Below are positions 1 through 64,000 of a stretch of 64,000 nt of DNA, piece by piece (the stretch's first letter is position 1; the number at the start of each line of letters is the position of its first letter). Below the pieces are notes generated by a model. That model was not told the origin of the DNA. It did not search any database and saw only the letters and a program-made list of their open reading frames with translations. Source of the stretch: Actinomycetota bacterium (GTDB taxonomy: Bacteria; Actinomycetota; Aquicultoria; Subteraquimicrobiales; Subteraquimicrobiaceae); NCBI GenBank assembly GCA_030018275.1, contig JASEGB010000006.1, positions 1-64,000 of the forward strand, written 5' to 3'. The position numbers were made by a program, and so were the translations under genes.

Positions 1-70
1 TCTAAGTGGGAGAAGAAACCCTTGAAGGAATTTACACAATTATCTTGACACTACCAATGGAATTTTCTTA

Positions 71-99
71 TTGATGAATTTATCCCGCTTTGCTATAAT
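71..99 (+). promoter_or_regulatory. Sigma-A-type promoter upstream of the oriC-proximal gene
   Basis: TTGATG (71-76) and a perfect TATAAT (94-99) are separated by 17 bases. It points toward the GHKL/HTH gene at 402 and leaves a leader of about 300 bases that contains DnaA boxes, so DnaA binding could repress it. Start site not proven. Confidence 0.6.
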
Positions 100-122
100 C
101 AAAATGCCTTCCGCTCTTCAGG

Positions 123-215
123 TCTGGACAGCTAAATACCTCTCTTGATCGCAGCAAAAGTCCCCGGTTTTTCATAAAACCCATCCATCAGGGCCATTCT
201 TTGGAGCTGTCCAGA
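123..215. repeat. Perfect 11-bp inverted repeat in the origin leader
   Basis: TCTGGACAGCT at 123-133 is exactly complementary to AGCTGTCCAGA at 205-215, with 71 bases between. It lies between the promoter at 71-99 and the DnaA boxes at 254-285. It could be two operator half-sites or a long-range RNA stem in the leader. Function unknown. Confidence 0.6.
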
Positions 216-253
216 TTTTCTCTTTAAGGGAGAAAGCCGCCACTTTCCCCATC

Positions 254-409
254 TTTTCCACAACTGTGGAAAGTTCTGTGGATAAAGTTCCCTTTTTGCA
301 GGTTGCGCCCTTTCAAATCTCTAGCTTGTAAGACAAATTTTGCCAAAGGATATTGGTTCAACGTGTCAGCAGCTTGTTTCACAGCTTGTTGATAAATTTT
401 TGTGGATGG
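254..409. other. oriC: oriC, left part: DnaA-box cluster upstream of dnaA
   Basis: Five DnaA-box-like 9-mers are visible. They are TTTTCCACA at 254-262 (+); CTTTCCACA at 265-273 (-); a perfect TTATCCACA at 277-285 (-); TTATCAACA at 387-395 (-); and a weaker CCATCCACA at 401-409 (-). The cluster is upstream of dnaA but separated from it by the gene at 402-1229. A second cluster lies between dnaA and dnaN, giving a bipartite origin as in Bacillus-type chromosomes. Confidence 0.75.
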
Positions 410-1229
410 CAGACTTTTTCATGGATTCTCAGGGGCTATGAAGAATTTTCTTCAGAAACTTTTGGAAGAAGAAAAACGTGATGAAAAGAGAGAGGACCGG
501 AGAGAGGTTCCCTTCGTCAGGGTCGCCATCTATGACTCCCTCACTTCCACTCCAAGAGTTATCGATCTTTCCTCTCAAGACCATGAGGAATTCATAAATT
601 TGCTCGCCACAAAAACATATCGGTTTTCGCAGGAAAAAGGGGGAGATATCCCCTTCACAGTCATAAAAGAGGTCATAGAGAATCTCGTCCACGCCTATTT
701 CAGGGAGGCCGTGATAAGCATCTTGGATAACGGAAACACCATTCGCATTTCCGATCAGGGACCGGGCATAAGAGATAAAGAAAAGGCTTTTGAACCCGGT
801 TTTTCCACGGCTAATCGGGAAATGAAGGACCTAATCAAGGGAGTTGGGTCCGGTCTCCCCATAGCGAAGGAGGCTTTAGCCCACCTCGGGGGCATTATTA
901 CCTTGGAAGATAATCTTGAAAAGGGAACTGTGGTCACCCTACGCGTCCCCCACCGACGAGAAAGCCCCAAACAGGAAGCAGCGGTTCAGGAAGCCGATAT
1001 CCCCCAATTTACCGTCAACAAGCGACAGAAGAAGGTATTGTTCTTGGTTACAGAGATCGGGGTGGTGGGGCCTTCCAGAGTCGCTTCGGAATTAGAGGTC
1101 AGCTTAAGCACGGCTTACCGTGACTTAAAATATTTAGAAGAATTAAAACTGATAAAAGCCGATGATCAAGGAAAGAGGAGTTTGACCTCGGATGGGATAA
1201 AATATCTTGATCTCATCTTAAACTCTTAA
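402..1229 (+). CDS. GHKL-ATPase / helix-turn-helix fusion protein next to oriC
   Basis: The protein joins a histidine-kinase-like ATPase fold to a DNA-binding domain. Residues 90-99 (EVIENLVHAY) resemble an N box, 118-123 (DQGPGI) the G1 box and 147-155 (GVGSGLPIA) the G2 box. Residues about 211-270 look like a winged HTH. There is no dimerisation/phosphoacceptor helix, receiver domain or membrane segment, so it is not a normal sensor kinase. It lies between two DnaA-box groups, directly upstream of dnaA and in the same direction. The GTG at 402 overlaps a DnaA box and has no ribosome site; ATG 438 is an alternative start. A role in controlling dnaA or initiation is inference. The fold assignment is fairly secure, the function is not. 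Confidence 0.75.
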   Translation: MDGRLFHGFSGAMKNFLQKLLEEEKRDEKREDRREVPFVRVAIYDSLTSTPRVIDLSSQDHEEFINLLATKTYRFSQEKGGDIPFTVIKEVIENLVHAYFREAVISILDNGNTIRISDQGPGIRDKEKAFEPGFSTANREMKDLIKGVGSGLPIAKEALAHLGGIITLEDNLEKGTVVTLRVPHRRESPKQEAAVQEADIPQFTVNKRQKKVLFLVTEIGVVGPSRVASELEVSLSTAYRDLKYLEELKLIKADDQGKRSLTSDGIKYLDLILNS

Positions 1230-1253
1230 AGATACATTTCTGGGGGGTTTAAC

Positions 1254-2618
1254 GTGCATGAAAAAATCGAGGCCGTCTGGAGAGAGACGTTAAATATCTT
1301 GAAACAAAGGCTCAATGTTCCAACCTTTAAAACATGGTTTGAAAATACCACCCCTCTCACCATATTCGAGGATACCTTAATCGTCTCAGCTCCTAATGCC
1401 TTTGCCAAGGAATGGCTAGAGTCCCGCTATACTACACTGCTCTCCGACGCATTATCCCAGGTGGTGGGAGAGAGAATGAACGTCAAGTTCGCCATTCAGG
1501 GCGAAAGACAGGAACACATCGGGACCAAAGATGTTCCAAGACTCAAGCACCTGCCCGCCATGTCTGCCGACAGGCAGGAACAATCCCATAACTTTCTTAA
1601 TCCCAAGTATACCTTCGATTCCTTCGTTATTGGGGCAAGCAATAGATTTGCCCATGCTGCCGCTCTAGCCGTCGCCGAAAAACCATCCCAGGCTTATAAC
1701 CCACTTTTTATCTATGGTGGAGTTGGGCTTGGGAAAACCCATCTTCTTCAGGCCATCGGCCATTATGTCATGCGCCACTATCCGGATTTGAAAGTGAAAT
1801 ATGTCTCATCCGAGAAGTTCACCAATGACTTCATCAATTCGATCAGGGACAAGGGTAAAATAGTGGGATTCCAAAAAAGGTACAGGGATAACGATGTCCT
1901 TTTGGTCGACGATATTCAATTTTTAGAGAACAAAGAGGCCACCCAGGAAGAGTTCTTCCACACCTTTAACACTCTATACGAGGCAGGGAAGCAGATTGTA
2001 ATCTCCAGTGATCGCCCCCCTAAAGACATAGCTACACTTGAGGACAGGTTAAGATCCCGGTTCGAATGGGGTCTTATAACAGACATTCAGCCACCAGACT
2101 TGGAGACAAGGATAGCCATCCTCCGCAAAAAGGCAGAGATACAAAGTTTGGAGATTCGCGACGATGTTTTGGAGTACATAGCTTCAAAGATACAATCCAA
2201 TATCAGGGAGTTGGAGGGGGCATTGATTAGAATCATCGCTTACTCATCTCTAACCAAGAGCGAGATAAGCTTGAGTCTTGCCCAAGAAGTATTGAAGGAT
2301 ATTTTTCCCAGTGGTGAAAGCAGGCCAATAACCATTCGAACCATTCAAGAGGAGGTATGTAAATACTATAATATCTCAAGGACTGAATTGATAAGTAATA
2401 AAAGGTCGCAATCGATTGTCTATCCTAGACAAATCGCGATGTATTTAGCTCGGGAATTGACTGATTTGTCCCTATCAAAAATCGGGGAGAAATTTGGTGG
2501 GAGAGATCACACTACGGTATTACATGCAATTTTGAAAATTGAAAAACTCATCAACGAACAAAGAGAGGTGTATAACCAGATACAAGAGCTAACAAATAGG
2601 ATTAAACAGAAGACTTAA
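1254..2618 (+). CDS. dnaA: Chromosomal replication initiator DnaA
   Basis: DnaA binds the 9-mer boxes around it and opens the origin. The protein has an N-terminal domain I, a short linker, an AAA+ domain with Walker A GGVGLGKT (155-162) and Walker B LLVDDIQF (216-223), and a C-terminal DNA-binding domain with the signature [11 protein letters not shown]. The length of 454 residues is normal. The start is GTG, preceded by a G6 ribosome site. Residues 101-110 ([10 protein letters not shown]) are encoded by a palindromic insert that recurs in dnaN and in the gene at 50252. It falls in the flexible linker, which explains why it is tolerated. Confidence 0.98.
1558..1582. repeat. Dispersed palindromic insert inside dnaA
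   Basis: This 25-bp stretch is identical to 3822-3846 in dnaN. Its core CTGCCGACAGGCAG (1564-1577) folds as CTGCC, loop GACA, GGCAG. It is read here as MSADRQE, in codon phase 1. Confidence 0.85.
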
Positions 2619-2825
2619 CATCCACCAGTGGTGAAAGATGGGGAAATCATTTTCTTCTTCAAATCTCTTAAGAATGTTTTCAGAGTTTTATCAACAAGCT
2701 ACATCCCATGGAGACCTCTTATAAAAAGCATAATTCAACATATCCACAGGGATTATAATTAATAAGATATTTTGAGATATACTAAGTAATAATAGAAAAT
2801 CTGTATTATGGGGGGGAATTCAAAA
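2619..2825. other. oriC: oriC, right part: dnaA-dnaN intergenic region with AT-rich unwinding candidate
   Basis: TTATCAACA (2688-2696) and ATATCCACA (2740-2748) are DnaA-box-like. They are followed by a strongly AT-rich stretch (about 2751-2806) that is a good candidate for the DNA unwinding element. The order box, short GC-rich spacer, AT-rich run resembles origins in which DnaA melts the DNA just downstream of the last box. No gene of useful length is visible. Confidence 0.7.
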
Positions 2826-4019
2826 TTGAGGATCAGAACTGCAAAGAGCAATTTTCTTGAAGCTGTACAAACAGCTTCAAGAGCAGTCTCGGCCAGAAGT
2901 ACATTACCTATTTTGAGTGGTATATTTCTCCGAACTTCCTATGGATCCGAGAAGCAGGAGAATAAGCTTCTTTTGTGCTCAACAGATCTTGAAATTTCCA
3001 TAAAGTGCGAAGTCGATGTTACTGTGCAATCCCCAGGCTCGATTGTCATTCCCGCCAGACTACTCAATGATATTATAAGAAATCTACCCGAGGCTACAAT
3101 CGAGATGTATTTAGACTCTTCTAACCAACTAAATATAATTTGTGGAAAATCCAAATTTCTAATCAGAGTTTTATCACCCGAGGATTTTCCAAGATTTCCC
3201 GAAATCATACCAAAGGATGGTTTCACCACCGAACCGGGCATATTGTTGAATGTAATAAGGCAGGTTATTAAGAGCGTATCACGCGATGAGACCAGGCCGG
3301 TGCTCACTGGAGTCTTGGTAAATATTGAAGGAAACAAACTCAAAATGGTGGCCACCGATGGTTATAGATTGGCGGTAAGAGTTGCTGAAACGGGATTTCC
3401 ATACGGATCTGATGATGCAGAAAATAAAAAGAAACTAGATGTGATCATTCCGGCGAGAACTCTCGAGGAGCTAACCAAGATAATCTCCTCCCATCAGGAT
3501 GAAGTAAGTGAAGTAGGCATCGAAGCCACAGAAAATCAAATAATATTCAATTTAAATTTATCCACTGAAGCCGCTACGGACCGGAAGATAACTTTAATTT
3601 CCCGCTTAATAGAGGGACAGTTTCCCAACTACCAGCAACTCCTACCAGAGGGTTACGAGCTACGGCTGGAAATAGAAAGAGACCAGTTTATCAATGCTTT
3701 GAGACGAGTTTCTCTTCTAGCGCAGAACAATCCGGTCAAGTTAAAAATAGATGATGAGCAAATGAAGATTTCGGCCATAACGTACGATGTTGGGGAAGCC
3801 ATGGAGGAGATCGAGGTTAAACCATGTCTGCCGACAGGCAGGAACAGTGGTGGCGGAATGGAAATCGCCTTCAATCCCCAATTTCTTCTCGATGGTCTGG
3901 TGAGTGTTGGTGAGGAAAAGATAGCCTTTGAGATGACAAGTCCCATAAAACCCGCTCTTTTGAAGCCCTCCGGACCCGAGAATTTCCTGTATTTAATCAT
4001 GCCCGTTCGATTAAGTTAA
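2826..4019 (+). CDS. dnaN: DNA polymerase III beta subunit (sliding clamp)
   Basis: This is the ring-shaped processivity clamp. Three repeated clamp domains can be followed from MRIRTAKSNFLEAV to the C-terminal YLIMPVRL motif. I prefer TTG 2826 as start: it follows a run of seven G (2811-2817), matching the G-rich site before dnaA, and gives the usual family N-terminus. The upstream in-frame ATG at 2808 has no ribosome site. Around residues 333-341 the peptide CLPTGRN comes from the same palindromic insert found in dnaA, read in another frame and lying in the third domain. The S4-domain gene follows after 5 bases. Confidence 0.97.
   Translation: MRIRTAKSNFLEAVQTASRAVSARSTLPILSGIFLRTSYGSEKQENKLLLCSTDLEISIKCEVDVTVQSPGSIVIPARLLNDIIRNLPEATIEMYLDSSNQLNIICGKSKFLIRVLSPEDFPRFPEIIPKDGFTTEPGILLNVIRQVIKSVSRDETRPVLTGVLVNIEGNKLKMVATDGYRLAVRVAETGFPYGSDDAENKKKLDVIIPARTLEELTKIISSHQDEVSEVGIEATENQIIFNLNLSTEAATDRKITLISRLIEGQFPNYQQLLPEGYELRLEIERDQFINALRRVSLLAQNNPVKLKIDDEQMKISAITYDVGEAMEEIEVKPCLPTGRNSGGGMEIAFNPQFLLDGLVSVGEEKIAFEMTSPIKPALLKPSGPENFLYLIMPVRLS
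3822..3846. repeat. Dispersed palindromic insert inside dnaN
   Basis: Identical over 25 bp to 1558-1582 in dnaA, but in codon phase 0 and translated as PCLPTGRN. The different reading frame excludes shared protein ancestry as the explanation. Confidence 0.85.
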
Positions 4020-4024
4020 ATTCA

Positions 4025-4243
4025 GTGGAAAGGGAAAAGGTATTCTTAAAGAAGGGCACGAAGCTTCATCAATTTTTAAAATTCTCTAATGTGGCCTCTA
4101 CGGGCGGAGAGGCCAAGATCTTGGTCAAAAGCGGACGGGTTAAAGTCAATGGTTATGTGGAGCTGAGAAGGGGCTACAAACTCAAACAGGGAGATGTAGT
4201 AGAAGTCGAAGGAGTTGGCTCCTTTTTTATTTGTCTTGACTAG
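4025..4243 (+). CDS. yaaA: S4-domain RNA-binding protein, YaaA type
   Basis: A 72-residue protein consisting almost entirely of one S4 fold: a KLHQFLKFSNVASTGGEAK helix-turn followed by KVNGYVELRRGYKLKQGD. Small S4 proteins between dnaN and recF are typical of Firmicutes (YaaA/RlbA family) and probably bind rRNA or a ribosome intermediate. It starts with GTG 5 bases after dnaN and ends 13 bases before the likely recF start, so it is in the same transcript. Confidence 0.88.
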   Translation: MEREKVFLKKGTKLHQFLKFSNVASTGGEAKILVKSGRVKVNGYVELRRGYKLKQGDVVEVEGVGSFFICLD

Positions 4244-4256
4244 AGAAGTGAATGGG

Positions 4257-5370
4257 ATGCATTTAAAATCGATAGATCTCTTGAATTACAGGAATTACAC
4301 AAAGCTTGGTTTGAATTTTTCACCCTCTCTCAATATCATCCTGGGGGACAATGCCCAAGGGAAGACGAATATTTTAGAGGCCATTCATCTTTTATCTTTG
4401 GGTAAATCGCACAGAACCCACTTAAGTAGGGAGCTAATCAGCTGGGAGGCGACCTTTTCCTGTATCAGGGGAAAGGCGATAAGAGGGGGAAAGGAAACCT
4501 GCGTGGAATTGATGATCGGAGAGGATGGTTTAAGCAGGATAAAGATAAATGGGGCGCTCAAGAGGAGAGTAGGCGATTTGATCGGATACATAAATGCCGT
4601 TCTCTTCTGCCCCGAAGACTTAAAAATCGTCAAGGAGGGTCCGGAGGGGCGGAGAGGCTTCATTGACGATGTCATCAGCCAAGTCCATTCACAATACTAC
4701 TTTTGGAGGCAGCGGTATTTGAGGTGCTTAAGGCAAAGAAATGCGCTTCTCAAACAAATTGCCGTGCAACAGCGAGAGCCTTCTGCTCTCGATATGTGGG
4801 ATAAACATTTAATTGAGACCGGGACACGGATCATAATTCAAAGAGAGAGGATAATAAGAAGGCTATGCAAATATAGCGACGAAGCATACAGGAGGATGAC
4901 CGGGGGAAAGGGAGGGGACAATCTACACCTAACCTATCTTTGCGAATTGATCGAGGATGATCCGACTCCGGGGAAGATAGAAAGCCGCTTCGAATTGGAG
5001 CTTGAGGGGAAGAGAGATTTGGAAATCGAGAGAGGGATGACCCTAGTTGGACCCCACCGAGATGACCTCTTAATCCAGGTAAACGGGGTTGATATGAGAA
5101 CCTTTGGATCTCAAGGGGAGCAGAGAACATCCTCCCTGGCCCTAAGGCTCGGTCAATGGGAGCTCATTAAGGAGGAGACCAAGGATTTTCCGGTCCTTCT
5201 CCTCGACGACGCCTTATCCGAGCTCGACGAGAAGAGGCGAACATTTCTTATGGAGATGATCGAAGAGGATGCACAAACCATAATAACCAGCACAAACCCG
5301 GTTTATTTCGCACCACAGCATCTCAAAGATGCCAACCTCTTCAGAATAGAGGGGGGACAGGTAAGTCACG

Positions 5371-5378
<8 letters not shown>
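4257..5378 (+). CDS. recF: DNA replication and repair protein RecF
   Basis: SMC-like ATPase that loads RecA at gaps together with RecO and RecR. Walker A GDNAQGKT is at 30-37, the ABC signature SQGEQR at 285-290 and Walker B LLLDDALSELD near 314-324. I start at ATG 4257, which gives the family N-terminus MHLKSIDLLNYRNY and a normal 373 residues. The reading frame is open further upstream but without family similarity. At 4773-4791 the coding sequence contains a perfect hairpin, CGAGAGC, 5-base loop, GCTCTCG. The last 8 bases overlap the start of dciA. Confidence 0.97.
4773..4791. repeat. Perfect 7-bp hairpin inside recF
   Basis: CGAGAGC and GCTCTCG are separated by CTTCT. It resembles the CGAGC-CTT-GCTCG hairpin at 63298-63310 and encodes the QREPSA segment. 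It may be a dispersed palindrome, but chance is possible. Confidence 0.45.
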
Positions 5379-7864
<2,486 letters not shown>

Positions 7865-8073
7865 ACCAAATATTTTAAAACCTCCAAATTTTGGCAAATT
7901 TTTAGTTTTCAAATTCATTCTTTATTGGGATATATAGTCACTTAAGTTAGTCGACTGAGTTGTTCTCAAATTCTTGAGAATAGGCTGGTCAGAAGATTTC
8001 AAACATTTTTTATTTTTGGATTGTCATTTTGCACTTTTCATTTTGGATTTCATTTTTAGGAGATGATTTTCGC
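7865..8073. other. gyrB-gyrA spacer with AT-rich dispersed repeat
   Basis: The spacer holds no gene. The stretch at about 8000-8060 is rich in TTTTGGATT/CATTTT words, like the AT-rich repeat family near 35731, 48608 and 56430-56579. An AGGAGA ribosome site for gyrA lies at 8059-8064. Confidence 0.5.
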
Positions 8074-10533
8074 ATGCCGGAAAACCGAAACCCATTTTTG
8101 GCCAAGAAGGTCATTCCCAAGGAAATTGAAGAGGAGATGAAGAGCTCGTACATAGATTATGCCATGAGCGTAATCGTGGGTAGAGCTCTACCTGATGTCC
8201 GCGATGGGCTCAAACCGGTGCATCGCCGTATCCTATATGCCATGTACGATATGGGAATGACCCCTGGTAGGCCTCATAAAAAATGCGCTCGCATCGTCGG
8301 GGAGGTCTTGGGTAAATACCATCCCCATGGAGATATGGCCGTTTACGATAGCCTGGTTCGAATGGCTCAGGATTTTTCCTGTCGATACGAACTCATTGAC
8401 GGGCATGGCAACTTTGGATCGGTCGATGGGGATAGCCCAGCTGCCATGCGCTACACAGAGGCCAGACTATCCTCCCTGGCCATGGAGCTCCTCCGAGATA
8501 TTGATAAGAACACCGTGGACTTCACCCCCAACTTCGATGACACCCTAACAGAACCCGCCGTTTTGCCCTCTCGATTTCCAAATTTGTTGGTGAATGGATC
8601 TTCGGGCATCGCCGTTGGCATGGCCACAAACATTCCCCCCCACAACTTAAGAGAGGTCATAGATGGGATAATCATGACCATCGATAAACCGGGGGTAACC
8701 ACCGGTGAGCTAATGAGGGCGATAAAGGGACCGGACTTCCCCACGGGGGGAGTGATCATGGGCAGAAAGGGGATAAGGGACGCCTATGAGACCGGACGCG
8801 GGAGCATAAGGGTGAGGGGAAAGGCGCACGTGGAACAGGTTAAAGGGGAAAGGACGCGCATAGTCATCACCGAAATCCCCTTCCAGGTCAATAAAGCTCG
8901 GCTCGCGGAGAAGATCGCCGAGTTGGTCAGGGAGAGAAAACTACAGGAGGTAATCGATCTCAGGGACGAATCGGATAGAAGTGGTATGCGCTTAGTTCTG
9001 GAGCTCAAACGCGAAGCCATTCCCCAGGTCGTCTTGAATAGACTGCATAAACATACCCAACTCGAGGTCACCTTTGGGGTAATCATGCTCGCCTTGGTAA
9101 ATGGGGTTCCAAGGACTTTAAACCTGGTGGAAATCATCAGGCACTATATCGAGCATCAAAGGGAGGTTGTGATCCGACGCACTAGGTTCGAATTGGACAA
9201 GGCGGAAACCAGAGCCCATATCCTCGAAGGCTTGCTCGTAGCCCTCAAAAATTTGGATGAGGTAATAAGGATCATTCGCCGATCCAAAACCGCTGAACAA
9301 GCCAAGAAGAGATTAATCCAAAAGTTCAAGTTAAGTCCGGAGCAATCCCAGGCCATCTTGGATATGAGGCTTCAGCGATTGGTCGCTTTGGAACGGGAGA
9401 AGATCGAAACCGAGCACAAAGAACTTCTGGCCAAGATAGAACATTTGAAGGGCATTCTGGCCGACGAGAGGGGGGTGCTCGAACTCATAAAAAAAGAGCT
9501 CCAAGAGATAAGGAAGAGCCATAGCGATGAGCGGCGGACCCAAATCAGCAGCGTTGCTCCTCAGTTGAGCATCGAAGATCTCATCGCGGAGGAGGAGATG
9601 GCCGTAACCATCACCCATTCCGGATACGTGAAGCGCCTCCCCGTGGCCACCTATAGAAAACAACACCGTGGCGGAAAGGGAGTCTTGGGGATGAATTTAA
9701 AGGAGGGCGACTTCGTTGAACACCTCTTCATCTCCTCAACCCATCACTATGTCCTATTCTTTTCAAATAAAGGGAAGGTCTATCGGCTCAAAGTTCATGA
9801 GCTTCCCCTAGGCTCGCGTACCTCAAAAGGACAGGCGATCGTGAACATCCTTCCCTTCCGCACCGATGAAATGATAGCCGCCGTCATTGCCACCAGGGAA
9901 TTCGATGAGAATAGATATGTGATCATGGCCACCAAGAGGGGACTTGTGAAAAAAACTCGCTTGAAGGAGTACGATACTACCCGAAGGGATGGAATTATTG
10001 CTATTATTTTAAGGGGCGAAGATGAACTCAGCAGCGTAAAGCTCACAAAGGGGGAGGAAGACGCCATCTTGGTGACCAGGCACGGGCAGGCCATAAGGTT
10101 CAGCGAGAAAGATGTAAGGCCCATGGGACGTGCGTCAAGCGGGGTGAGGGGAATAAGACTTAAGCCCGGTGATGAGGTTTTGGGCATGGATATCGCGATC
10201 AAGGATGCAGATTTATTCGTGGTCACAGAGGCAGGCTTCGGAAAGAGAACCCCTATCTTTAAATATCCCCGACAAGGCAGAGGAGGGAAGGGGACAAAGA
10301 CCTTAAAAACCGTTTCCACGCGGGGGAAGCTGGCTGGAGTCAAGGTGGTCAAAGAGGATCATGAACTGATGCTGGTATCAAGTGAGGGTAACGTGATTAG
10401 GGTTCCCACGAGGGGAATTCCAAGACGGGGAAGGAACACACAGGGAGTAAAGATCATGAACTTGGGAGGCGAGGATAAGGTAAGCGCTCTAGCAAAGGTA
10501 GTGGTAAGCAAGGAGAAGAAGAGGGGGAAATAG
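8074..10533 (+). CDS. gyrA: DNA gyrase subunit A
   Basis: Cleavage and rejoining subunit of gyrase. The catalytic tyrosine is Tyr127 in [10 protein letters not shown]. The C-terminal beta-pinwheel carries the gyrase-specific box QHRGGKG, which separates it from topoisomerase IV. I start at ATG 8074 (AGGAGA 10 bases upstream) rather than at an upstream TTG inside the repeat-rich spacer, giving 819 residues. In the quinolone region ([17 protein letters not shown]) methionine occupies the position that is Ser83 in E. coli. The stop overlaps the GTG of the archease gene by one base. Confidence 0.98.
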
Positions 10534-10949
10534 TGAAGCACTTTGAAGTTCTAGATCACACGGCAGACATCGGTCTTAAAGCCTATGGCACAACCCTCAA
10601 AGAAGCCTTCGAGAATGCAGCAATGGGTATGTTTTCCATCATGACCGACCTCGATAAGGTGCAACCGAAGGAAACCTTTGAGGTGGATATAACTGCGGAG
10701 GACAGGGAGACCCTTCTCGTGGAGTGGTTGAATGAACTCCTCTATCTTTTCGATGCCGAACGGGTCCTCTTCAGTCGATTCGAGATAACCGATTGGGATG
10801 AGCGATATTTTCTCAAGGCCACGCTTCAGGGCGAGCGAATAGACCTGGACCGCCATGATATCGAAATTCAAATTAAGGCCTGCACTTATCATATGTTGAA
10901 AGTGGAGAGGAACGAAACCTGGATGGTACAGGTAATCTTCGACGTCTGA
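10533..10949 (+). CDS. Archease (RtcB-activating protein)
   Basis: Archease speeds guanylylation of the RNA ligase RtcB. The family hallmarks are visible: FEVLDHTADIGLKAYG at the N-terminus, the WLNELLYLFDAE helix and KACTYHMLKV near the C-terminus. The length of 138 residues is typical. It is translationally coupled to gyrA by a 1-base overlap and directly precedes rtcB, the usual partner, so the pair forms an RNA repair unit. Confidence 0.95.
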   Translation: MKHFEVLDHTADIGLKAYGTTLKEAFENAAMGMFSIMTDLDKVQPKETFEVDITAEDRETLLVEWLNELLYLFDAERVLFSRFEITDWDERYFLKATLQGERIDLDRHDIEIQIKACTYHMLKVERNETWMVQVIFDV

Positions 10950-10991
10950 TTGGATGACAATCAGCTATTGACAAAGTTGGGAGGGCAATTA

Positions 10992-12437
10992 ATGGCTGGA
11001 GTGTGGGAAAAGCTTAACCCGTATTGTTACAAGATATCACAGACCTACCGCAAGGGAATGCGAGTTCCCGGCATCATTTATGCCGACGATGAACTGATCC
11101 AAATGGCGGAGAGAGACAGGGCTTTAGAGCAAGTCATAAACGTGGCTTTCCTTCCGGGCATCGTAAGGGCCTCCTATGCCATGCCCGACATTCATTGGGG
11201 CTATGGATTTCCCATCGGAGGAGTGGCGGCCATGGACGTTGAAAGGGGCGTGATCTCCCCAGGCGGCGTAGGTTATGATATCAGCTGTGGTGTCAGGCTC
11301 TTAAGAACCAACCTGATCGCCAAGGATGTTTTGCCTATGATGGGACCCTTGATGCACGAACTTTCCAGGAATATCCCCAAGGGCGTGGGAAGCAGAGGCA
11401 AGATTAAGGTTAGCCGGAGGGAGATGGAAGAGCTCATGACCAAGGGTGTTAGGTGGGCCATAAGGAAGGGCTATGGTTGGGAGGAGGATGCAGAGTTCAC
11501 TGAAGAGGGAGGATGCCTTCAGGGGGCTGATCCGAGCAAGGTTAGCAGTCGAGCCTTTCAAAGAGGCTTCGATCAACCTGGTACTCTGGGGGCGGGAAAT
11601 CACTTCTTAGAGGCTCAGGAGGTCGTCGAGGTCTACGACGAGAGGTTAGCCGATGCCCTCGGCTTGCATAAGGGTCAACTTACGGTGATGATCCATTCCG
11701 GTTCCCGGGGAGTGGGACATCAAATTTGCACCGACTACATCAAGGTCATGGATAGGGCAGTTAGAGAATTTGGAATCGATTTACCCGACAGACAGCTCGG
11801 TTGCGCTCCCATCACATCCCAGGAGGGGAAGGACTACTATGCTGCCATGGCCTGTGCCGTCAATTATGCACTGGCGAACAGACATTGCCTGGCCCACTGG
11901 GTCAGACAATCCTTCGAATACATCTTCAGGAAAAGCGCTGAAGTCTTGGGGATGGGTGTGGTTTACGATGTCTCTCACAACATCGCCAAGTTTGAGGAGC
12001 ACGAAGTCAATGGCAGAAGGATGAAGCTCTGCGTGCACAGAAAGGGAGCCACCAGAGCCTTTGGGCCGGGCCATCCGGACATACCCAAGGTTTACCGAGA
12101 TATTGGACAACCCGTGATCATCCCCGGGGATATGGGGACTTGCTCCTACGTACTGGTGGGCACTACAAGGGCGATGAAGGAAGCCTTCGGATCCACGTGC
12201 CATGGGGCTGGGCGTGTTATGAGCAGGAGCAAGGCAAAGAGGCAGATTCGAGGGGATGAGCTCAAACGAGAACTGGAGGAAAGGGGAATTGTGATAGTGG
12301 CTGGGCACATTCCCCTTCTCGCGGAAGAGGCCCCTCAAGCCTACAAGGATGTGAGCAAAGTGGTGGAAATTTGCCACGGAGCCGGTCTGTCCAAGAAAGT
12401 GGTAAAGTTAAAACCGCTTGGAGTTTTGAAGGGTTAA
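10992..12437 (+). CDS. rtcB: RNA-splicing ligase RtcB (3'-phosphate/5'-hydroxyl RNA ligase)
   Basis: GTP- and Mn-dependent ligase joining RNA 3'-phosphate to 5'-hydroxyl ends. Metal ligands are visible in GYDISCGVRL, GAGNHFLE, MIHSGSRGVGH and DVSHNIAKFEEH. The guanylylated histidine is in LCVHRKGATRAF. ATG 10992 with GGGAGGG six bases upstream gives 481 residues, the usual size. A TTG at 10950 directly after archease is the alternative. No intein is present. Role here is RNA repair or tRNA healing; the window shows no target. Confidence 0.96.
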   Translation: MAGVWEKLNPYCYKISQTYRKGMRVPGIIYADDELIQMAERDRALEQVINVAFLPGIVRASYAMPDIHWGYGFPIGGVAAMDVERGVISPGGVGYDISCGVRLLRTNLIAKDVLPMMGPLMHELSRNIPKGVGSRGKIKVSRREMEELMTKGVRWAIRKGYGWEEDAEFTEEGGCLQGADPSKVSSRAFQRGFDQPGTLGAGNHFLEAQEVVEVYDERLADALGLHKGQLTVMIHSGSRGVGHQICTDYIKVMDRAVREFGIDLPDRQLGCAPITSQEGKDYYAAMACAVNYALANRHCLAHWVRQSFEYIFRKSAEVLGMGVVYDVSHNIAKFEEHEVNGRRMKLCVHRKGATRAFGPGHPDIPKVYRDIGQPVIIPGDMGTCSYVLVGTTRAMKEAFGSTCHGAGRVMSRSKAKRQIRGDELKRELEERGIVIVAGHIPLLAEEAPQAYKDVSKVVEICHGAGLSKKVVKLKPLGVLKG

Positions 12438-12456
12438 AACCATTTCAAGTAGTGTA

Positions 12457-12966
12457 ATGAGTGCTGATAGACGGACCATCATTTTCTGGATCTCCCTAAT
12501 TACCCTGGCACTTTTAATCTTGCTGGCGCCTCGTGGATGCTCAACGGTCAAGGGAAATGCCGAATTCGATTTAAAGGGGAATCTCTCCATAAATTTAACT
12601 GCCGATCAATCTATCCAGCCGAATTTGCAGAAAAGAATTCGTAGCGAACTCTTCCTCCAAGATTTCATTAGGAAGGACTGGGCCTTTGTAACCTTTTATG
12701 AGTGCAATGTAGAGGTCGATTTAACTCCCTTCCCGGTGCAGCAAAAAGCCCCGATATTTCTGGCGGTTAAGGTTCCGGGGAAAATTACTTCCTCAAATGC
12801 ACAAAGGATCGAAGGCAACACCGCCATTTGGGGTCTGAACCCAGGACATGGCTATAACCTCAAATTAACCTCGCGTCATATTCGCTGGTGGCTGATAGTG
12901 TTAGTTGCTTTATCCATTATTTCTCTGATTTCGAGCTGGTTCGCTCTTGGGAGAAGCCTAAAATAG
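12457..12966 (+). CDS. Predicted membrane protein of unknown function
   Basis: Not recognised. The 169-residue protein has an N-terminal hydrophobic segment (about 9-26) ending in LAPRGC, so it could be a signal anchor or a lipoprotein-like signal. A mostly polar, beta-rich region of about 110 residues follows, then a C-terminal transmembrane helix (about 147-166). Its last 9 bases overlap the convergent endonuclease V gene. It lies 19 bases after rtcB and may be read through from it. Confidence 0.7.
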   Translation: MSADRRTIIFWISLITLALLILLAPRGCSTVKGNAEFDLKGNLSINLTADQSIQPNLQKRIRSELFLQDFIRKDWAFVTFYECNVEVDLTPFPVQQKAPIFLAVKVPGKITSSNAQRIEGNTAIWGLNPGHGYNLKLTSRHIRWWLIVLVALSIISLISSWFALGRSLK

Positions 12967-13665
12967 GGTGGGTTGATGGAATTCTTCAGTTTTACCCCTG
13001 AGCTGGTTTGAGAAATGGTGGGCTTTGCGAGCGGGCTCCGGAAGCCGATATCCTTGACAACACTTGAGCACGAAATCCACGGCTGTGGGTAGGTCTATTT
13101 TGAATCCTATGGAAACGAAGACTGGTTCCACGTCCTCTCTCGTTCGAACCACGGCCCCTATTTCTCTCCCATTCTTTATCAGAGGGAAGACAGACCCCCT
13201 CTCCCGCCCTGGCTCATCATACTCTCCCACCAAAACTGTTTTGGCCACGCCGATGGAGGGTTTATCCAGAAGCATGCCCATATGCGTGGCAATTCCTATT
13301 CCTCTGGGATGGGCAATCCCCTGTCCATCGAACATCACCAAATCGGGCTCCCGTTCTATTTGTTCGAAAGCCTTTATTAGTGCTGGACCTTCTCGGAAGA
13401 TTAAAAGACCAGGGACGTAGGGGAAAGTTGCGGGGAGGATTGCTTCTTTCTCTTCCAATATTTGAAGCTCCGGAAAGGAGAAGATGATAACCGCTGCGTA
13501 AATCATATTTTCCCGTTTAGAATAGGAAACATCTGCTCCGGCGATCCTTTTAACGTTTGATATTTCGGGGACATTTTCCGTTACGATCCTGCTTCGCAGA
13601 TGATTTTGAATCTGCATGGCTTCCTTGGGACTCACATTCCAGGGGTGGAGCTTAAGAACTTTCAT
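12958..13665 (-). CDS. nfi: Endonuclease V (deoxyinosine 3' endonuclease)
   Basis: Cuts one phosphodiester 3' of deoxyinosine to start repair of deaminated adenine. Family motifs are present: RIAGADVSY with the catalytic Asp, YVPGLLIFREGP, MFDGQGIAHPRGIGIATH and SIGVAKTVLVG. Length of 235 residues is normal. It is on the minus strand, next to another minus-strand gene upstream, and converges on the gene at 12457. Confidence 0.96.
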   Translation of the reverse strand: MKVLKLHPWNVSPKEAMQIQNHLRSRIVTENVPEISNVKRIAGADVSYSKRENMIYAAVIIFSFPELQILEEKEAILPATFPYVPGLLIFREGPALIKAFEQIEREPDLVMFDGQGIAHPRGIGIATHMGMLLDKPSIGVAKTVLVGEYDEPGRERGSVFPLIKNGREIGAVVRTREDVEPVFVSIGFKIDLPTAVDFVLKCCQGYRLPEPARKAHHFSNQLRGKTEEFHQPTLF

Positions 13666-13739
13666 ATCCCTTCCTCAAATTCGAATTCAAAATTTCCTTG
13701 AAAGTGAAGGGGATAGATCTGCAGGAATGCTTGGGGCGG

Positions 13740-14222
13740 CTATTCTTTAAAATCCTCGGGACTGACGTGATCCAAGAATTCTCTAAATCTTTGGATCTCC
13801 TCTTCTTCCCCGGCCTCACTGACTATGGAGGCTTTTTGTATCACCTTTTCGGCGGCGAAAATGGGTACTTTCACTCGTACCGCTAAAGCGATGGCATCGC
13901 TAGGTCGGGCATCAATTTCAAAACAGCAAGAATCCCTGATTAAATGTATGCGCGCATAGAATGTTCCTTCTTTAAGATCGTTAATGACGATGCGAATTAC
14001 CTTGGCATCCAAACTTTCAATTACCGACTTTAAAAGGTCGTGAGTGAGGGGGCGGGAGGGTTTTATTCCTTGAATTTCCATGAGTATGGAAGTGGCTTCG
14101 AACTGGCCAATCCAGATGGGGAGGAATTTCTTCGCCTCTATATCTTTTAGGATTATTACCGGCTGGTTCGTTATAACATCTAAATTCACTCTATGCACCT
14201 GCATCTCCAACATAATGACCAC
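13740..14222 (-). CDS. Bifunctional nuclease family protein (DUF151)
   Basis: BFN-domain protein. It begins LEMQVHRVNLD, continues with PVIILKDIEAKKFLPIWIG and carries DARPSDAIALAVR, the most conserved block of the family. Homologues bind or cleave nucleic acids; the role here is unknown. At 160 residues it is a BFN domain plus an acidic tail (EAGEEEEIQRF). It may share a transcript with nfi, 74 bases downstream on the same strand. Confidence 0.9.
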   Translation of the reverse strand: MVIMLEMQVHRVNLDVITNQPVIILKDIEAKKFLPIWIGQFEATSILMEIQGIKPSRPLTHDLLKSVIESLDAKVIRIVINDLKEGTFYARIHLIRDSCCFEIDARPSDAIALAVRVKVPIFAAEKVIQKASIVSEAGEEEEIQRFREFLDHVSPEDFKE

Positions 14223-14330
14223 TCCAAAATTTTATATACCCAAATCGCCTCGTTATAAATCAAAGCATAGCAGAAAAAATGGTTTTTTAAAACCCTATCT
14301 TGGAAACTCGGTTCGCATCAGCACACGGTA

Positions 14331-14359
14331 TTGATATCTTCCTTTTCACCATGTACAAT
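14331..14359 (+). promoter_or_regulatory. Promoter for tRNA-Ile
   Basis: TTGATA (14331-14336) and TACAAT (14354-14359) with a 17-base spacer lie 54 bases upstream of the tRNA gene. Confidence 0.6.
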
Positions 14360-14413
14360 AAAAATCGCCAAAGAAGTACAAATGAATCTCTTGCCATCGG
14401 TTGTTGAGGTTTT

Positions 14414-14487
<74 letters not shown>

Positions 14488-14588
14488 CATTAATTTAAAT
14501 TGAGGAAAAATTATTCATCTAAATCCTACGAATTTCCCACGGGGTTTTTAAAAGGGTAAAAACGATATATGAATAGCAGATAGCTGTC

Positions 14589-14867
14589 ATGCTAAAGGAG
14601 TCAAAAGTGGAGGTACTAAGGGTCTCATCAAAATCGAATCCAAATTCTGTAGCAGGGGCCTTAGCTGCAGTGTTGCGAAAGAACGGAGTAGCTGAGATTC
14701 AGGTTATTGGGGCAGGGGCACTCAATCAGGCAATAAAAGCCGTCGCTATCGCCAGGGGTTTTGTTGCCCCAAGTGGACTCGATCTCATTTTTCTTCCCGC
14801 CTTCGCTGATGTTGAAATAGACGGAGAAGAGCGAACCGCCATTAAAATCCGCATTGAATCCCGCTAA
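14589..14867 (+). CDS. spoVS: Stage V sporulation protein S family
   Basis: A 92-residue SpoVS/Alba-fold protein: VEVLRVSSKSNPNSVAGALA, then IQVIGAGALNQAIKAVAIARG and a GLDLIFLPAFADVEIDGEE tail. In Bacillus it affects late sporulation and septation. The family also occurs in non-sporulating Thermus and Actinobacteria, so it does not prove sporulation. It stands alone between tRNA-Ile and the next gene. Confidence 0.95.
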   Translation: MLKESKVEVLRVSSKSNPNSVAGALAAVLRKNGVAEIQVIGAGALNQAIKAVAIARGFVAPSGLDLIFLPAFADVEIDGEERTAIKIRIESR

Positions 14868-14983
14868 AAATATTCCATGGATTTTAATTCAAAAGCAAGC
14901 CAAGGCAAAGCATACGGTGTGACTCTTTTTTATTTTTAAGAAGGGCTTAAGGCTTGAGCGAGGAAAAATAAGGCAATTAACCT

Positions 14984-15427
14984 TTGGAGTGGGTGGTTCC
15001 TTTGCAGGAAAAATTTTACAATAAAGTTATCGAGAAGACCAAAACTATAGTAAGAATCATGGAGTTATTGGTTGCATGCCTTTTGATTTTGATGATTCTT
15101 CTTGGCTTAAGCTACTTAGTGGTCAAACTGACGGAATACTTTGGAACCCATTTCTATTTGACTTCTTTTGAAATCCATTCCATGCTCGATGTGGTTCTAG
15201 CAATCTTCATAGTAATAGAGCTGTTCCGAATCACGATAGCCTATGCAGATGAAAGGGAAGTATTGCCAACTGTACTTGAGGCTGTCTTTGTGGTCGTTGC
15301 CCGAAAGGTGGTATTGTATGAATTTAAGACCGAAAAGCTTGTTGGGGCAATCGCTTTGGCTCTTTTGCTCATCCCAGTAGTTCTGGCTTATTTTCTATTA
15401 TGGAAGAGAGAGCACAAGGAACATTGA
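14984..15427 (+). CDS. PsiE-like four-helix membrane protein
   Basis: The 147-residue protein has four predicted membrane helices (about 26-48, 61-79, 95-108 and 120-140). Between helices is the PsiE-type motif LFRITIAYADERE. PsiE family proteins were named for phosphate-starvation induction in E. coli; their function is unknown. The start is uncertain between TTG 14984, GTG 14993 and TTG 15002; the last has a GGAG/GGGTGG stretch upstream. Confidence 0.75.
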   Translation: MEWVVPLQEKFYNKVIEKTKTIVRIMELLVACLLILMILLGLSYLVVKLTEYFGTHFYLTSFEIHSMLDVVLAIFIVIELFRITIAYADEREVLPTVLEAVFVVVARKVVLYEFKTEKLVGAIALALLLIPVVLAYFLLWKREHKEH

Positions 15428-15513
15428 ACCGATTAAAGCGCGACATTTGGCACCGTGTCCCGTCCCGTTGCCGAAAGGATCGACAGGCAGCCTCTAAAAA
15501 AGGAGGGTTGCAA

Positions 15514-15585
15514 TGGGACCCCGAGAAGTGCCCAGCCTGTGGATATCCTCGGACATATTATGAACTTCTATGTGAAAATTATTGA
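15514..15585 (+). pseudogene. Rubrerythrin C-terminal fragment
   Basis: The frame encodes WDPEKCPACGYPRTYYELL followed by CENY and a stop. This resembles the rubredoxin-like end of rubrerythrins (PEKCPVC...AYFE...ENY). Upstream of 15514 there is no diiron ferritin-like domain, and only one of the usual Cys pairs is left. I read it as the tail of a deleted gene for peroxide defence. The rest of 15428-15722 holds nothing recognisable. Confidence 0.5.
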
Positions 15586-15722
15586 TATTTTAGGTGAGGC
15601 AATTCGAAAGCTTGACGAGAGGAATTTGGAGCGCTATTCTTGGTTTGCACAATGTGAGCTCTCATGATTCTTGAAAATCATCTCTATTTTTGATTAAGTT
15701 TTCAGAGAAAGGATGGGCAAAA

Positions 15723-16280
15723 GTGAGAGTTGTTTTGAAGCGAAAATCTCCCGCTGACGTAGAAAAAGGAGAACAAAAATGGGCTGATCTTGATTTGGAA
15801 GCAGGATTTCTTTATTGGGAAGAAGTTGGAAAAAGAGCAAGAGAGCAGGGATTAAAAAGGCAAGCATACTTGGCAAAGAAGGAAATTAAGAGAATCGTAG
15901 AAGAGAATAGCAGACTTCTTACGCAAGAAAAATTTGAGCGGTTCTTAAGAGCTAATAAAGTTAAATATGTCGCCTGCGATAAAAAAGTAGCTGAAGATTT
16001 TGATAAAGCAATATGGGAGTACAAATTCTGGGGGCAGATACCAAATTGGCTAAAGACGGTTATTTCCTGTAGTGTTTTGGGAATTTTTTACTCTGTAGCT
16101 ATTGGATCACGCCTTACCTCCTGTTATCAATATATGCCTCTTGAAACTTTTACCGAACCAATGCCTACTCAGGCGCTTGAAATTTTAGAGCTCGTAAAAG
16201 AAGTTCCGGACACAGGTATTATTGAGCGCATAGCTCTCTTTGAGGTTGTAAAAAACACCCAGACCCAATTCTTGCTATAA
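15723..16280 (+). CDS. Hypothetical protein with lysine-rich helical N-terminus
   Basis: Not recognised. The protein is about 185 residues from GTG 15723, which follows AAAGGA at 9 bases; TTG 15690 is an upstream alternative. The N-terminal 100 residues are charged and helical. A hydrophobic segment near residues 115-132 (WLKTVISCSVLGIFYSVAIG) could be one membrane helix. The rest is short and acidic. It lies between a gene fragment and an integration site, so it may be foreign or decaying. Confidence 0.5.
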   Translation: MRVVLKRKSPADVEKGEQKWADLDLEAGFLYWEEVGKRAREQGLKRQAYLAKKEIKRIVEENSRLLTQEKFERFLRANKVKYVACDKKVAEDFDKAIWEYKFWGQIPNWLKTVISCSVLGIFYSVAIGSRLTSCYQYMPLETFTEPMPTQALEILELVKEVPDTGIIERIALFEVVKNTQTQFLL

Positions 16281-16491
16281 AAGTTGCGGGTAAATGGTAT
16301 AGTCTCTACCAATGGTAATTTTTCTAAAGGAGGTCACAGGCGGGGGGCTACCTTTGCACGGTACAGGTCGCCTCAGGCGGATCATTTCCACCAGTTCTTT
16401 CCAGTGAGCCGAGAACAGTAAAGAGTGAGTATTCAAAGATAAAGGAGTTAAAAACTTCTAACTGCTAACTAATAATAGTAATATTAAATAT
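16281..16491. other. Intergenic stretch before tRNA-Ala
   Basis: A strong AAAGGAGGT ribosome-site-like word occurs near 16326-16334 without a start codon at usable distance. I see no gene, known riboswitch or terminator here. Confidence 0.4.
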
Positions 16492-16564
16492 GGGGATGTA
16501 GCTCAGTTGGGAGAGCGCCGCCCTTGCAAGGCGGAGGTCGGCGGTTCGAATCCGCTCATCTCCA
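16492..16564 (+). tRNA. tRNA-Ala(TGC), integration target
   Basis: Acceptor GGGGATG pairs with CATCTCC (one G-T), the anticodon loop is CTTGCAA with TGC, and the T arm is GGCGGTTCGAATCCGC. CCA is not encoded. The 3' half from 16523 is repeated exactly at 20542, marking it as the attachment site of the element downstream. The tRNA itself stays intact. Confidence 0.97.
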
Positions 16565-16567
16565 CTT
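16523..16567. repeat. attL: 45-bp direct repeat (tRNA-Ala 3' half)
   Basis: Identical over 45 bp to 20542-20586. It covers the anticodon to the 3' end of tRNA-Ala plus three bases. The integrase stop codon begins at the next base. Confidence 0.9.
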
Positions 16568-17710
16568 CTATTTTGGCAGGTTAGGTGGTATATTTTGAGT
16601 CGGAAGGTTGTTTTGGAGTTTCCATTTTTTATGATTTGCTAATATTTTGCTAACAGGTGTCCCAAAAACTGCACTTTCAAGCCTTTCTCCGGCTCCACAT
16701 TGCACCTCAGGCATCAGATGTCCGTACCTATCCAAAGTCGTCTTGGCCGATGAGTGGCCAAGCTGGCTTTGGATGAATTTAAGGTTTTCCCCTTGGGCAA
16801 TAAGGATGGAAGCATAAGTATGCCTGAGGTCGTGGAATCTGATCCTCCTCAAACCAGCCTGTCTTAAGGCGGGCAGGAAGTGGCGGTTTATGACATTCCT
16901 GGGATCAGCTAACTTACCTTCCTCGTTTGGAAATACCAGGTCGAGCTCAGAAAGCGGACAGGAGAGTTTATGCTTCTTAAGCACCTTTAGGAGGGTCGGT
17001 GATGCAACTAAGGCTCTCTTAGAGGCTCTGGATTTTGGTTCCGCTAAGCGTCCCAAAGAGACCTGCCGTCGAACGTGGATGTGGCCCGTTTCCCCAATTA
17101 ATGTCACTCCACTTCAGTGCCAGAAGTTCCCCTAATCTCATACCTGTTAAAGCCGCTGTTAAAAAGAACGGATAATACTTTTTGTCCACAGCCTTTAAAA
17201 ATGCCTGAAGCTCCTCTATGGTAAGGTAATCCATCTCCTCTTCCTCTGCTGGGGGAGCATCAACGCGATCAGCCGGATTCTGAGCGAGGTACCCCCAAAT
17301 AACCGCCCTTTTGAGCAAGCTTTTGAGCAACCGGAAATGCTTGAGAATGGACGCCGGTTTAAGCCTTGTCCACTTTCCTTTAGCACTCAAATACTCTTCT
17401 ATCAGTCGCGGATTTATCTCCGTTAGGTTGAATTCACCAAAGTGAGGATTTAGGTGGAGCCTAATGATATCGGAGTAGCGTCTGTAGGTTGATTCTCGCA
17501 CCCTGTGTTCCGCATAATCCCTCAGCCACTTCTCCGCAAACGCCTTGAAGGTTATCTCATTTAAGTCTTGATAGGTTCCCCTACTTACTTCACCTAAGAC
17601 CTGGATGAGGACACGTTCGGCATCCTTCTTCCTGGGGCCTATGGCTTTCCAGCCACGCGATAGACGATGTAGTAATTCTTACCACGCTTGATAATACATC
17701 CCCTGGCCAT
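16568..17710 (-). pseudogene. Tyrosine-type integrase, two frameshifts
   Basis: Phage-type site-specific recombinase. From ATG 17710 the product begins MARGCIIKRGKNYYIVYRVAGK and hits TAG at once; the frame changes near 17641-17648 and continues IGPRKKDAERVL. A second shift lies in a run of four G near 17094 (INWG/GETGHIHVRRQ). The SAM-like core-binding domain and catalytic domain are otherwise complete: TGMRLGELLALK, HDLRHTYAS, LGHSSAKTTLDRYGHLM. The stop codon touches the attL repeat. Sequencing error is possible, but two independent shifts favour a dead gene. Confidence 0.88.
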
Positions 17711-17772
17711 CTCTTCACCTCCTCTCTTCCTTCTTTCTATGTTTTGGGGGCCTTCCCCTCTTACCTGGGACT

Positions 17773-18027
17773 CTACCCGCAACCACGTTCTCGCAGCTCA
17801 ATCCCCTCCCCCGCCCCCTCCCCTGGAAATTTGCGGGTCTCGAACGGAAAATTTCCAGGTGGGACTCCCTTATTTGCATTATATTTCGCAGTTTTAGATG
17901 GGCTCTCAGCAGAGTTGAGATCGCCTTCCTTGGGGATTACGTCAACATCTCGGAGGGGGCGCCTACTCCTTGGGATAGGATTCTTATCCCGTGGTTTTGT
18001 GATTATTTCCCCAAGAGGTGCACGCAT
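17773..18027 (-). CDS. Possible small protein upstream of the integrase (weak)
   Basis: An 84-codon frame on the integrase strand, charged and proline-rich (LRDVDVIPKEGDLNSAESPSK), with no recognised family. Its position would suit an excisionase or a small accessory protein, but there is no HTH signature and a frame on the other strand covers the same bases. Low confidence that it is expressed. Confidence 0.2.
   Translation of the reverse strand: MRAPLGEIITKPRDKNPIPRSRRPLRDVDVIPKEGDLNSAESPSKTAKYNANKGVPPGNFPFETRKFPGEGAGEGIELRERGCG
17822..17859. repeat. 11-bp inverted repeat in the element
   Basis: CCTGGAAATTT (17822-17832) and AAATTTCCAGG (17849-17859) are perfect complements around a 16-base loop, about 110 bases upstream of the integrase start. 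It could be a recombinase accessory or operator site, or a hairpin. Confidence 0.55.
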
Positions 18028-18067
18028 TTACGTCCACGTCTCAGAGATAAATAAGATCAGTGTGTAA

Positions 18068-18444
18068 ATACCTCGCTAGGGCGCATCCAAAGCTTTTAGA
18101 GACGAGAAAATGGGTGGGTTAATGGTTTTATACCCACCCCATTGGGGAGTGGGGGGACAGCGCTGTAATCTTATCTCCAAGGAGAATGTGAGTATCTCCG
18201 GCACCGCCGGTGGTACCCCTCGGCTTCAGCACCGACCCAGGGAAAATCGAAGCCCAGATTTGCTCCCTAAGCTCTTGAAATATGTGGATAGGCGCTAAAC
18301 CATTGGTCTTTTCAGAAATCAGCTCAGATGGCTCATTGATGATTCATCTACCTGGGCAAACTCTAAAAACACTCAGGTAAGGATTAGAGAGCGGATTGCT
18401 AGAAGGAAAATGAAGCGCCGTGTCGAAATCTAATTCCAATCAAA
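18068..18444. other. Leader region of the SLH protein gene
   Basis: No gene is seen. A short GC hairpin around CCACCCCATTGGGGAGTGG (about 18137-18155) is present. No known riboswitch was recognised, and no good ribosome site precedes ATG 18445. Confidence 0.35.
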
Positions 18445-20190
18445 ATGAGAAAATCGATTTTGGGAGGGAAAAGGTATCTAGCTTTGCTTGTCATCAGCAC
18501 CCTTATGCTCACTTTAATCCCCATCTCGCCTGCCGCTGCCACGGAGGTAAGTGGAGAAATCACCAAGGATACCACTTGGACCGTAGCTGGTAGTCCTTAC
18601 ATCGTGACGGATGATGTATTCGTGGAAAACGGAGCCACCCTAACCATCGAGCCTGGGGTAGAGGTTAAGTTCAATAGAGGGGCAGGTGAAAAGCTATTTT
18701 CTCTACGGATTGGTTCAGTAGGAGGAGGAACTCTCATCGCCGATGGTACTTGGGATGACCCCATCATATTTACCTCAAACCGACCCTATCCAGTACCAGG
18801 GGATTGGGATTGTATCTTTTTTGGCGATTCAAGCGTGGACGCGAAGTGCATTGTGGATAACTGTATAATTGAATATGCCTCGCATGGCATCCACTGTGAT
18901 CGCTCTTCTCCAACCATTAGCAATAATCTCCTTATGAAGACCAAATATTATGGTGTTTGTTGCGATGGGGCTTCCCCAAAGATCACGGACAACGTGATTT
19001 TTGACAATAGAGGCGGCATCGATTGCTCTTATTCCAGCCCAACCATCACTGGCAATATGATTACTACAAACCGCGGTTTCGGCATCAGCTGTATGGAAGC
19101 TGAACCATTGATTGAAGGAAACATCATCTCAGATAACGATTCCTCCGGCATCGATCTATCATTCAACTCCGATGCCACGATTATAAACAACGAGATAGTT
19201 GGCAATGGGTACGGCATCGGCTGCAGCTATTCATCTCCAGGCATCGTCAATAACACCATCGCCGACAACTCCAATAGTGGCATCTGGTGCACATATTACG
19301 CTTTTCCATATATAGTAAATAATATTATTACCGGAAATGATTGGGGGGGAATTTATTGCTATGCTACTTCCTTCCCCTCCACCATCGGCTTTAATGATGT
19401 CTGGGGCAACGGTTATGATTACGATGGTTGTTCGCCCGGTTACGGAGATATCTCAGCCGATCCTCAATTTGTGGATGCGGGGTTTGGAGATTATCACCTT
19501 CGGTTCGGCTCCCCTTGCATTGATGCGGGAACAAATGCTAGAGCGCCGGGTGTTGATTTGGAGGGTAACCCTCGCCCCTATGATGGAGATGGCGATGGTG
19601 TTGCCACCGTGGATATGGGTGCATATGAATACTCTGGGTTCATTCCACCTGCGGAACCCACATTCCCCGATGTTCCCAGCGACTTCTGGTCCTATTTTGA
19701 GATAGAATTCATGGTATATCAGGGAATAATCTCCGGCTATGCCGATGGGCTCTTCCGCCCGGCTGATCCAGTGTTCAGGTCCCAGTTCACAAAGATGCTC
19801 GTGAACTCCCTGGGATTTCCCACGGATACTAGTGGAGGGCCACATTTCACCGATGTCCCTCCGGATCATTGGGCTTATGATTTCATAGAGACCGCCTACA
19901 ACAATGGGATAGTACAGGGTTACGGAGATGGAAGATTCGGTCCCGAGGATTTGGCAACCAGGGCTCATCTTGCCACAATGCTGGTCAGGGGACTGGAAAT
20001 AGCTCCAAACATGCAATACCAAGGATACTTCCCCGATGTGCCAGAAGATCACTGGGCGTGGCAGTACATAGAGACAGCCTATGAGGAGGGCATAGTCAGG
20101 GGTTATGGTGATGGAAGCTTTGGGCCGGAACAGATTGTGAGAAGGGATCAGACCGCCGTGATGATCTATAGGGCAATATTCGGACCTTAA
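18445..20190 (+). CDS. Secreted right-handed beta-helix protein with three SLH domains
   Basis: Residues 1-33 form a signal peptide (KRYLALLVISTLMLTLIPIS, then PAAA). Residues about 50-330 hold NosD/pectate-lyase-like parallel beta-helix repeats (NNxI, SPTITGNMITTN, PGIVNNTIADN). Three S-layer homology domains follow: FPDVPSDFWSYFEIEFM, FTDVPPDHWAYDFIETAY and FPDVPEDHWAWQYIETAY, each with a GYADG/GYGDG turn. SLH domains bind pyruvylated wall polymer, so it sits on the cell surface. The catalytic or binding target is unknown. It is the only sizeable cargo of the tRNA-Ala element. Confidence 0.92.
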   Translation: MRKSILGGKRYLALLVISTLMLTLIPISPAAATEVSGEITKDTTWTVAGSPYIVTDDVFVENGATLTIEPGVEVKFNRGAGEKLFSLRIGSVGGGTLIADGTWDDPIIFTSNRPYPVPGDWDCIFFGDSSVDAKCIVDNCIIEYASHGIHCDRSSPTISNNLLMKTKYYGVCCDGASPKITDNVIFDNRGGIDCSYSSPTITGNMITTNRGFGISCMEAEPLIEGNIISDNDSSGIDLSFNSDATIINNEIVGNGYGIGCSYSSPGIVNNTIADNSNSGIWCTYYAFPYIVNNIITGNDWGGIYCYATSFPSTIGFNDVWGNGYDYDGCSPGYGDISADPQFVDAGFGDYHLRFGSPCIDAGTNARAPGVDLEGNPRPYDGDGDGVATVDMGAYEYSGFIPPAEPTFPDVPSDFWSYFEIEFMVYQGIISGYADGLFRPADPVFRSQFTKMLVNSLGFPTDTSGGPHFTDVPPDHWAYDFIETAYNNGIVQGYGDGRFGPEDLATRAHLATMLVRGLEIAPNMQYQGYFPDVPEDHWAWQYIETAYEEGIVRGYGDGSFGPEQIVRRDQTAVMIYRAIFGP

Positions 20191-20226
20191 TACATATATT
20201 CCATGGGTCTAGGTGAATATATGATT

Positions 20227-20308
20227 TCTCCCCAGCCGTGACGGCTAGATCGCCAGGAGGATGTGGTCGCTTGGATGCTGGTTCGTATGAGCTCGACGGC
20301 TGAGGAGA
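20227..20308. repeat. 13-bp inverted repeat with 56-base loop downstream of the SLH gene
   Basis: TCTCCCCAGCCGT (20227-20239) pairs with ACGGCTGAGGAGA (20296-20308) at 12 of 13 positions. Inside the left arm, GCCGTGACGGC (20235-20245) can form a competing hairpin. No T-run follows, so it is not a plain terminator. It may be a structured RNA or a protein site. The rest of 20191-20541 shows nothing else. Confidence 0.5.
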
Positions 20309-20541
20309 TAACTCAATATCAAGTCTTTGTAGGCGGGTCTTTCCAAACTACCCCATTGGATATTTATTTAGTACTTCCAAATCACCCGCCTCCGGATTCA
20401 GTTTTATGATTAATTGAGTATAAAATTTAGCCAAAACATGGTAATTTAAAGTAATCTTAGGTAACTATGAGTTGCGAATCTTCCCAGCTCAGGTAATGTA
20501 TCATAAACTAACGCAACCCAAGATAATGTGCCCAATTTTAA

Positions 20542-20586
20542 CTTGCAAGGCGGAGGTCGGCGGTTCGAATCCGCTCATCTCCACTT
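20542..20586. repeat. attR: 45-bp direct repeat of tRNA-Ala 3' half
   Basis: Exact copy of 16523-16567, lacking the 5' half of the tRNA, so it is a footprint of integration and not a functional tRNA. Confidence 0.92.
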
Positions 20587-20712
20587 TTTTATTTCTATCT
20601 TCTACGGATACTTCTGGACATCTTGGTCTCCTTTATAATTCCACCTTTTTAACTCGCTTTTGTTTCTGCTATCATAAGGTGAATTGTAAATTTCCTATTG
20701 AAGGGGAACAAT

Positions 20713-21756
20713 ATGCCCGACCGTTTCCTAAAAGCTTGCCGGCGTCAACCCGTCGACTGTACCCCGGTGTGGCTTATGCGCCAAGCCGGCAGGTACCTCA
20801 GGGAATACAGTAAAATACGAAGCAAAACCACATTTTTGACCATGTGCAGAACCCCCGAATTAGCCGCGGAAGTCACCATCTTGCCCGTAGACAAACTTGG
20901 GGTGGATGCCGCAATTCTGTTCTCGGATATACTTCTCCCCGTGGAAGCCATGGGAATAGAATTAGAGTTCGCCGAGGGGAAGGGACCGATCATTCATAAC
21001 CCCATTCGCGATCGATTAAGCGTTGATGCTCTGGTCGTCATGGAACCCGAGGAGGAAGTCCCCTTCGTGATGGAGACCATCCGAATAGTTCGCCGCCATT
21101 TGGAGGGAAGGGTTCCCCTCATAGGTTTTTCGGGGGCACCCTTTACTTTGGCCAGCTATCTGGTGGAAGGGGGACATTCCCGAAATTACATCTACACCAA
21201 GAGCATGATATTCCAGGAGCCCTTAACGTATCACGCCCTCATGGATAAGCTCACCAAGGTTGTGATCTCCTATTTGAATGCACAGATACGGGCGGGAGTC
21301 CAGGCGATTCAAATCTTCGATACCTGGGTCGAGTGTTTAAGCCCCGGCGATTACAGAGAGTATGTGATGCCCTATACCAAACGGGTTATCGATGGATTAA
21401 ACCCTGGGACGGGGAATGAATATGTCCCCCTGATCCATTATGCCAGGGGAGGAGCGATGCTCCTCGAATCGATGAAGGAAGCCGGTGGAGATGTGATCGG
21501 CATCGATTGGCGCATCGATCTGGATGTGGCCTGGGAACGCCTGGGTTACGATGTTGCCATCCAAGGAAACCTCGACCCAACCGTTCTTTTTGCTCCACCG
21601 GAGGAAATCGAAAGGCGAGTGAAGGATATTCTGAATCGGGTAGGCAATAGACCCGGGCATATTTTCAATCTCGGTCATGGTGTTTTGCCCCAGACACCGG
21701 TAGAGCACGTCATCTTCATGGTGGAGGCTGTCCACAAGCACAGCAAAAGGCGGTGA
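20713..21756 (+). CDS. hemE: Uroporphyrinogen decarboxylase
   Basis: Converts uroporphyrinogen III to coproporphyrinogen III. The signature TPVWLMRQAGRYLREY is at residues 17-32, GFSGAPFTLASYLVEGG in the middle, and FNLGHGVLPQTP at the end. ATG 20713 follows AAGGGG and gives 347 residues; a TTG five codons earlier is less likely. It begins a heme operon with hemH, a radical SAM gene and hemY. Confidence 0.97.
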   Translation: MPDRFLKACRRQPVDCTPVWLMRQAGRYLREYSKIRSKTTFLTMCRTPELAAEVTILPVDKLGVDAAILFSDILLPVEAMGIELEFAEGKGPIIHNPIRDRLSVDALVVMEPEEEVPFVMETIRIVRRHLEGRVPLIGFSGAPFTLASYLVEGGHSRNYIYTKSMIFQEPLTYHALMDKLTKVVISYLNAQIRAGVQAIQIFDTWVECLSPGDYREYVMPYTKRVIDGLNPGTGNEYVPLIHYARGGAMLLESMKEAGGDVIGIDWRIDLDVAWERLGYDVAIQGNLDPTVLFAPPEEIERRVKDILNRVGNRPGHIFNLGHGVLPQTPVEHVIFMVEAVHKHSKRR

Positions 21757-21765
21757 AGAACTCGA

Positions 21766-22728
21766 ATGTCGAAAGTCGAAAGTCGAGGACCTAAAATAGG
21801 CGTTCTTCTCCTGGGTTTCGGGGCCCCGGACAGCCTTGAAGCGGTTGAGCCCTTTTTATATAACATCCTTTCCTGTCATGGGGAGATTTTTCCGCTCGAT
21901 TTCAAGAGGCGATTGGAGAAGGTCATCCAACGTTATAGGGAGATTGGCGGGCGCTCGCCCCTTCTTGATATCACGAAGGAGCAGGCGCAGGCAATCGAGA
22001 AGCTGCTAAACATGGGGGACCGTGGCTTTAAGGTTTATATTGCCATGCGCCATTGGCATCCCTATATCCGGGATACGGTTAGAGACATCATCGGGGATGG
22101 GATCAAACGCGTTGTCGTTCTCAGTCTCTCTCCCCAGTACACCAGGATGACCACGGGCTCAGGCATTGAGGAATTGAAGCGGGTGCTGTCTGATCTCAAA
22201 GCCGATCTTGAAGTCACTTACATTGAGAGCTGGCATGATTCACCTTTTTATCTCGATGCTCTGGCGGAGAAAGTCGAGGAGGGATTGGCTTTGTTTGCCG
22301 AGGAGCACCGCGAAAAAGCCCAGGTGATTTTCAGTGCTCACAGCTTGCCCAGGAGGCTCATCGAATGTGGAGATCCTTATTTAAGACACTTGAAGGCCAC
22401 AATTGCTGGGGTTTTGGAGCGCATCGGTCCCATACCATGGCATCTGGCGTTTCAGAGCCGAGGCGGTCCGGGTGAATGTTTGGAACCGGAAATCGATTCC
22501 ATCCTGGACAGACTGGCAAAGGAGGGAAAGCGTGAGGTCCTGATAGTGCCCATAAGTTTTATATCTGACAATGTCGAGATCCTCTACGATATCGACATCG
22601 AGTTGCGCAAACGAGCGGAGTCGAAGGGAATCACGAAATTTCACCGTGCGCCCTCACTTAATGCCTCCCCAAGGTTCATTGAGGCCCTGGCCCAGATCGT
22701 TCTGGAGCATCTCTCAAAGAAAGGATAA
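21766..22728 (+). CDS. hemH: Ferrochelatase (protoporphyrin or coproporphyrin type)
   Basis: Inserts iron into a porphyrin. The catalytic-site histidine is in FSAHSLPRRLIE and the acidic partner in SRGGPGECLEPEID. Length of 320 residues without membrane tail fits the soluble Gram-positive type, which often uses coproporphyrin III. The first residues MSKVESRGP come from a GTCGAAA repeat of the kind seen between genes here, so the native start may have been altered. It is 9 bases after hemE and 7 before the radical SAM gene. Confidence 0.95.
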   Translation: MSKVESRGPKIGVLLLGFGAPDSLEAVEPFLYNILSCHGEIFPLDFKRRLEKVIQRYREIGGRSPLLDITKEQAQAIEKLLNMGDRGFKVYIAMRHWHPYIRDTVRDIIGDGIKRVVVLSLSPQYTRMTTGSGIEELKRVLSDLKADLEVTYIESWHDSPFYLDALAEKVEEGLALFAEEHREKAQVIFSAHSLPRRLIECGDPYLRHLKATIAGVLERIGPIPWHLAFQSRGGPGECLEPEIDSILDRLAKEGKREVLIVPISFISDNVEILYDIDIELRKRAESKGITKFHRAPSLNASPRFIEALAQIVLEHLSKKG

Positions 22729-22735
22729 AAATTTC

Positions 22736-23671
22736 ATGGTGGAAAACCCTCTCTTTTCCAAGAAAAATTTCATTGATAAACCGGGCCTAAATATTCCCTC
22801 TGCCCTTATTTGGCAATTTACCTTAGCTTGCAACTCAAGATGCCTTCACTGTTACGCTAATGCGGGCAAGGCACTTCCCGCCGAACTCAGCAACCAGGAA
22901 GCCCTTATGGTTGCCCAAGAAGTGATTAGAGCGGGCATCCCCAGGGTCATCTTCACCGGAGGAGAACCTTTTCTCCGCTCCGATTTCCCAGAAGTTCTTC
23001 AGCTTTTGAGCGAAAATGGGGTTTCAATGAAGATTGAAACAAATGGAAGTCTCATCGATGAAAATCTTGTGAACTTTTTGGTAAACTTAAATCTTGCTTC
23101 CATAGAAATCAGTTTGGACGGTTCAGGGGCGGAAAGTCATGAGGGATTAAGACCTGGCTCAAGTTGGACTAAGGCGGTAAAGGCCATAAAATTGTTGAGC
23201 GAGGCAGGGATAAAAGTGCAGGTCTTGTTCATCCCAACTCGGATAAATTGCCGTGAAATTGAAGAGACGATTGGGCTCGCCTATTCACTTGCCGTTTCGG
23301 AATTCTTCGTTGGCGAACTTCTTCCCTTTGGAAGAGCCACAAAAAACTGGACTCTTCTTTCGCTTTCTCCTCAAGAGCAGGAGGACTTGGTGAAATTGAT
23401 TTCTAACAACAGTTCCCGGTTTTCCCCTAAAATGAAAATTTTCTTCTTTTCCTTTAAAGAGGAGCTTAAAAAGCTTCTTTCCCAAGAGCCAAAAACGCTC
23501 TTTCTTTCCGCAGACGGAAGAGGAAAAATAAAAGGCTCTCTCCCCTTTTACATCGGAGATATAAGAAAAGAAAGCCTCTTCTCCATTTATGAGAAGATAA
23601 AAAAAGAATGGAGAAACCCAAAGTTAAGGAAGGAAATAGGGAAGTACCTTAAAACCCTTAAGAAAATTTAA
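22736..23671 (+). CDS. Radical SAM protein in the heme operon, AhbD/PqqE-like, without C-terminal cluster
   Basis: The CNSRCLHC motif (residues 38-45) binds the SAM-linked 4Fe-4S cluster, followed by TGGEPFL and IEISLDGS. AhbC/AhbD-type enzymes have a C-terminal SPASM region with several cysteines. Here the matching segment ADGRGKIKGSLPFYIGDIRKESL has none, and only one Cys (INCREIE) lies outside the motif. ATG 22736 follows AAAGGA and gives 311 residues. Its place suggests a step of anaerobic heme synthesis, for example coproheme decarboxylation in place of HemQ. That is inference, and loss of the second cluster argues for caution. Confidence 0.85.
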   Translation: MVENPLFSKKNFIDKPGLNIPSALIWQFTLACNSRCLHCYANAGKALPAELSNQEALMVAQEVIRAGIPRVIFTGGEPFLRSDFPEVLQLLSENGVSMKIETNGSLIDENLVNFLVNLNLASIEISLDGSGAESHEGLRPGSSWTKAVKAIKLLSEAGIKVQVLFIPTRINCREIEETIGLAYSLAVSEFFVGELLPFGRATKNWTLLSLSPQEQEDLVKLISNNSSRFSPKMKIFFFSFKEELKKLLSQEPKTLFLSADGRGKIKGSLPFYIGDIRKESLFSIYEKIKKEWRNPKLRKEIGKYLKTLKKI

Positions 23672-23717
23672 GATGAAAGTCAAACTTTTTCAGAGGTGAA
23701 AGCAGGGGCAAAAGATA

Positions 23718-25130
23718 ATGAAAAGGGTCGTAATCGTCGGCGGCGGGATTAGCGGACTTACCGCCGCATATAAAATCAGGAAGAAGTCCTCTGAGGCTAA
23801 CCTGCCGATTGAAGTTTTACTCATTGAGGAGAAGAAAAGGCTGGGGGGCATATTCCTCACTGAGAAAGCAAATGATTTCCTCATCGAAGGGGGACCGGAT
23901 TCCTTTGAATCGGAAAAACCGCATACCCTGGCTTTAGCTGAAGAATTGGGCATCGCTGAACGAGTGATTGGATGTAATGAGGAGGCACATCTCACCTTCA
24001 TCTTCTGGAATAATAAATTATGGTCGTTGCCTCGGGGACTCTTGGCTCTCGCTCCGACGAGAATTTCTTCAATTTTTCTCTGCCCCCTTCTTTCCTGGTC
24101 CGGCAAGATGCGTGCCCTTCTTGACTTTATGATTCCACCTTTGGGAAACAAAGATGAGGAGATAAGTTTAGCCGAATTTTACAAACGTCGCTTTGGCAAA
24201 GAGGTGTTTGACCGTGTCGTCGAACCTCTTTTGGGTAGTATATATGCTTGTATACCTGAGATAATCAGCATAAAAAGTTGTTGGCCGAGAGCGCTTATTC
24301 TGGAAAAAGAATATGGCAGTCTCCTTCGGGGCATGCTAGCGAGAAGAAAAATGGCGAAGAAAAAGGCAAAACAGAAGCCGGTTTTTATGACTTTCAAAGA
24401 GGGCATGAGTGAGCTCACAAATACTCTTGCGGAACATATCGGAAGCGAAAATTTCATTACCGGGAGAAAACCGGTGAGCTTAAAACAAAATTCGGGGAAA
24501 GGTTTTACACTTCTTCTAGATGATGGAGGGACAATAACCGCCGATGCCTGTATTTTGGCAACTGCACCCTCTTATGCAACTGCGCAAATAGTCCGAAATA
24601 TTGACCCTAGTCTAGCGGATATATTGCTCAAAATACCCTACGTCTCTTCGGCGACAATTTCCCTTGGCTATGAAAGAGAAAAACTTTCACATCCACTTCA
24701 AGGCTTTGGCGTCCTTGTGTCAAGGCAGGAAAAACTGCAGATTAAAGCGATTTCTTGGTCTTCAACTAAGTTTGCTTATCGAGCACCTGAAGGATATGTA
24801 TTGATCAGGTGTTTTATTGGCACTGCCCAGGGTGAAGGAATAGTTTACCAAAGCGATGAAGAAATTTTAAAGGTAGTAAAGGAAGAACTGAAAAAAATTA
24901 TGGGAATCAATAGCGAGCCCATCCTCACAAAAATTTATCGCTGGGAAAATTCCATGCCCCAGTATCTTTTAGGACACGGGGAAAGAGTTAGATTCATTGA
25001 GCAAAGGCTCACTCATAAATATCCAGGACTTTATCTCATCGGCAACGCTTATCATGGTATCGGCATCAACGATTGTATCTACAATGCCACTCAGGCGGCC
25101 GAAGGAACAATAGAATTTCTAGGAAAGTGA
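23718..25130 (+). CDS. hemY: Protoporphyrinogen/coproporphyrinogen oxidase, HemY/CgoX type
   Basis: FAD-dependent amine-oxidase-fold enzyme that aromatises the porphyrinogen. It starts with the FAD motif VVIVGGGISGLTAAYKI; IEGGPDSFESEKP and LYLIGNAYHGIGINDCI are family blocks. The length of 470 residues is normal. With hemH it could serve the coproporphyrin-dependent route. The flavin form of this enzyme normally uses oxygen, which is notable in a genome with Rnf and Hdr genes; another acceptor may be used. Confidence 0.95.
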   Translation: MKRVVIVGGGISGLTAAYKIRKKSSEANLPIEVLLIEEKKRLGGIFLTEKANDFLIEGGPDSFESEKPHTLALAEELGIAERVIGCNEEAHLTFIFWNNKLWSLPRGLLALAPTRISSIFLCPLLSWSGKMRALLDFMIPPLGNKDEEISLAEFYKRRFGKEVFDRVVEPLLGSIYACIPEIISIKSCWPRALILEKEYGSLLRGMLARRKMAKKKAKQKPVFMTFKEGMSELTNTLAEHIGSENFITGRKPVSLKQNSGKGFTLLLDDGGTITADACILATAPSYATAQIVRNIDPSLADILLKIPYVSSATISLGYEREKLSHPLQGFGVLVSRQEKLQIKAISWSSTKFAYRAPEGYVLIRCFIGTAQGEGIVYQSDEEILKVVKEELKKIMGINSEPILTKIYRWENSMPQYLLGHGERVRFIEQRLTHKYPGLYLIGNAYHGIGINDCIYNATQAAEGTIEFLGK

Positions 25131-25175
25131 TTTGGCGGATACTATGCAAGTCCTTATTCGGGAATGGAGGGGAGA

Positions 25176-26003
25176 ATGGATAGTCGACCCCTTGGGGTTT
25201 TCGATTCGGGTGTGGGAGGTCTCACCGTTGTATCTGAAATAATCAAAGGCCTTCCCAACGAGAGCATAATTTATTTTGGGGATACCGCCCGTTTCCCCTA
25301 TGGCTCTAAGAATTCAGATGACTTACAGAGATTTACCTTTGAAATAATCGATTTTCTTCGAGAGGAAGGCATCAAACTTGTGGTCATCGCCTGCAATAGC
25401 GCCTCTTCCGCTGCCTTGGAAGCGGCCCAGAAGCGTTTTGATATTCCCATAGTGGGCGTGATAGAACCAGGGGCAAGAGCCGCGGTTTTGGCCACGCGCA
25501 CTCGTAAGGTCGGTGTGATAGGAACACAAGCCACCATCTCCAGCGGAGCTTATGCTCGAGCTGTGCGCTTATTCGATGCGGGTGTGCAAGTATATTCTCA
25601 AGCCTGTCCGGAACTCGCCGATTTCGTTGAGCGTGGGGAGATATCGGGGCCGAATGTCGAGCGGGTGGTGCGTTGGTATCTCTCTCCATTGATCTCAGCC
25701 GGTGTTGACAGTTTAATTTTGGGTTGCACCCATTATCCCTTGTTAACTGGGGCAATCCAAAAGGTTGTGGGTGATGAGGTAAGGCTCATAAGCTCAGCTA
25801 AAGAAGCCGCCAGGGAATTGAAGGAGCTCTTGGCAATGAAGGGGAGCTTTAGGGAGGGGGAATCTATCCCCTTTTATCGCTTCATTTCCAGTGGTGACCA
25901 AACTCGTTTTCTTGAATTAGGCGAAAGATTTTTGGGTCGAGAGATAAACGCTGTGGAGAGGGTTTCTTTGAAAGAAATAATCCTTCCCGGAGGCGGAGGG
26001 TGA
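25176..26003 (+). CDS. murI: Glutamate racemase
   Basis: Makes D-glutamate for peptidoglycan. Both catalytic cysteines are visible in IACNSASSAAL and LGCTHYPLL, and the N-terminus LGVFDSGVGGLTV is diagnostic. I favour ATG 25176, preceded by GGAGGGG; ATG 25164 is four codons upstream. It has 275 residues. The next gene starts 4 bases after its stop. Confidence 0.97.
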   Translation: MDSRPLGVFDSGVGGLTVVSEIIKGLPNESIIYFGDTARFPYGSKNSDDLQRFTFEIIDFLREEGIKLVVIACNSASSAALEAAQKRFDIPIVGVIEPGARAAVLATRTRKVGVIGTQATISSGAYARAVRLFDAGVQVYSQACPELADFVERGEISGPNVERVVRWYLSPLISAGVDSLILGCTHYPLLTGAIQKVVGDEVRLISSAKEAARELKELLAMKGSFREGESIPFYRFISSGDQTRFLELGERFLGREINAVERVSLKEIILPGGGG

Positions 26004-26007
26004 AGGG

Positions 26008-26547
26008 ATGACCTTTCTCACCAGAGGAGCGATAATAGCTGCACTTTATGCGGCTATTACCATACTTCTAGCCCCCATAAGTTATGGGCCTTTGCAGGTG
26101 CGCGTCTCGGAGGCCTTAACCGTCTTACCTTATTTAGAACCCGCAGCAGTACCTGGTCTCTTTGTGGGGTGCATCTTTGCAAATATCTATGGTGGGCTTG
26201 GACCCTGGGATATATTTGGAGGCTCCCTTCTGACATTGATAGCTGCCTTTCTCACTTGGCAAATTGGCAGGATATTTCGTAAAAGTGCCTCGCCGGTTAT
26301 CCATTATTATTTTGGCCCGCTGCTCGCCTTGCTCCCACCGGTGATCATCAACGCCTTTGGTGTGGCTTGCATCCTCATGGTCGTTCTCAAAGTTCCATAT
26401 TGGATAACCGCGCTATATGTTGGTATCGGTCAAAGCATCGCCGTATACATTCTGGGTTATCCATTGTTGTTGATCCTCCTAAAGGGAGGTTTCCCTACGG
26501 GTCTGTCTAGACTTGAGGGAAGGAAAATACGAAAATTAAAATCGTAG
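26008..26547 (+). CDS. queT: QueT-family transporter (ECF S-component-like)
   Basis: A 179-residue protein with five to six membrane helices. It begins with TRGAIIAALYAAITILLAPI, then QVRVSEALTVLPYLEPAAVPGLFVGC, the QueT/DUF988 signature. QueT proteins bind queuosine precursors and work with a shared ECF energy module. No preQ1 riboswitch is seen, and it is cotranscribed with murI, so regulation by queuosine is not evident. Confidence 0.88.
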   Translation: MTFLTRGAIIAALYAAITILLAPISYGPLQVRVSEALTVLPYLEPAAVPGLFVGCIFANIYGGLGPWDIFGGSLLTLIAAFLTWQIGRIFRKSASPVIHYYFGPLLALLPPVIINAFGVACILMVVLKVPYWITALYVGIGQSIAVYILGYPLLLILLKGGFPTGLSRLEGRKIRKLKS

Positions 26548-26557
26548 GCGAGAAAAA

Positions 26558-27301
26558 TTGGAGTTAATAGTCCTTGGAACATCGGCGGCTTATCCCTATA
26601 AGGGAAAAGCTTGCAGTGGTTATCTCATAAAAGAAGAGAAAACCAATCTTTTGTTGGATTGTGGGACGGGGGTTTTGAGTAATCTTTTTCGCTGGCTCAA
26701 TCCCATGGACCTTAACGTCATCGTGATCACCCATCTCCATACCGATCATTTTTTGGACATTTACCCATTGCGCTATTTTCTTCAATACGATTCCATACCA
26801 TCTTTGCCCCTTAAAGTGCTTGCCCCACCTGGGGCTTCCGATTTCATCTGTCAACTCATTTCGAAAAAGGGGAAAGAACAATTTTTAGAGCTCTTTGCAT
26901 TCTTAAGCATAAATGAGAAGATAAAATTTGAAATCGGACATTTAAAGCTCTATTTCCATCCAGTCCCTCATCTCATTCCTACCTTTGGCGTGAGGGTGGA
27001 GGGGGAAAGAAAACTCGCTTATTCATCCGATTGCTCCTATCATTCAAGCCTGGTAAATCTGGCGCGAGGGGCGGATATGTTTATTTGTGAGGCCACCCTT
27101 CAGCAAAAGGATGCCTCTTTACAGATAGGACATTTAACGGCAAGGCAGGCAGGCGAAATTGCTCAACAAGCGAAAGTAAAAAGGCTCCTCTTGACTCACA
27201 TTTGGCCCGCTTACGACCCACTCATCTCCAAAGCTGAAGCCCAGGAAGCTTTCGATGGCGAAGTAATCTTGGCTGAGGAAAATAGAAGGTATGAAGTATA
27301 A
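26558..27301 (+). CDS. Metallo-beta-lactamase-fold hydrolase, RNase Z-like
   Basis: The zinc motif HLHTDHF lies at residues about 60-66, further ligands in HPVPHLIPTFGVR, YSSDC and LLLTHIWP. The start ELIVLGTSAAYPYKG resembles tRNase Z and related phosphodiesterases, but the extended exosite arm of true RNase Z is not seen. The protein has 247 residues with a TTG start. It may be a phosphodiesterase or an RNA-processing enzyme; the exact substrate is unknown. Confidence 0.85.
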   Translation: MELIVLGTSAAYPYKGKACSGYLIKEEKTNLLLDCGTGVLSNLFRWLNPMDLNVIVITHLHTDHFLDIYPLRYFLQYDSIPSLPLKVLAPPGASDFICQLISKKGKEQFLELFAFLSINEKIKFEIGHLKLYFHPVPHLIPTFGVRVEGERKLAYSSDCSYHSSLVNLARGADMFICEATLQQKDASLQIGHLTARQAGEIAQQAKVKRLLLTHIWPAYDPLISKAEAQEAFDGEVILAEENRRYEV

Positions 27302-27420
27302 TTAAATTTAACCCTGGATATAATTCGTTCACAGGATTTTCTTCCAGCATTTCGTGCTGTTTATCCCAGGTCAATGCAAAATAACTTTGAATTTTGAATT
27401 TGAGATGTGAGGGAGGATAA

Positions 27421-28158
27421 ATGACCAGAGTGGATGGAAGAAAACCCGACGAAATTCGCAAGGTCAATATCGTTAGAAATTTCATTCCTTATGCAGAGGG
27501 TTCGGTCCTTTTTGAGCTCGGGGATACCAGAGTTGTCTGTACCGCGAGCATCGAGGAGAAGGTACCAAGTTTCCTCAAGGATACAGGGCAAGGGTGGGTT
27601 ACTGCGGAATATTCCATGCTTCCCAGGGCTACGGAGATCCGAACTCCTAGAGAATCCACAATGGGTAGGGTCGCCGGACGAACCCAGGAAATTCAACGGA
27701 TGATCGGGCGTTCCCTGAGGTCAGTGGTGGACTTGAAGGCTTTGGGGGAGCTCACAATCTGGATCGATTGCGATGTCATACAGGCCGATGGAGGGACCCG
27801 AACGGCCGCAATCACGGGTTCATTCATCGCTCTCTATGACGCTCTGTATTTCTTATTAAAGCAGAAAAGAATATCGGAAATACCCTTATCCGAATATGTT
27901 GCAGCCACAAGTGTGGGGATAGTGGATGGCGAACTCCGTTTGGACCTATGTTTCCAGGAGGATGCCGGGGCTCAGGTTGATATGAATGTGGTGATGACCG
28001 ATACGGGGAAAATTATCGAAATACAAGGCACGGCCGAAAGATATCCCTTCACGAGGAAGGAATTTCAACAACTCCTTGACCTGGCAGAAAAGGGGATAAG
28101 AGAGCTCATTAAGATTCAAAAGTCGCTTATAGGGGTGGAATTTTCGAAGGATGTTTAA
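27421..28158 (+). CDS. rph: Ribonuclease PH
   Basis: Phosphorolytic 3'-5' exoribonuclease for tRNA 3'-end maturation. Visible blocks are [41 protein letters not shown] and [19 protein letters not shown]. Length of 245 residues is normal. It overlaps the downstream ITPase gene by 8 bases, the common rph-rdgB pairing, and lies just upstream of a tRNA cluster. Confidence 0.97.
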
Positions 28159-28756
28159 GATCATAATTGCCAGCAAAAATGAGGGCAAAATAAGGGAAAT
28201 CAAAGAGATCCTCAATTTGCCTCATGTGAAATTCCTGACTTATAAGGATCTTAATGATTGGCCGGAAATGAGGGAGACCGGAAAATCCTTTGCTGAGAAC
28301 GCGATCCTTAAGGCGAAGACGTTGGTCGACCGATTTAAAATGGCTGCCCTGGCCGATGATTCCGGGCTTGAGGTCGACGCACTAGGGGGTGCACCGGGTA
28401 TATTATCCGCTCATTACGCTGGCTCTCGTTGTTCAAGCGAGGAAAACAATGCCAAATTGCTTCGGGAACTCAGAGATCACCCAACGCCGCAAAGGAGAGC
28501 TCGTTTTAGATGTTATGCGGCACTGGCTACGCTGGAAGGGAAGATATTTGTGACCGAGGGGACTTGCGAGGGGTACATCGCCTTTGAACCAGTGGGATCT
28601 GGAGGTTTTGGATACGACCCCATTTTCATCCCCTTGGGGCGCGATAAAACATTGGCGGAACTGTCAACTCAGGAAAAGAACAAGATTAGTCATAGGGGAC
28701 AAGCTTTTACAAGGATGCGACAAATATTGGAGGAGAGAATCGGCAAATGGCTTTAA
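28151..28756 (+). CDS. rdgB: XTP/dITP diphosphatase
   Basis: Removes non-canonical purine nucleotides such as dITP and XTP. The start [18 protein letters not shown], then [19 protein letters not shown] with metal ligands, and [11 protein letters not shown] and [10 protein letters not shown] are family signatures. It has 201 residues and is coupled to rph by overlap. Confidence 0.97.
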
Positions 28757-28767
28757 CCGCTGTTAGC

Positions 28768-28796
28768 TTGCTACATTCATATATTTATTTTATACT
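28768..28796 (+). promoter_or_regulatory. Promoter of the tRNA cluster
   Basis: TTGCTA (28768-28773) and TATACT (28791-28796) with 17 bases between, 14 bases before tRNA-Pro. Confidence 0.6.
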
Positions 28797-28810
28797 TACA
28801 ATTGGTCAAA

Positions 28811-28888
28811 CGGGGTGTGGCGCAGCTTGGTTAGCGCGCTTGCTTTGGGAGCAAGAGGTCGGAGGTTCAAATCCTCTCACCCCGACCA
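28811..28888 (+). tRNA. tRNA-Pro(TGG)
   Basis: Acceptor CGGGGTG pairs with CACCCCG, anticodon loop TTTGGGA carries TGG, and ACCA is encoded. Its 3' 28 bases plus one further base are repeated at 29082-29110. Confidence 0.97.
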
Positions 28889-29110
28889 ACCTTTGGCAAG
28901 CAATCGCTTGATAGCATTCTGAGCTTAGCGAGGATGATGCGGAGCGAAGTGGATTTGAAGCTCCGAAGGGGGTATATTTTTCGGGGGAAGGATTCCCCCG
29001 AATCATTCGTAGGGAAGGGTGGAATCGGCGGGAGACCGTGAGGTTTCTCGTTCCGAAAGCGAGCTTGAAAAGCGAGCGTGAGGAGGTTCAAATCCTCTCA
29101 CCCCGACCAA
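28861..29110. repeat. 29-bp direct repeat of the tRNA-Pro 3' end flanking 192 bases
   Basis: 28861-28889 and 29082-29110 are identical. The 192 bases between contain a perfect hairpin, TTCGGGGGAA, GGA, TTCCCCCGAA (28980-29002). No gene is seen. It may be the scar of a nearly completely deleted tRNA-integrated element or a small duplication. The second copy lacks the rest of the tRNA. Confidence 0.75.
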
Positions 29111-29158
29111 AAATCGGTGAACGGTCAAAGGTGAACAATTCGCGGAGCGAATTTATAG

Positions 29159-29234
29159 GCGGATGTAGCTCAGTTGGTAGAGCATCAGCCTTCCAAGCTG
29201 AGGGTCGCGGGTTCAAGTCCCGTCATCCGCTCCA
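29159..29234 (+). tRNA. tRNA-Gly(TCC)
   Basis: Acceptor GCGGATG pairs with CATCCGC, anticodon loop CTTCCAA with TCC, discriminator T and encoded CCA. A hairpin AATTCGC-GGA-GCGAATT (29137-29153) lies six bases upstream. Confidence 0.97.
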
Positions 29235-29340
29235 AGTAGTGTTAATTGATGGCTTCGTTCCAAGTAGTTTGCAAATTTTGTAAACCTGGTGCGGACTTGA
29301 AACCGCGACAAGGGGTTTGGGGGAAGGATTTCTCCCAAGC

Positions 29341-29377
29341 AGTCAAGAGGGGGAGAATAAACTCTTGACTATTTTTT
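29341..29377 (+). terminator. Intrinsic terminator-like hairpin before tRNA-Arg(TCT)
   Basis: AGTCAAGAG (29341-29349) pairs with CTCTTGACT (29362-29370), followed by A and six T. The T-run touches the first base of the tRNA, so it may also be a processing signal. The stem sequence recurs at 29583-29639 and 29883. Confidence 0.55.
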
Positions 29378-29451
29378 GCCCTCGTAGCTCAACTGGATAG
29401 AGCATCGGACTTCTAATCCGAAGGTTGCCCGTTCGAGTCGGGCCGAGGGCA
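29378..29451 (+). tRNA. tRNA-Arg(TCT)
   Basis: Acceptor GCCCTCG pairs with CGAGGGC, anticodon loop CTTCTAA with TCT. CCA is not encoded. Confidence 0.97.
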
Positions 29452-29496
29452 CATAGACTGTGAACTACGAACTAATTTGCGAAGCAAATTTTTCAT

Positions 29497-29574
29497 GGTG
29501 ACCGTAGCTCAAGTGGTCAGAGCATTGGACTGTGGCTCCAAAGGTTGGGGGTTCAAGTCCCCTCGGTCACCCCA
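29497..29574 (+). tRNA. tRNA-His(GTG)
   Basis: Acceptor GTGACCG pairs with CGGTCAC. The extra G at 29497 faces discriminator C, the hallmark of tRNA-His. Anticodon loop CTGTGGC with GTG; CCA is encoded. Confidence 0.97.
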
Positions 29575-29582
29575 TTAAAAAC

Positions 29583-29639
29583 AGTCAAGAGTCGTAAGTC
29601 AGAGGTCAAAAGAGGAATGGAGTTTAATGACTCTTGACT
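29583..29639. repeat. 11-bp inverted repeat between tRNA-His and tRNA-Arg
   Basis: AGTCAAGAGTC (29583-29593) and GACTCTTGACT (29629-29639) are perfect complements. The core AGTCAAGAG is the same as in the terminator-like hairpin at 29341 and at 29883. Confidence 0.6.
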
Positions 29640-29682
29640 AGCGAACGAAGTGAGCGATTGACTCTTCACTTGATTTTGTTGT

Positions 29683-29758
29683 GCGCCTGTAGCTCAGTGG
29701 ACAGAGCGCCGGACTTCGAATCCGAAGGTCGGGGGTTCAAGTCCCTCCAGGCGCACCA
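29683..29758 (+). tRNA. tRNA-Arg(TCG)
   Basis: Acceptor GCGCCTG pairs with CAGGCGC, anticodon loop CTTCGAA with TCG, encoded ACCA. Confidence 0.97.
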
Positions 29759-29802
29759 TTCCAAAATCACTTTTGGAGATCAAATTTTTCTTAGAAAAAT
29801 TA

Positions 29803-29875
29803 GGGTCGTTAGCTCAGTTGGTAGAGCGGCGGACTCTTAATCCGTTGGTCGCAGGTTCGAGTCCTGCACGACCCA
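29803..29875 (+). tRNA. tRNA-Lys(CTT)
   Basis: Acceptor GGGTCGT pairs with ACGACCC, anticodon loop CTCTTAA with CTT. CCA is not encoded. Hairpins TCCAAAA-TCAC-TTTTGGA (29760-29777) and AATTTTTC-TTA-GAAAAATT (29783-29801) fill the spacer before it. Confidence 0.97.
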
Positions 29876-29941
29876 CAAAAACCAGTCAAGAGTGAAGAGT
29901 CAAAAGTTAACCATCAACTGCTAACCAATAACTGAATTTGG

Positions 29942-30023
<82 letters not shown>

Positions 30024-30088
30024 CATTTGCATTATAATCTTAACGAGTATTTATAACCGTGGTTCAGTCCGAAACCGCTAATAACTGA

Positions 30089-30107
30089 GCCTCGGCTTTG
30101 CCGAGGC
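30089..30107. repeat. Perfect 8-bp hairpin upstream of tig
   Basis: GCCTCGGC, TTT, GCCGAGGC. No T-run follows. Same architecture, a perfect stem with a 3-base loop, as those between the tRNAs. Confidence 0.6.
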
Positions 30108-30132
30108 ACTTAATTATAAGGAGAAGATATTT

Positions 30133-31479
30133 TTGAAGACAACGGTCGAGGAACTCGAAAAGAACAAAGTCTTATTAAAGGTAGAAGTCCCCGCGGGCGA
30201 CGTGGATCAAGCCATAAAGAAGGCATATAAGAGCATATCCAACAAAGTGAGCATTCCGGGGTTTCGAAAGGGAAGGATCCCAAGGAAGATCATCGATGCT
30301 CGGATCGGGAAGGAATCGGTATTGCAGGAGGTGCTCAGTGAGATGCTCCCGGTCTACTATTTGCAGGCGGTTGAAAAGAGTGGGATAAAACCCATCGATA
30401 AACCGGAAATCGAAGTTGTCCGGTTAGAGGAGGGTCAACCCCTTTTATTCAATGCCAAGGTGCAGGTCAAGCCAAAGGTTAAGTTGGGTAAATATAAGGG
30501 TGTAAAGGTAAAAATGCCCTCCATCGAGGTCTCCGATAAGGAGATTAATGGCCATATAGAGCTGTTAAAGGATAGATTCGCCCAGCTTGAGCCAGTGACG
30601 AGGAATCTCCACAAGGATGACTTTGCTTTGATTGACTTTGAGGGCTTTGTGGATGGCAAGCCCTTTGAAGGAGGTTCGGCCAACGATTACCTACTCCAGG
30701 TCGGTTCAGGCACTTTCGCCCCTGGTTTCGAGGACAAACTCATTGGGGCTCGTAGGGGGGAAATAAGGGAAATCTTCATCGATATGCCCCAAGAGCACCC
30801 CATCGCCGAAATTGCGGGGAAAAAGGTAAAATTCAAAGTTTTTGTAAAGGAGATAAAGCAAAAGAAACTTCCCAAAGTGAATGATGAATTCGCCAAGGAG
30901 GTTGGCGAATTCGAAACCTTGAAGGAGCTTAAAGATGATGTTAGGGGGAGGTTGGAGGAGGCAAAGCGGGCCCAAGACCAGTACGCTCTCCGTGGCAAGG
31001 TTCTTGAAGCTGTTTCAGAAGGTGCTGAAGTGGAAATTCCCGAGATAATGGCGGAGCGTAGGGTAAATGAGATGATAAGCGAATTTTCCTTTAATCTCAA
31101 AAGCAGGGGGCTCGATTTGAATGATTATTTGAAGACCACCAATACCAACATGGAAAGTTTAAGGGGGCGTTTTAAAAAGGATGCCTTAAGAACCTTAAAA
31201 AATGAGCTCGTCTTGGGGGCTATCGGAGAGAAAGAAGGACTTGAAGTTAAAGAGGAAGAAGTTGATAATGAAATTGAGAAGTTAGCCCAAAGGATGAATG
31301 TGGAAGCGAGTGAGGTCAAAAAGCGGTTAGAGGAGAGAGGGAATTTGGAACTTTTAAGAGAAGATATCCTATTGCGGAAGACCTTAGATTGGCTGGTCAA
31401 TCAAGCTGAGATCAAGAGGGAAAGGAAGGGAAAGAAAAATGACCAACCTGTTAATCCCAATAGTGGTGGAGCAGACTAA
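30133..31479 (+). CDS. tig: Trigger factor
   Basis: Ribosome-bound chaperone and peptidyl-prolyl isomerase. The ribosome-docking loop [12 protein letters not shown] is at residues 39-50, the FKBP-type domain around 155-240, and a long helical C-terminal chaperone arm to 448. TTG start after AAGGAGAAG. The 3' end overlaps clpP by 41 bases, giving the classic tig-clpP-clpX order. Confidence 0.97.
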
Positions 31480-32035
31480 TAGAGGAGAAAGGTCGTTTGA
31501 TATCTATTCAAGATTGCTCAATGAGCGCATAATATTTTTGGGTAATGAGATAAATGATCAAGTGGCCAACGTGGTCATAGCCCAGATGCTTCATCTAGAA
31601 TCGGATGATCCGGAGAAGGACATTCATCTGTACATCAATAGCTCAGGGGGACTCATCACTTCAACCTTAGCCATCTATGATACCATGCAATATATAAGAC
31701 CCTCTATCTCAACGATCTGCATAGGTCAAGCCGCGAGTGCTGCTGCTGTCCTTTTGGCGGCTGGAACAAAGGGAAAGAGATTCGCTCTGCCCAATGCACG
31801 AATATTAATTCATCAACCTCACGGTGCAGTTACTGGACAGGCAGTTGATGTCGACATTCAGGCCAGAGAAATGTTGCGCCTACGTCAGCTGCTCAATGAG
31901 ATTTTGGCCAAACATACGCGGCAGCCTCTTGAGAAAATCCAAAAGGATACCGACAGAGATTTCATCATGACCGCCGAACAGGCCAAAGAATATGGGATGA
32001 TCGATGAGGTTGTCGTTCAAAGGAAGAAAGCATAG
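31439..32035 (+). CDS. clpP: ATP-dependent Clp protease proteolytic subunit
   Basis: Serine protease barrel. The catalytic triad is Ser100 ([11 protein letters not shown]), His125 (ILIHQP) and Asp174 ([12 protein letters not shown]), with family spacing. The usual Met-Gly after the catalytic serine is Ala-Ala here. 198 residues. It overlaps tig by 41 bases and precedes clpX by 11 bases. Confidence 0.97.
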
Positions 32036-32046
32036 GAGGTGCGATC

Positions 32047-33312
32047 GTGGCAAAATTCGGCGATATGGATCATTTGAAGTGTTCCTTTTGCGGCAAGAGC
32101 CAGCGACAGGTGAGGAAACTCATTGCTGGTCCTGGTGTTTATATCTGTGATGAGTGCATAGATCTGTGCAATGAAATCATCGAGGAGGAAGTGGAGCGAG
32201 AGACCGAGTTCAAATTCGAACATCTCCCAAAGCCCAAAGAGATATATAATGCGCTCAATGAATATGTGATCGGCCAGGATATGGCCAAAAAAATTCTCTC
32301 TGTTGCCGTATACAATCACTATAAGAGGATTCAGGCGGAGCCGCAAGGCGAAAAGGAGGTGGAGCTTCAAAAGAGCAACGTTCTTCTCCTGGGTCCCACT
32401 GGGTGTGGTAAGACTTTGCTCGCTCAAACCCTGGCCAAGATACTGAATGTACCCTTCGCCATTGCTGATGCCACAACCCTCACCGAGGCGGGATACGTCG
32501 GTGAGGATGTCGAGAATATTCTGCTCAGGTTGATTCAGGCAGCTGACTACGATGTGAGAAGGGCAGAAACGGGCATAGTCTATATCGACGAAATAGATAA
32601 GATAGCTCGCAAGTCTGAAAGTCCCTCTATCACCAGGGATGTTTCCGGGGAAGGCGTCCAACAGGCTTTGCTCAAGATACTGGAGGGCACCGAGGCGAAT
32701 GTGCCTCCCCATGGGGGGCGCAAGCACCCGCATCAAGAGTTCATACAGATAAACACGGCGAATATTTTGTTCATCTGTGGGGGAGCCTTCAACGGTCTTG
32801 AAAAGATAATAGAGGCTCGCATCGGAAAGAAGGAAATCGGGTTCGGTGCCGATGTTAGGAAGCGTGAGGAAAAGGAGATCGGAGAGATCTTATCCCAGGT
32901 GCTTCCCGAGGATCTCATAAAGTACGGCCTCATTCCGGAATTCGTGGGAAGGCTTCCCGTGGTCTGCGCGGTTCACAATCTTGCCAAGGAAGACCTGGTA
33001 AAAATCTTGACTGAACCCAGAAATGCTCTGGTTAAACAGTACAGGAGATTCTTCGAGTATGATGGAGTGGAGCTCGTCTTCACCGAAGATGCTTTGTATG
33101 CCATCGCTGAGAGAGCTCTCAAGAGAGCCAGTGGGGCAAGGGGTCTAAGGTCCATACTTGAAGGCACCCTGCTCAATGTGATGTACGAATTACCCTCTAA
33201 ACCCAACGTTACCAAATGTATGATCACTAGGGAAACCATTGAGAAGAACCTGGAACCCACCTTGGTGACTGAAAGCGCGGAATTCTCCTCGGATGAGGGG
33301 ATTCTGGCTTAG
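32047..33312 (+). CDS. clpX: ATP-dependent Clp protease ATP-binding subunit ClpX
   Basis: Unfoldase partner of ClpP. An N-terminal zinc domain has CSFC (residues 12-15) and CDEC (34-37), then Walker A GPTGCGKT, Walker [12 protein letters not shown], the IGF-like ClpP-binding loop IGFGAD and the C-terminal AAA+ lid. 421 residues. GTG start after AGGAGGT. Confidence 0.98.
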
Positions 33313-33320
33313 TCAATGAC

Positions 33321-33351
33321 AAAAGCCCGATATCGGGGCTTTTGTTTTTTT
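33321..33351 (+). terminator. Rho-independent terminator after clpX
   Basis: AAAAGCCC and GGGCTTTT form a stem with a short GATATC-type loop, followed by a G and seven T. It closes the tig-clpP-clpX transcript. Confidence 0.85.
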
Positions 33352-33497
33352 GACGGGTAAAAATCTCGGCAAAGCGTCATGAATCACGGATAAATTAAGA
33401 TTCAGCTGGTAATATATGGTTTTTAACTTTGTCCCTTCACCTTCACCCAGTCCATCCTCATTAAAGAATTAGCAATTTAATCCCGATATTAAAGATA

Positions 33498-33746
33498 GTG
33501 TCAGAAATGGGCAAAAAAGGTAAGGCCAAAAAGGACAGGGAGCTAGTTTGTATATTTTTAGGACTGGAATTATATGCTAGCCCAGAGAAGGCAATTCTTC
33601 TAAAATCCGATATCCTTGACCTCATTTTTTCCCATTTTAAGAACTCATCCCTCGTTGGCATCAGGGAGTATCCCCCGGTAGAACTCACTCCGACCTTCAC
33701 AAAATGGCTCCGTGAGATGGACGCTCTCCTTAAGCGAAGACGATAA
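33498..33746 (+). CDS. Small hypothetical protein
   Basis: 82 residues, basic N-terminus (GKKGKAKKDREL) then a helical body (ILDLIFSHFKNSSLVGIREYPP). No family recognised. GTG 33498 and ATG 33507 are both possible. A shadow frame on the other strand is equally long, so expression is not certain. 33352-33497 holds no other signal. Confidence 0.5.
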   Translation: MSEMGKKGKAKKDRELVCIFLGLELYASPEKAILLKSDILDLIFSHFKNSSLVGIREYPPVELTPTFTKWLREMDALLKRRR

Positions 33747-33830
33747 ATTCATTTTCTCTCGCGAAAATTTAAGCAAAATTTAATATAATAAGCAAGGCTT
33801 CTCAAAATGCTTCTCGAAAGGGGTAAAGCC

Positions 33831-35507
33831 GTGAACATATTGGGCATAAATTGCTTTTCTCATGATACATCGGCTTGTCTCCTGGTGGATGGCGAAGTCA
33901 TCGCCTTTGCTGAGGAGGAAAGATTCAACAAGGAGAAGCACACAAGAGCTTTTCCCTATAATGCTATTGATTTTTGTTTAAGCGAGGGAAATACCAGCAT
34001 CAATGATCTTGACTACGTTGGCTTCCCTTTCAAGCCTGGGCTGGACTATTGGCGGGGCTTCATCGATTTTCTGAAGGGCATTCCCCTTTCCTCACGGAGA
34101 TTTGCGGGACAGACCTACTTCGATTATTCCCTCATAAAAAAGGTCGTCGATTTCAAAAAGAGATATGGCTACAGGAATAAGATCCTCTTCGTGGGGCATC
34201 ACGAGGCTCACGCCGCAAGCAGTTTCTATGTCTCTCCCTTTGATAAGGCGGCTATCCTGTCCATCGACAGGGGAGGCGATTACCTCTCCACATTGCTTGC
34301 CCGTGGGGAAGGAAACCGAACCGAAGTCCTCAAGCGAATAAAAAATCCCCATTCGCTTGGCTCTCTATACACAGTGGTCACGGCATACCTCGGGTTTAAA
34401 CCCAATAGTGATGAGGGGAAGGTCATGGGTCTGGCCCCCTATGGTAGACCAACCTATCTTCAAAATTTCCGAGAAATCGTAAGGCTGAATGAGGGTGGCG
34501 AATTCAAGATAGATTTGAGCTATTTCACTTATCACATACTCGGGGGCTATGGAGTCTCCCCGAAATTCCTTAAGCTCTTTGGGCAGGCTCGAGAGCCGGA
34601 GAGCGAGATTCACGAAAGGCACGAGGATATAGCCTGGGCTCTTCAGAAGGTGACGGAAGAAGCAGCTCTTCACCTGGCGAACCATCTCCATTCAATCACC
34701 GGTGAAAAAAATTTGTGCGTAGCCGGTGGCGTGGGATTAAATAGCGTCATGAATGCAGCTTTCCTAAGGGAGAGTCCTTTTGAGCATATCTTCATCCAAC
34801 CAGCGGCAAACGATGCGGGAACATCCCTGGGTTGTGCCCTGTATATATGGCACATGCTACTGGGAAGGGAGAGAAATTACGCGATGGAACACGCTTATTA
34901 TGGTCCCGAATTTTCCAACGATGAGATCGAAAGGACTTTGGAAAATCACGGGGTGCCCTATAGTTATGTTGAAAATCCAGCTAAGGCCGGCGCAGAACTC
35001 GTGGCCCGGGGCAAAATTGTGGGTTGGTTCCAGGGAAGGATGGAGGTTGGACCGAGGGCTTTGGGCAACCGGAGTATCCTCGCCGACCCCCGCGATCCAA
35101 ATATGAAGGATATTCTAAATAGAAAGGTAAAGCACAGGGAAAGTTTTCGCCCGTTTGCCCCTTCTGTGCTGGAAGAATACGCCGAGGATTATTTCGACGA
35201 TTACTATCCCTCCCCCTTTATGCTCTTAGTCTTGCCCATCAAGGGGGATAGAAAGGGAATGATTCCCGCTGTGTGTCACGTGGATGGGACGGGTAGACTC
35301 CAAACGGTCACCGGTGAAGAAAATCCACTTTATTGGGAGCTGATCAATGAGTTTAAAAAGATCACGGGCATCCCCTTGGTTGTAAATACCTCTTTTAATG
35401 TGAGGGGACAACCCATCGTTATGTCACCCCAGGACGCCTTGGAGTGTTACCTTTCCACGCAGCTGGATTGCTTGATTATGGGGAACTACCTTTTAGAGAA
35501 GGATTAA
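33831..35507 (+). CDS. Carbamoyltransferase, NodU/CmcH family
   Basis: Transfers a carbamoyl group from carbamoyl phosphate via carbamoyl-AMP to a hydroxyl, usually on a sugar or antibiotic. The N-terminal Kae1-like domain starts NILGINCFSHDTSACLLVDG and has GHHEAHAASSF and the CVAGGVGLNSVMN block. The C-terminal domain has GRMEVGPRALGNRSILADPR and NTSFNVRGQP. I start at GTG 33831, after AAAGGGG; ATG 33807 is upstream in frame. 558 residues. No glycosyltransferase or biosynthetic cluster is nearby, so the substrate is unknown. Confidence 0.93.
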   Translation: MNILGINCFSHDTSACLLVDGEVIAFAEEERFNKEKHTRAFPYNAIDFCLSEGNTSINDLDYVGFPFKPGLDYWRGFIDFLKGIPLSSRRFAGQTYFDYSLIKKVVDFKKRYGYRNKILFVGHHEAHAASSFYVSPFDKAAILSIDRGGDYLSTLLARGEGNRTEVLKRIKNPHSLGSLYTVVTAYLGFKPNSDEGKVMGLAPYGRPTYLQNFREIVRLNEGGEFKIDLSYFTYHILGGYGVSPKFLKLFGQAREPESEIHERHEDIAWALQKVTEEAALHLANHLHSITGEKNLCVAGGVGLNSVMNAAFLRESPFEHIFIQPAANDAGTSLGCALYIWHMLLGRERNYAMEHAYYGPEFSNDEIERTLENHGVPYSYVENPAKAGAELVARGKIVGWFQGRMEVGPRALGNRSILADPRDPNMKDILNRKVKHRESFRPFAPSVLEEYAEDYFDDYYPSPFMLLVLPIKGDRKGMIPAVCHVDGTGRLQTVTGEENPLYWELINEFKKITGIPLVVNTSFNVRGQPIVMSPQDALECYLSTQLDCLIMGNYLLEKD

Positions 35508-35671
35508 GATTTTATTTGACGCAGGTGGCATTCTCCGCATTGAGTTTGATTTGCGGAGTGGTGTGGGTAATAAAATAGATTAGCCTTCCTCATATAATAA
35601 AACCATTGGCAGAAGAGGATCAGTATTATGAGGATGAATATGGCCACAAAATTTGTCTTTCTTTCCCCCAT
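35504..35671 (-). CDS. 55-residue membrane microprotein with a CxxCH heme motif
   Basis: The frame reads MGERKTNFVAIFILIILILF, then CQWFYYMRKANLFYYPHHS and ANQTQCGECHLRQIKS, then stop. Residues 8-24 form one membrane helix, and CGECH at 45-49 is a c-type heme attachment motif preceded by HH. AAGGTGGG lies just upstream of the ATG. The stop codon overlaps the convergent carbamoyltransferase by 4 bases. It could be a tiny membrane-anchored monoheme cytochrome or the surviving N-terminus of a NapC/NrfH-like or multiheme gene. No more heme motifs follow. It is too short to be certain. Confidence 0.5.
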   Translation of the reverse strand: MGERKTNFVAIFILIILILFCQWFYYMRKANLFYYPHHSANQTQCGECHLRQIKS

Positions 35672-35727
35672 GGAACCCACCTTTTTCTTCGATATATCCT
35701 ACCATCTACTTCCCAGTAGGTCAAAGA

Positions 35728-35763
35728 TAATTCAAAATGTAAAGATCAAAAATCAAAATTGCA
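35728..35763. repeat. AT-rich dispersed repeat copy (inverted)
   Basis: On the minus strand this stretch matches the 35-bp word shared by 48608-48642 and 56545-56579 with about three differences. Between it and valS (35764-36034) I see no gene and no T-box: the conserved GGTGG-type T-box sequence is absent. Confidence 0.6.
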
Positions 35764-36034
35764 GATTAAAATCCAAAAATCATTTATAAGCCCGAAGCCT
35801 CTTGTCCGAAGTCAAAAGATTATAGGACCTTTTAGAAAAATTCAGTAATTTATGACCTGGATGTTGGACTTGGAGAAGAGAGCTTTTTGCTTGCAAAGGT
35901 AACCAAAGACTGTAAAATATTTCTATAGGCTCATAACCATATAAAACAAAACTCAAGCGGCTAAATCCTGAAATGTGAACTGAGCTACCGAGTTCCTGAG
36001 CCCCAGAGCTTAAATTTGAGGAAAAGGTGAGAAA

Positions 36035-38704
36035 TTGAAGAGAGAAATTTCTCCCGCATACAATCCGAAAGATGTGGAAGACAAATGGTATTCCCACTGG
36101 TTTTCCAAGGGATATTTTCACGCTCCAATTGATAGGAGCAGAGAGCCCTTTACCATCGTCATTCCTCCTCCCAACATCACGGGCTCACTGCACATGGGAC
36201 ATGCTTTGAATAATATCCTCCAAGATATCATCGTTCGAAAGAAGCGCATGGAGGGCTGTGTTACCCTATGGCTTCCTGGGACGGACCACGCGGGCATAGC
36301 TACTCAAAATGTGGTGGAGCAGGAACTGGCCAGGGAAGGCCTTACTCGCCGGGACTTAGGGCGTGAGAAATTTCTGGAGAAGGTTTGGGAGTGGAAGGAA
36401 AAATATGGCAGTACCATTATAAATCAGTTGAAGCGCCTGGGTTGCTCCTGCGACTGGGACCGGGAAAGATTCACCATGGATGAGGGCTACTCACGGGCGG
36501 TTAAAACCGTCTTCGTCGGGCTATTCAAGGAAGGTTTGATCTATAGGGGAAATTACATCATAAATTGGTGTCCCAGATGTTACACCGCTCTTTCCGATCT
36601 TGAGGTGGATCACGAGGAGAGAGAAGGGAGCCTGTGGTATATAAAATATCCCTTTGAGGATTCCCAGGAGTATTTGACCATAGCTACAACTCGCCCGGAG
36701 ACATTATTGGGCGATACCGCCGTAGCCGTCCACCCCAATGACGAAAGATATCAAAAATACGTGGGAAAGACTTTAATCCTTCCGTTCTTAAGAAGAAAGA
36801 TTTCCATAATAGCCGATGAATACGTCGATCCGGAATTTGGAACGGGAGCGGTTAAGGTCACCCCAGCCCACGACCCCAATGACTTTGAAATAGGTCAACG
36901 CCACAAGCTACCACAGGTGGTTGTCCTCACACCCGATGCTAAGATTAATGAAAATGGTGGACCTTATAACGGGATGGATAGATACGAATGCCGTGAGGCG
37001 ATCCTCAAGGATTTGGAGAGGGAAGGATTGCTGGAGAAAGTGGAGCCTCATCTCCACGCCGTGGGCCACTGTTATCGCTGTGAAACCGTCGTGGAACCCT
37101 ATCTTTCCGAGCAATGGTTCATTAAGATGAAGCCACTGGCTGAATCGGCCATTAAGGCCGTGAAGGAGGGTAAGGTTAAATTCACCCCAAAGCGCTGGGA
37201 GAAAGTTTATTTTGACTGGATGTATAACATAAAGGATTGGTGCATTTCCAGGCAAATTTGGTGGGGCCACCAGATTCCGGTGTGGTATTGTGACCGGTGT
37301 GGTGAAATCATCGTGGAGATGGAGGAACCCACCTCCTGCACTAAGTGTGGGAACTTAAGCTTAAGACAGGACACGGATGTTTTGGATACCTGGTTCAGTT
37401 CAGCCCTATGGCCCTTCGCCGTCTTCGGTTGGCCTGAAAAAACCGAGGATTTAAGCTATTTTTATCCCACCTCTCTCCTTTCCACGGGATTTGACATCAT
37501 TTACTTCTGGGTAGCGCGGATGATCATAATGGGTCTACACTTCATGCATGACGTCCCCTTCAGGGAGGTTTATATCCATGCCCTCATCCGAGATGCTTTA
37601 GGTCGGAAGATGAGCAAATCCCTGGGCAACGTGATAGATCCCATCGATATGATCGGGAAATATGGTACTGATGCCTTGCGGTTCACCCTAGCCGCTCTGG
37701 CTACCCCGGGCAGAGACATCTTCCTTTCGGAGGAGAAAATCGAGGGCAATAGAAATTTTGTCAACAAGATATGGAATGCTTCGAGATTCGTTCTCATGAA
37801 TTTGGAGGGATACTCTCCAGAAGAAGCGCAATCCCAAGAGCTCGAATATACCCTGGCGGATAGGTGGATCCTGAGTAGATATACGAGGACGGTTTCCCTG
37901 GTCGAGGAAAATATGAACTCCTACAACTTTAGTGAGGCCTGTAGAATCCTGTACGATTTCTTCTGGGGCGAATTCTGCGATTGGTATATAGAGCTCACCA
38001 AACCCCGCCTTTACCCAACGAGCGACGAGCAACGAGCGACGAGCGGCTTGGAAAGGTTGACCGCTCAGCATGTATTGCTATGGGTTTTGGGGGGAACCCT
38101 CCGACTATTGCATCCATTCATGCCCTTTGTGACCGAGGAGATCTGGCAAAGACTCCCTGCCCTCCCTACCAGGAAGAGCATTGTGATTGCCCCTTGGCCC
38201 AAATCCGATCCCTCCCTAATCGACGCCACGCCCGAGAGGGAAATGGGGATTCTCAAGGATGTGACGGTGGCGATCCGCTCCATCAGGTCAACTTTCAGAC
38301 TCCATCCACGTGGGAAAATCCATGTTTTCCTCAAACCCCCCTCCCAAGATGTTCTGGAGATTCTTCAAGCCAACTCCAATTATATTTCCCAATTAGCAGG
38401 TGTTTCAGAGCTCACCATGGATAGAGAAATCTCAAGACCCGAACATTCCGCAGCGGCAGTTGAGCATGGGATAGAGATATTCATTCCCCTCGCTGGGCTG
38501 ATCGACATAGAGAAAGAGCGCTCAAGATTGGGAAAGAAATTAATGGATGTCAAGAAGGAATTACAAGGGGTGGAAAGGAAACTCTCAAGGAAGAAGTTTC
38601 TGGAAAAGGCCTCTCCTGAAGTGGTTGAGAAAGAGAAACGAAAATTTGCCGCCCTCGTGGATAAGAAGAAAAAGCTCGAACTCCAATTAAAGCAAATTGG
38701 GTAA
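36035..38704 (+). CDS. valS: Valyl-tRNA synthetase
   Basis: Class I synthetase of 889 residues. The HIGH motif is GSLHMGHAL (about 50-58), the editing domain has TTRPETLLGD, the KMSKS motif is RKMSKSLGN, and a coiled-coil arm closes the C-terminus (about 825-889). Start TTG 36035. In the anticodon-binding domain the segment YPTSDEQRATSGLERL is encoded by a 14-bp perfect tandem repeat and looks inserted, where homologues have a short variable loop. Confidence 0.98.
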   Translation: MKREISPAYNPKDVEDKWYSHWFSKGYFHAPIDRSREPFTIVIPPPNITGSLHMGHALNNILQDIIVRKKRMEGCVTLWLPGTDHAGIATQNVVEQELAREGLTRRDLGREKFLEKVWEWKEKYGSTIINQLKRLGCSCDWDRERFTMDEGYSRAVKTVFVGLFKEGLIYRGNYIINWCPRCYTALSDLEVDHEEREGSLWYIKYPFEDSQEYLTIATTRPETLLGDTAVAVHPNDERYQKYVGKTLILPFLRRKISIIADEYVDPEFGTGAVKVTPAHDPNDFEIGQRHKLPQVVVLTPDAKINENGGPYNGMDRYECREAILKDLEREGLLEKVEPHLHAVGHCYRCETVVEPYLSEQWFIKMKPLAESAIKAVKEGKVKFTPKRWEKVYFDWMYNIKDWCISRQIWWGHQIPVWYCDRCGEIIVEMEEPTSCTKCGNLSLRQDTDVLDTWFSSALWPFAVFGWPEKTEDLSYFYPTSLLSTGFDIIYFWVARMIIMGLHFMHDVPFREVYIHALIRDALGRKMSKSLGNVIDPIDMIGKYGTDALRFTLAALATPGRDIFLSEEKIEGNRNFVNKIWNASRFVLMNLEGYSPEEAQSQELEYTLADRWILSRYTRTVSLVEENMNSYNFSEACRILYDFFWGEFCDWYIELTKPRLYPTSDEQRATSGLERLTAQHVLLWVLGGTLRLLHPFMPFVTEEIWQRLPALPTRKSIVIAPWPKSDPSLIDATPEREMGILKDVTVAIRSIRSTFRLHPRGKIHVFLKPPSQDVLEILQANSNYISQLAGVSELTMDREISRPEHSAAAVEHGIEIFIPLAGLIDIEKERSRLGKKLMDVKKELQGVERKLSRKKFLEKASPEVVEKEKRKFAALVDKKKKLELQLKQIG
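38017..38044. repeat. 14-bp tandem repeat inside valS
   Basis: AACGAGCGACGAGC occurs twice without gap. The GACGAG word also appears in the repeat-derived segment of the gene at 50252. It encodes TSDEQRATS in a surface loop of the synthetase. Confidence 0.7.
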
Positions 38705-38755
38705 TCGGTGAGACCAGGGTTGCGGGTGATGAACCAAGAAATGGTGAGGGGTGGA

Positions 38756-40066
38756 ATGGATTATCAAAAGGCCATCGATTATCTTGAATCCACGATCCAT
38801 CTGGGCATCAACCCCGGTTTGCAAAGGATTAAAGCCCTATGCAAAGAGCTGGGTGACCCTCACTTTTCTTATCCCACTATTCATATTACCGGCACCAATG
38901 GCAAGACTTCAGTAACGAAGATGATCGCCTCCATTCTTTCCGCCCATGGCCTTAAAACTGGCGCGTATATCTCCCCGCATCTATCCTCGTACACCGAGAG
39001 GATTTCCGTGGATGGGAGGAATATCGCCGAGGAGGAATTCGCCTCCGTCTTAACGGATATAGCTGGCACAATTGAAAAGGTTAATCTGAAATTTCATCCC
39101 GAAAGGCTCACCCACTTTGAGATCCTCACGGCTCTGGCCTTCTTCTACTTCCACCACGAAAATATCGATTGCGGTGTTATCGAGGTTGGTATGGGAGGAA
39201 GGTGGGATGCCACGAACATTATTCCATCAAAGGTTGCCGTACTCATCAGTGTGGCTCTGGAGCACACAGACAGATTGGGGACCTCCATCCATCAAATCGC
39301 CACGGAAAAGGCGCAGATCATTAAGGATCAATGCAAAGCGGTTGTGGGCTCGTTGCCCCAAGATGCCTTTCAAGTCGTTGAGAAGAAATGCATTGAACAG
39401 GGAGCAAACATGAGGGTATTGGGAAGGGATTTTTCACTGCTTTCCCGCGAGCTGCTCGTCGATGCACAAAAATTATCCATACAGGGGTTATATGATAACT
39501 ATACGGACTTGAACCTTCCTTTATTTGGAAAGCATCAAGCTCAAAATGGAGCGATAGCCATGGTTGCCACCGAAAGTTTTTATGAAAAACCCCTTTCTCT
39601 TTCCAAGTTGAAGAAGGGATTTTCCAAGGTTGATTGCCCAGGTCGATTGGAGATAATGGCGAAACATCCCTTCGTGGTCTTAGATGGAGCCCATAACCCC
39701 GCTGCGGCAATAGAGCTTGCCCGGTCGCTTCAATCGGAGTTCGCCTTCGAGCGTTTGATTTTGGTGCTGGCTATTTTAAAGGATAAGGACATCGACGGGA
39801 TTTTAAAAGGGTTGGTTGATATGGCTTCCTTTGTAATTTTATCTCAAAACCAGTCCTCTCGCTGTGCTCCAGCTCAGCTTCTTGAGGAAAAAATTTCCAA
39901 CTATAGTAGCTGTTTCATACGCCAGCCAAACCTCGGAGACGCCATAGAGCTCGCTTTGAAAATGGCGAAGCCCCAGGATCTTATATGCATCACCGGTTCG
40001 TTGTATACGGTTGGCGAAGCGAGAGAGCATCTTTTACAAAGGCAAGAGATTATTCAATCCATGTGA
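38756..40066 (+). CDS. folC: Folylpolyglutamate synthase / dihydrofolate synthase
   Basis: Mur-ligase-like enzyme adding glutamate to folates. The P-loop ITGTNGKTSVTKM, the omega-loop region and DGAHNPAAAIELA are diagnostic. I start at ATG 38756, after GAGGGGTGG, giving MDYQKAIDYLES and 436 residues. A GTG at 38708 just after valS is also in frame. The valS-folC pairing is common in Firmicutes. Confidence 0.96.
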   Translation: MDYQKAIDYLESTIHLGINPGLQRIKALCKELGDPHFSYPTIHITGTNGKTSVTKMIASILSAHGLKTGAYISPHLSSYTERISVDGRNIAEEEFASVLTDIAGTIEKVNLKFHPERLTHFEILTALAFFYFHHENIDCGVIEVGMGGRWDATNIIPSKVAVLISVALEHTDRLGTSIHQIATEKAQIIKDQCKAVVGSLPQDAFQVVEKKCIEQGANMRVLGRDFSLLSRELLVDAQKLSIQGLYDNYTDLNLPLFGKHQAQNGAIAMVATESFYEKPLSLSKLKKGFSKVDCPGRLEIMAKHPFVVLDGAHNPAAAIELARSLQSEFAFERLILVLAILKDKDIDGILKGLVDMASFVILSQNQSSRCAPAQLLEEKISNYSSCFIRQPNLGDAIELALKMAKPQDLICITGSLYTVGEAREHLLQRQEIIQSM

Positions 40067-40114
40067 TCGTCGACTGAAAAGAGAATCGTGACTCAAGAGG
40101 TCAAGGAGTGAGCG

Positions 40115-40555
40115 ATGGATTTATTCGCGGTCTTTTCAGATTTTCTTGGTTCACCAATATTTCGTTTGCTCGCCAACCTCTTCTTCTTGTTTTTGATGAT
40201 GCTCTGGGTGAGTTTGGTCTATTGGACCTATAGGGATGCCAAAAAGAGGGGCGCCTTTGCCTTTTATTGGGCGGTTGTAGTCCTATTTTTCAACGTATTC
40301 GGGTGGATTATCTACCTCATCGTGAGACCCCCTGAATTTCTTGACGAGGTCAAGGACAGGGAACTGGATATAAAGACGAAGGAAGCCCTTCTGGGCACAA
40401 CTAGCACCGTGTGCCCCGCTTGTTTTAAGCCCATAGAAGGTGATTTTCTGATCTGTCCTTACTGCATGAAGAAACTCAAGAAGCCCTGTCCCTCTTGCGG
40501 TCGTCCGCTCAAAATGGGCTGGACCGTGTGTCCATATTGTAGAACATCACTCTAG
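40115..40555 (+). CDS. Membrane protein with double zinc ribbon
   Basis: 146 residues. Two membrane helices (about 14-38 and 47-68) are followed by a cytoplasmic part with four CxxC pairs: CPAC, CPYC, CPSC and CPYC, making two zinc ribbons. This architecture (PLDc_N-like helices plus zinc ribbon) is common next to housekeeping genes but has no assigned function. It could bind nucleic acid or protein at the membrane. Confidence 0.8.
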   Translation: MDLFAVFSDFLGSPIFRLLANLFFLFLMMLWVSLVYWTYRDAKKRGAFAFYWAVVVLFFNVFGWIIYLIVRPPEFLDEVKDRELDIKTKEALLGTTSTVCPACFKPIEGDFLICPYCMKKLKKPCPSCGRPLKMGWTVCPYCRTSL

Positions 40556-40641
40556 ATGAGGATAATTTGGTAATTTGGTAACTTGGTTGGTAATACCCAT
40601 TAACTCAATAACCCAGTAACCAAATAGGAGGGGGGAGGTTT

Positions 40642-41070
40642 TTGCAGAAAACATTGGTGATGATCAAACCCGATGGTGTCAGAAGGAAACTCATTGGCGA
40701 AATTATCGGACGTTTTGAGGCGAGAGGGCTCAATATACATGGCTTAAAGCTCATTCACCTTTCTAGGAAGAAGGCGGAGGAACTTTACTCTATCCATAGG
40801 GGAAAACCCTTCTTTGGGACGCTGGTAGATTTCGTGATTTCGGGTCCGGTGGTGGTCATGGTCTTAAGTGGGCCACGAGCCATTGAGGTTGTGAGAACGA
40901 TGATGGGGGCAACCGATCCCATCAAATCTCAGCCGGGAACCATACGCGGTGACTTCGCTTTGGAGATAACGGAGAACATCATCCATGCAGCGGACTCCGA
41001 GGAAAGAGCCGAATTTGAGATATCACTTTTTTTCAATGAGGAAGAACTTGTACAATCCCAATGTTGTTAA
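40642..41070 (+). CDS. ndk: Nucleoside diphosphate kinase
   Basis: Transfers phosphate between nucleoside di- and triphosphates. KTLVMIKPDGVRRKLIG starts the protein, and the phospho-accepting histidine lies in ENIIHAADSEE. 142 residues. TTG start after GGAGGGGGGAGG. The spacer before it (40556-40641) is made of imperfect GGTAACTTGGTAA-like repeats. Confidence 0.97.
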   Translation: MQKTLVMIKPDGVRRKLIGEIIGRFEARGLNIHGLKLIHLSRKKAEELYSIHRGKPFFGTLVDFVISGPVVVMVLSGPRAIEVVRTMMGATDPIKSQPGTIRGDFALEITENIIHAADSEERAEFEISLFFNEEELVQSQCC

Positions 41071-41262
41071 AATTCTCCACCCGCTCGCTCTTCTTTTTAA
41101 CCTTATGTCAAACGAAAGGAGCAGTTCACCAAGAAGTTCTTTCACAAGGATTTAGAAAGTTTTATTCTTAAATGCCAACGATTTCTTTTTCACTTTAATT
41201 TTTTCATTAATAATGGCGATGCTCAAAAAATCAAATTTACAGGAAAGAATAGAGGTGAACCG
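41071..41262. other. Intergenic region before the Hdr remnant cluster
   Basis: No gene, tRNA or clear promoter. The last 12 bases carry the AGAGGTGA ribosome site of the hdrC remnant. Confidence 0.4.
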
Positions 41263-41792
41263 ATGCTTAGTAAAAGCACCGAAGCCTATATAAGTTTCGG
41301 TGAACTCGATCCCCAGTTTAAATACGAAATTTCGAGGCTACCAGGTGGAGAGAATATAAAGTATTGCTTTGCTTGTGGTACGTGTAGTGCTGGATGTCCG
41401 GTGAGAGAGATAGATGAGAAATATAATCCGAGAGGATAATAAGAATGGCGCTTCTCGGTATCAAAGATCGCGTTTTATCCAGCGACTTAATTTGGCTCTG
41501 CTCCACCTGTTATACCTGCCATGAGCGTTGTCCTCAGGGTGTGAAAATAACGGAGGTAATGAACGTCCTGAAAAATATGGCTGTAAGGGAAGGATACATC
41601 CACCCATCCTTCACCCGGCAGGTCGAACTCATCGCTGCACATGGAAGGCTTTATGAGATGGACGAGTTTGATAACAAAAAGCGCGAGAGGGTGGGCTTGC
41701 CTCCCGTGGCCACAAAATGTCCCGAGGCCAGCGAGATATTCAATATTACTAGAATACTCAAAGTCGTCAGCAAATCCAAGTCCAAGGAGTAA
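41263..41792 (+). pseudogene. hdrC: hdrC-like heterodisulfide reductase subunit C, frameshifted
   Basis: HdrC carries two 4Fe-4S clusters and links HdrA to HdrB. The first part encodes MLSKSTEAYISFGELDPQ and the first cluster CFACGTCSAGCPV, then stops at TAA 41437. In another frame the gene goes on with RIIRMALLGIKDRVLSSD and the second cluster CSTCYTCHERCP. The family sequence NPR-IIRMALLG is restored by removing two bases in AGAG at 41431-41434. No slippery sequence is seen, so this looks like a real lesion. Confidence 0.82.
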
Positions 41793-41810
41793 AAATTGAA
41801 GGTGAGAGCG

Positions 41811-42700
41811 ATGAAATATGCTTTATTCTTGGGGTGTACAGTACCGGCAAGGGCCAGAAACTATGAACTCTCCACAAGGAAAGTTGCACAAGCACTGGGG
41901 ATAGAGTTTGCGGATATAATGGGCTTTTCCTGCTGTGGATTTCCCGTAAAATCCGTGGATATCGAAACCACCATGCTTCTGGCGGCCAGAAATTTAAGTT
42001 TGGCGGAGGAGAAAAATCTCAATATATGCACAATATGTAGCGCTTGTACATCTATCCTCACCGAGGCCAATAAAGAGCTCAAGGAGAATGGTGAGTTAAA
42101 GGAGAAAGTGAATAGAAATTGGCCAAAATAAAGAGGAAGTACAGGGATAGTGTTGAGGTCAAACATTTTGCGAGAATCCTTTACGAGGATATTGGTATCG
42201 AGCAGATAAAGAGTAGCGTCAAGAAAAACCTTAAAAGCATCAAATTTGCTCCCCACTATGGCTGCCATTATTTAAAACCCTCGGAAATCTACGGGAATTT
42301 CGATGACCCAGAGAATCCCAAATCGTTAGATGAATTAATCAAGGTCACTGGGGCGGAGGTCATCGATTACGAGGATAAAAAGCTTTGTTGTGGCGGAGCC
42401 ATTCTGGGTGTGGACGAAGATATTTCTCTAACCATGGCCAAGAAAAAATTGGATCATGTAAGCGATCGAGGTGCCGATGCAATCAGTCTCATCTGCCCAT
42501 TTTGCAGCATAATGTATGACGACAACCAAAGAAAGATCGAATCACAATTCGGGGTCTCTTACAATTTGCCCGTGCTTTACTATCCTCAGGTTTTGGGCCT
42601 AGCCCTTGGTTTTGACTCTAATGAATTGGGATTGCAAATGAATCGGGTTAAAGCCACTGAAATCATCAATAAACTACAAAAGGGGAAGACCGAATCGTGA
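41811..42700 (+). pseudogene. hdrB: hdrB-like heterodisulfide reductase subunit B, frameshifted
   Basis: HdrB holds the CCG domains that carry the catalytic iron-sulfur clusters. Part one (MKYALFLGCTVPARARNYE, FSCCGFP, CTICSACTSIL) runs to TAA at 42131. Part two starts in another frame with LAKIKRKYRDSVEVKHFARI and has GCHYLKPSE, LCCGGAILG and CPFCSIMYD. Adding one base near 42116 would restore NR-x-LAKIKRKYR. Otherwise full length. Confidence 0.82.
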
Positions 42701-43348
42701 ACAACAATAAAAAATTGGTGAACCCCAGGATAGGAGTATATGTATGCCACTGTGGTTTGAATATCGCCGGTGTCGTCGATGTCGCCGCCGTTCGCGACTA
42801 CGCAAAAACATTACCGGGAGTCGTGGTCGCTCGAGATAACAGGTATACCTGTAGTGAGGTGGGGCAAAGAGTCATAGCCGAGGACATAAAACGGCATAAA
42901 CTCGAGGGAGTGGTCGTAGCTTCTTGTACCCCTAGGCTTCATGAGTCAACCTTCCAACGAGTTTTAAGGGAGAATGGTCTGAATCCATACCTCTTGGAGA
43001 TGGCGAACATCCGCGATCAATGCTCCTGGGTTCACTATGATGAGCCTGAAAAGGCGCCCCCTGTTCATCATGAGGAGTTTGCAGAACGGCGCTGATGGAG
43101 TCCTTGTTTCGGGATGCCACCCCGGTGATTGCCATTACATCAGCGGAAATTATATCGCCAGGAGGAGATTCGCCATCCTCAAAAATCTCCTAGAATATGT
43201 GGGTATTGAACCGGGGAGAGTGCAGTTCTCATGGGTCTCCGCCTCTGAAGGTGAAAAGTTCGCCAGGGTTGCCGAGGATGTGGTGGAGCAGGTTAAAGCT
43301 TTGGGTCCGGCAAAGAGACTGGTGAAGAGGAAAGCCGACCCCCATTAG
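42697..43348 (+). pseudogene. hdrA N-terminus joined to mvhD C-terminus by deletion
   Basis: 42697 to about 43058 encodes the start of HdrA (IGVYVCHCGLNIAGVVDV to LEMANIRDQCSWVHYDEPE). From about 43062, in another frame, the sequence is the end of MvhD (PLFIMRSLQNGADGVLVSGC, HPGDCHYISGNYIARRRF, SWVSASEGEKFARV). The FAD and ferredoxin parts of HdrA, more than 500 residues, and the N-terminus of MvhD are missing. The product could not bind flavin. This is a deletion scar, not a natural HdrA-MvhD fusion, because the frames differ. Confidence 0.82.
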
Positions 43349-43379
43349 TTTTAAAAATTCTCGAAAGGCGTGTATATCC

Positions 43380-44330
43380 ATGCAAAAAAGGGAGAAATTG
43401 CTAAAAGAAGAGGTTAAAAAGTTACTCAGTGGGAAGCAAGTCGAGCTGGTAATTGGCTATGAGAAGGGCACCCTTGCCCTTCGAACGACCCCTTGCTTCC
43501 TTGCCAGTGTGGATGATGTCGACAGACTCGTTTGGAATGAGTTCTGTGAAAACAATCTTGCCAAGTATCTGCCCGGAAGAAAGGAAAAGGTAGCCATCGT
43601 TGCCAAAGGATGCGATGTTCGTTCAATCGTGGGCTTGATTCAAGAGGGGCAGATTACCAGAGAGCAGAGATTTATAATCGGTATCCCCTGCGAGGGGATG
43701 ATCGATGGGAGAAAAATTGAATCCAGGTTGGGCGAAAAGGAGATATTGGAAGCCACCTGTGAAAATGGGGAAATTCTTCTCCGCGGGGAGGATTTCCAAG
43801 AAATATTGAAGAAAGGCGATTTTCTCTATGATTCCTGTAAAGTTTGTAAATACAGAAACCCCATTGTTTTCGATCTGTTGATCGGAGATAGGGTGCCGGA
43901 GTTGGAGAAAATCGATGAGTATGCTGAAGTTAGGAAATTCGAAGCCGAATCTCCCGATGAGCGATGGCTCTATTTTCAGAAGGAAATCAGCGAGTGTATC
44001 AGGTGTTATGCTTGCAGGAGCGCTTGCCCCTTGTGCTATTGCGAGCAGTGTTTTGTCGATCAATCTCAACCCAGGTGGATCGGCATTACGGACAATCCCT
44101 CCGATGTTGGGATTTTCCATCTCTTCAGAGTATTCCATGTGGCTGGACGTTGTGTCGATTGTGGGGCATGCAGCAGGGCTTGTCCCATGAATATCGATCA
44201 CCGGTGGTTGCTCAAGAAAATGGAAAAGGATGTAAAGGAGCTCTTTGGTTACGAAGCGGGTCTTAGCGTGGAGGAGGTACCACCTCTGGCGACCTTTAAG
44301 GAGGAAGATCCACAAGATTTCATAAAATAA
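43380..44330 (+). CDS. Iron-sulfur protein with FdhB/FrhB-like domain and two C-terminal 4Fe-4S motifs
   Basis: 316 residues and apparently intact. The N-terminal part (VAIVAKGCDVRSIVGLIQE, IGIPCEGMID, DSCKVCKYR) resembles the beta subunits of F420-reducing hydrogenase or formate dehydrogenase. The C-terminal part has CIRCYACRSACPLCYC and CVDCGACSRACPM. Such proteins accompany Hdr complexes and pass electrons between a carrier and HdrA. Here all Hdr partners are broken, so it may be an orphan on the way to decay or serve another partner. Confidence 0.82.
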   Translation: MQKREKLLKEEVKKLLSGKQVELVIGYEKGTLALRTTPCFLASVDDVDRLVWNEFCENNLAKYLPGRKEKVAIVAKGCDVRSIVGLIQEGQITREQRFIIGIPCEGMIDGRKIESRLGEKEILEATCENGEILLRGEDFQEILKKGDFLYDSCKVCKYRNPIVFDLLIGDRVPELEKIDEYAEVRKFEAESPDERWLYFQKEISECIRCYACRSACPLCYCEQCFVDQSQPRWIGITDNPSDVGIFHLFRVFHVAGRCVDCGACSRACPMNIDHRWLLKKMEKDVKELFGYEAGLSVEEVPPLATFKEEDPQDFIK

Positions 44331-44351
44331 TCCGATTCAAAAAGGTGTACC

Positions 44352-44609
44352 GTGAGCGAAAAGGCGATCCAGAAAAATAAAATGGTAGATTTCTTAAATG
44401 AACTCCTCAAGGCTTATAAGGTATTCGCCCCCGTAAAGAGAGATCAAGATGTCCTTTTCGATGCCATTCAATCCGGTGGGGAGATGACCCTTGGTCATTT
44501 TAACTGTAAGATCCCTCCCAAGGAGATTTTCTTCCCGAGATCGGAGAAAATACTGGAATATGTTCAAGATGAGGAAGTCAAGGTGAGAGAGGTTCTCCCC
44601 CTCCCTTGA
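44352..44609 (+). pseudogene. Truncated AsrA/sulfhydrogenase-beta-like protein
   Basis: 85 residues only. KMVDFLNELLKAYKVFAPVK, DVLFDAIQSG and KIPPKEIFFPRSEKILEY match the N-terminus of 4Fe-4S dicluster proteins of the AsrA/HydB type, normally about 330 residues or more with two ferredoxin motifs. The stop comes just after this N-terminal block and no remainder follows. I call it a 3'-truncated remnant. Confidence 0.7.
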
Positions 44610-44629
44610 ATGTCTAAGACAAACCTAAC

Positions 44630-44659
44630 TTGTTAATATCCATCTTAACCATGTGTAAT
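44630..44659 (+). promoter_or_regulatory. Candidate promoter of the gcvH-like operon
   Basis: TTGTTA (44630-44635) and TGTAAT (44654-44659) with 18 bases between. It would give the lipoyl-carrier operon its own promoter, independent of the decayed cluster upstream. Confidence 0.5.
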
Positions 44660-44684
44660 ATATTAAAAGCAAGGAGGGGTGGAG

Positions 44685-45140
44685 ATGATCGATATTAAAG
44701 GCTATCGGGTGGATGAAGAGCTTTACTACACGAGGGATCATGTCTGGGCTAAGGTTGAGGGTGAAAACGTAAGGGTAGGAGCCGACGATTATACGGGTAA
44801 GACAGCGGGGGAATTTACCTATGTAGATCTGCCCTTTGAGGGGGACGAGGTGGAACAGGGAGAAACCCTTGCAAAGGTGCAATCCAGTAAGTGGGTGGGG
44901 AAGTTAGCGGCTCCCGTGAGCGGCGAGATTATTGAGGTAAATGAGGATCTCGACCGCGACGCCACCCTTTTAAATAAAGATCCCTATGGTAAGGGATGGG
45001 TAGCCGTAATTAAGGCCACAAATCTGGAATCGGAATTAAGGAATTTGATCTCCGGAGATGCCGTGAAGGACTGGATGAGACTCGAAGCAGAGAAGGCAGA
45101 GAAAGAGGGCTACCGGGAAAAGGCGGAACAAGCCGAGTAA
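44685..45140 (+). CDS. GcvH-like lipoyl carrier protein (LbpA-like candidate)
   Basis: The 151-residue protein has the GcvH lipoyl domain: YTRDHVWAKVEGENVRVG, EFTYVDLPFEGDEVEQGE, and the lipoylation site Lys69 in VQSSKWVGKLAAPVSGEIIE. GcvH proper has ESVKA at this point. ATG 44685 follows AGGAGGGG. No gcvT or gcvP is near. It is next to Hdr-type genes and to a lipoate-assembly set, which matches lipoate-binding proteins (LbpA) of Hdr-like systems better than glycine cleavage. That assignment is inference. Confidence 0.88.
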   Translation: MIDIKGYRVDEELYYTRDHVWAKVEGENVRVGADDYTGKTAGEFTYVDLPFEGDEVEQGETLAKVQSSKWVGKLAAPVSGEIIEVNEDLDRDATLLNKDPYGKGWVAVIKATNLESELRNLISGDAVKDWMRLEAEKAEKEGYREKAEQAE

Positions 45141-45155
45141 ACTGAGGGGTATCAA

Positions 45156-46628
45156 GTGTCACTTTATGAGGCTCTCTGTCAAATTGTGGGGAAAGATAAC
45201 GTCTCTAGGAATGTGCTCGATCTCCTTTGTTATTCTCATGATTTGGCTCCCTTGCCCAAGGAGCTCCTCAAAGGTTTTGGGATGTTGAATCCGGAAGTCG
45301 TGGTTAGACCCAGGAGCACCTCGGAGGTCTCCAAAGTGGTTGAGTATGCAAATGGGAAAAATCTCCCCATCACTCCCTGGGGAGCGGCGACTTGGTCACT
45401 CGGCGGAGTCCTGCCCATTGAGGGAGGAATAGTGCTCGATCTATCGGGTCTCGATGAAATTTACGAGTTTAGCCCGGGGGATGAATATGTACGAGTGGGA
45501 GCGGGACTCGTCTGGAAGAGATTGATGGATTTCCTGGAAGCCAGAGGATTTGAAGTGGGCGTGCATCCCACGAGTGCCCCTTCGGCGACCATAGGTGGCT
45601 TCATCGCCACCGGAGGAGGTTCAGGTGTTGGTGTAACTCGATATGGTCCATTGGGAGACCAATTGCTCTCCCTAAAAGTGGTTCTGGCTGATGGCCGGAT
45701 CATCGATACCGATCCATGGGATTCTTGGTTCTTCGTGGGAAGCGAAGGCACCCTCGGCGTAATCTGCGAGGTCGTACTGAAGATATATCCGAGGGGTGAA
45801 ATGAAGCACCTAATGTATGGATTCGATGCTCTGGATCAGGGTCTGGACTTCCTACAGTTTTTGAACGGGATAAGACCCTATTTCTATTCCTTTTTGGATA
45901 AAGAATTCATAAGATTTTTAAATCAAAAGGGGAAAGACCTGCTGGAAAAAGAGATAACGGTGACGGTAACCCTCTCGGGAACTCCGGAAGAGATAGCCAT
46001 GTATGAAAAAAAGATCGATGAAGCCTGCCAGGGTGAAAAATATCTTGAGCCTCTTGCGGTCGAAGAATGGGAGGAGAGGTTCAAAGTCGTCTTGAGCCTC
46101 AAGAGCTTGGGACCCACCCTTTTCTCTCAGGAGATACGAATCCCCATAAGATTCTTAGGTGATATCCTGGTTGAATTGAAAGAGCTCCTCAAGAACGAGA
46201 GATATCTCATTGAGGGGGTTGGAGGCGATTTTGGCTCCATAAACCTCCTTCCCGTAATAATGACGGATGAGAGGAAGGAGAGTGAGTTTTTCAGGACATT
46301 CTCCCTTGCCTCCCATATCGCCGAGATCGGATACAAATATCACGGTTCTATTTACGGGATTGGGCTCTACAACACTTCCTATTTGCCTAGAATACATGGG
46401 CGTTCTCTGAATGTTATGCGAGACATAAAGCATGCCTTTGATCCCAAGCGAATCCTCAACCCCTCTAAGACCACCCAAATGAGGATCCCAGCTTTTCTCT
46501 TTAACGCCGTTCCCAAGGTGATGGGCTCAGCTCCGAGACTCGTCTCAGCTTTTCTCAAGGTGGTCAATCTTCTTCCCAAGAGTCTGATCCGAACGGGCTT
46601 AAGACTCATGGGAGGGAAATTGAGATGA
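45156..46628 (+). CDS. FAD-linked oxidoreductase, GlcD/lactate dehydrogenase family
   Basis: 490 residues. The PCMH-type FAD-binding domain has VVVRPRSTSEVSKVVEYANG, PWGAATWSLGG, HPTSAPSATIGGFIATGG and GSEGTLGVICEVVLKIYPR. A C-terminal FAD-oxidase cap ends in AFDPKRILNPSKT. Related enzymes oxidise 2-hydroxyacids (glycolate, D-lactate) and pass electrons to an iron-sulfur subunit, here the overlapping next gene. The substrate is unknown. Confidence 0.92.
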   Translation: MSLYEALCQIVGKDNVSRNVLDLLCYSHDLAPLPKELLKGFGMLNPEVVVRPRSTSEVSKVVEYANGKNLPITPWGAATWSLGGVLPIEGGIVLDLSGLDEIYEFSPGDEYVRVGAGLVWKRLMDFLEARGFEVGVHPTSAPSATIGGFIATGGGSGVGVTRYGPLGDQLLSLKVVLADGRIIDTDPWDSWFFVGSEGTLGVICEVVLKIYPRGEMKHLMYGFDALDQGLDFLQFLNGIRPYFYSFLDKEFIRFLNQKGKDLLEKEITVTVTLSGTPEEIAMYEKKIDEACQGEKYLEPLAVEEWEERFKVVLSLKSLGPTLFSQEIRIPIRFLGDILVELKELLKNERYLIEGVGGDFGSINLLPVIMTDERKESEFFRTFSLASHIAEIGYKYHGSIYGIGLYNTSYLPRIHGRSLNVMRDIKHAFDPKRILNPSKTTQMRIPAFLFNAVPKVMGSAPRLVSAFLKVVNLLPKSLIRTGLRLMGGKLR

Positions 46629-47731
46629 GAGAGCGTTTGGTTGAGGATGCCTACACCTGCGCCAGTTGTGGGTTCTGCCGCTTTGGTTGCCCCGTGTACA
46701 AGGAGATCGGCTTCGAAAGCGCCACGGCTCGTGGCAAGATGTATCTCTTGAAGAGGGTTCTTGAAGGGGAATTGGGCTACACCGAAAGAGTAGTGGATTC
46801 ATTTTATATGTGTGCTCAGTGCCAGAATTGTAAGCAACTTTGCCCAACGGGCATAGACTTTGGGGAAGATATAGCCATCCTTAAGGAGATGTTCATTCGG
46901 GAAGGCAAGCTACCTTTCTACCTCTTTCCATTGAGAGATAACGTAATTGAGAAGGGTAACCCCTTTGGGAGGGATGTTGAGGAAAGGGGAGAGTGGTTAC
47001 CGGGTAAATATCGGACTCCTAAATCCAGCGAATACCTTTATTTCGCGGGTTGCTCCGCTTCTTATGCATCCACGAGGATCGCCAAGTCCATCGTTAAAAT
47101 TCTGGATCAAATCGAATTCGATTTCACCGTTCTGGGCAAGGAGGAGTCCTGTTGTGGCAGTCCATTGGAGCGGATGGGAGAGACTGTAAGGGCTAGAGAG
47201 TTGATGGAAAAGAATGTGCAAAGGTTCAGGGAATTGGGGGTCAAAACGGTTATCGTCTCCTGTGCCGGGTGCTTAAAGACCCTCACACATTCCTATCCCA
47301 AGGACTTTAAAGTACTCCACGTCACCCAATTATTCGATCAGTTGATGAGGGAAGGACGACTTGGGTTTGAAAAGGAGCTCGATAAAAAGGTCGTTTACTT
47401 CGATGGATGCGATATCGGGAGACACTGCGGCATCTATGAGGAGCCAAGGAATATTCTTCGCTCCATCCCTGGGGTGAAGCTCATCGATTACGAATACTCT
47501 CGTGAGGAAGCCCTCTGTTGTGGCGGACCCTTAGTCTCGAGTCACCCCGAGCTTGCACATAAGATCGCCTCCAGTCGAGCAAAAGAGGCCAAGGAACTTG
47601 GAGCGGAGATCATCGCCACCGCTTGCCCGACGTGCATGGTTAATCTCAAGGAAGGAGCAAAACTGGCCCAGATTGAGATGGAGATCCAGGATATCCCCAT
47701 GCTCCTTCCCAAATTTTTAAAGAGGGGATAG
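46625..47731 (+). CDS. Iron-sulfur oxidoreductase, GlcF/HdrD type with two CCG domains
   Basis: 368 residues. Two N-terminal 4Fe-4S motifs (CASCGFCRFGCPV and CAQCQNCKQLCPT) precede two CCG domains (GCSASYASTRIAK, ESCCGSPLERMG; DGCDIGRHCGIYEEPRN, ALCCGGPLVS). It overlaps the flavoprotein gene by 4 bases, so the two are likely subunits of one dehydrogenase. The CCG domains are like HdrB/HdrD and could carry a catalytic noncubane cluster or relay electrons. Confidence 0.92.
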   Translation: MRERLVEDAYTCASCGFCRFGCPVYKEIGFESATARGKMYLLKRVLEGELGYTERVVDSFYMCAQCQNCKQLCPTGIDFGEDIAILKEMFIREGKLPFYLFPLRDNVIEKGNPFGRDVEERGEWLPGKYRTPKSSEYLYFAGCSASYASTRIAKSIVKILDQIEFDFTVLGKEESCCGSPLERMGETVRARELMEKNVQRFRELGVKTVIVSCAGCLKTLTHSYPKDFKVLHVTQLFDQLMREGRLGFEKELDKKVVYFDGCDIGRHCGIYEEPRNILRSIPGVKLIDYEYSREEALCCGGPLVSSHPELAHKIASSRAKEAKELGAEIIATACPTCMVNLKEGAKLAQIEMEIQDIPMLLPKFLKRG

Positions 47732-47733
47732 AT

Positions 47734-48537
47734 ATGACCCAAAAGATGGTGGAGTTCGTGGAAACCGACATAATCAGGATAAAAGGGGAAACGACCCTTG
47801 AAGACATCTATCGGGAAATCGAGGGTCATGAGCTTTTCGTGGAGCCATTGAGTGCCAAGCAGGCGATTAGTGATTTCATCTTGGGCGGTGGATTGGGTTT
47901 CAATTCCCTCAACGAGGGCACCTTTGGCTCGAAAGTCTTCGGTCTTAAGGTCTCATCTCCGGTTAAAAGTTTTGAATATGGGATGGACTATATGACCCTT
48001 TATAATATGGGCTTTCCCCTTCACAGGATTATAGAGGGATCTCCTCACCACATCTACAACAGGGAATTCGGCAAAATCATTCAAGTTACCGTGCCCATTC
48101 GCTTGAGAGAAGAGATTGAAGTCCGTTACATCGCCAAGGATGTAGATGAAATCTTCACCCCGAGGACGGCGACAAATCTCCTTTTTCTCAATGATTTTGG
48201 TGCGAAATTGATCGGGCTCGACAGCCCTGGTTGGATAGCCACTTATCCCAAAGATTTTCCGGGTGAGGGGGAGTTGAAGAACGAAATTTGGGAGAAGAGA
48301 TTTCTCTTGGATCGATTACCGAAGGATCATGGGATTTTGAGTGTATTCACCCTTCGCAGTGGTTTGGGGGTGATCTTCAGGTCCTTTGAGGGCGTGGAGG
48401 GTCTCTTCCTCGCTTTGGTTACCAAGAAGGGTGTGTTTATAAAAATGTCGGGGAAGGAGGCAAAGCTCAAAGATATTGAGGGTAAGATCTCCAAAGTTTC
48501 GATGCGAACGAGATTAAATTCAAAATTCAAAAATTAA
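47734..48537 (+). CDS. Unknown protein with partial FAD (PCMH-like) domain similarity
   Basis: 267 residues, 2 bases after the iron-sulfur gene. The block LFVEPLSAKQAISDFILGGG, LGFNSLNEGTFGSKVFGLKV resembles the core of PCMH FAD domains, but the N-terminal nucleotide-binding half and the usual C-terminal cap are not seen. I do not recognise the rest. It could be a GlcE-like third subunit or a scaffold that has lost FAD. The C-terminal tail MRTRLNSKFKN is encoded by an AT-rich repeat (AAATTCAAAATTC). Confidence 0.75.
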   Translation: MTQKMVEFVETDIIRIKGETTLEDIYREIEGHELFVEPLSAKQAISDFILGGGLGFNSLNEGTFGSKVFGLKVSSPVKSFEYGMDYMTLYNMGFPLHRIIEGSPHHIYNREFGKIIQVTVPIRLREEIEVRYIAKDVDEIFTPRTATNLLFLNDFGAKLIGLDSPGWIATYPKDFPGEGELKNEIWEKRFLLDRLPKDHGILSVFTLRSGLGVIFRSFEGVEGLFLALVTKKGVFIKMSGKEAKLKDIEGKISKVSMRTRLNSKFKN

Positions 48538-48539
48538 GC

Positions 48540-48660
48540 TCCGAGGGTCCGAGGTCGAGGTCTTATAATTTTTGACTTCGGACTTAAAATAATTTTGGAT
48601 TTTGATCTGTAATTTTGATTTTTGATCTTTGCATTTTAAATTGTTCAACGACGATGGAGA
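48540..48660. repeat. AT-rich dispersed repeat copy
   Basis: This spacer contains the 35-bp word (48608-48642) found identically at 56545-56579. It is preceded by GTCCGAGGTCGAGG-type and ACTTCGGACTT words. No gene. Confidence 0.65.
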
Positions 48661-48672
48661 ATTTAACCTGCA

Positions 48673-50247
48673 ATGAATAAGTGGCGAGTGCTGGACACAG
48701 GGATACGCACAGCGGCTGAAAATATGGCACTGGATGCGGCGATACTGGAGGCTAAAGCCAAGGAACTCATCCCTAACACCTTGCGCTTTTTACGATTCTC
48801 CCCTCCTGCCGTTTTGGTTGGCTATCATCAGAGCATAGAGCGGGAGGTTAGAGTCGATTTCTGTCGCCAAAATGGCATCGACATAAATAGACGAATAACC
48901 GGTGGGGGAGCGATATTCTTTGACCGTTCTCAGCTGGGCTGGGAGCTCATCGGATCCAAGGAGAGTTTAAATTTCTCGGTTGCCTCGGAGACATTTTTTA
49001 GGAAGGTATGCTCCGCCGTTATTTGTGCCTTAAGAAAATTGGGTCTTAATGCTTCCTTTCGCCCGAAAAACGATATAGAAATCGATGGAAGGAAGATTTC
49101 CGGTACCGGAGGGACTGAAGAAGGGGGTGCTTTTCTCTTCCAAGGGACCTTACTCATGGACTTCGATGTGGAGATGATGCTAAAAACCCTCAAAATACCG
49201 GTGGAAAAGCTTAAAGAGAAGGAGATAGAATCCGTGAAGGACAGAGTCACCTGGTTAAAACGGGAGTTGGGTTACCTGCCCAGCTTGGGAGAGGTCAAAA
49301 GGTCCATAAGGGAAGGCTTTGAGGAGGTATTCCAAGTTGAATTCTTCGAGGGAGATTTAACCGCGGAAGAAAGGAATTTATTCGGGGGGAGAATGGATGA
49401 ATTCTGCTCGGACGAGTGGATTCACAAGGTGAGGTATCCCATCCACGAGAGGCAAATCCTCAAATCAACCCGTAGGGTGAAGGGTGGATTGATTCGGGTC
49501 ACGCTGGCAGTAAACACCAGACCCAGGCGGATACAGAGCGCCTTAATCACAGGAGATTTCTTCGCCTTTCCCAGGAGGACCATCTTTGACCTCGAGGCGA
49601 CTTTGAAGGACATCGAGGCCAGCGAGGAGTGCGTCAGAGAAAAGGTTCTCCACTTCTTCGAGAATGAAGGACATAAAGTCCTCGACGTTTCACCGGAGGA
49701 TTTCATTGAGGCAATTACCGAAGCGTTGAGTAAGATAGAATACCCGAGATATGGTATATCCTTATCTGAAGCAAACAGAATCTTCACGGTGAACGGCACC
49801 CTTGAGGAGATCCTTAAGAAAAACATTCCCATCCTGCTCCTCCCCTATTGTGCCAAACTTAAGGGCTGCAAGTTTAGATACGAAAAGGATTGCACCGAAT
49901 GCGGAAAATGTAGCGTTGGCGAGGCTTACGGGATCGCTAGGGGGAAAGAGATTGTGCCCACTACCATTGTCAACTTTGAAGATCTGATGGATACCCTTGA
50001 GATGTGTAAAACTCAAGGCATCGAGGCCTTCATGGGTAGCTGTTGTGAAGCATTTTATGCCAAACATCGAGAGGACTTTGAGAGGGCGGGACTGCCCGGA
50101 ATATTGATCAACATCGATAATAATACCTGTTATGGCCTCGGCAAAGAGCAGCAAGCTTATGCTGGGACATTTGAGAATCAAACGCAGTTGAGGTTGGATT
50201 TACTTAGGAAAATCTTTTCAAATATCTCACCCCCGGCAAGGATGTGA
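48673..50247 (+). CDS. Lipoate-protein ligase (LplA+LplB) fused to DUF116
   Basis: 524 residues. Residues 1 to about 190 are an LplA-like catalytic domain (ENMALDAAIL, VLVGYHQSIEREV, NRRITGGGAIFFD, RPKNDIEIDGRKISGTGG). About 225-355 form the LplB-like accessory domain (VRYPIHERQILKS, LEATLKDIEAS). About 380-515 are DUF116 (LLPYCAKLKGCKFRY, CTECGKCSVGEAYG, FMGSCCEAFY, GILINIDNNTCYG), rich in cysteines. It probably attaches octanoate or lipoate to the carrier at 44685. The following three genes are the other parts of the sLpl/LipT/LipS set. The role of DUF116 is unknown. Confidence 0.9.
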   Translation: MNKWRVLDTGIRTAAENMALDAAILEAKAKELIPNTLRFLRFSPPAVLVGYHQSIEREVRVDFCRQNGIDINRRITGGGAIFFDRSQLGWELIGSKESLNFSVASETFFRKVCSAVICALRKLGLNASFRPKNDIEIDGRKISGTGGTEEGGAFLFQGTLLMDFDVEMMLKTLKIPVEKLKEKEIESVKDRVTWLKRELGYLPSLGEVKRSIREGFEEVFQVEFFEGDLTAEERNLFGGRMDEFCSDEWIHKVRYPIHERQILKSTRRVKGGLIRVTLAVNTRPRRIQSALITGDFFAFPRRTIFDLEATLKDIEASEECVREKVLHFFENEGHKVLDVSPEDFIEAITEALSKIEYPRYGISLSEANRIFTVNGTLEEILKKNIPILLLPYCAKLKGCKFRYEKDCTECGKCSVGEAYGIARGKEIVPTTIVNFEDLMDTLEMCKTQGIEAFMGSCCEAFYAKHREDFERAGLPGILINIDNNTCYGLGKEQQAYAGTFENQTQLRLDLLRKIFSNISPPARM

Positions 50248-50251
50248 TAGC

Positions 50252-51412
50252 GTGTCCACCTTGAAATACGACTTAGTCATTGTTGGGGCTGGACCAGCTG
50301 GTAGTTCAGCGGCAAAAGCCGCTTCTGAGGAAGGTATAAGCGTCCTCGTGTTGGAGAAAAAGGCAAGTATCGGGAGACCCGTTCAATGTGGCGAGTTCGT
50401 TCCCAAAGCCCTTTGCAGGGAAGTGGACATTGATGAGCGATGTATTGCCCAGGAAGTCGACATAATGAGGACATATATGCCCGACGGGGAAATCATTGAG
50501 ACGAGTTCTCCGGGGTTCATATTGGATAGAGCCCTCTTTGATGAGCAATTGGTCCTTGAAGCCGCAAAAGCGGGGGCTCACATCCTGCTCCGAACCAAGG
50601 CCATCTCCATCTATGGGAGAAAGGTCATCGCAAGACCTGTCTGGCGACAGGCAGGATGCGATGGTGAGGAGATAAATATAGAAACCAAGGTGGTAATCGG
50701 TGCCGATGGTCCCATCTCCACCGTTGGTGGCTGGATCGGTCAAGTCAATCGAGAGTTCGTTCGTTGCCTGCAATATGAGATTCCCTTAACCCGGGGCATC
50801 GAAACCACGGGGGTCTACTTCGATCTCAGGTATAGAGCAGGCTACGGTTGGCTTTTCCCAAAAGGTGAGAGGGCAAATGTGGGAGTGGGCATTAGAGTCA
50901 AAAGTCAAAAGTCAGGAGTCAGGAGTGGAGGGACGAAGGACGAGGGACGAGCATTGAAGGAGGCACTCGAGCATCTTGTTTCGAGGCTAGAGAGGGATGG
51001 AAATATCGAGAGGAGCATTTTAAGGGTGAGCGGTGGGCTCGTTCCCGTGGGAGGGTATTTGCGAAGAACCTGGGGTGGAAATATCCTTCTGGTGGGAGAT
51101 GCTGCGGGGCAAACGGATCCCATCTCCGGAACGGGAATCCTCTCTGCCATCCTTTGCGGAAAGATCGCCGGGAGAATCGCTGCCATGTCCATAAAGCGGA
51201 ATGATTTGGAAATTTTAGGGGAATATGAGGTGGAATGGAAGGATATTCTGCAGAAACCACTGAATAGGGCCCTCAGAAGACGTAGATTCCTAGATACCCA
51301 TTGGCCCTGCCCGCCATCGCTTAACTCATCGACGGATAACGGCGAGAAAGAACTATCGCAACTTTTGAGGGAGAACTGGGCCGCATTTAGGAGTTATTAT
51401 CGTGAAACCTAA
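50252..51412 (+). CDS. FAD-dependent geranylgeranyl-reductase-family protein (LipT-like)
   Basis: 386 residues. The N-terminal FAD motif is DLVIVGAGPAGSSAAKAA, then GRPVQCGEFVPK, GADGPISTVGG, and LLVGDAAGQTDPISGTGIL near residue 290. In sHdr organisms a member of this family, LipT, is encoded with the lipoate-assembly radical SAM proteins; an electron-donating role has been suggested. Two inserts disturb the sequence: RPVWRQAG (a palindrome copy) and VKSQKSGVRSGGTKDEGR (an intergenic-type repeat). The last 11 bases overlap the next gene. Confidence 0.88.
   Translation: MSTLKYDLVIVGAGPAGSSAAKAASEEGISVLVLEKKASIGRPVQCGEFVPKALCREVDIDERCIAQEVDIMRTYMPDGEIIETSSPGFILDRALFDEQLVLEAAKAGAHILLRTKAISIYGRKVIARPVWRQAGCDGEEINIETKVVIGADGPISTVGGWIGQVNREFVRCLQYEIPLTRGIETTGVYFDLRYRAGYGWLFPKGERANVGVGIRVKSQKSGVRSGGTKDEGRALKEALEHLVSRLERDGNIERSILRVSGGLVPVGGYLRRTWGGNILLVGDAAGQTDPISGTGILSAILCGKIAGRIAAMSIKRNDLEILGEYEVEWKDILQKPLNRALRRRRFLDTHWPCPPSLNSSTDNGEKELSQLLRENWAAFRSYYRET
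50636..50655. repeat. Palindromic insert inside the LipT-like gene
   Basis: CCTGTC, loop TGGC, GACAGG, then CAGG. From 50638 it matches the dnaA/dnaN insert at 18 of 19 bases. It is read in codon phase 2 as PVWRQAG. Confidence 0.8.
50894..50951. repeat. Intergenic-type repeat inside the LipT-like gene
   Basis: A run of AGTCAAAAGTC, AGGAGTC and GGACGA words, like the spacers at 29583 and 29883, replaces an expected short loop and is translated without a stop. Confidence 0.65.
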
Positions 51413-52331
51413 GATAAGGGAACTGCTGGAAAATTCGAGGGAACTGTCCTGGCGAAATTTCGGTAGGAAAATCACCTTCTATCTGCCGGGGATGTTTATC
51501 TTAAATGGAGACCGAGGCAGGTACCCAGCGATCTCCATAACCGGAAATGAATGCGAACTCAATTGCGATCACTGTCGTGCCCGGATATTGGGGCCCATGA
51601 TCCACGCCACAACGCCCGAGGTATTGGTGGAGAGGTGCCTAAAGCTAGAGGAGCAAGGATATATCGGCTGCCTAATAAGTGGAGGCAGCTTAAGGGATGG
51701 AACCCTACCCTGGCTTAGATTTGTCGATGCCCTGGCCAGGATAAAGGAGGAAACGAATTTAAAAATCTCCGTACATACCGGATTGATAAATTTTGATACC
51801 GCTCAGAGACTCAAGGAAGCGGGTGTGGATCAAGCTCTTATAGATGTCATAGGAGATGATGAAACTCTCAAGCGCGTATACCATCTGGATGTGGGGATTG
51901 AAGCCATAAAGGACTCATTGGATGCCCTGACTACAGCGGGGATTCCCATCGCCCCCCATATCGTCGTTGGATTGTACTATGGCAGAGTAAAAGGGGAGTT
52001 CGTTGCCTTAGGTATGATTTCCGATTACAACCCATCTGCTCTGGTGATAGTGTCTTTGATGCCATTGCCGGGGACGCCGATGCGGGATGTCTCCCCTCCC
52101 GATTCTCAAAAGATCGCCGAAATTTTAGCTACCGCCCGCTTGAAAATGCCCAATATCCCAATTTCTCTTGGCTGTGCACGTTTGAGGGGAAAGGATGGCA
52201 GCCAGATCGAGATTATGGCCATCGATGCTGGGGTAAACAGAATGGCTTTATGGTCGGGAGAGGCGATGGAGAGGGCAAAGCGGTATAATCTAAAAATCGA
52301 ATTTCGCAAGACCTGCTGCTCAATTGAGTGA
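51402..52331 (+). CDS. Radical SAM protein, LipS1/LipS2-like
   Basis: 309 residues. CELNCDHC (residues 48-55) is the radical SAM cluster motif, with SGGSLRDG in the usual position of GGEP. The rest is a TIM-barrel fold; CCSIE at the C-terminus could bind a second cluster. It overlaps the LipT-like gene by 11 bases. With the neighbouring radical SAM protein it would insert the two sulfur atoms into octanoyl groups on the carrier. Which of the two is LipS1 or LipS2 I cannot decide. Confidence 0.85.
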   Translation: MKPKIRELLENSRELSWRNFGRKITFYLPGMFILNGDRGRYPAISITGNECELNCDHCRARILGPMIHATTPEVLVERCLKLEEQGYIGCLISGGSLRDGTLPWLRFVDALARIKEETNLKISVHTGLINFDTAQRLKEAGVDQALIDVIGDDETLKRVYHLDVGIEAIKDSLDALTTAGIPIAPHIVVGLYYGRVKGEFVALGMISDYNPSALVIVSLMPLPGTPMRDVSPPDSQKIAEILATARLKMPNIPISLGCARLRGKDGSQIEIMAIDAGVNRMALWSGEAMERAKRYNLKIEFRKTCCSIE

Positions 52332-52424
52332 GAAAAGACGATAAGCCACTTACGATTAGCGGTCCTCGGAAAAATCTTCAAACCGCTGATCGCTCATCGC
52401 TAATCGAAAAGGGAATGGTGAAGC

Positions 52425-53489
52425 ATGGAGATTCAAGGTTCCCTCCAACAAAAAGAAGAGGGCTTGAGGGAGAGTCCAGAATACTTGAGGACGAGCATGG
52501 CTGCGGCCATAACCCTCGGTTTCCGTCCCGGACGTTTCTATAGAGACGCCAAGTTACCCTGCATCAATTTGCTGATGACCTATTCGGAGGGATGCGCGGC
52601 CAATTGCGCATATTGTGGCCTTTCTAAGGGACGCTCAGGGGAATTTGACCAAAAGAGTTTCATCAGGGTGGATTGGCCGGTTTATGGGCTGGATGAGATA
52701 ATAACTCGAATCGAGGAACGGAGGGATAGGATTAAGAGGATCTGTGTCTCCATGATCACAAATCCCAGGGCCACAAGGGATTTGATCACAATCGTAGAAA
52801 GGATCAAGGCCCATTTAGATATCCCAATCTCTTTGCTCATTACCCCTACAATTCTCAAGGTAAAGGACCTTGTGGAATTTAAGGAAGTGGGGGCGGATAT
52901 GATAGGTGTAGCTGTGGATGCCGCTACACCGGAGCTCTTCGAGAAGCATAGGGGAAGAGGTGTCCGCGGTCCACACAGGTGGGAGACCTATTGGGAGGTG
53001 TTCAGGAAGGCTGTGGAAATATTCGGTCTCCGCAGGGTGGGAGTCCATCTCATCGTTGGGCTGGGTGAAACCGAGAAGGAGATGACCGCCACCATTCAAA
53101 GGGTACATGATCTGGGTGGAAGCACCCACTTATTCTCCTTTTATCCCGAGGCAGGTTCCAGGCTTGAGAATCAATCTCCTCCACCCATGGGTCAGTACAG
53201 GAGAATCCAGCTTGCGAGATATCTCATAGATGAGGACATAGCCACCTTCGAGGATTTTATCTTCGATCAAGAAGAGGGACTCAAGGATTTTGGGATATCG
53301 GAGGATAGTTTGATGGGCATCATCGATACGGCTTTTCCCTTTATGACCAGCGGATGCCCAAGTGACGATGGAGAGGTGGCTTGCAATCGGCCGTATGGAA
53401 ATGAACTACCTGGTCCCGAAATAAGGAATTATCCATTTAGGTTGGAGAGGGAAGACATCGAGCGAGTAAAAATGGAATTGTGGAAATGA
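52425..53489 (+). CDS. Radical SAM protein, biotin/lipoyl-synthase-like (LipS1/LipS2-like)
   Basis: 354 residues. CAANCAYC (about residues 56-63) is the radical SAM motif, followed by a BioB-like barrel (GVAVDAATPELFEKHRGRG, GVHLIVGLGETEKEM, FSFYPEAGSRLE). Conserved cysteines near the end (TSGCPSDDGEVACNRPYGN) could hold an auxiliary cluster. The spacer before it (52332-52424) carries CGATTAGCG/CGCTAATCG repeats. It follows the other radical SAM gene in the same direction. Confidence 0.87.
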   Translation: MEIQGSLQQKEEGLRESPEYLRTSMAAAITLGFRPGRFYRDAKLPCINLLMTYSEGCAANCAYCGLSKGRSGEFDQKSFIRVDWPVYGLDEIITRIEERRDRIKRICVSMITNPRATRDLITIVERIKAHLDIPISLLITPTILKVKDLVEFKEVGADMIGVAVDAATPELFEKHRGRGVRGPHRWETYWEVFRKAVEIFGLRRVGVHLIVGLGETEKEMTATIQRVHDLGGSTHLFSFYPEAGSRLENQSPPPMGQYRRIQLARYLIDEDIATFEDFIFDQEEGLKDFGISEDSLMGIIDTAFPFMTSGCPSDDGEVACNRPYGNELPGPEIRNYPFRLEREDIERVKMELWK

Positions 53490-53535
53490 TTGACCAATTT
53501 AATAATTGTCAAAATCTGTATTTTCGTTATATAAA
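53490..53535 (+). promoter_or_regulatory. Candidate promoter and palindrome upstream of rnf
   Basis: TTGTCA (53506-53511) and TATAAA (53530-53535) with 18 bases between. The -35 box lies in the right arm of a palindrome, TTGAC at 53490-53494 with GTCAA at 53508-53512, so a repressor site is possible. Confidence 0.45.
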
Positions 53536-53581
53536 TGTTTATAAGTCATAAATCACCTATTTTAAAGAAGTAAGGAGGAAG

Positions 53582-54895
53582 ATGAGACCAAGGACTTTTG
53601 AGAGAGGCATCTATCTTTTAGGGAGGAAAGAGGCTACACAAAACAAGCCCATTGAGGATATCCCCTTGCCACCGGAGGTGGTCATCCCCCTGCACCAGCA
53701 CGTTGGTGCTCCCTGTGATCCCTTGGTCCAAAAGGGGAATAGGGTTCTAGTCGGACAGAAAATAGGGGATACCGATACCTTTATTTCCGCACCAATCCAT
53801 GCCAGTGTCTCTGGAGAAGTCAAGGCCATCGAACCCCATCCCTATTTCATGGGCACAGAGGTTTTGAGCGTGGTTGTAGTCCCCGATGGTGAGCAGGAAG
53901 AAGTAAGACTTGAAGTACCAGATCAAGATAAACTCACCCCAGATCGGGTACGATCCATAGTTAGAGAGGCGGGCATCGTGGGCTTAAGCGGAACGGTCTT
54001 TCCCACACACGTCAAGCTCTTGCCCCCGAAGGAGAGACCCATCGATAGTGTGATCATAAACGGCTGTGAATGTGAACCCTACCTCACCGGCGACTACAGA
54101 AGTATGCTCGAATCAACGGAATCCTTGATCGTTGGATTGAAAATAATCCTGATGACTGTGGGGGCAAAGAAGGGCTACTTTGGGATCGGGGTCGATAAAG
54201 CCGAGGCCATAAAGAGGATTGAGGATTTAACGGCTCGCGAACAAAACATCGAAGTGGTGCCGCTGGACACCAAATATCCCCAGGGTTCGGAGAGGCATTT
54301 AATCAAAGCAATTTTGGGAAGGGAGGTTCCGAGGGATGGAGTGCCCATGGATATTGGAGTCCTGGTCCAAAACGTCGCCACCACCATCGCCATCACACAA
54401 GCTGTGAGGGAAGGAAAACCTCTCATGGAACGGGTGCTCACCGTAACCGGGCCGGGAATAAAAAATCCAAAAAATTTGAGGGTGAAAATCGGCACCGTGG
54501 CCAGGTATCTCATCGAGCGATGCGGAGGCTTCGAAGGTGAGCCCGGGAAGATAATCTTCGGAGGGGTAATGCGAGGGGAGGCCCAATTCAGTTTGGATGT
54601 GCCCGTGGTCAAGGGGTCACAGGGCATAGTAGTGCTGCCCAAAGAGATGGCTGAAATTTCATCCCCGCGCCCCTGCATTAGATGTGGTAGGTGCGTGAAA
54701 GTGTGTCCGATGTCTTTGATACCCGCCTTCATCGTTACTTATGTGATGGAGGACAAGATCGATGAGGCAAATGCCGCGGGGGTGCTGGAATGTATAGAGT
54801 GTGGAGCCTGTGGTCTCATCTGTCCAGCGGAGATACCCTTCATTCAATATATAAGATTTGCCAAGAACATCTTGCTTAAGGAGAGAAAAACCTAA
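53582..54895 (+). CDS. rnfC: Rnf complex subunit C
   Basis: NADH-binding, iron-sulfur subunit of the ferredoxin:NAD oxidoreductase that pumps Na+ or H+. It has the N-terminal barrel-sandwich domain (PLPPEVVIPLHQHVGAPCDP), the SLBB/flavin-like middle (INGCECEPYLTGDYR) and two C-terminal 4Fe-4S motifs (CIRCGRCVKVCPM, CIECGACGLICPA). 437 residues. Start ATG after AAGGAGGAAG. First gene of rnfCDGEAB. Confidence 0.97.
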   Translation: MRPRTFERGIYLLGRKEATQNKPIEDIPLPPEVVIPLHQHVGAPCDPLVQKGNRVLVGQKIGDTDTFISAPIHASVSGEVKAIEPHPYFMGTEVLSVVVVPDGEQEEVRLEVPDQDKLTPDRVRSIVREAGIVGLSGTVFPTHVKLLPPKERPIDSVIINGCECEPYLTGDYRSMLESTESLIVGLKIILMTVGAKKGYFGIGVDKAEAIKRIEDLTAREQNIEVVPLDTKYPQGSERHLIKAILGREVPRDGVPMDIGVLVQNVATTIAITQAVREGKPLMERVLTVTGPGIKNPKNLRVKIGTVARYLIERCGGFEGEPGKIIFGGVMRGEAQFSLDVPVVKGSQGIVVLPKEMAEISSPRPCIRCGRCVKVCPMSLIPAFIVTYVMEDKIDEANAAGVLECIECGACGLICPAEIPFIQYIRFAKNILLKERKT

Positions 54896-54911
54896 GGAGA
54901 GAAAGTCCAAC

Positions 54912-55871
54912 ATGGCTCCGGAAGAACTCGAACTTGTTGTATCCGTTCCACCCCATATCCGTGAAAGGGAAGAAGTTTTCCAGATCATGTTCTGGGTTAT
55001 CTTAGGCTTGTTGCCTGCAACCCTTGGAGGCATTTACTTCTTCCACTTTTATGCAATAAAGGTCATCGTACTCTCCATTTTAGCTGCGGTTGCAACGGAG
55101 GCTTTATTCCAAAAAGCCCGAAGGTTGCCCGTAACCATAAACGATGGCAGCGCCATTGTTACTGGTCTTCTTCTGGCTTTATGTCTGCCTCCAAAGGTTC
55201 CATGGTGGATTCCCGTGGTCGGTGGGTTCATCGCCATCTTTCTGGGCAAGCAGATATTCGGAGGTCTGGGCTATAATATTTTCAATCCCGCCCTTGTCGC
55301 TAGAGCTGTGCTCCTTTTATCATGGGCTGAACATATGACCAAGGATTGGTATACCGCTTTGAAGGTCGACGCCATCGCCAGGGCAAGCCCCTTGTTCCTT
55401 GCCAAGCAGGTAAAAATGGGTTTATTTCAGTTGGATCTGACTCGTTTCTACAAAATTTGCTTATTCGGTAATCCCAGTGGTTGCATCGGCGAAGTTTCGG
55501 TATTGCTCCTTTTAATTGGGGGCGGTATTCTCCTCTGGCGAGAGATCATCGATTGGCGCATTCCCGCGGGTTTTATTGGAAGTGTCGCCGTCCTTTGTCC
55601 GCTTTTGGGGATGGATCCGATCTTTCATGTTCTCGCCGGGGGCTTGATCCTGGGAGCCTTCTTCATGGCCACCGATTACGTGACCTCACCCATCACCCCA
55701 AATGGAAGATTGCTTTTCGGTATAGGCTGTGGTGTCATCACCATATTGTTGAGGTCTTACTCTATATTACTGGAGGGTGTGACCTACGCCATTTTATTCA
55801 TGAATGCCTGCACACCCTTGATCGATAAATATATCCAACCGCGAAGATTTGGAGTTTCGAAAGGGAAATGA
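54912..55871 (+). CDS. rnfD: Rnf complex subunit D
   Basis: Integral membrane subunit, nine to ten helices, 319 residues from ATG 54912. Family blocks are NDGSAIVTGLLLALCLPP, FGGLGYNIFNPALVARA, and FMATDYVTSPITPNGR, where the threonine carries covalent FMN in homologues. ATG is preceded by AAGGAGAG at a slightly long distance. The rnfG start overlaps its stop. Confidence 0.95.
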   Translation: MAPEELELVVSVPPHIREREEVFQIMFWVILGLLPATLGGIYFFHFYAIKVIVLSILAAVATEALFQKARRLPVTINDGSAIVTGLLLALCLPPKVPWWIPVVGGFIAIFLGKQIFGGLGYNIFNPALVARAVLLLSWAEHMTKDWYTALKVDAIARASPLFLAKQVKMGLFQLDLTRFYKICLFGNPSGCIGEVSVLLLLIGGGILLWREIIDWRIPAGFIGSVAVLCPLLGMDPIFHVLAGGLILGAFFMATDYVTSPITPNGRLLFGIGCGVITILLRSYSILLEGVTYAILFMNACTPLIDKYIQPRRFGVSKGK

Positions 55872-56425
55872 GGAATATTATAAGATTGGGGATAACTTTA
55901 ATGATGGTTTGCTTTATAGCGGCTGGCAGTTTAGCTGCTACTTATAGCCTTACAAAGGAAAGAATTGCCTTGCAGAAGATGGAAGAGCAATTCAAGGCGT
56001 ACATGGAGCTCCTCCCTGGGATAACGAGCGCCAAAGATTTCAAGGAGAGAAAGGATTTGTATCCCAAATTTAAGAAGGAGTACAAGGATTTGGACAAGGT
56101 CTTCGAGGGCTATGTGGAGGGGGAAAGGGTTGGTTTCATCGCTCAAAAGATACCAAAGGGCTATAAGGGACCAATAAAACTGGCCGTGGGAATAACCTTA
56201 AACGGAAAAGCGAGTGGAATCGCCGTCATAGAACACAGTGAGACTCCGGGTTTGGGTGCTAAAATAGAGGAAGCCTCATTCCAAAAGCAATTCAGGGGGA
56301 AATCCCTAAGTGATCCAATCGAGGTGGGAGAGGATATAGATGCCATCAGTGGCGCCACCACGTCGTCAAAAGCAGTTACAAATGCGGTCAAAGAAGCCCT
56401 TGAGTTATGCGAGAAGATAAAATAA
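55868..56425 (+). CDS. rnfG: Rnf complex subunit G
   Basis: Covalent-FMN subunit. One N-terminal membrane helix (about 6-26), then an FMN-binding domain ending in ISGATTSSKAVTNAV, where the Thr in SGATT is flavinylated. IEHSETPGLGAKI is typical. 185 residues, overlapping rnfD by 4 bases. Confidence 0.96.
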   Translation: MRNIIRLGITLMMVCFIAAGSLAATYSLTKERIALQKMEEQFKAYMELLPGITSAKDFKERKDLYPKFKKEYKDLDKVFEGYVEGERVGFIAQKIPKGYKGPIKLAVGITLNGKASGIAVIEHSETPGLGAKIEEASFQKQFRGKSLSDPIEVGEDIDAISGATTSSKAVTNAVKEALELCEKIK

Positions 56426-56644
56426 CCCAAATTCAAAATTTAAAAACCAAAATGCAAAATGACAAAGTAAAATTCAAAAAGGAATTCAAGGAGAGAGTTT
56501 ACCGCTTTATTTTGAAGCAGGTTCTGGCTAGCACTTTTGAGAGATGTAATTTTGATTTTTGATCTTTGCATTTTAAATTTCGTATAGGAAAACTCTGGTG
56601 GAGAATTTGCCAGCCCAGGTCAATTGCGAGAGGGGTGTGGGAAT
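56426..56644. repeat. rnfG-rnfE spacer made of AT-rich dispersed repeats
   Basis: Two blocks: AAAATTCAAAATT-like words at 56430-56480 and the 35-bp word at 56545-56579, identical to 48608-48642. It interrupts an otherwise tight operon; no promoter is evident. Confidence 0.65.
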
Positions 56645-57256
56645 ATGAATCAAGTTTGGCACGATTTTAAGAGCGGTATCGTCGCCGAAAATCCCCTCTT
56701 GCGATTGATGATCGGTTTGTGCTCAGCCCTAGCCGTGTCCACGCGTGTGGAATATGGTATCTTCATGGGCATCGCAGCGAGCTTTGTGCTTTTTTCCTCG
56801 AATATCATCATCTCCGCCATTCGGAGATGGACGGCCGATCAGATAAGGATTCCCATATTCATTACGGTAATCGCCTCCTTTGTGACCATCGTCGATCTAG
56901 TCATGAGAGCCTATTTTTATCCTGTATATAAAGTATTAGGAGTGTGGATACCTTTAATCGTAGTCAATTGCATCATTTTGGGGCGAGCCGAAGCCTTTGC
57001 CTACAAACATAGCATCATTCGCTCCGCTGCCGATGGACTGGGGATGGGCGCGGGCTACACGCTAGTGCTCCTGGTAATGGGCTTCATCAGGGAGTTATCG
57101 GGCACGGGCAAGATTATACTCTTCGGGCAGATCTTGGTGAATTTGGGCGCTGGCTTTGAGCCTCCATCCATCATGATTCTGTTCCCGGGAGCCTTTTTGA
57201 CCTTCGGTTTTCTCATGGCATTGCTCAATATCGTGCAAAGTAGGGGGAGAAGCTAA
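56645..57256 (+). CDS. rnfE: Rnf complex subunit E
   Basis: Six-helix membrane subunit related to RnfA. FKSGIVAENPLLRLMIGLCS and PLIVVNCIILGRAEAFA, the latter with a conserved cysteine at the membrane iron-sulfur site, are diagnostic. I start at ATG 56645 (GAGAGGGG upstream) rather than 56624. 203 residues. Its stop overlaps the rnfA start by one base. Confidence 0.95.
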   Translation: MNQVWHDFKSGIVAENPLLRLMIGLCSALAVSTRVEYGIFMGIAASFVLFSSNIIISAIRRWTADQIRIPIFITVIASFVTIVDLVMRAYFYPVYKVLGVWIPLIVVNCIILGRAEAFAYKHSIIRSAADGLGMGAGYTLVLLVMGFIRELSGTGKIILFGQILVNLGAGFEPPSIMILFPGAFLTFGFLMALLNIVQSRGRS

Positions 57257-57876
57257 TGGGCGAAGCGCAACGTCTATTCTTTCTATTCTTAGGAGCCTTA
57301 CTCATTTACAACATCCTACTCATCCGCTTCATCGCTCTGTGCTCCTTTTTCGGGGTCTCAACCCGGATGACCACATCCATCGGGATGGGGTTGGCAGTTA
57401 TCTTCGTGATGACCATGGCAAGTGCGGTGAGCTGGGTTGTCTGGAATTATGTTTTGGTCCCCCTTCACGTGGGCGAGTTCCTGTATATTCCAGCTTTCAT
57501 TTTGGTCATCGCCAGTTTGGTCCAGTTTGAGGAGATGGTCATAAGGAAGATAAGCCCCGCGCTCTTTCGAGCCATGGGGATTTATCTTCCCCTGATCACC
57601 ACCAATTGTGCCGTTTTGGCTGCGGCGACGGAGAGCGTAAAACCCGGATTTCTGAAATTACATATCCCCTACGGGTTTTCCTTTATTGAATCCATCATTT
57701 ATACTTTGGGTGTCGCCCTTGGTTATACCATTGTCATCATAATGTTCACGGCGATTAGGGAGAGAATCGAGGGAGCGCCGATTCCATCCTCCTTTAGAGG
57801 CTTTCCCATCGCCTTCATTGTAGCTGCCCTGATGTCCCTGGCTTTCATGGGATTTGCGGGATTGTTTGGATTGTAA
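57256..57876 (+). CDS. rnfA: Rnf complex subunit A
   Basis: Six-helix membrane subunit, 206 residues. YNILLIRFIALCSFFGVST and PLITTNCAVLAAATES contain the two cysteines that in homologues bind a cluster shared with RnfE. It follows rnfE directly. Confidence 0.96.
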   Translation: MGEAQRLFFLFLGALLIYNILLIRFIALCSFFGVSTRMTTSIGMGLAVIFVMTMASAVSWVVWNYVLVPLHVGEFLYIPAFILVIASLVQFEEMVIRKISPALFRAMGIYLPLITTNCAVLAAATESVKPGFLKLHIPYGFSFIESIIYTLGVALGYTIVIIMFTAIRERIEGAPIPSSFRGFPIAFIVAALMSLAFMGFAGLFGL

Positions 57877-57996
57877 AATGCAGAAACAAACCGTAGAAAC
57901 AGACCTTTAGGTCTGTTAGGGTAACAGTTAAAGACCTGTTTGTACAATACATTATTTTGCCATACCCAATAAATAGAAATTTGGGGAGAAGAGACA
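57877..57996. repeat. rnfA-rnfB spacer with hairpin
   Basis: AACAGACC (57898-57905), TTTA, GGTCTGTT (57910-57917) is a perfect 8-bp stem. No T-run follows, so it is not a standard terminator. It could tune expression of rnfB or be a dispersed palindrome. Confidence 0.55.
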
Positions 57997-58803
57997 ATGG
58001 AAATTATCTTAAAGGCAGCCCTTTCCATGGCCGGATTGGGATTGGGGCTGGGAATTATACTGGGTATAGCTCACAAGAAATTCGCTGTGGAAGTTGACCC
58101 AAATGTTGAAAAGATACTGGATGTTTTACCCGGAGCGAACTGCGGAGCCTGTGGTTACGCGGGATGCGAGGGGGCAGCGGAAGCCATAGCCAAAGGAGAG
58201 GCTCCCGTTGAAGCCTGTGTCGCCGGTGGACACGAGATTGCAGAGCAGGTAGCTCACATCCTGGGGAAGGATGTACAAAGGAAGCACAAGCCCACAGTAT
58301 CGCTCGTTCATTGCAAAGGCGGCAAATCGAAGGTCTCCCATCGTTATAGATATGATGGTATTCCCAGCTGCAACATGGCCCAGCAAGTGGCTTCAGGACC
58401 CCTAATGTGTTCCTATGGCTGTCTCGGATTCGGCGATTGCGTGGAGGCTTGTCCCTTCGATGCCCTATCTTTGGATGGGAATTCGATGCCCCAGGTGGAT
58501 GTGGACAAATGCACGGGATGCGGGCTCTGTGCCAAAACATGCCCCAGAGATATCATTTCCTTGGTACCCAAGGATGTTCCAGTAATTGTATTTTGCAATT
58601 CGAAGGATAAACCGAGAATCAAGCGAAATATCTGCACCGTGAGTTGTATCGGCTGTAAGGCTTGCGAGAAGGTCTGCGAGGTTGATGCCGTGGTAGTCCA
58701 GAATAATTTGGCCGTTGTGAATTACGAAGAGTGCAACGGTTGTGGAAAATGTGTCGAAAAATGTCCCAGAGGTTGCCTCAATTTTCTTAAGCTTAAAGCT
58801 TAA
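57997..58803 (+). CDS. rnfB: Rnf complex subunit B
   Basis: Ferredoxin-type electron entry subunit, 268 residues. A single N-terminal membrane helix, the cluster motif LPGANCGACGYAGCEG, then four ferredoxin-like cysteine sets (CSYGCLGFGDCVEACPF, CTGCGLCAKTCPR, CIGCKACEKVCEV, CNGCGKCVEKCPR). It completes the C-D-G-E-A-B order found in acetogens and clostridia. Confidence 0.96.
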   Translation: MEIILKAALSMAGLGLGLGIILGIAHKKFAVEVDPNVEKILDVLPGANCGACGYAGCEGAAEAIAKGEAPVEACVAGGHEIAEQVAHILGKDVQRKHKPTVSLVHCKGGKSKVSHRYRYDGIPSCNMAQQVASGPLMCSYGCLGFGDCVEACPFDALSLDGNSMPQVDVDKCTGCGLCAKTCPRDIISLVPKDVPVIVFCNSKDKPRIKRNICTVSCIGCKACEKVCEVDAVVVQNNLAVVNYEECNGCGKCVEKCPRGCLNFLKLKA

Positions 58804-58927
58804 GCAGCTGAGCGCCTCTCAGAATTCATAGCTTCTAATCGGGCACAGGCAAGAACTCCCTCACTTGAATCACTCATATCATGGGTGTTAAACTTATGCT
58901 AACTTTGAAGCAGGTAAGGGGAAATCG

Positions 58928-59302
58928 ATGCTTACCCGCTACGATAAAGCATTGATTTATTTTTTGCTCCTTTTGGCATCTTTGACCTTCGTGGTGAGCG
59001 TGAATTTTGCCAATATTGGAAGAGCTGCAGAATTCGCCATCTCGGCTTGTGGTCGTGAGGTGGGACACTATTCTTTATATCAAAGCCGAAAGGTCAAGGT
59101 TCAAGGATGCCTGGGGACAAGCGTGGTCGAGATTTCAGGGAGCAGAGTTCGGATACTCTCTTCCCCGTGTCCCAGGAAGGAATGCATGGCACGGGGGTGG
59201 ATAAGCAAACCGGGTGAGGTCATCGTCTGTGCACCCAACGAGGTTGTCGTGAAAATCGTGGGAAGCGATGAGGGGAAACCGATCGATGCCGTATCAAAAT
59301 AG
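58928..59302 (+). CDS. NusG domain II-like extracytoplasmic protein
   Basis: 124 residues. One N-terminal membrane helix (about 8-26), then a small beta-rich domain with KVKVQGCLGTSVVEIS, SSPCPRKECMARGWI and PGEVIVCAPNEVVVKI, the NusG-II/DUF pattern with three cysteines. In many anaerobes this gene and the next follow rnf genes. Function unknown; a partner role in flavin or quinone supply has been guessed from context only. It overlaps the next frame. Confidence 0.8.
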   Translation: MLTRYDKALIYFLLLLASLTFVVSVNFANIGRAAEFAISACGREVGHYSLYQSRKVKVQGCLGTSVVEISGSRVRILSSPCPRKECMARGWISKPGEVIVCAPNEVVVKIVGSDEGKPIDAVSK

Positions 59303-59852
59303 GGCGAAAGAAGTTTTAACCGCGGATTCGGTGGAGATATGCACTCGAAGGTTGGTGCTACTATCCCTCTTTTTGGCCTTGGGCATCGTTCTCTATGTGG
59401 TCGAAACGCTTTTTCTTCCCCCCTTTCCCCTACCCGGTGCCAAGCTTGGCCTAACGAATGTGGTCACACTGGTGCTCCTCATTTTTTATTCTTGGCGCGA
59501 ATGTTTATACAATGTTTTAGCCCGCACCATTTTGGGCTCTTTAATTGTGGGAACCTTTCTTACCCCAGCATTTTATCTCAGTTTTGGCGGTGCATTGATG
59601 AGTACCTTCATCATGATCTTTATTTTCAACAGGTTTTATGGGAAATTTAGCTTGGTTGGGGTGAGTCTCACCGGATCGACCACCCACAATATGGTACAAT
59701 TAACCCTCGCCGGTGCTTTAATTGCCCATCATTGGGGTGTTTTATTTCAGGCCCCATTTTTGATACTGATCGCCATACCGGCGGGAGCTTTCAATGGAAT
59801 CATCGCTACATACCTGGTGAAAAGATTGTCCGCTGGGAACATGATTTTGTGA
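59286..59852 (+). CDS. Gx transporter family protein (heptaprenyl diphosphate synthase component I-like)
   Basis: Five-helix membrane protein of about 188 residues. LFLPPFPLPGAKLGLTNVVTL and GSTTHNMVQLTLA are family hallmarks. Despite the old name it is an ECF-S-like membrane protein, not an enzyme. ATG 59286 has AGGGGAAA upstream; ATG 59268 is also in frame. It overlaps the NusG-II gene by 17 bases, so the two are coupled. Confidence 0.85.
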   Translation: MPYQNRAKEVLTADSVEICTRRLVLLSLFLALGIVLYVVETLFLPPFPLPGAKLGLTNVVTLVLLIFYSWRECLYNVLARTILGSLIVGTFLTPAFYLSFGGALMSTFIMIFIFNRFYGKFSLVGVSLTGSTTHNMVQLTLAGALIAHHWGVLFQAPFLILIAIPAGAFNGIIATYLVKRLSAGNMIL

Positions 59853-59859
59853 GGAAGAG

Positions 59860-60555
59860 TTGAGTAAGTTAAGATATCACCTTACAATCAAAGAATTGCC
59901 CCCCGAGGTCAGACCAAGGGAGAGGCTCTTTCGCTCCAGCGCAAGTAGTCTCTCAAATATAGAGCTTTTGGCGATCATCATCGGGACTGGCAGCAAGGGG
60001 CAGACAGCCCTTCAACTCAGCCAAAGGATTTTAAGTGACTTCGAAAGCTTGGGGAATTTAAGTGGCGCCAGTTTGGAGGAACTTTCGAAGATAGATGGGG
60101 TAGGCCTTGCCAAGGCGGCAAAGGTTTTAGCCTCCCTCGAGTTGGGAAAGAGATTGGTGCTAGCTTTACCGTTCAAAAGGGTGCTGATCTCCACTCCCGA
60201 GGATGTGGTGGATTTGCTCATGCCCGATATGCGTTACTTGGATAAAGAACACTTCAAGGCGTTGATACTGAACACCAAAAATGAGATCCTAAGGATCGTC
60301 GATATTTCCATAGGGAGCCTCAATTCATCCATCGTCCATCCTCGTGAGTTATTTAAGACCGCCATTAAGCACAGTGGTTCAGCTCTGATCGTGGTCCACA
60401 ATCATCCAAGCGGAGACGCGTCTCCAAGTTCCGAAGACATTGCCCTCACGAAGCGGTTGGTCAAATCGGGTGAGATTTTGGGAATTGATGTGCTGGACCA
60501 CATAATTCTCGGAGATGGAAGATTTACCAGCTTTAAAGAGCGAGGATTGCTATAA
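59860..60555 (+). CDS. radC: RadC-like JAB-domain protein
   Basis: 231 residues: an N-terminal helix-hairpin-helix (KIDGVGLAKAAKVLASLE) and a C-terminal JAB/MPN metalloprotease-like domain with VVHNHPSGDASPSSED. The family was once linked to DNA repair but its biochemical role is unsettled. The radC-mreB-mreC-mreD order is widespread in Gram-positives and proteobacteria. TTG start. Confidence 0.95.
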   Translation: MSKLRYHLTIKELPPEVRPRERLFRSSASSLSNIELLAIIIGTGSKGQTALQLSQRILSDFESLGNLSGASLEELSKIDGVGLAKAAKVLASLELGKRLVLALPFKRVLISTPEDVVDLLMPDMRYLDKEHFKALILNTKNEILRIVDISIGSLNSSIVHPRELFKTAIKHSGSALIVVHNHPSGDASPSSEDIALTKRLVKSGEILGIDVLDHIILGDGRFTSFKERGLL

Positions 60556-60589
60556 TTAATAAGGATGGTGGGAAAGGGGAATAAGGGAA

Positions 60590-61621
60590 ATGTTTGATTT
60601 CCTCATAGGTCCTTTCGGAAGGGATATGGCGGTTGATCTGGGGACGGCGAATACCAAGGTTCATGTGAAGGGACGAGGACTCGTTCTCATGGAGCCTTCA
60701 GTGGTGGCCATAGAAAAGGACGCTGGCAGGATTCTCGCCGTGGGCTCGGAAGCAAAGAGGATGTTGGGAAGGACACCCGGCAACATCGTTGCCATAAGAC
60801 CGCTCAAGGACGGAGTCATTGCCGACTTCGATGTGACCGAAAGCATGCTCCGGTATTTCATCCAGAGAGTCCATAAGCGCAGGTTTGCGGTGCGACCCAA
60901 GGTGGTGGTTTGCGTGCCCTCCGGGGTCACGGAGGTGGAAAAGCGCGCCGTTTTTGAAGCGACCATTCAGGCGGGCGCTAGAGCCGCATATCTGATCGAA
61001 GAGCCGATGGCTGCAGCCATCGGTGCGGGTCTTCCTATACAGGACCCCACGGGGAATATGGTCGTGGATATCGGCGGGGGGACCACCGAAGTGGCTGTGA
61101 TCTCTCTGGGAGGGATCGTATGCAGCGAGTCCATCCGCGTGGGCGGCGACGAGTGCGACGAGACGATCATCGCCCATGTCAAGAGGGAATATAATGTGAT
61201 GATAGGAGAAAGAACCGCCGAAGAGATCAAGATAGAAATCGGCTCGGCTTATCCGCTTCCCGAAGAGGAGGATGTGGAGGTCCGTGGTCGAGATATATTG
61301 ACCGGCCTCCCCAAGAATATCATCCTCTCCTCCGAGGAAATTCGAGCGGCTATGGAGGAACCCATTGGTGCCTTAGTTTTAGCCATCAAAAGCACTTTGG
61401 AAAAAACCCCTCCCGAGCTTTCCAGCGATGTCATGGACAGAGGAATAGTCCTCACCGGTGGAGGCGCCCTCCTCAGGGGAGTGGATGAAAGATTAAGACA
61501 AGAGACGGGCATGCCCGTGCACATCACCGAGAATCCTCTTACCTGCGTGGTGATCGGATCTGGAAAGGCTCTGGAAGAGATAAACGTATTAAAGAAGGTA
61601 CTCATCGGTTCGCAACGCTGA
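60590..61621 (+). CDS. mreB: Rod shape-determining protein MreB
   Basis: Bacterial actin guiding cell-wall synthesis. Nucleotide-binding blocks are [50 protein letters not shown] and [16 protein letters not shown]. 343 residues, normal. Its presence indicates a rod-shaped cell. Confidence 0.98.
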
Positions 61622-61721
61622 AGCGGTGATAGAGATCGTCGCAGGACAAGCCGCATGTCTTAAGACCCTTTGACATGCATCCTAAAGTCGTGCGACTTAA
61701 ATTTTTGAGGGAGGGGTATCC
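61622..61721. other. mreB-mreC spacer with weak hairpin
   Basis: AAGTC (61685-61689), GTGC, GACTT (61694-61698), then AAATTTTT, a weak attenuator-like structure. No gene. Confidence 0.35.
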
Positions 61722-62570
61722 TTGTACCTTCGCTGGAGACGTGATCGGATAATTCTCGCGGCTTTAATAATGATGAGCATAGTAATCCTTACCCTTCACT
61801 TTAAGGAAAGCGAGGAAGGCTTGGTTCATAGGGTTCAGAGGATAACGGTGGGTCTCATGGCCCCCCTTCAAGCTGGGGTCTCCAGGATGGTGGATCCCTT
61901 CCGACATGGCATCCATTTCCTCGCGGAGATTCGCGATCTTAAGCGGGAAAATGAGAGACTGAAAAGGGAGGTGGCGGAACTCAAGAGGGATTTGATTTCG
62001 CTCAAAGTGGTAGCCAAGGAAAATCAACGCCTCCGAAGGCTCATTGGGTTTAAGGAGAAAACCACTTTTGAGGTTCTTCCGGCACGGATCATCGGAAAAT
62101 CTCCCACCGGTTGGCAGGCGATCATCATTTTGGATAAGGGATCTGCGGATGGAGTGAGGAAATACATGCCCGTGGTGGTCGATGAGGGTTTAGTGGGTCA
62201 GGTGGTCGATGTCTCCTCCCATGCCGCACAAATCCAACTAATAACCGATCCCAAAAGCGGTGTTTCTTGCCAAATCTTGAGCACGGGTGAGCGTGGAATC
62301 TTACAGGGCGAGACAGGTGGGGAGCTAAAGCTGAACTTTATCCCTAAGGATTCCAAGGTGAGGAAGGCGGATGCGGTTATAACATCGGGATTGGGAGGCG
62401 TTTTCCCTCCCGGAATTTTTGTGGGCACAGTAAGTGAGATTAAGGTCAATCCCTATGGGCTATATAAAGAGGTCAAGGTGAAATCTTCCGTGGATTTCTC
62501 GAAGTTGGAGGAAGTTTTAATCATCACCAGTCCTCCACCAAAAACGTCCTTTCCCACGGAGGAAGGTTAA
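61722..62570 (+). CDS. mreC: Cell shape-determining protein MreC
   Basis: 282 residues: an N-terminal membrane helix (about 10-28), a coiled coil (about 70-108, LKRENERLKREVAELKRDL), then the periplasmic beta domains (ARIIGKSPTGWQAIIILDKG, GLVGQVVDVSSHAAQIQLIT, GLGGVFPPGIFVG). TTG start after GAGGGAGGGG. It scaffolds the elongation machinery outside the membrane. Confidence 0.96.
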   Translation: MYLRWRRDRIILAALIMMSIVILTLHFKESEEGLVHRVQRITVGLMAPLQAGVSRMVDPFRHGIHFLAEIRDLKRENERLKREVAELKRDLISLKVVAKENQRLRRLIGFKEKTTFEVLPARIIGKSPTGWQAIIILDKGSADGVRKYMPVVVDEGLVGQVVDVSSHAAQIQLITDPKSGVSCQILSTGERGILQGETGGELKLNFIPKDSKVRKADAVITSGLGGVFPPGIFVGTVSEIKVNPYGLYKEVKVKSSVDFSKLEEVLIITSPPPKTSFPTEEG

Positions 62571-62572
62571 AT

Positions 62573-63052
62573 ATGCCCTCCTATCTTTTGGGTTTTTTGG
62601 TCTTGTTGGCCGCGTTCATCCTACAAACGACGATTGCTCCGCATATAGATATTAGGGGTGTTCAACCGGATTTTATCCTCATCGTGGTGGTCACTTGCGC
62701 CTTCATAGAGGGTCCCGCGATAGGTTCAGTAGCGGGTTTTTTTGGAGGCTTGTTACATGATCTGGTTTTAACCCAGATCGTGGGGATTCATGCCCTGTGT
62801 AAAACCATTGTGGGCTACGTCGCTGGCTTGGTGGAGAGAACCATCTTCGCCGAAAGCATCTTCTTACCCATGGCTGCCATCTTCCTGGCTTCGCTATTGA
62901 ATCAACTGATTTATGCTGTAGTCATCTTTTTGTTAGGCTATGAGGTTCCATTTCTAATGGTATTGATGACCATAGTTATTCCCTCTGCCTTTTATAACAG
63001 CTTGCTCACGCCCCTTGTTTATCCGGTGGTTTGCAGATTGGCGACTCCTTAA
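62573..63052 (+). CDS. mreD: Rod shape-determining protein MreD
   Basis: 159-residue membrane protein with about five helices. LQTTIAPHIDIRGVQPDFIL, IEGPAIGSVAGFFGGLLHDL and GIHALCKTIVGYVAGL are typical. It starts 2 bases after mreC. The usual downstream pbp2 and rodA genes are not here. Confidence 0.93.
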   Translation: MPSYLLGFLVLLAAFILQTTIAPHIDIRGVQPDFILIVVVTCAFIEGPAIGSVAGFFGGLLHDLVLTQIVGIHALCKTIVGYVAGLVERTIFAESIFLPMAAIFLASLLNQLIYAVVIFLLGYEVPFLMVLMTIVIPSAFYNSLLTPLVYPVVCRLATP

Positions 63053-63165
63053 GAAAAGGTTTTACGTTGTGAAAAGGAAATACTTTTCTATATTTAGGTC
63101 AAAAATACTCCTACATAAAGCTCATAGCTCTGTAGCTCGGAAGCTCGGAACTAATTTATTTGTGC

Positions 63166-63381
63166 CCTAGACATAAATAGAGTGATCTCTAAGAGCCATC
63201 CTTACAGGTGCTAGCTGCTGCCCCGACAAGTCGGGGCTGCGGCTCTCTCAGGGCGAACGCCCTCCATAAGTTCGGGTGGGCCGTTGCCGCTGCTGTTCGA
63301 GCCTTGCTCGCTTAACGGTTCTCTTAAGATGCGCCTTCCAGGATACTCTTATCGAATTATTAAGCGTGAATTATGTCTAGG
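63166..63381. repeat. Structured element with 11-bp terminal inverted repeats (MITE-like candidate)
   Basis: CCTAGACATAA (63166-63176) and TTATGTCTAGG (63371-63381) are perfect complements. Inside are hairpins GCCCCGAC-AA-GTCGGGGC (63220-63237), GGGCG-AA-CGCCC near 63251 and CGAGC-CTT-GCTCG (63298-63310). No coding frame. It fills the 380-base gap between mreD and the next gene. It could be a small non-autonomous mobile element or a structured RNA gene. Confidence 0.5.
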
Positions 63382-63432
63382 CTATAATTTATTTATACCG
63401 TGAACCGGTGAACCACTATAACTTTTGAAATA

Positions 63433-64000
63433 ATGTATAAATTTAGGGTAAAATATCGAAAATCTGGCATTTTAAGATTCCTTTCGCATCTTGAAACCGT
63501 ACGTGCATTTGAAAGGGCGGTGAGGCGAGCAAACCTCCCCTTCACTTTAACCAAGGGCTTTAGCCCCAAACTCAAGATTTCCTGGGGTCCGCCCCTTCCC
63601 GTTGGTTTTAGTAGCTGCGCAGAGTATTCTGATTTCTTCCTCACCGACTACCTGAATCCTGAGAGTATCATTGATTCCTTAAATAAAGCCTTGCCCCATG
63701 ATATTCGTATCTTGGAAGCAAAATATGTTCCGTTACATTCTGCCTCTTTGATGAGCATAATCAATGTAGCCAGCTACAAAACGTTGATCAAAGTTGATCC
63801 CGGTCTGTCCCGCGAGGAGCTCAAGGATGGCATGGATGGGCTTTTGACTCGGGGAAGAATTTCGGTTTTCAAGAAAGATCGCGAAAGAGCAGTGGATTTA
63901 CGGCGATCACTCTTGGATTTTGAGGTTAAAGAAGTTAAAAATGGCGAGGTTACTCTGAGGTTCTCTCTTCAGGTCGGGGGCAAGGAGAGTATCAGAGCGG
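63433..64000 (+). CDS. DUF2344 / radical SAM-linked protein, 5' part
   Basis: The frame stays open to the window edge (189 codons visible). YKFRVKYRKSGILRFLSHLE, RRANLPFTLTKGFSPKLKIS and GPPLPVGFSSCAEYSDFFL are the hallmarks of DUF2344 (TIGR03936), normally encoded after a TIGR03960 radical SAM gene and before RNase G and rplU. Here the radical SAM partner is not upstream; mreD and a repeat element are. Function unknown. Confidence 0.88.
   Translation, partial: MYKFRVKYRKSGILRFLSHLETVRAFERAVRRANLPFTLTKGFSPKLKISWGPPLPVGFSSCAEYSDFFLTDYLNPESIIDSLNKALPHDIRILEAKYVPLHSASLMSIINVASYKTLIKVDPGLSREELKDGMDGLLTRGRISVFKKDRERAVDLRRSLLDFEVKEVKNGEVTLRFSLQVGGKESIRA

Follow-up and report, generated by a model that had tools for sequence, protein, structure and literature searches.

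Evidence for a relocated S-layer gene within a decayed tRNA-Ala-integrated element of Candidatus Subteraquimicrobium

The window analysed here is a stretch of 64,000 nucleotides from Candidatus Subteraquimicrobium, class Aquicultoria, a deep-subsurface actinobacterium of an uncultured group (genome G000). It was compared with two congeners (G001 and G002), which brings the genus sample to three genomes, and with a class sample of 36 genomes that includes G000. The basis throughout is draft assemblies, a single one of 38 contigs for G000. In what follows, B denotes the cargo gene of the locus and the corresponding S-layer gene of the chromosomal csaB cluster, and A denotes the SLH gene upstream of the place of B in that cluster. 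The features of the locus are as follows.

16492 to 16565, + strand: intact tRNA-Ala(TGC), the gene hosting the integration site (ARAGORN, Rfam RF00005)
16523 to 16567, + strand: attL, a 45-bp repeat from the tRNA anticodon loop to the 3′ end (exact repeat)
16568 to 17087, − strand: C-terminal piece of the integrase, catalytic domain including HDLRHTYAS and the YGHL region, in its own frame (Pfam Phage_integrase, 1.6e-14; residues 217-363 of an intact homolog)
17088 to 17651, − strand: middle piece of the integrase, SAM-like N-terminal domain and start of the catalytic domain, in the second frame (residues 27-214 of an intact homolog)
17660 to 17712, − strand: N-terminal piece of the integrase with start codon, in the first frame (residues 1-17 of an intact homolog)
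17713 to 18437: leader without a recognisable gene
18445 to 20190, + strand: cargo gene B, 581-aa SLH-anchored beta-helix protein with predicted export (Pfam, AlphaFold2)
20213 to 20541: attR-proximal element arm common to the G002 element, two blocks of 77-78% DNA identity (alignment to G002)
20440 to 20467, + strand: three 10-bp direct repeats (GGTAATTTAA AGTAATCTTA GGTAACTA..), candidate arm-type integrase sites (pattern scan)
20542 to 20586, + strand: attR, second copy of the 45-bp repeat (exact repeat)

The two repeat copies (16523-16567 and 20542-20586) match exactly and can be extended on neither side, and the first starts in the anticodon loop of tRNA-Ala(TGC) and ends 2 nt beyond the gene. 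Tyrosine integrases usually have this att layout, from the anticodon loop to just beyond the tRNA 3′ end. No further exact copy of the repeat was found in the window, and a genome search with the tRNA part of the query returned other matches of only 75-85%, at apparent other tRNA genes and at one tRNA-Arg/integrase locus; the exact 45-bp match is far beyond chance. The preliminary description of this DNA had proposed a tRNA-Ala-integrated element delimited by exact direct repeats of the tRNA 3′ half. The coordinates were confirmed, and the proposal is borne out by the repeats at both borders together with the integrase pieces abutting attL. The 4.0 kb between the repeats consist of the broken − strand integrase, 0.73 kb in which no gene was recognised and which has no match in the other 35 class genomes, one intact gene, and about 350 bp. 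An Rfam scan detected two tRNAs and nothing else.

Alignment of the integrase to two intact homologs (371 aa in G002 and 373 aa in G024, a genome from a distant genus of the class) resolved it into three pieces in alternating frames, with breaks near 17652-17660 and near 17080-17088 and no additional stops. The two frameshifts reported earlier are therefore real, and with them the element cannot supply its own integrase, excise, or move by its own means. The integrase lies on the − strand adjacent to the tRNA, oriented like its homologs, which in other class genomes adjoin tRNA-Ala, Met, Arg, Phe, and SeC genes; a search of IMG/VR with the integrase found no relatives. The intact G024 homolog is located at tRNA-Ala with larger cargo, including a T2SSE/CpaF-type secretion ATPase and a PrgI-family protein of T4SS type, and the intact G002 homolog at tRNA-Met adjoins a type ISP restriction-modification gene. 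Given the larger cargo beside these intact homologs, the present 4.0 kb, previously described as a minimal element, looks like a decayed remnant rather than something specially minimal. It contains none of the conjugation or transfer genes that would mark an integrative conjugative element.

The G024 locus (C125; L101:4148-14381), next to tRNA-Ala(TGC), also encodes a secreted nuclease homolog and is a candidate integrative conjugative element. In G002 (C120; L102:84-4483), the intact integrase lies between tRNA-Met and the restriction-modification protein, which is 1030 aa long, and this locus is a probable defence island. The closest related integrase within G000 (64% aa identity) is another decayed relative, a shortened 258-aa ORF on C11 (about 29758-30611; L033:7759-8612) that lies directly beside tRNA-Arg(CCT); no further copy of the tRNA repeat was seen over about 10 kb.

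The only clear cargo is, as first described, an SLH beta-helix protein, encoded by the one intact ORF in the 4.0 kb and containing NosD/Beta_helix and three SLH domains according to Pfam. A signal peptide (about aa 1-32, called by inspection, with a hydrophobic helix at aa 6-23) is followed by a beta-helix (about aa 33-300) and the three SLH domains (about aa 406-581). In an AlphaFold2 model built from a four-row alignment, a beta-helix spans about aa 31-270, with blocks at mean pLDDT of 71-93, and the rest is of low confidence. In the PDB, the model matched generic beta-helix enzymes as well as phage tailspikes (TM-scores 0.2-0.37); the best matches, the AlgG/AlgE epimerases (TM 0.22-0.32), indicate resemblance at fold level only. 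The protein is modelled as a right-handed beta-helix, and on the strength of these matches we claim no enzyme activity for it. No relatives of the cargo were found in IMG/VR, and a first scan of the genome contigs with the cargo gave no matches. Matches in phage records were weak and fell mainly in the SLH part (27-35% identity), and a phage carrier is consequently not indicated. A promoter and terminator scan performed no better than chance. The ribosome-binding-site check was uninformative, since no more than 13 of the 35 long + strand ORFs, when read from the first ATG, have the motif, and for that reason the lack of a congener-like GGAG-type motif upstream of the G000 B was left unused as evidence.

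All three species have csaB (PF04230) in their chromosomal SLH cluster, in G000 at C2:135804-136727 with a match of 2.3e-42, which makes SLH anchoring of the cargo plausible. Judging from its domains, the B protein would be exported and its SLH domains would attach to pyruvylated cell-wall polysaccharide made by CsaB, and its beta-helix, a fast-changing one given its divergence, would then be displayed at the surface. Effects on phage sensitivity, adhesion, or polysaccharide use, which the preliminary description raised as possibilities, would be hypothetical.

To the csaB cluster B itself can be traced. Each genome of the genus has only one full-length homolog, at tRNA-Ala in G000 and in the csaB cluster in G001 and G002. 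The G001 ortholog (C21:17270-19018; 76% aa identity) adjoins gene A in that cluster, and the G002 ortholog was located at the ends of C150 and C85, contigs on which the remaining genes correspond to those of the cluster; both congener orthologs are away from any tRNA repeat. In the G000 cluster (C2), A runs directly into the downstream region and B is absent: the 3′ end of A has B-type last codons and continues into what lies directly downstream of B in G002. In this assembly, the sole location of the G000 B is between the tRNA repeats. Window and cluster are homologous from 18438, 7 nt before the B start codon, to 20201, 11 nt after the stop. Because the ortholog is in the csaB cluster of both congeners and has been lost from that of G000, the cargo is, on these sequence comparisons, a gene of the genus at a new address, and the view of it as a foreign accessory gene falls away. 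The preliminary description had also held that relatives carrying the same genes without the repeats would speak against an element; such relatives exist for the cargo gene, in the csaB cluster, but not for the element.

Divergence of B is uneven along its length. Between G000 and G001, backbone dS is 0.055 for csaB and 0.11 for hemE, and between G000 and G002 it is 0.23-0.31. For B, dS to G001 is 0.17 (aa 21-150), 0.70 (150-290), 0.27 (317-410), and 1.05 (SLH), and dS to G002 over the same segments is 0.35, 0.16, 0.46, and 0.99. Species order is kept in aa 21-150 and 317-410, G001 is the odd one out in aa 150-290, and G000 is the odd one in the SLH part. This mosaic pattern would favour a resident gene that moved and recombined. 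In the SLH part of the G000 B, tracts are 92-94% identical to the G000 gene A versus 84-87% to the orthologs, so that local gene conversion is probable there. A separate observation concerns the G000 cluster, where the SLH-coding 3′ ends of cluster genes (C2:131049-131558 and 147592-148104) share near-identical tracts, with 100% identity in one 70-column alignment window, which suggests ongoing gene conversion among the S-layer genes of this genome.

The occupants of the tRNA-Ala site differ by species: 4.0 kb in G000, 5.4 kb in G002, and 2.65 kb in G001. The G002 insert (contig C94) closes with a second tRNA copy carrying a 3-nt deletion, and the last few hundred bases before that copy match 20213-20541 of the window. 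The triple 10-bp repeat occurs once in G000 and once in G002, at the same position, and was found in none of the 34 other class genomes and not in a reversed control. Within the G002 insert (L048:2260-7660) are a gene in which a zinc-dependent phospholipase C-like domain is fused to an SLH domain, and which is broken by a frameshift and lies beside a dispersed repeat, and ORFs of 536 aa and 326 aa with signal-like N-termini and no Pfam match. A T-arm variant peculiar to G002 is present in both of its tRNA copies, as would be expected if the integrations were separate or if the copies had been homogenised. The G001 insert is unrelated (a BrkB-type gene and others), almost entirely lacks counterparts in the other species, and is not closed by a second tRNA repeat; it neither supports nor refutes an element there. 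To the right of attR, the sequence is conserved as far as hemE in G000 and G002. Comparison of the site in relatives, suggested earlier as a source of empty and larger versions, thus yielded larger or different occupants but no empty version, since both congeners have other DNA there. The expected empty form would read tRNA-Ala...CTCCAC-TTTTTTATTT.

We consider it somewhat better than even (a probability of roughly 0.55) that 16523-20586 is a decayed tyrosine-integrase element at a tRNA-Ala hotspot that holds B as a relocated resident S-layer gene. The element inserted in the 3′ half of tRNA-Ala(TGC), where attL and attR are seen, and has decayed to the state in which its integrase is dead. 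B is gone from the cluster of this assembly, and the junction there points to recombination between the 3′ ends that encode the SLH domains of A and B as the apparent cause. Most probably, B itself or a copy was transferred from cluster to element in the G000 lineage, and shared SLH modules may have allowed exchange between element and chromosome. In favour of this reading are the repeats, the integrase orientation as in the homologs, and the attR arm and triple repeat, which are common only to the G002 element at the same site; the G002 element, too, held an SLH-anchored gene, now broken. The single full-length homolog of B in each genome, the junction at the end of the G000 A, the B segments in species order, the low dS of aa 150-290 to G002, and the A-like tracts in the SLH part point the same way. 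Against it, the least diverged 5′ and middle segments of B (dS to G001 0.17-0.27) still exceed hemE and csaB, which a simple recent move does not predict, and the move has left no trace in the form of flanking cluster DNA, homology ending 7 nt short of the start codon. The reading draws on three genus genomes in draft assembly, with no empty site among them.

The divergence of B from the sister species (dS 0.36 in the N-part and 1.05 in the SLH part, against 0.055-0.11 for the backbone) could instead mean that an active tRNA-Ala element brought B from an unsampled Subteraquimicrobium species, after which the redundant resident B was deleted by SLH-SLH recombination. B does lie inside an element with att sites, in an upstream context wholly different from that of the cluster, and its aa 150-290 are nearer to the more distant species G002. 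Several B segments nevertheless keep species order, aa 150-290 of the G001 B itself appear to have been replaced, much of the excess divergence is explained by conversion of the SLH part with local paralogs, and searches of the class genomes and IMG/VR turned up no donor element containing B; we regard such an import as possible but doubtful. A misjoin of SLH paralogs, such that B is not truly at tRNA-Ala or the C2 cluster deletion is unreal, is improbable. The 38-contig draft contains several SLH paralogs, and contig C24 ends 254 bp past an SLH gene; yet the G000 SLH paralogs are mostly 74-81% identical over their length, low for k-mer misjoins despite short near-identical tracts, the attR arm beside B recurs at the same site in the independent G002 assembly, and the assembly has a completeness of 99% and a contamination of 0.2%. 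That no element exists at all, the second tRNA piece being a chance or recombinational partial duplication and the integrase fragment unrelated debris, we find very hard to credit: tRNA fragments can duplicate without elements and the integrase is broken, but against it stand the anticodon-loop start of the repeat, as at classical att sites in tRNA genes, an integrase placed directly beside the tRNA and oriented as in its homologs, and, next to the other repeat copy in two species, a conserved arm containing candidate integrase sites.

The nearest precedent is the S-layer gene cspB (PS2) of Corynebacterium glutamicum, which, according to PMC12337289 (citing Hansmeier et al. 2006), is carried on an island of about 6 kb with an integrase and occurs in variable genomic contexts. 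The gene tree of cspB largely follows the genomes, and the authors favour recombination and deletion over far transfer (PMC12337289). Both cases place an actinobacterial S-layer gene on a small integrase-bearing island. The cspB product is a mycomembrane-anchored S-layer protein, and its island has a 7-bp repeat and an IS element (PMC12337289), whereas the present protein is SLH-anchored, with a 45-bp tRNA-Ala att and an identifiable source cluster for its gene. Surface genes on so small an element, which the preliminary description called unusual, are indeed uncommon but were already known from the cspB island. With ICEth1 of Thermus thermophilus, the element shares insertion at a tRNA 3′ end, direct repeats of 45-47 bp, and a phage-type site-specific recombinase (PMC5365140). 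ICEth1, however, is 14.9 kb long with a 47 bp repeat, excises actively, and has transfer functions (PMC5365140), unlike this remnant of 4.0 kb with its dead integrase and no transfer genes. The cargo resembles csaB-linked SLH S-layer clusters in being the ortholog of a cluster gene in both congeners, and G000 has csaB and the cluster; it differs in that the G000 gene sits outside the cluster, within the element. A literature search that covered few subscription journals found no tRNA-integrated SLH-gene element.

The locus reveals no new kind of element or mechanism and is mostly an ordinary case of mobile DNA shuffling surface genes. Its specific interest is that source cluster and scar of loss are both visible, so that comparison of three congeners allows the path of a chromosomal S-layer gene to be followed from home cluster to mobile-element site, and it bears on surface-coat diversification in uncultured subsurface Actinomycetota. 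A broader idea, which we think unlikely as yet and offer as speculation, is that the tRNA-Ala elements of the genus repeatedly serve to store and exchange SLH-anchored surface proteins, with SLH modules as recombination handles between csaB cluster and mobile elements. Relevant to it are the SLH genes in two of the three site occupants and the conversion tracts between element gene and cluster gene; if it were true, S-layer variety would be partly mobile.

The stretch from tRNA-Ile to tRNA-Ala is also rearranged among the three species. At 15400-15586, the window contains a remnant of a rubrerythrin-like gene (C-terminal ...CPACGYPRTYYELLCENY), which in G001 is an intact 173-aa ORF (L047:8752-9273).
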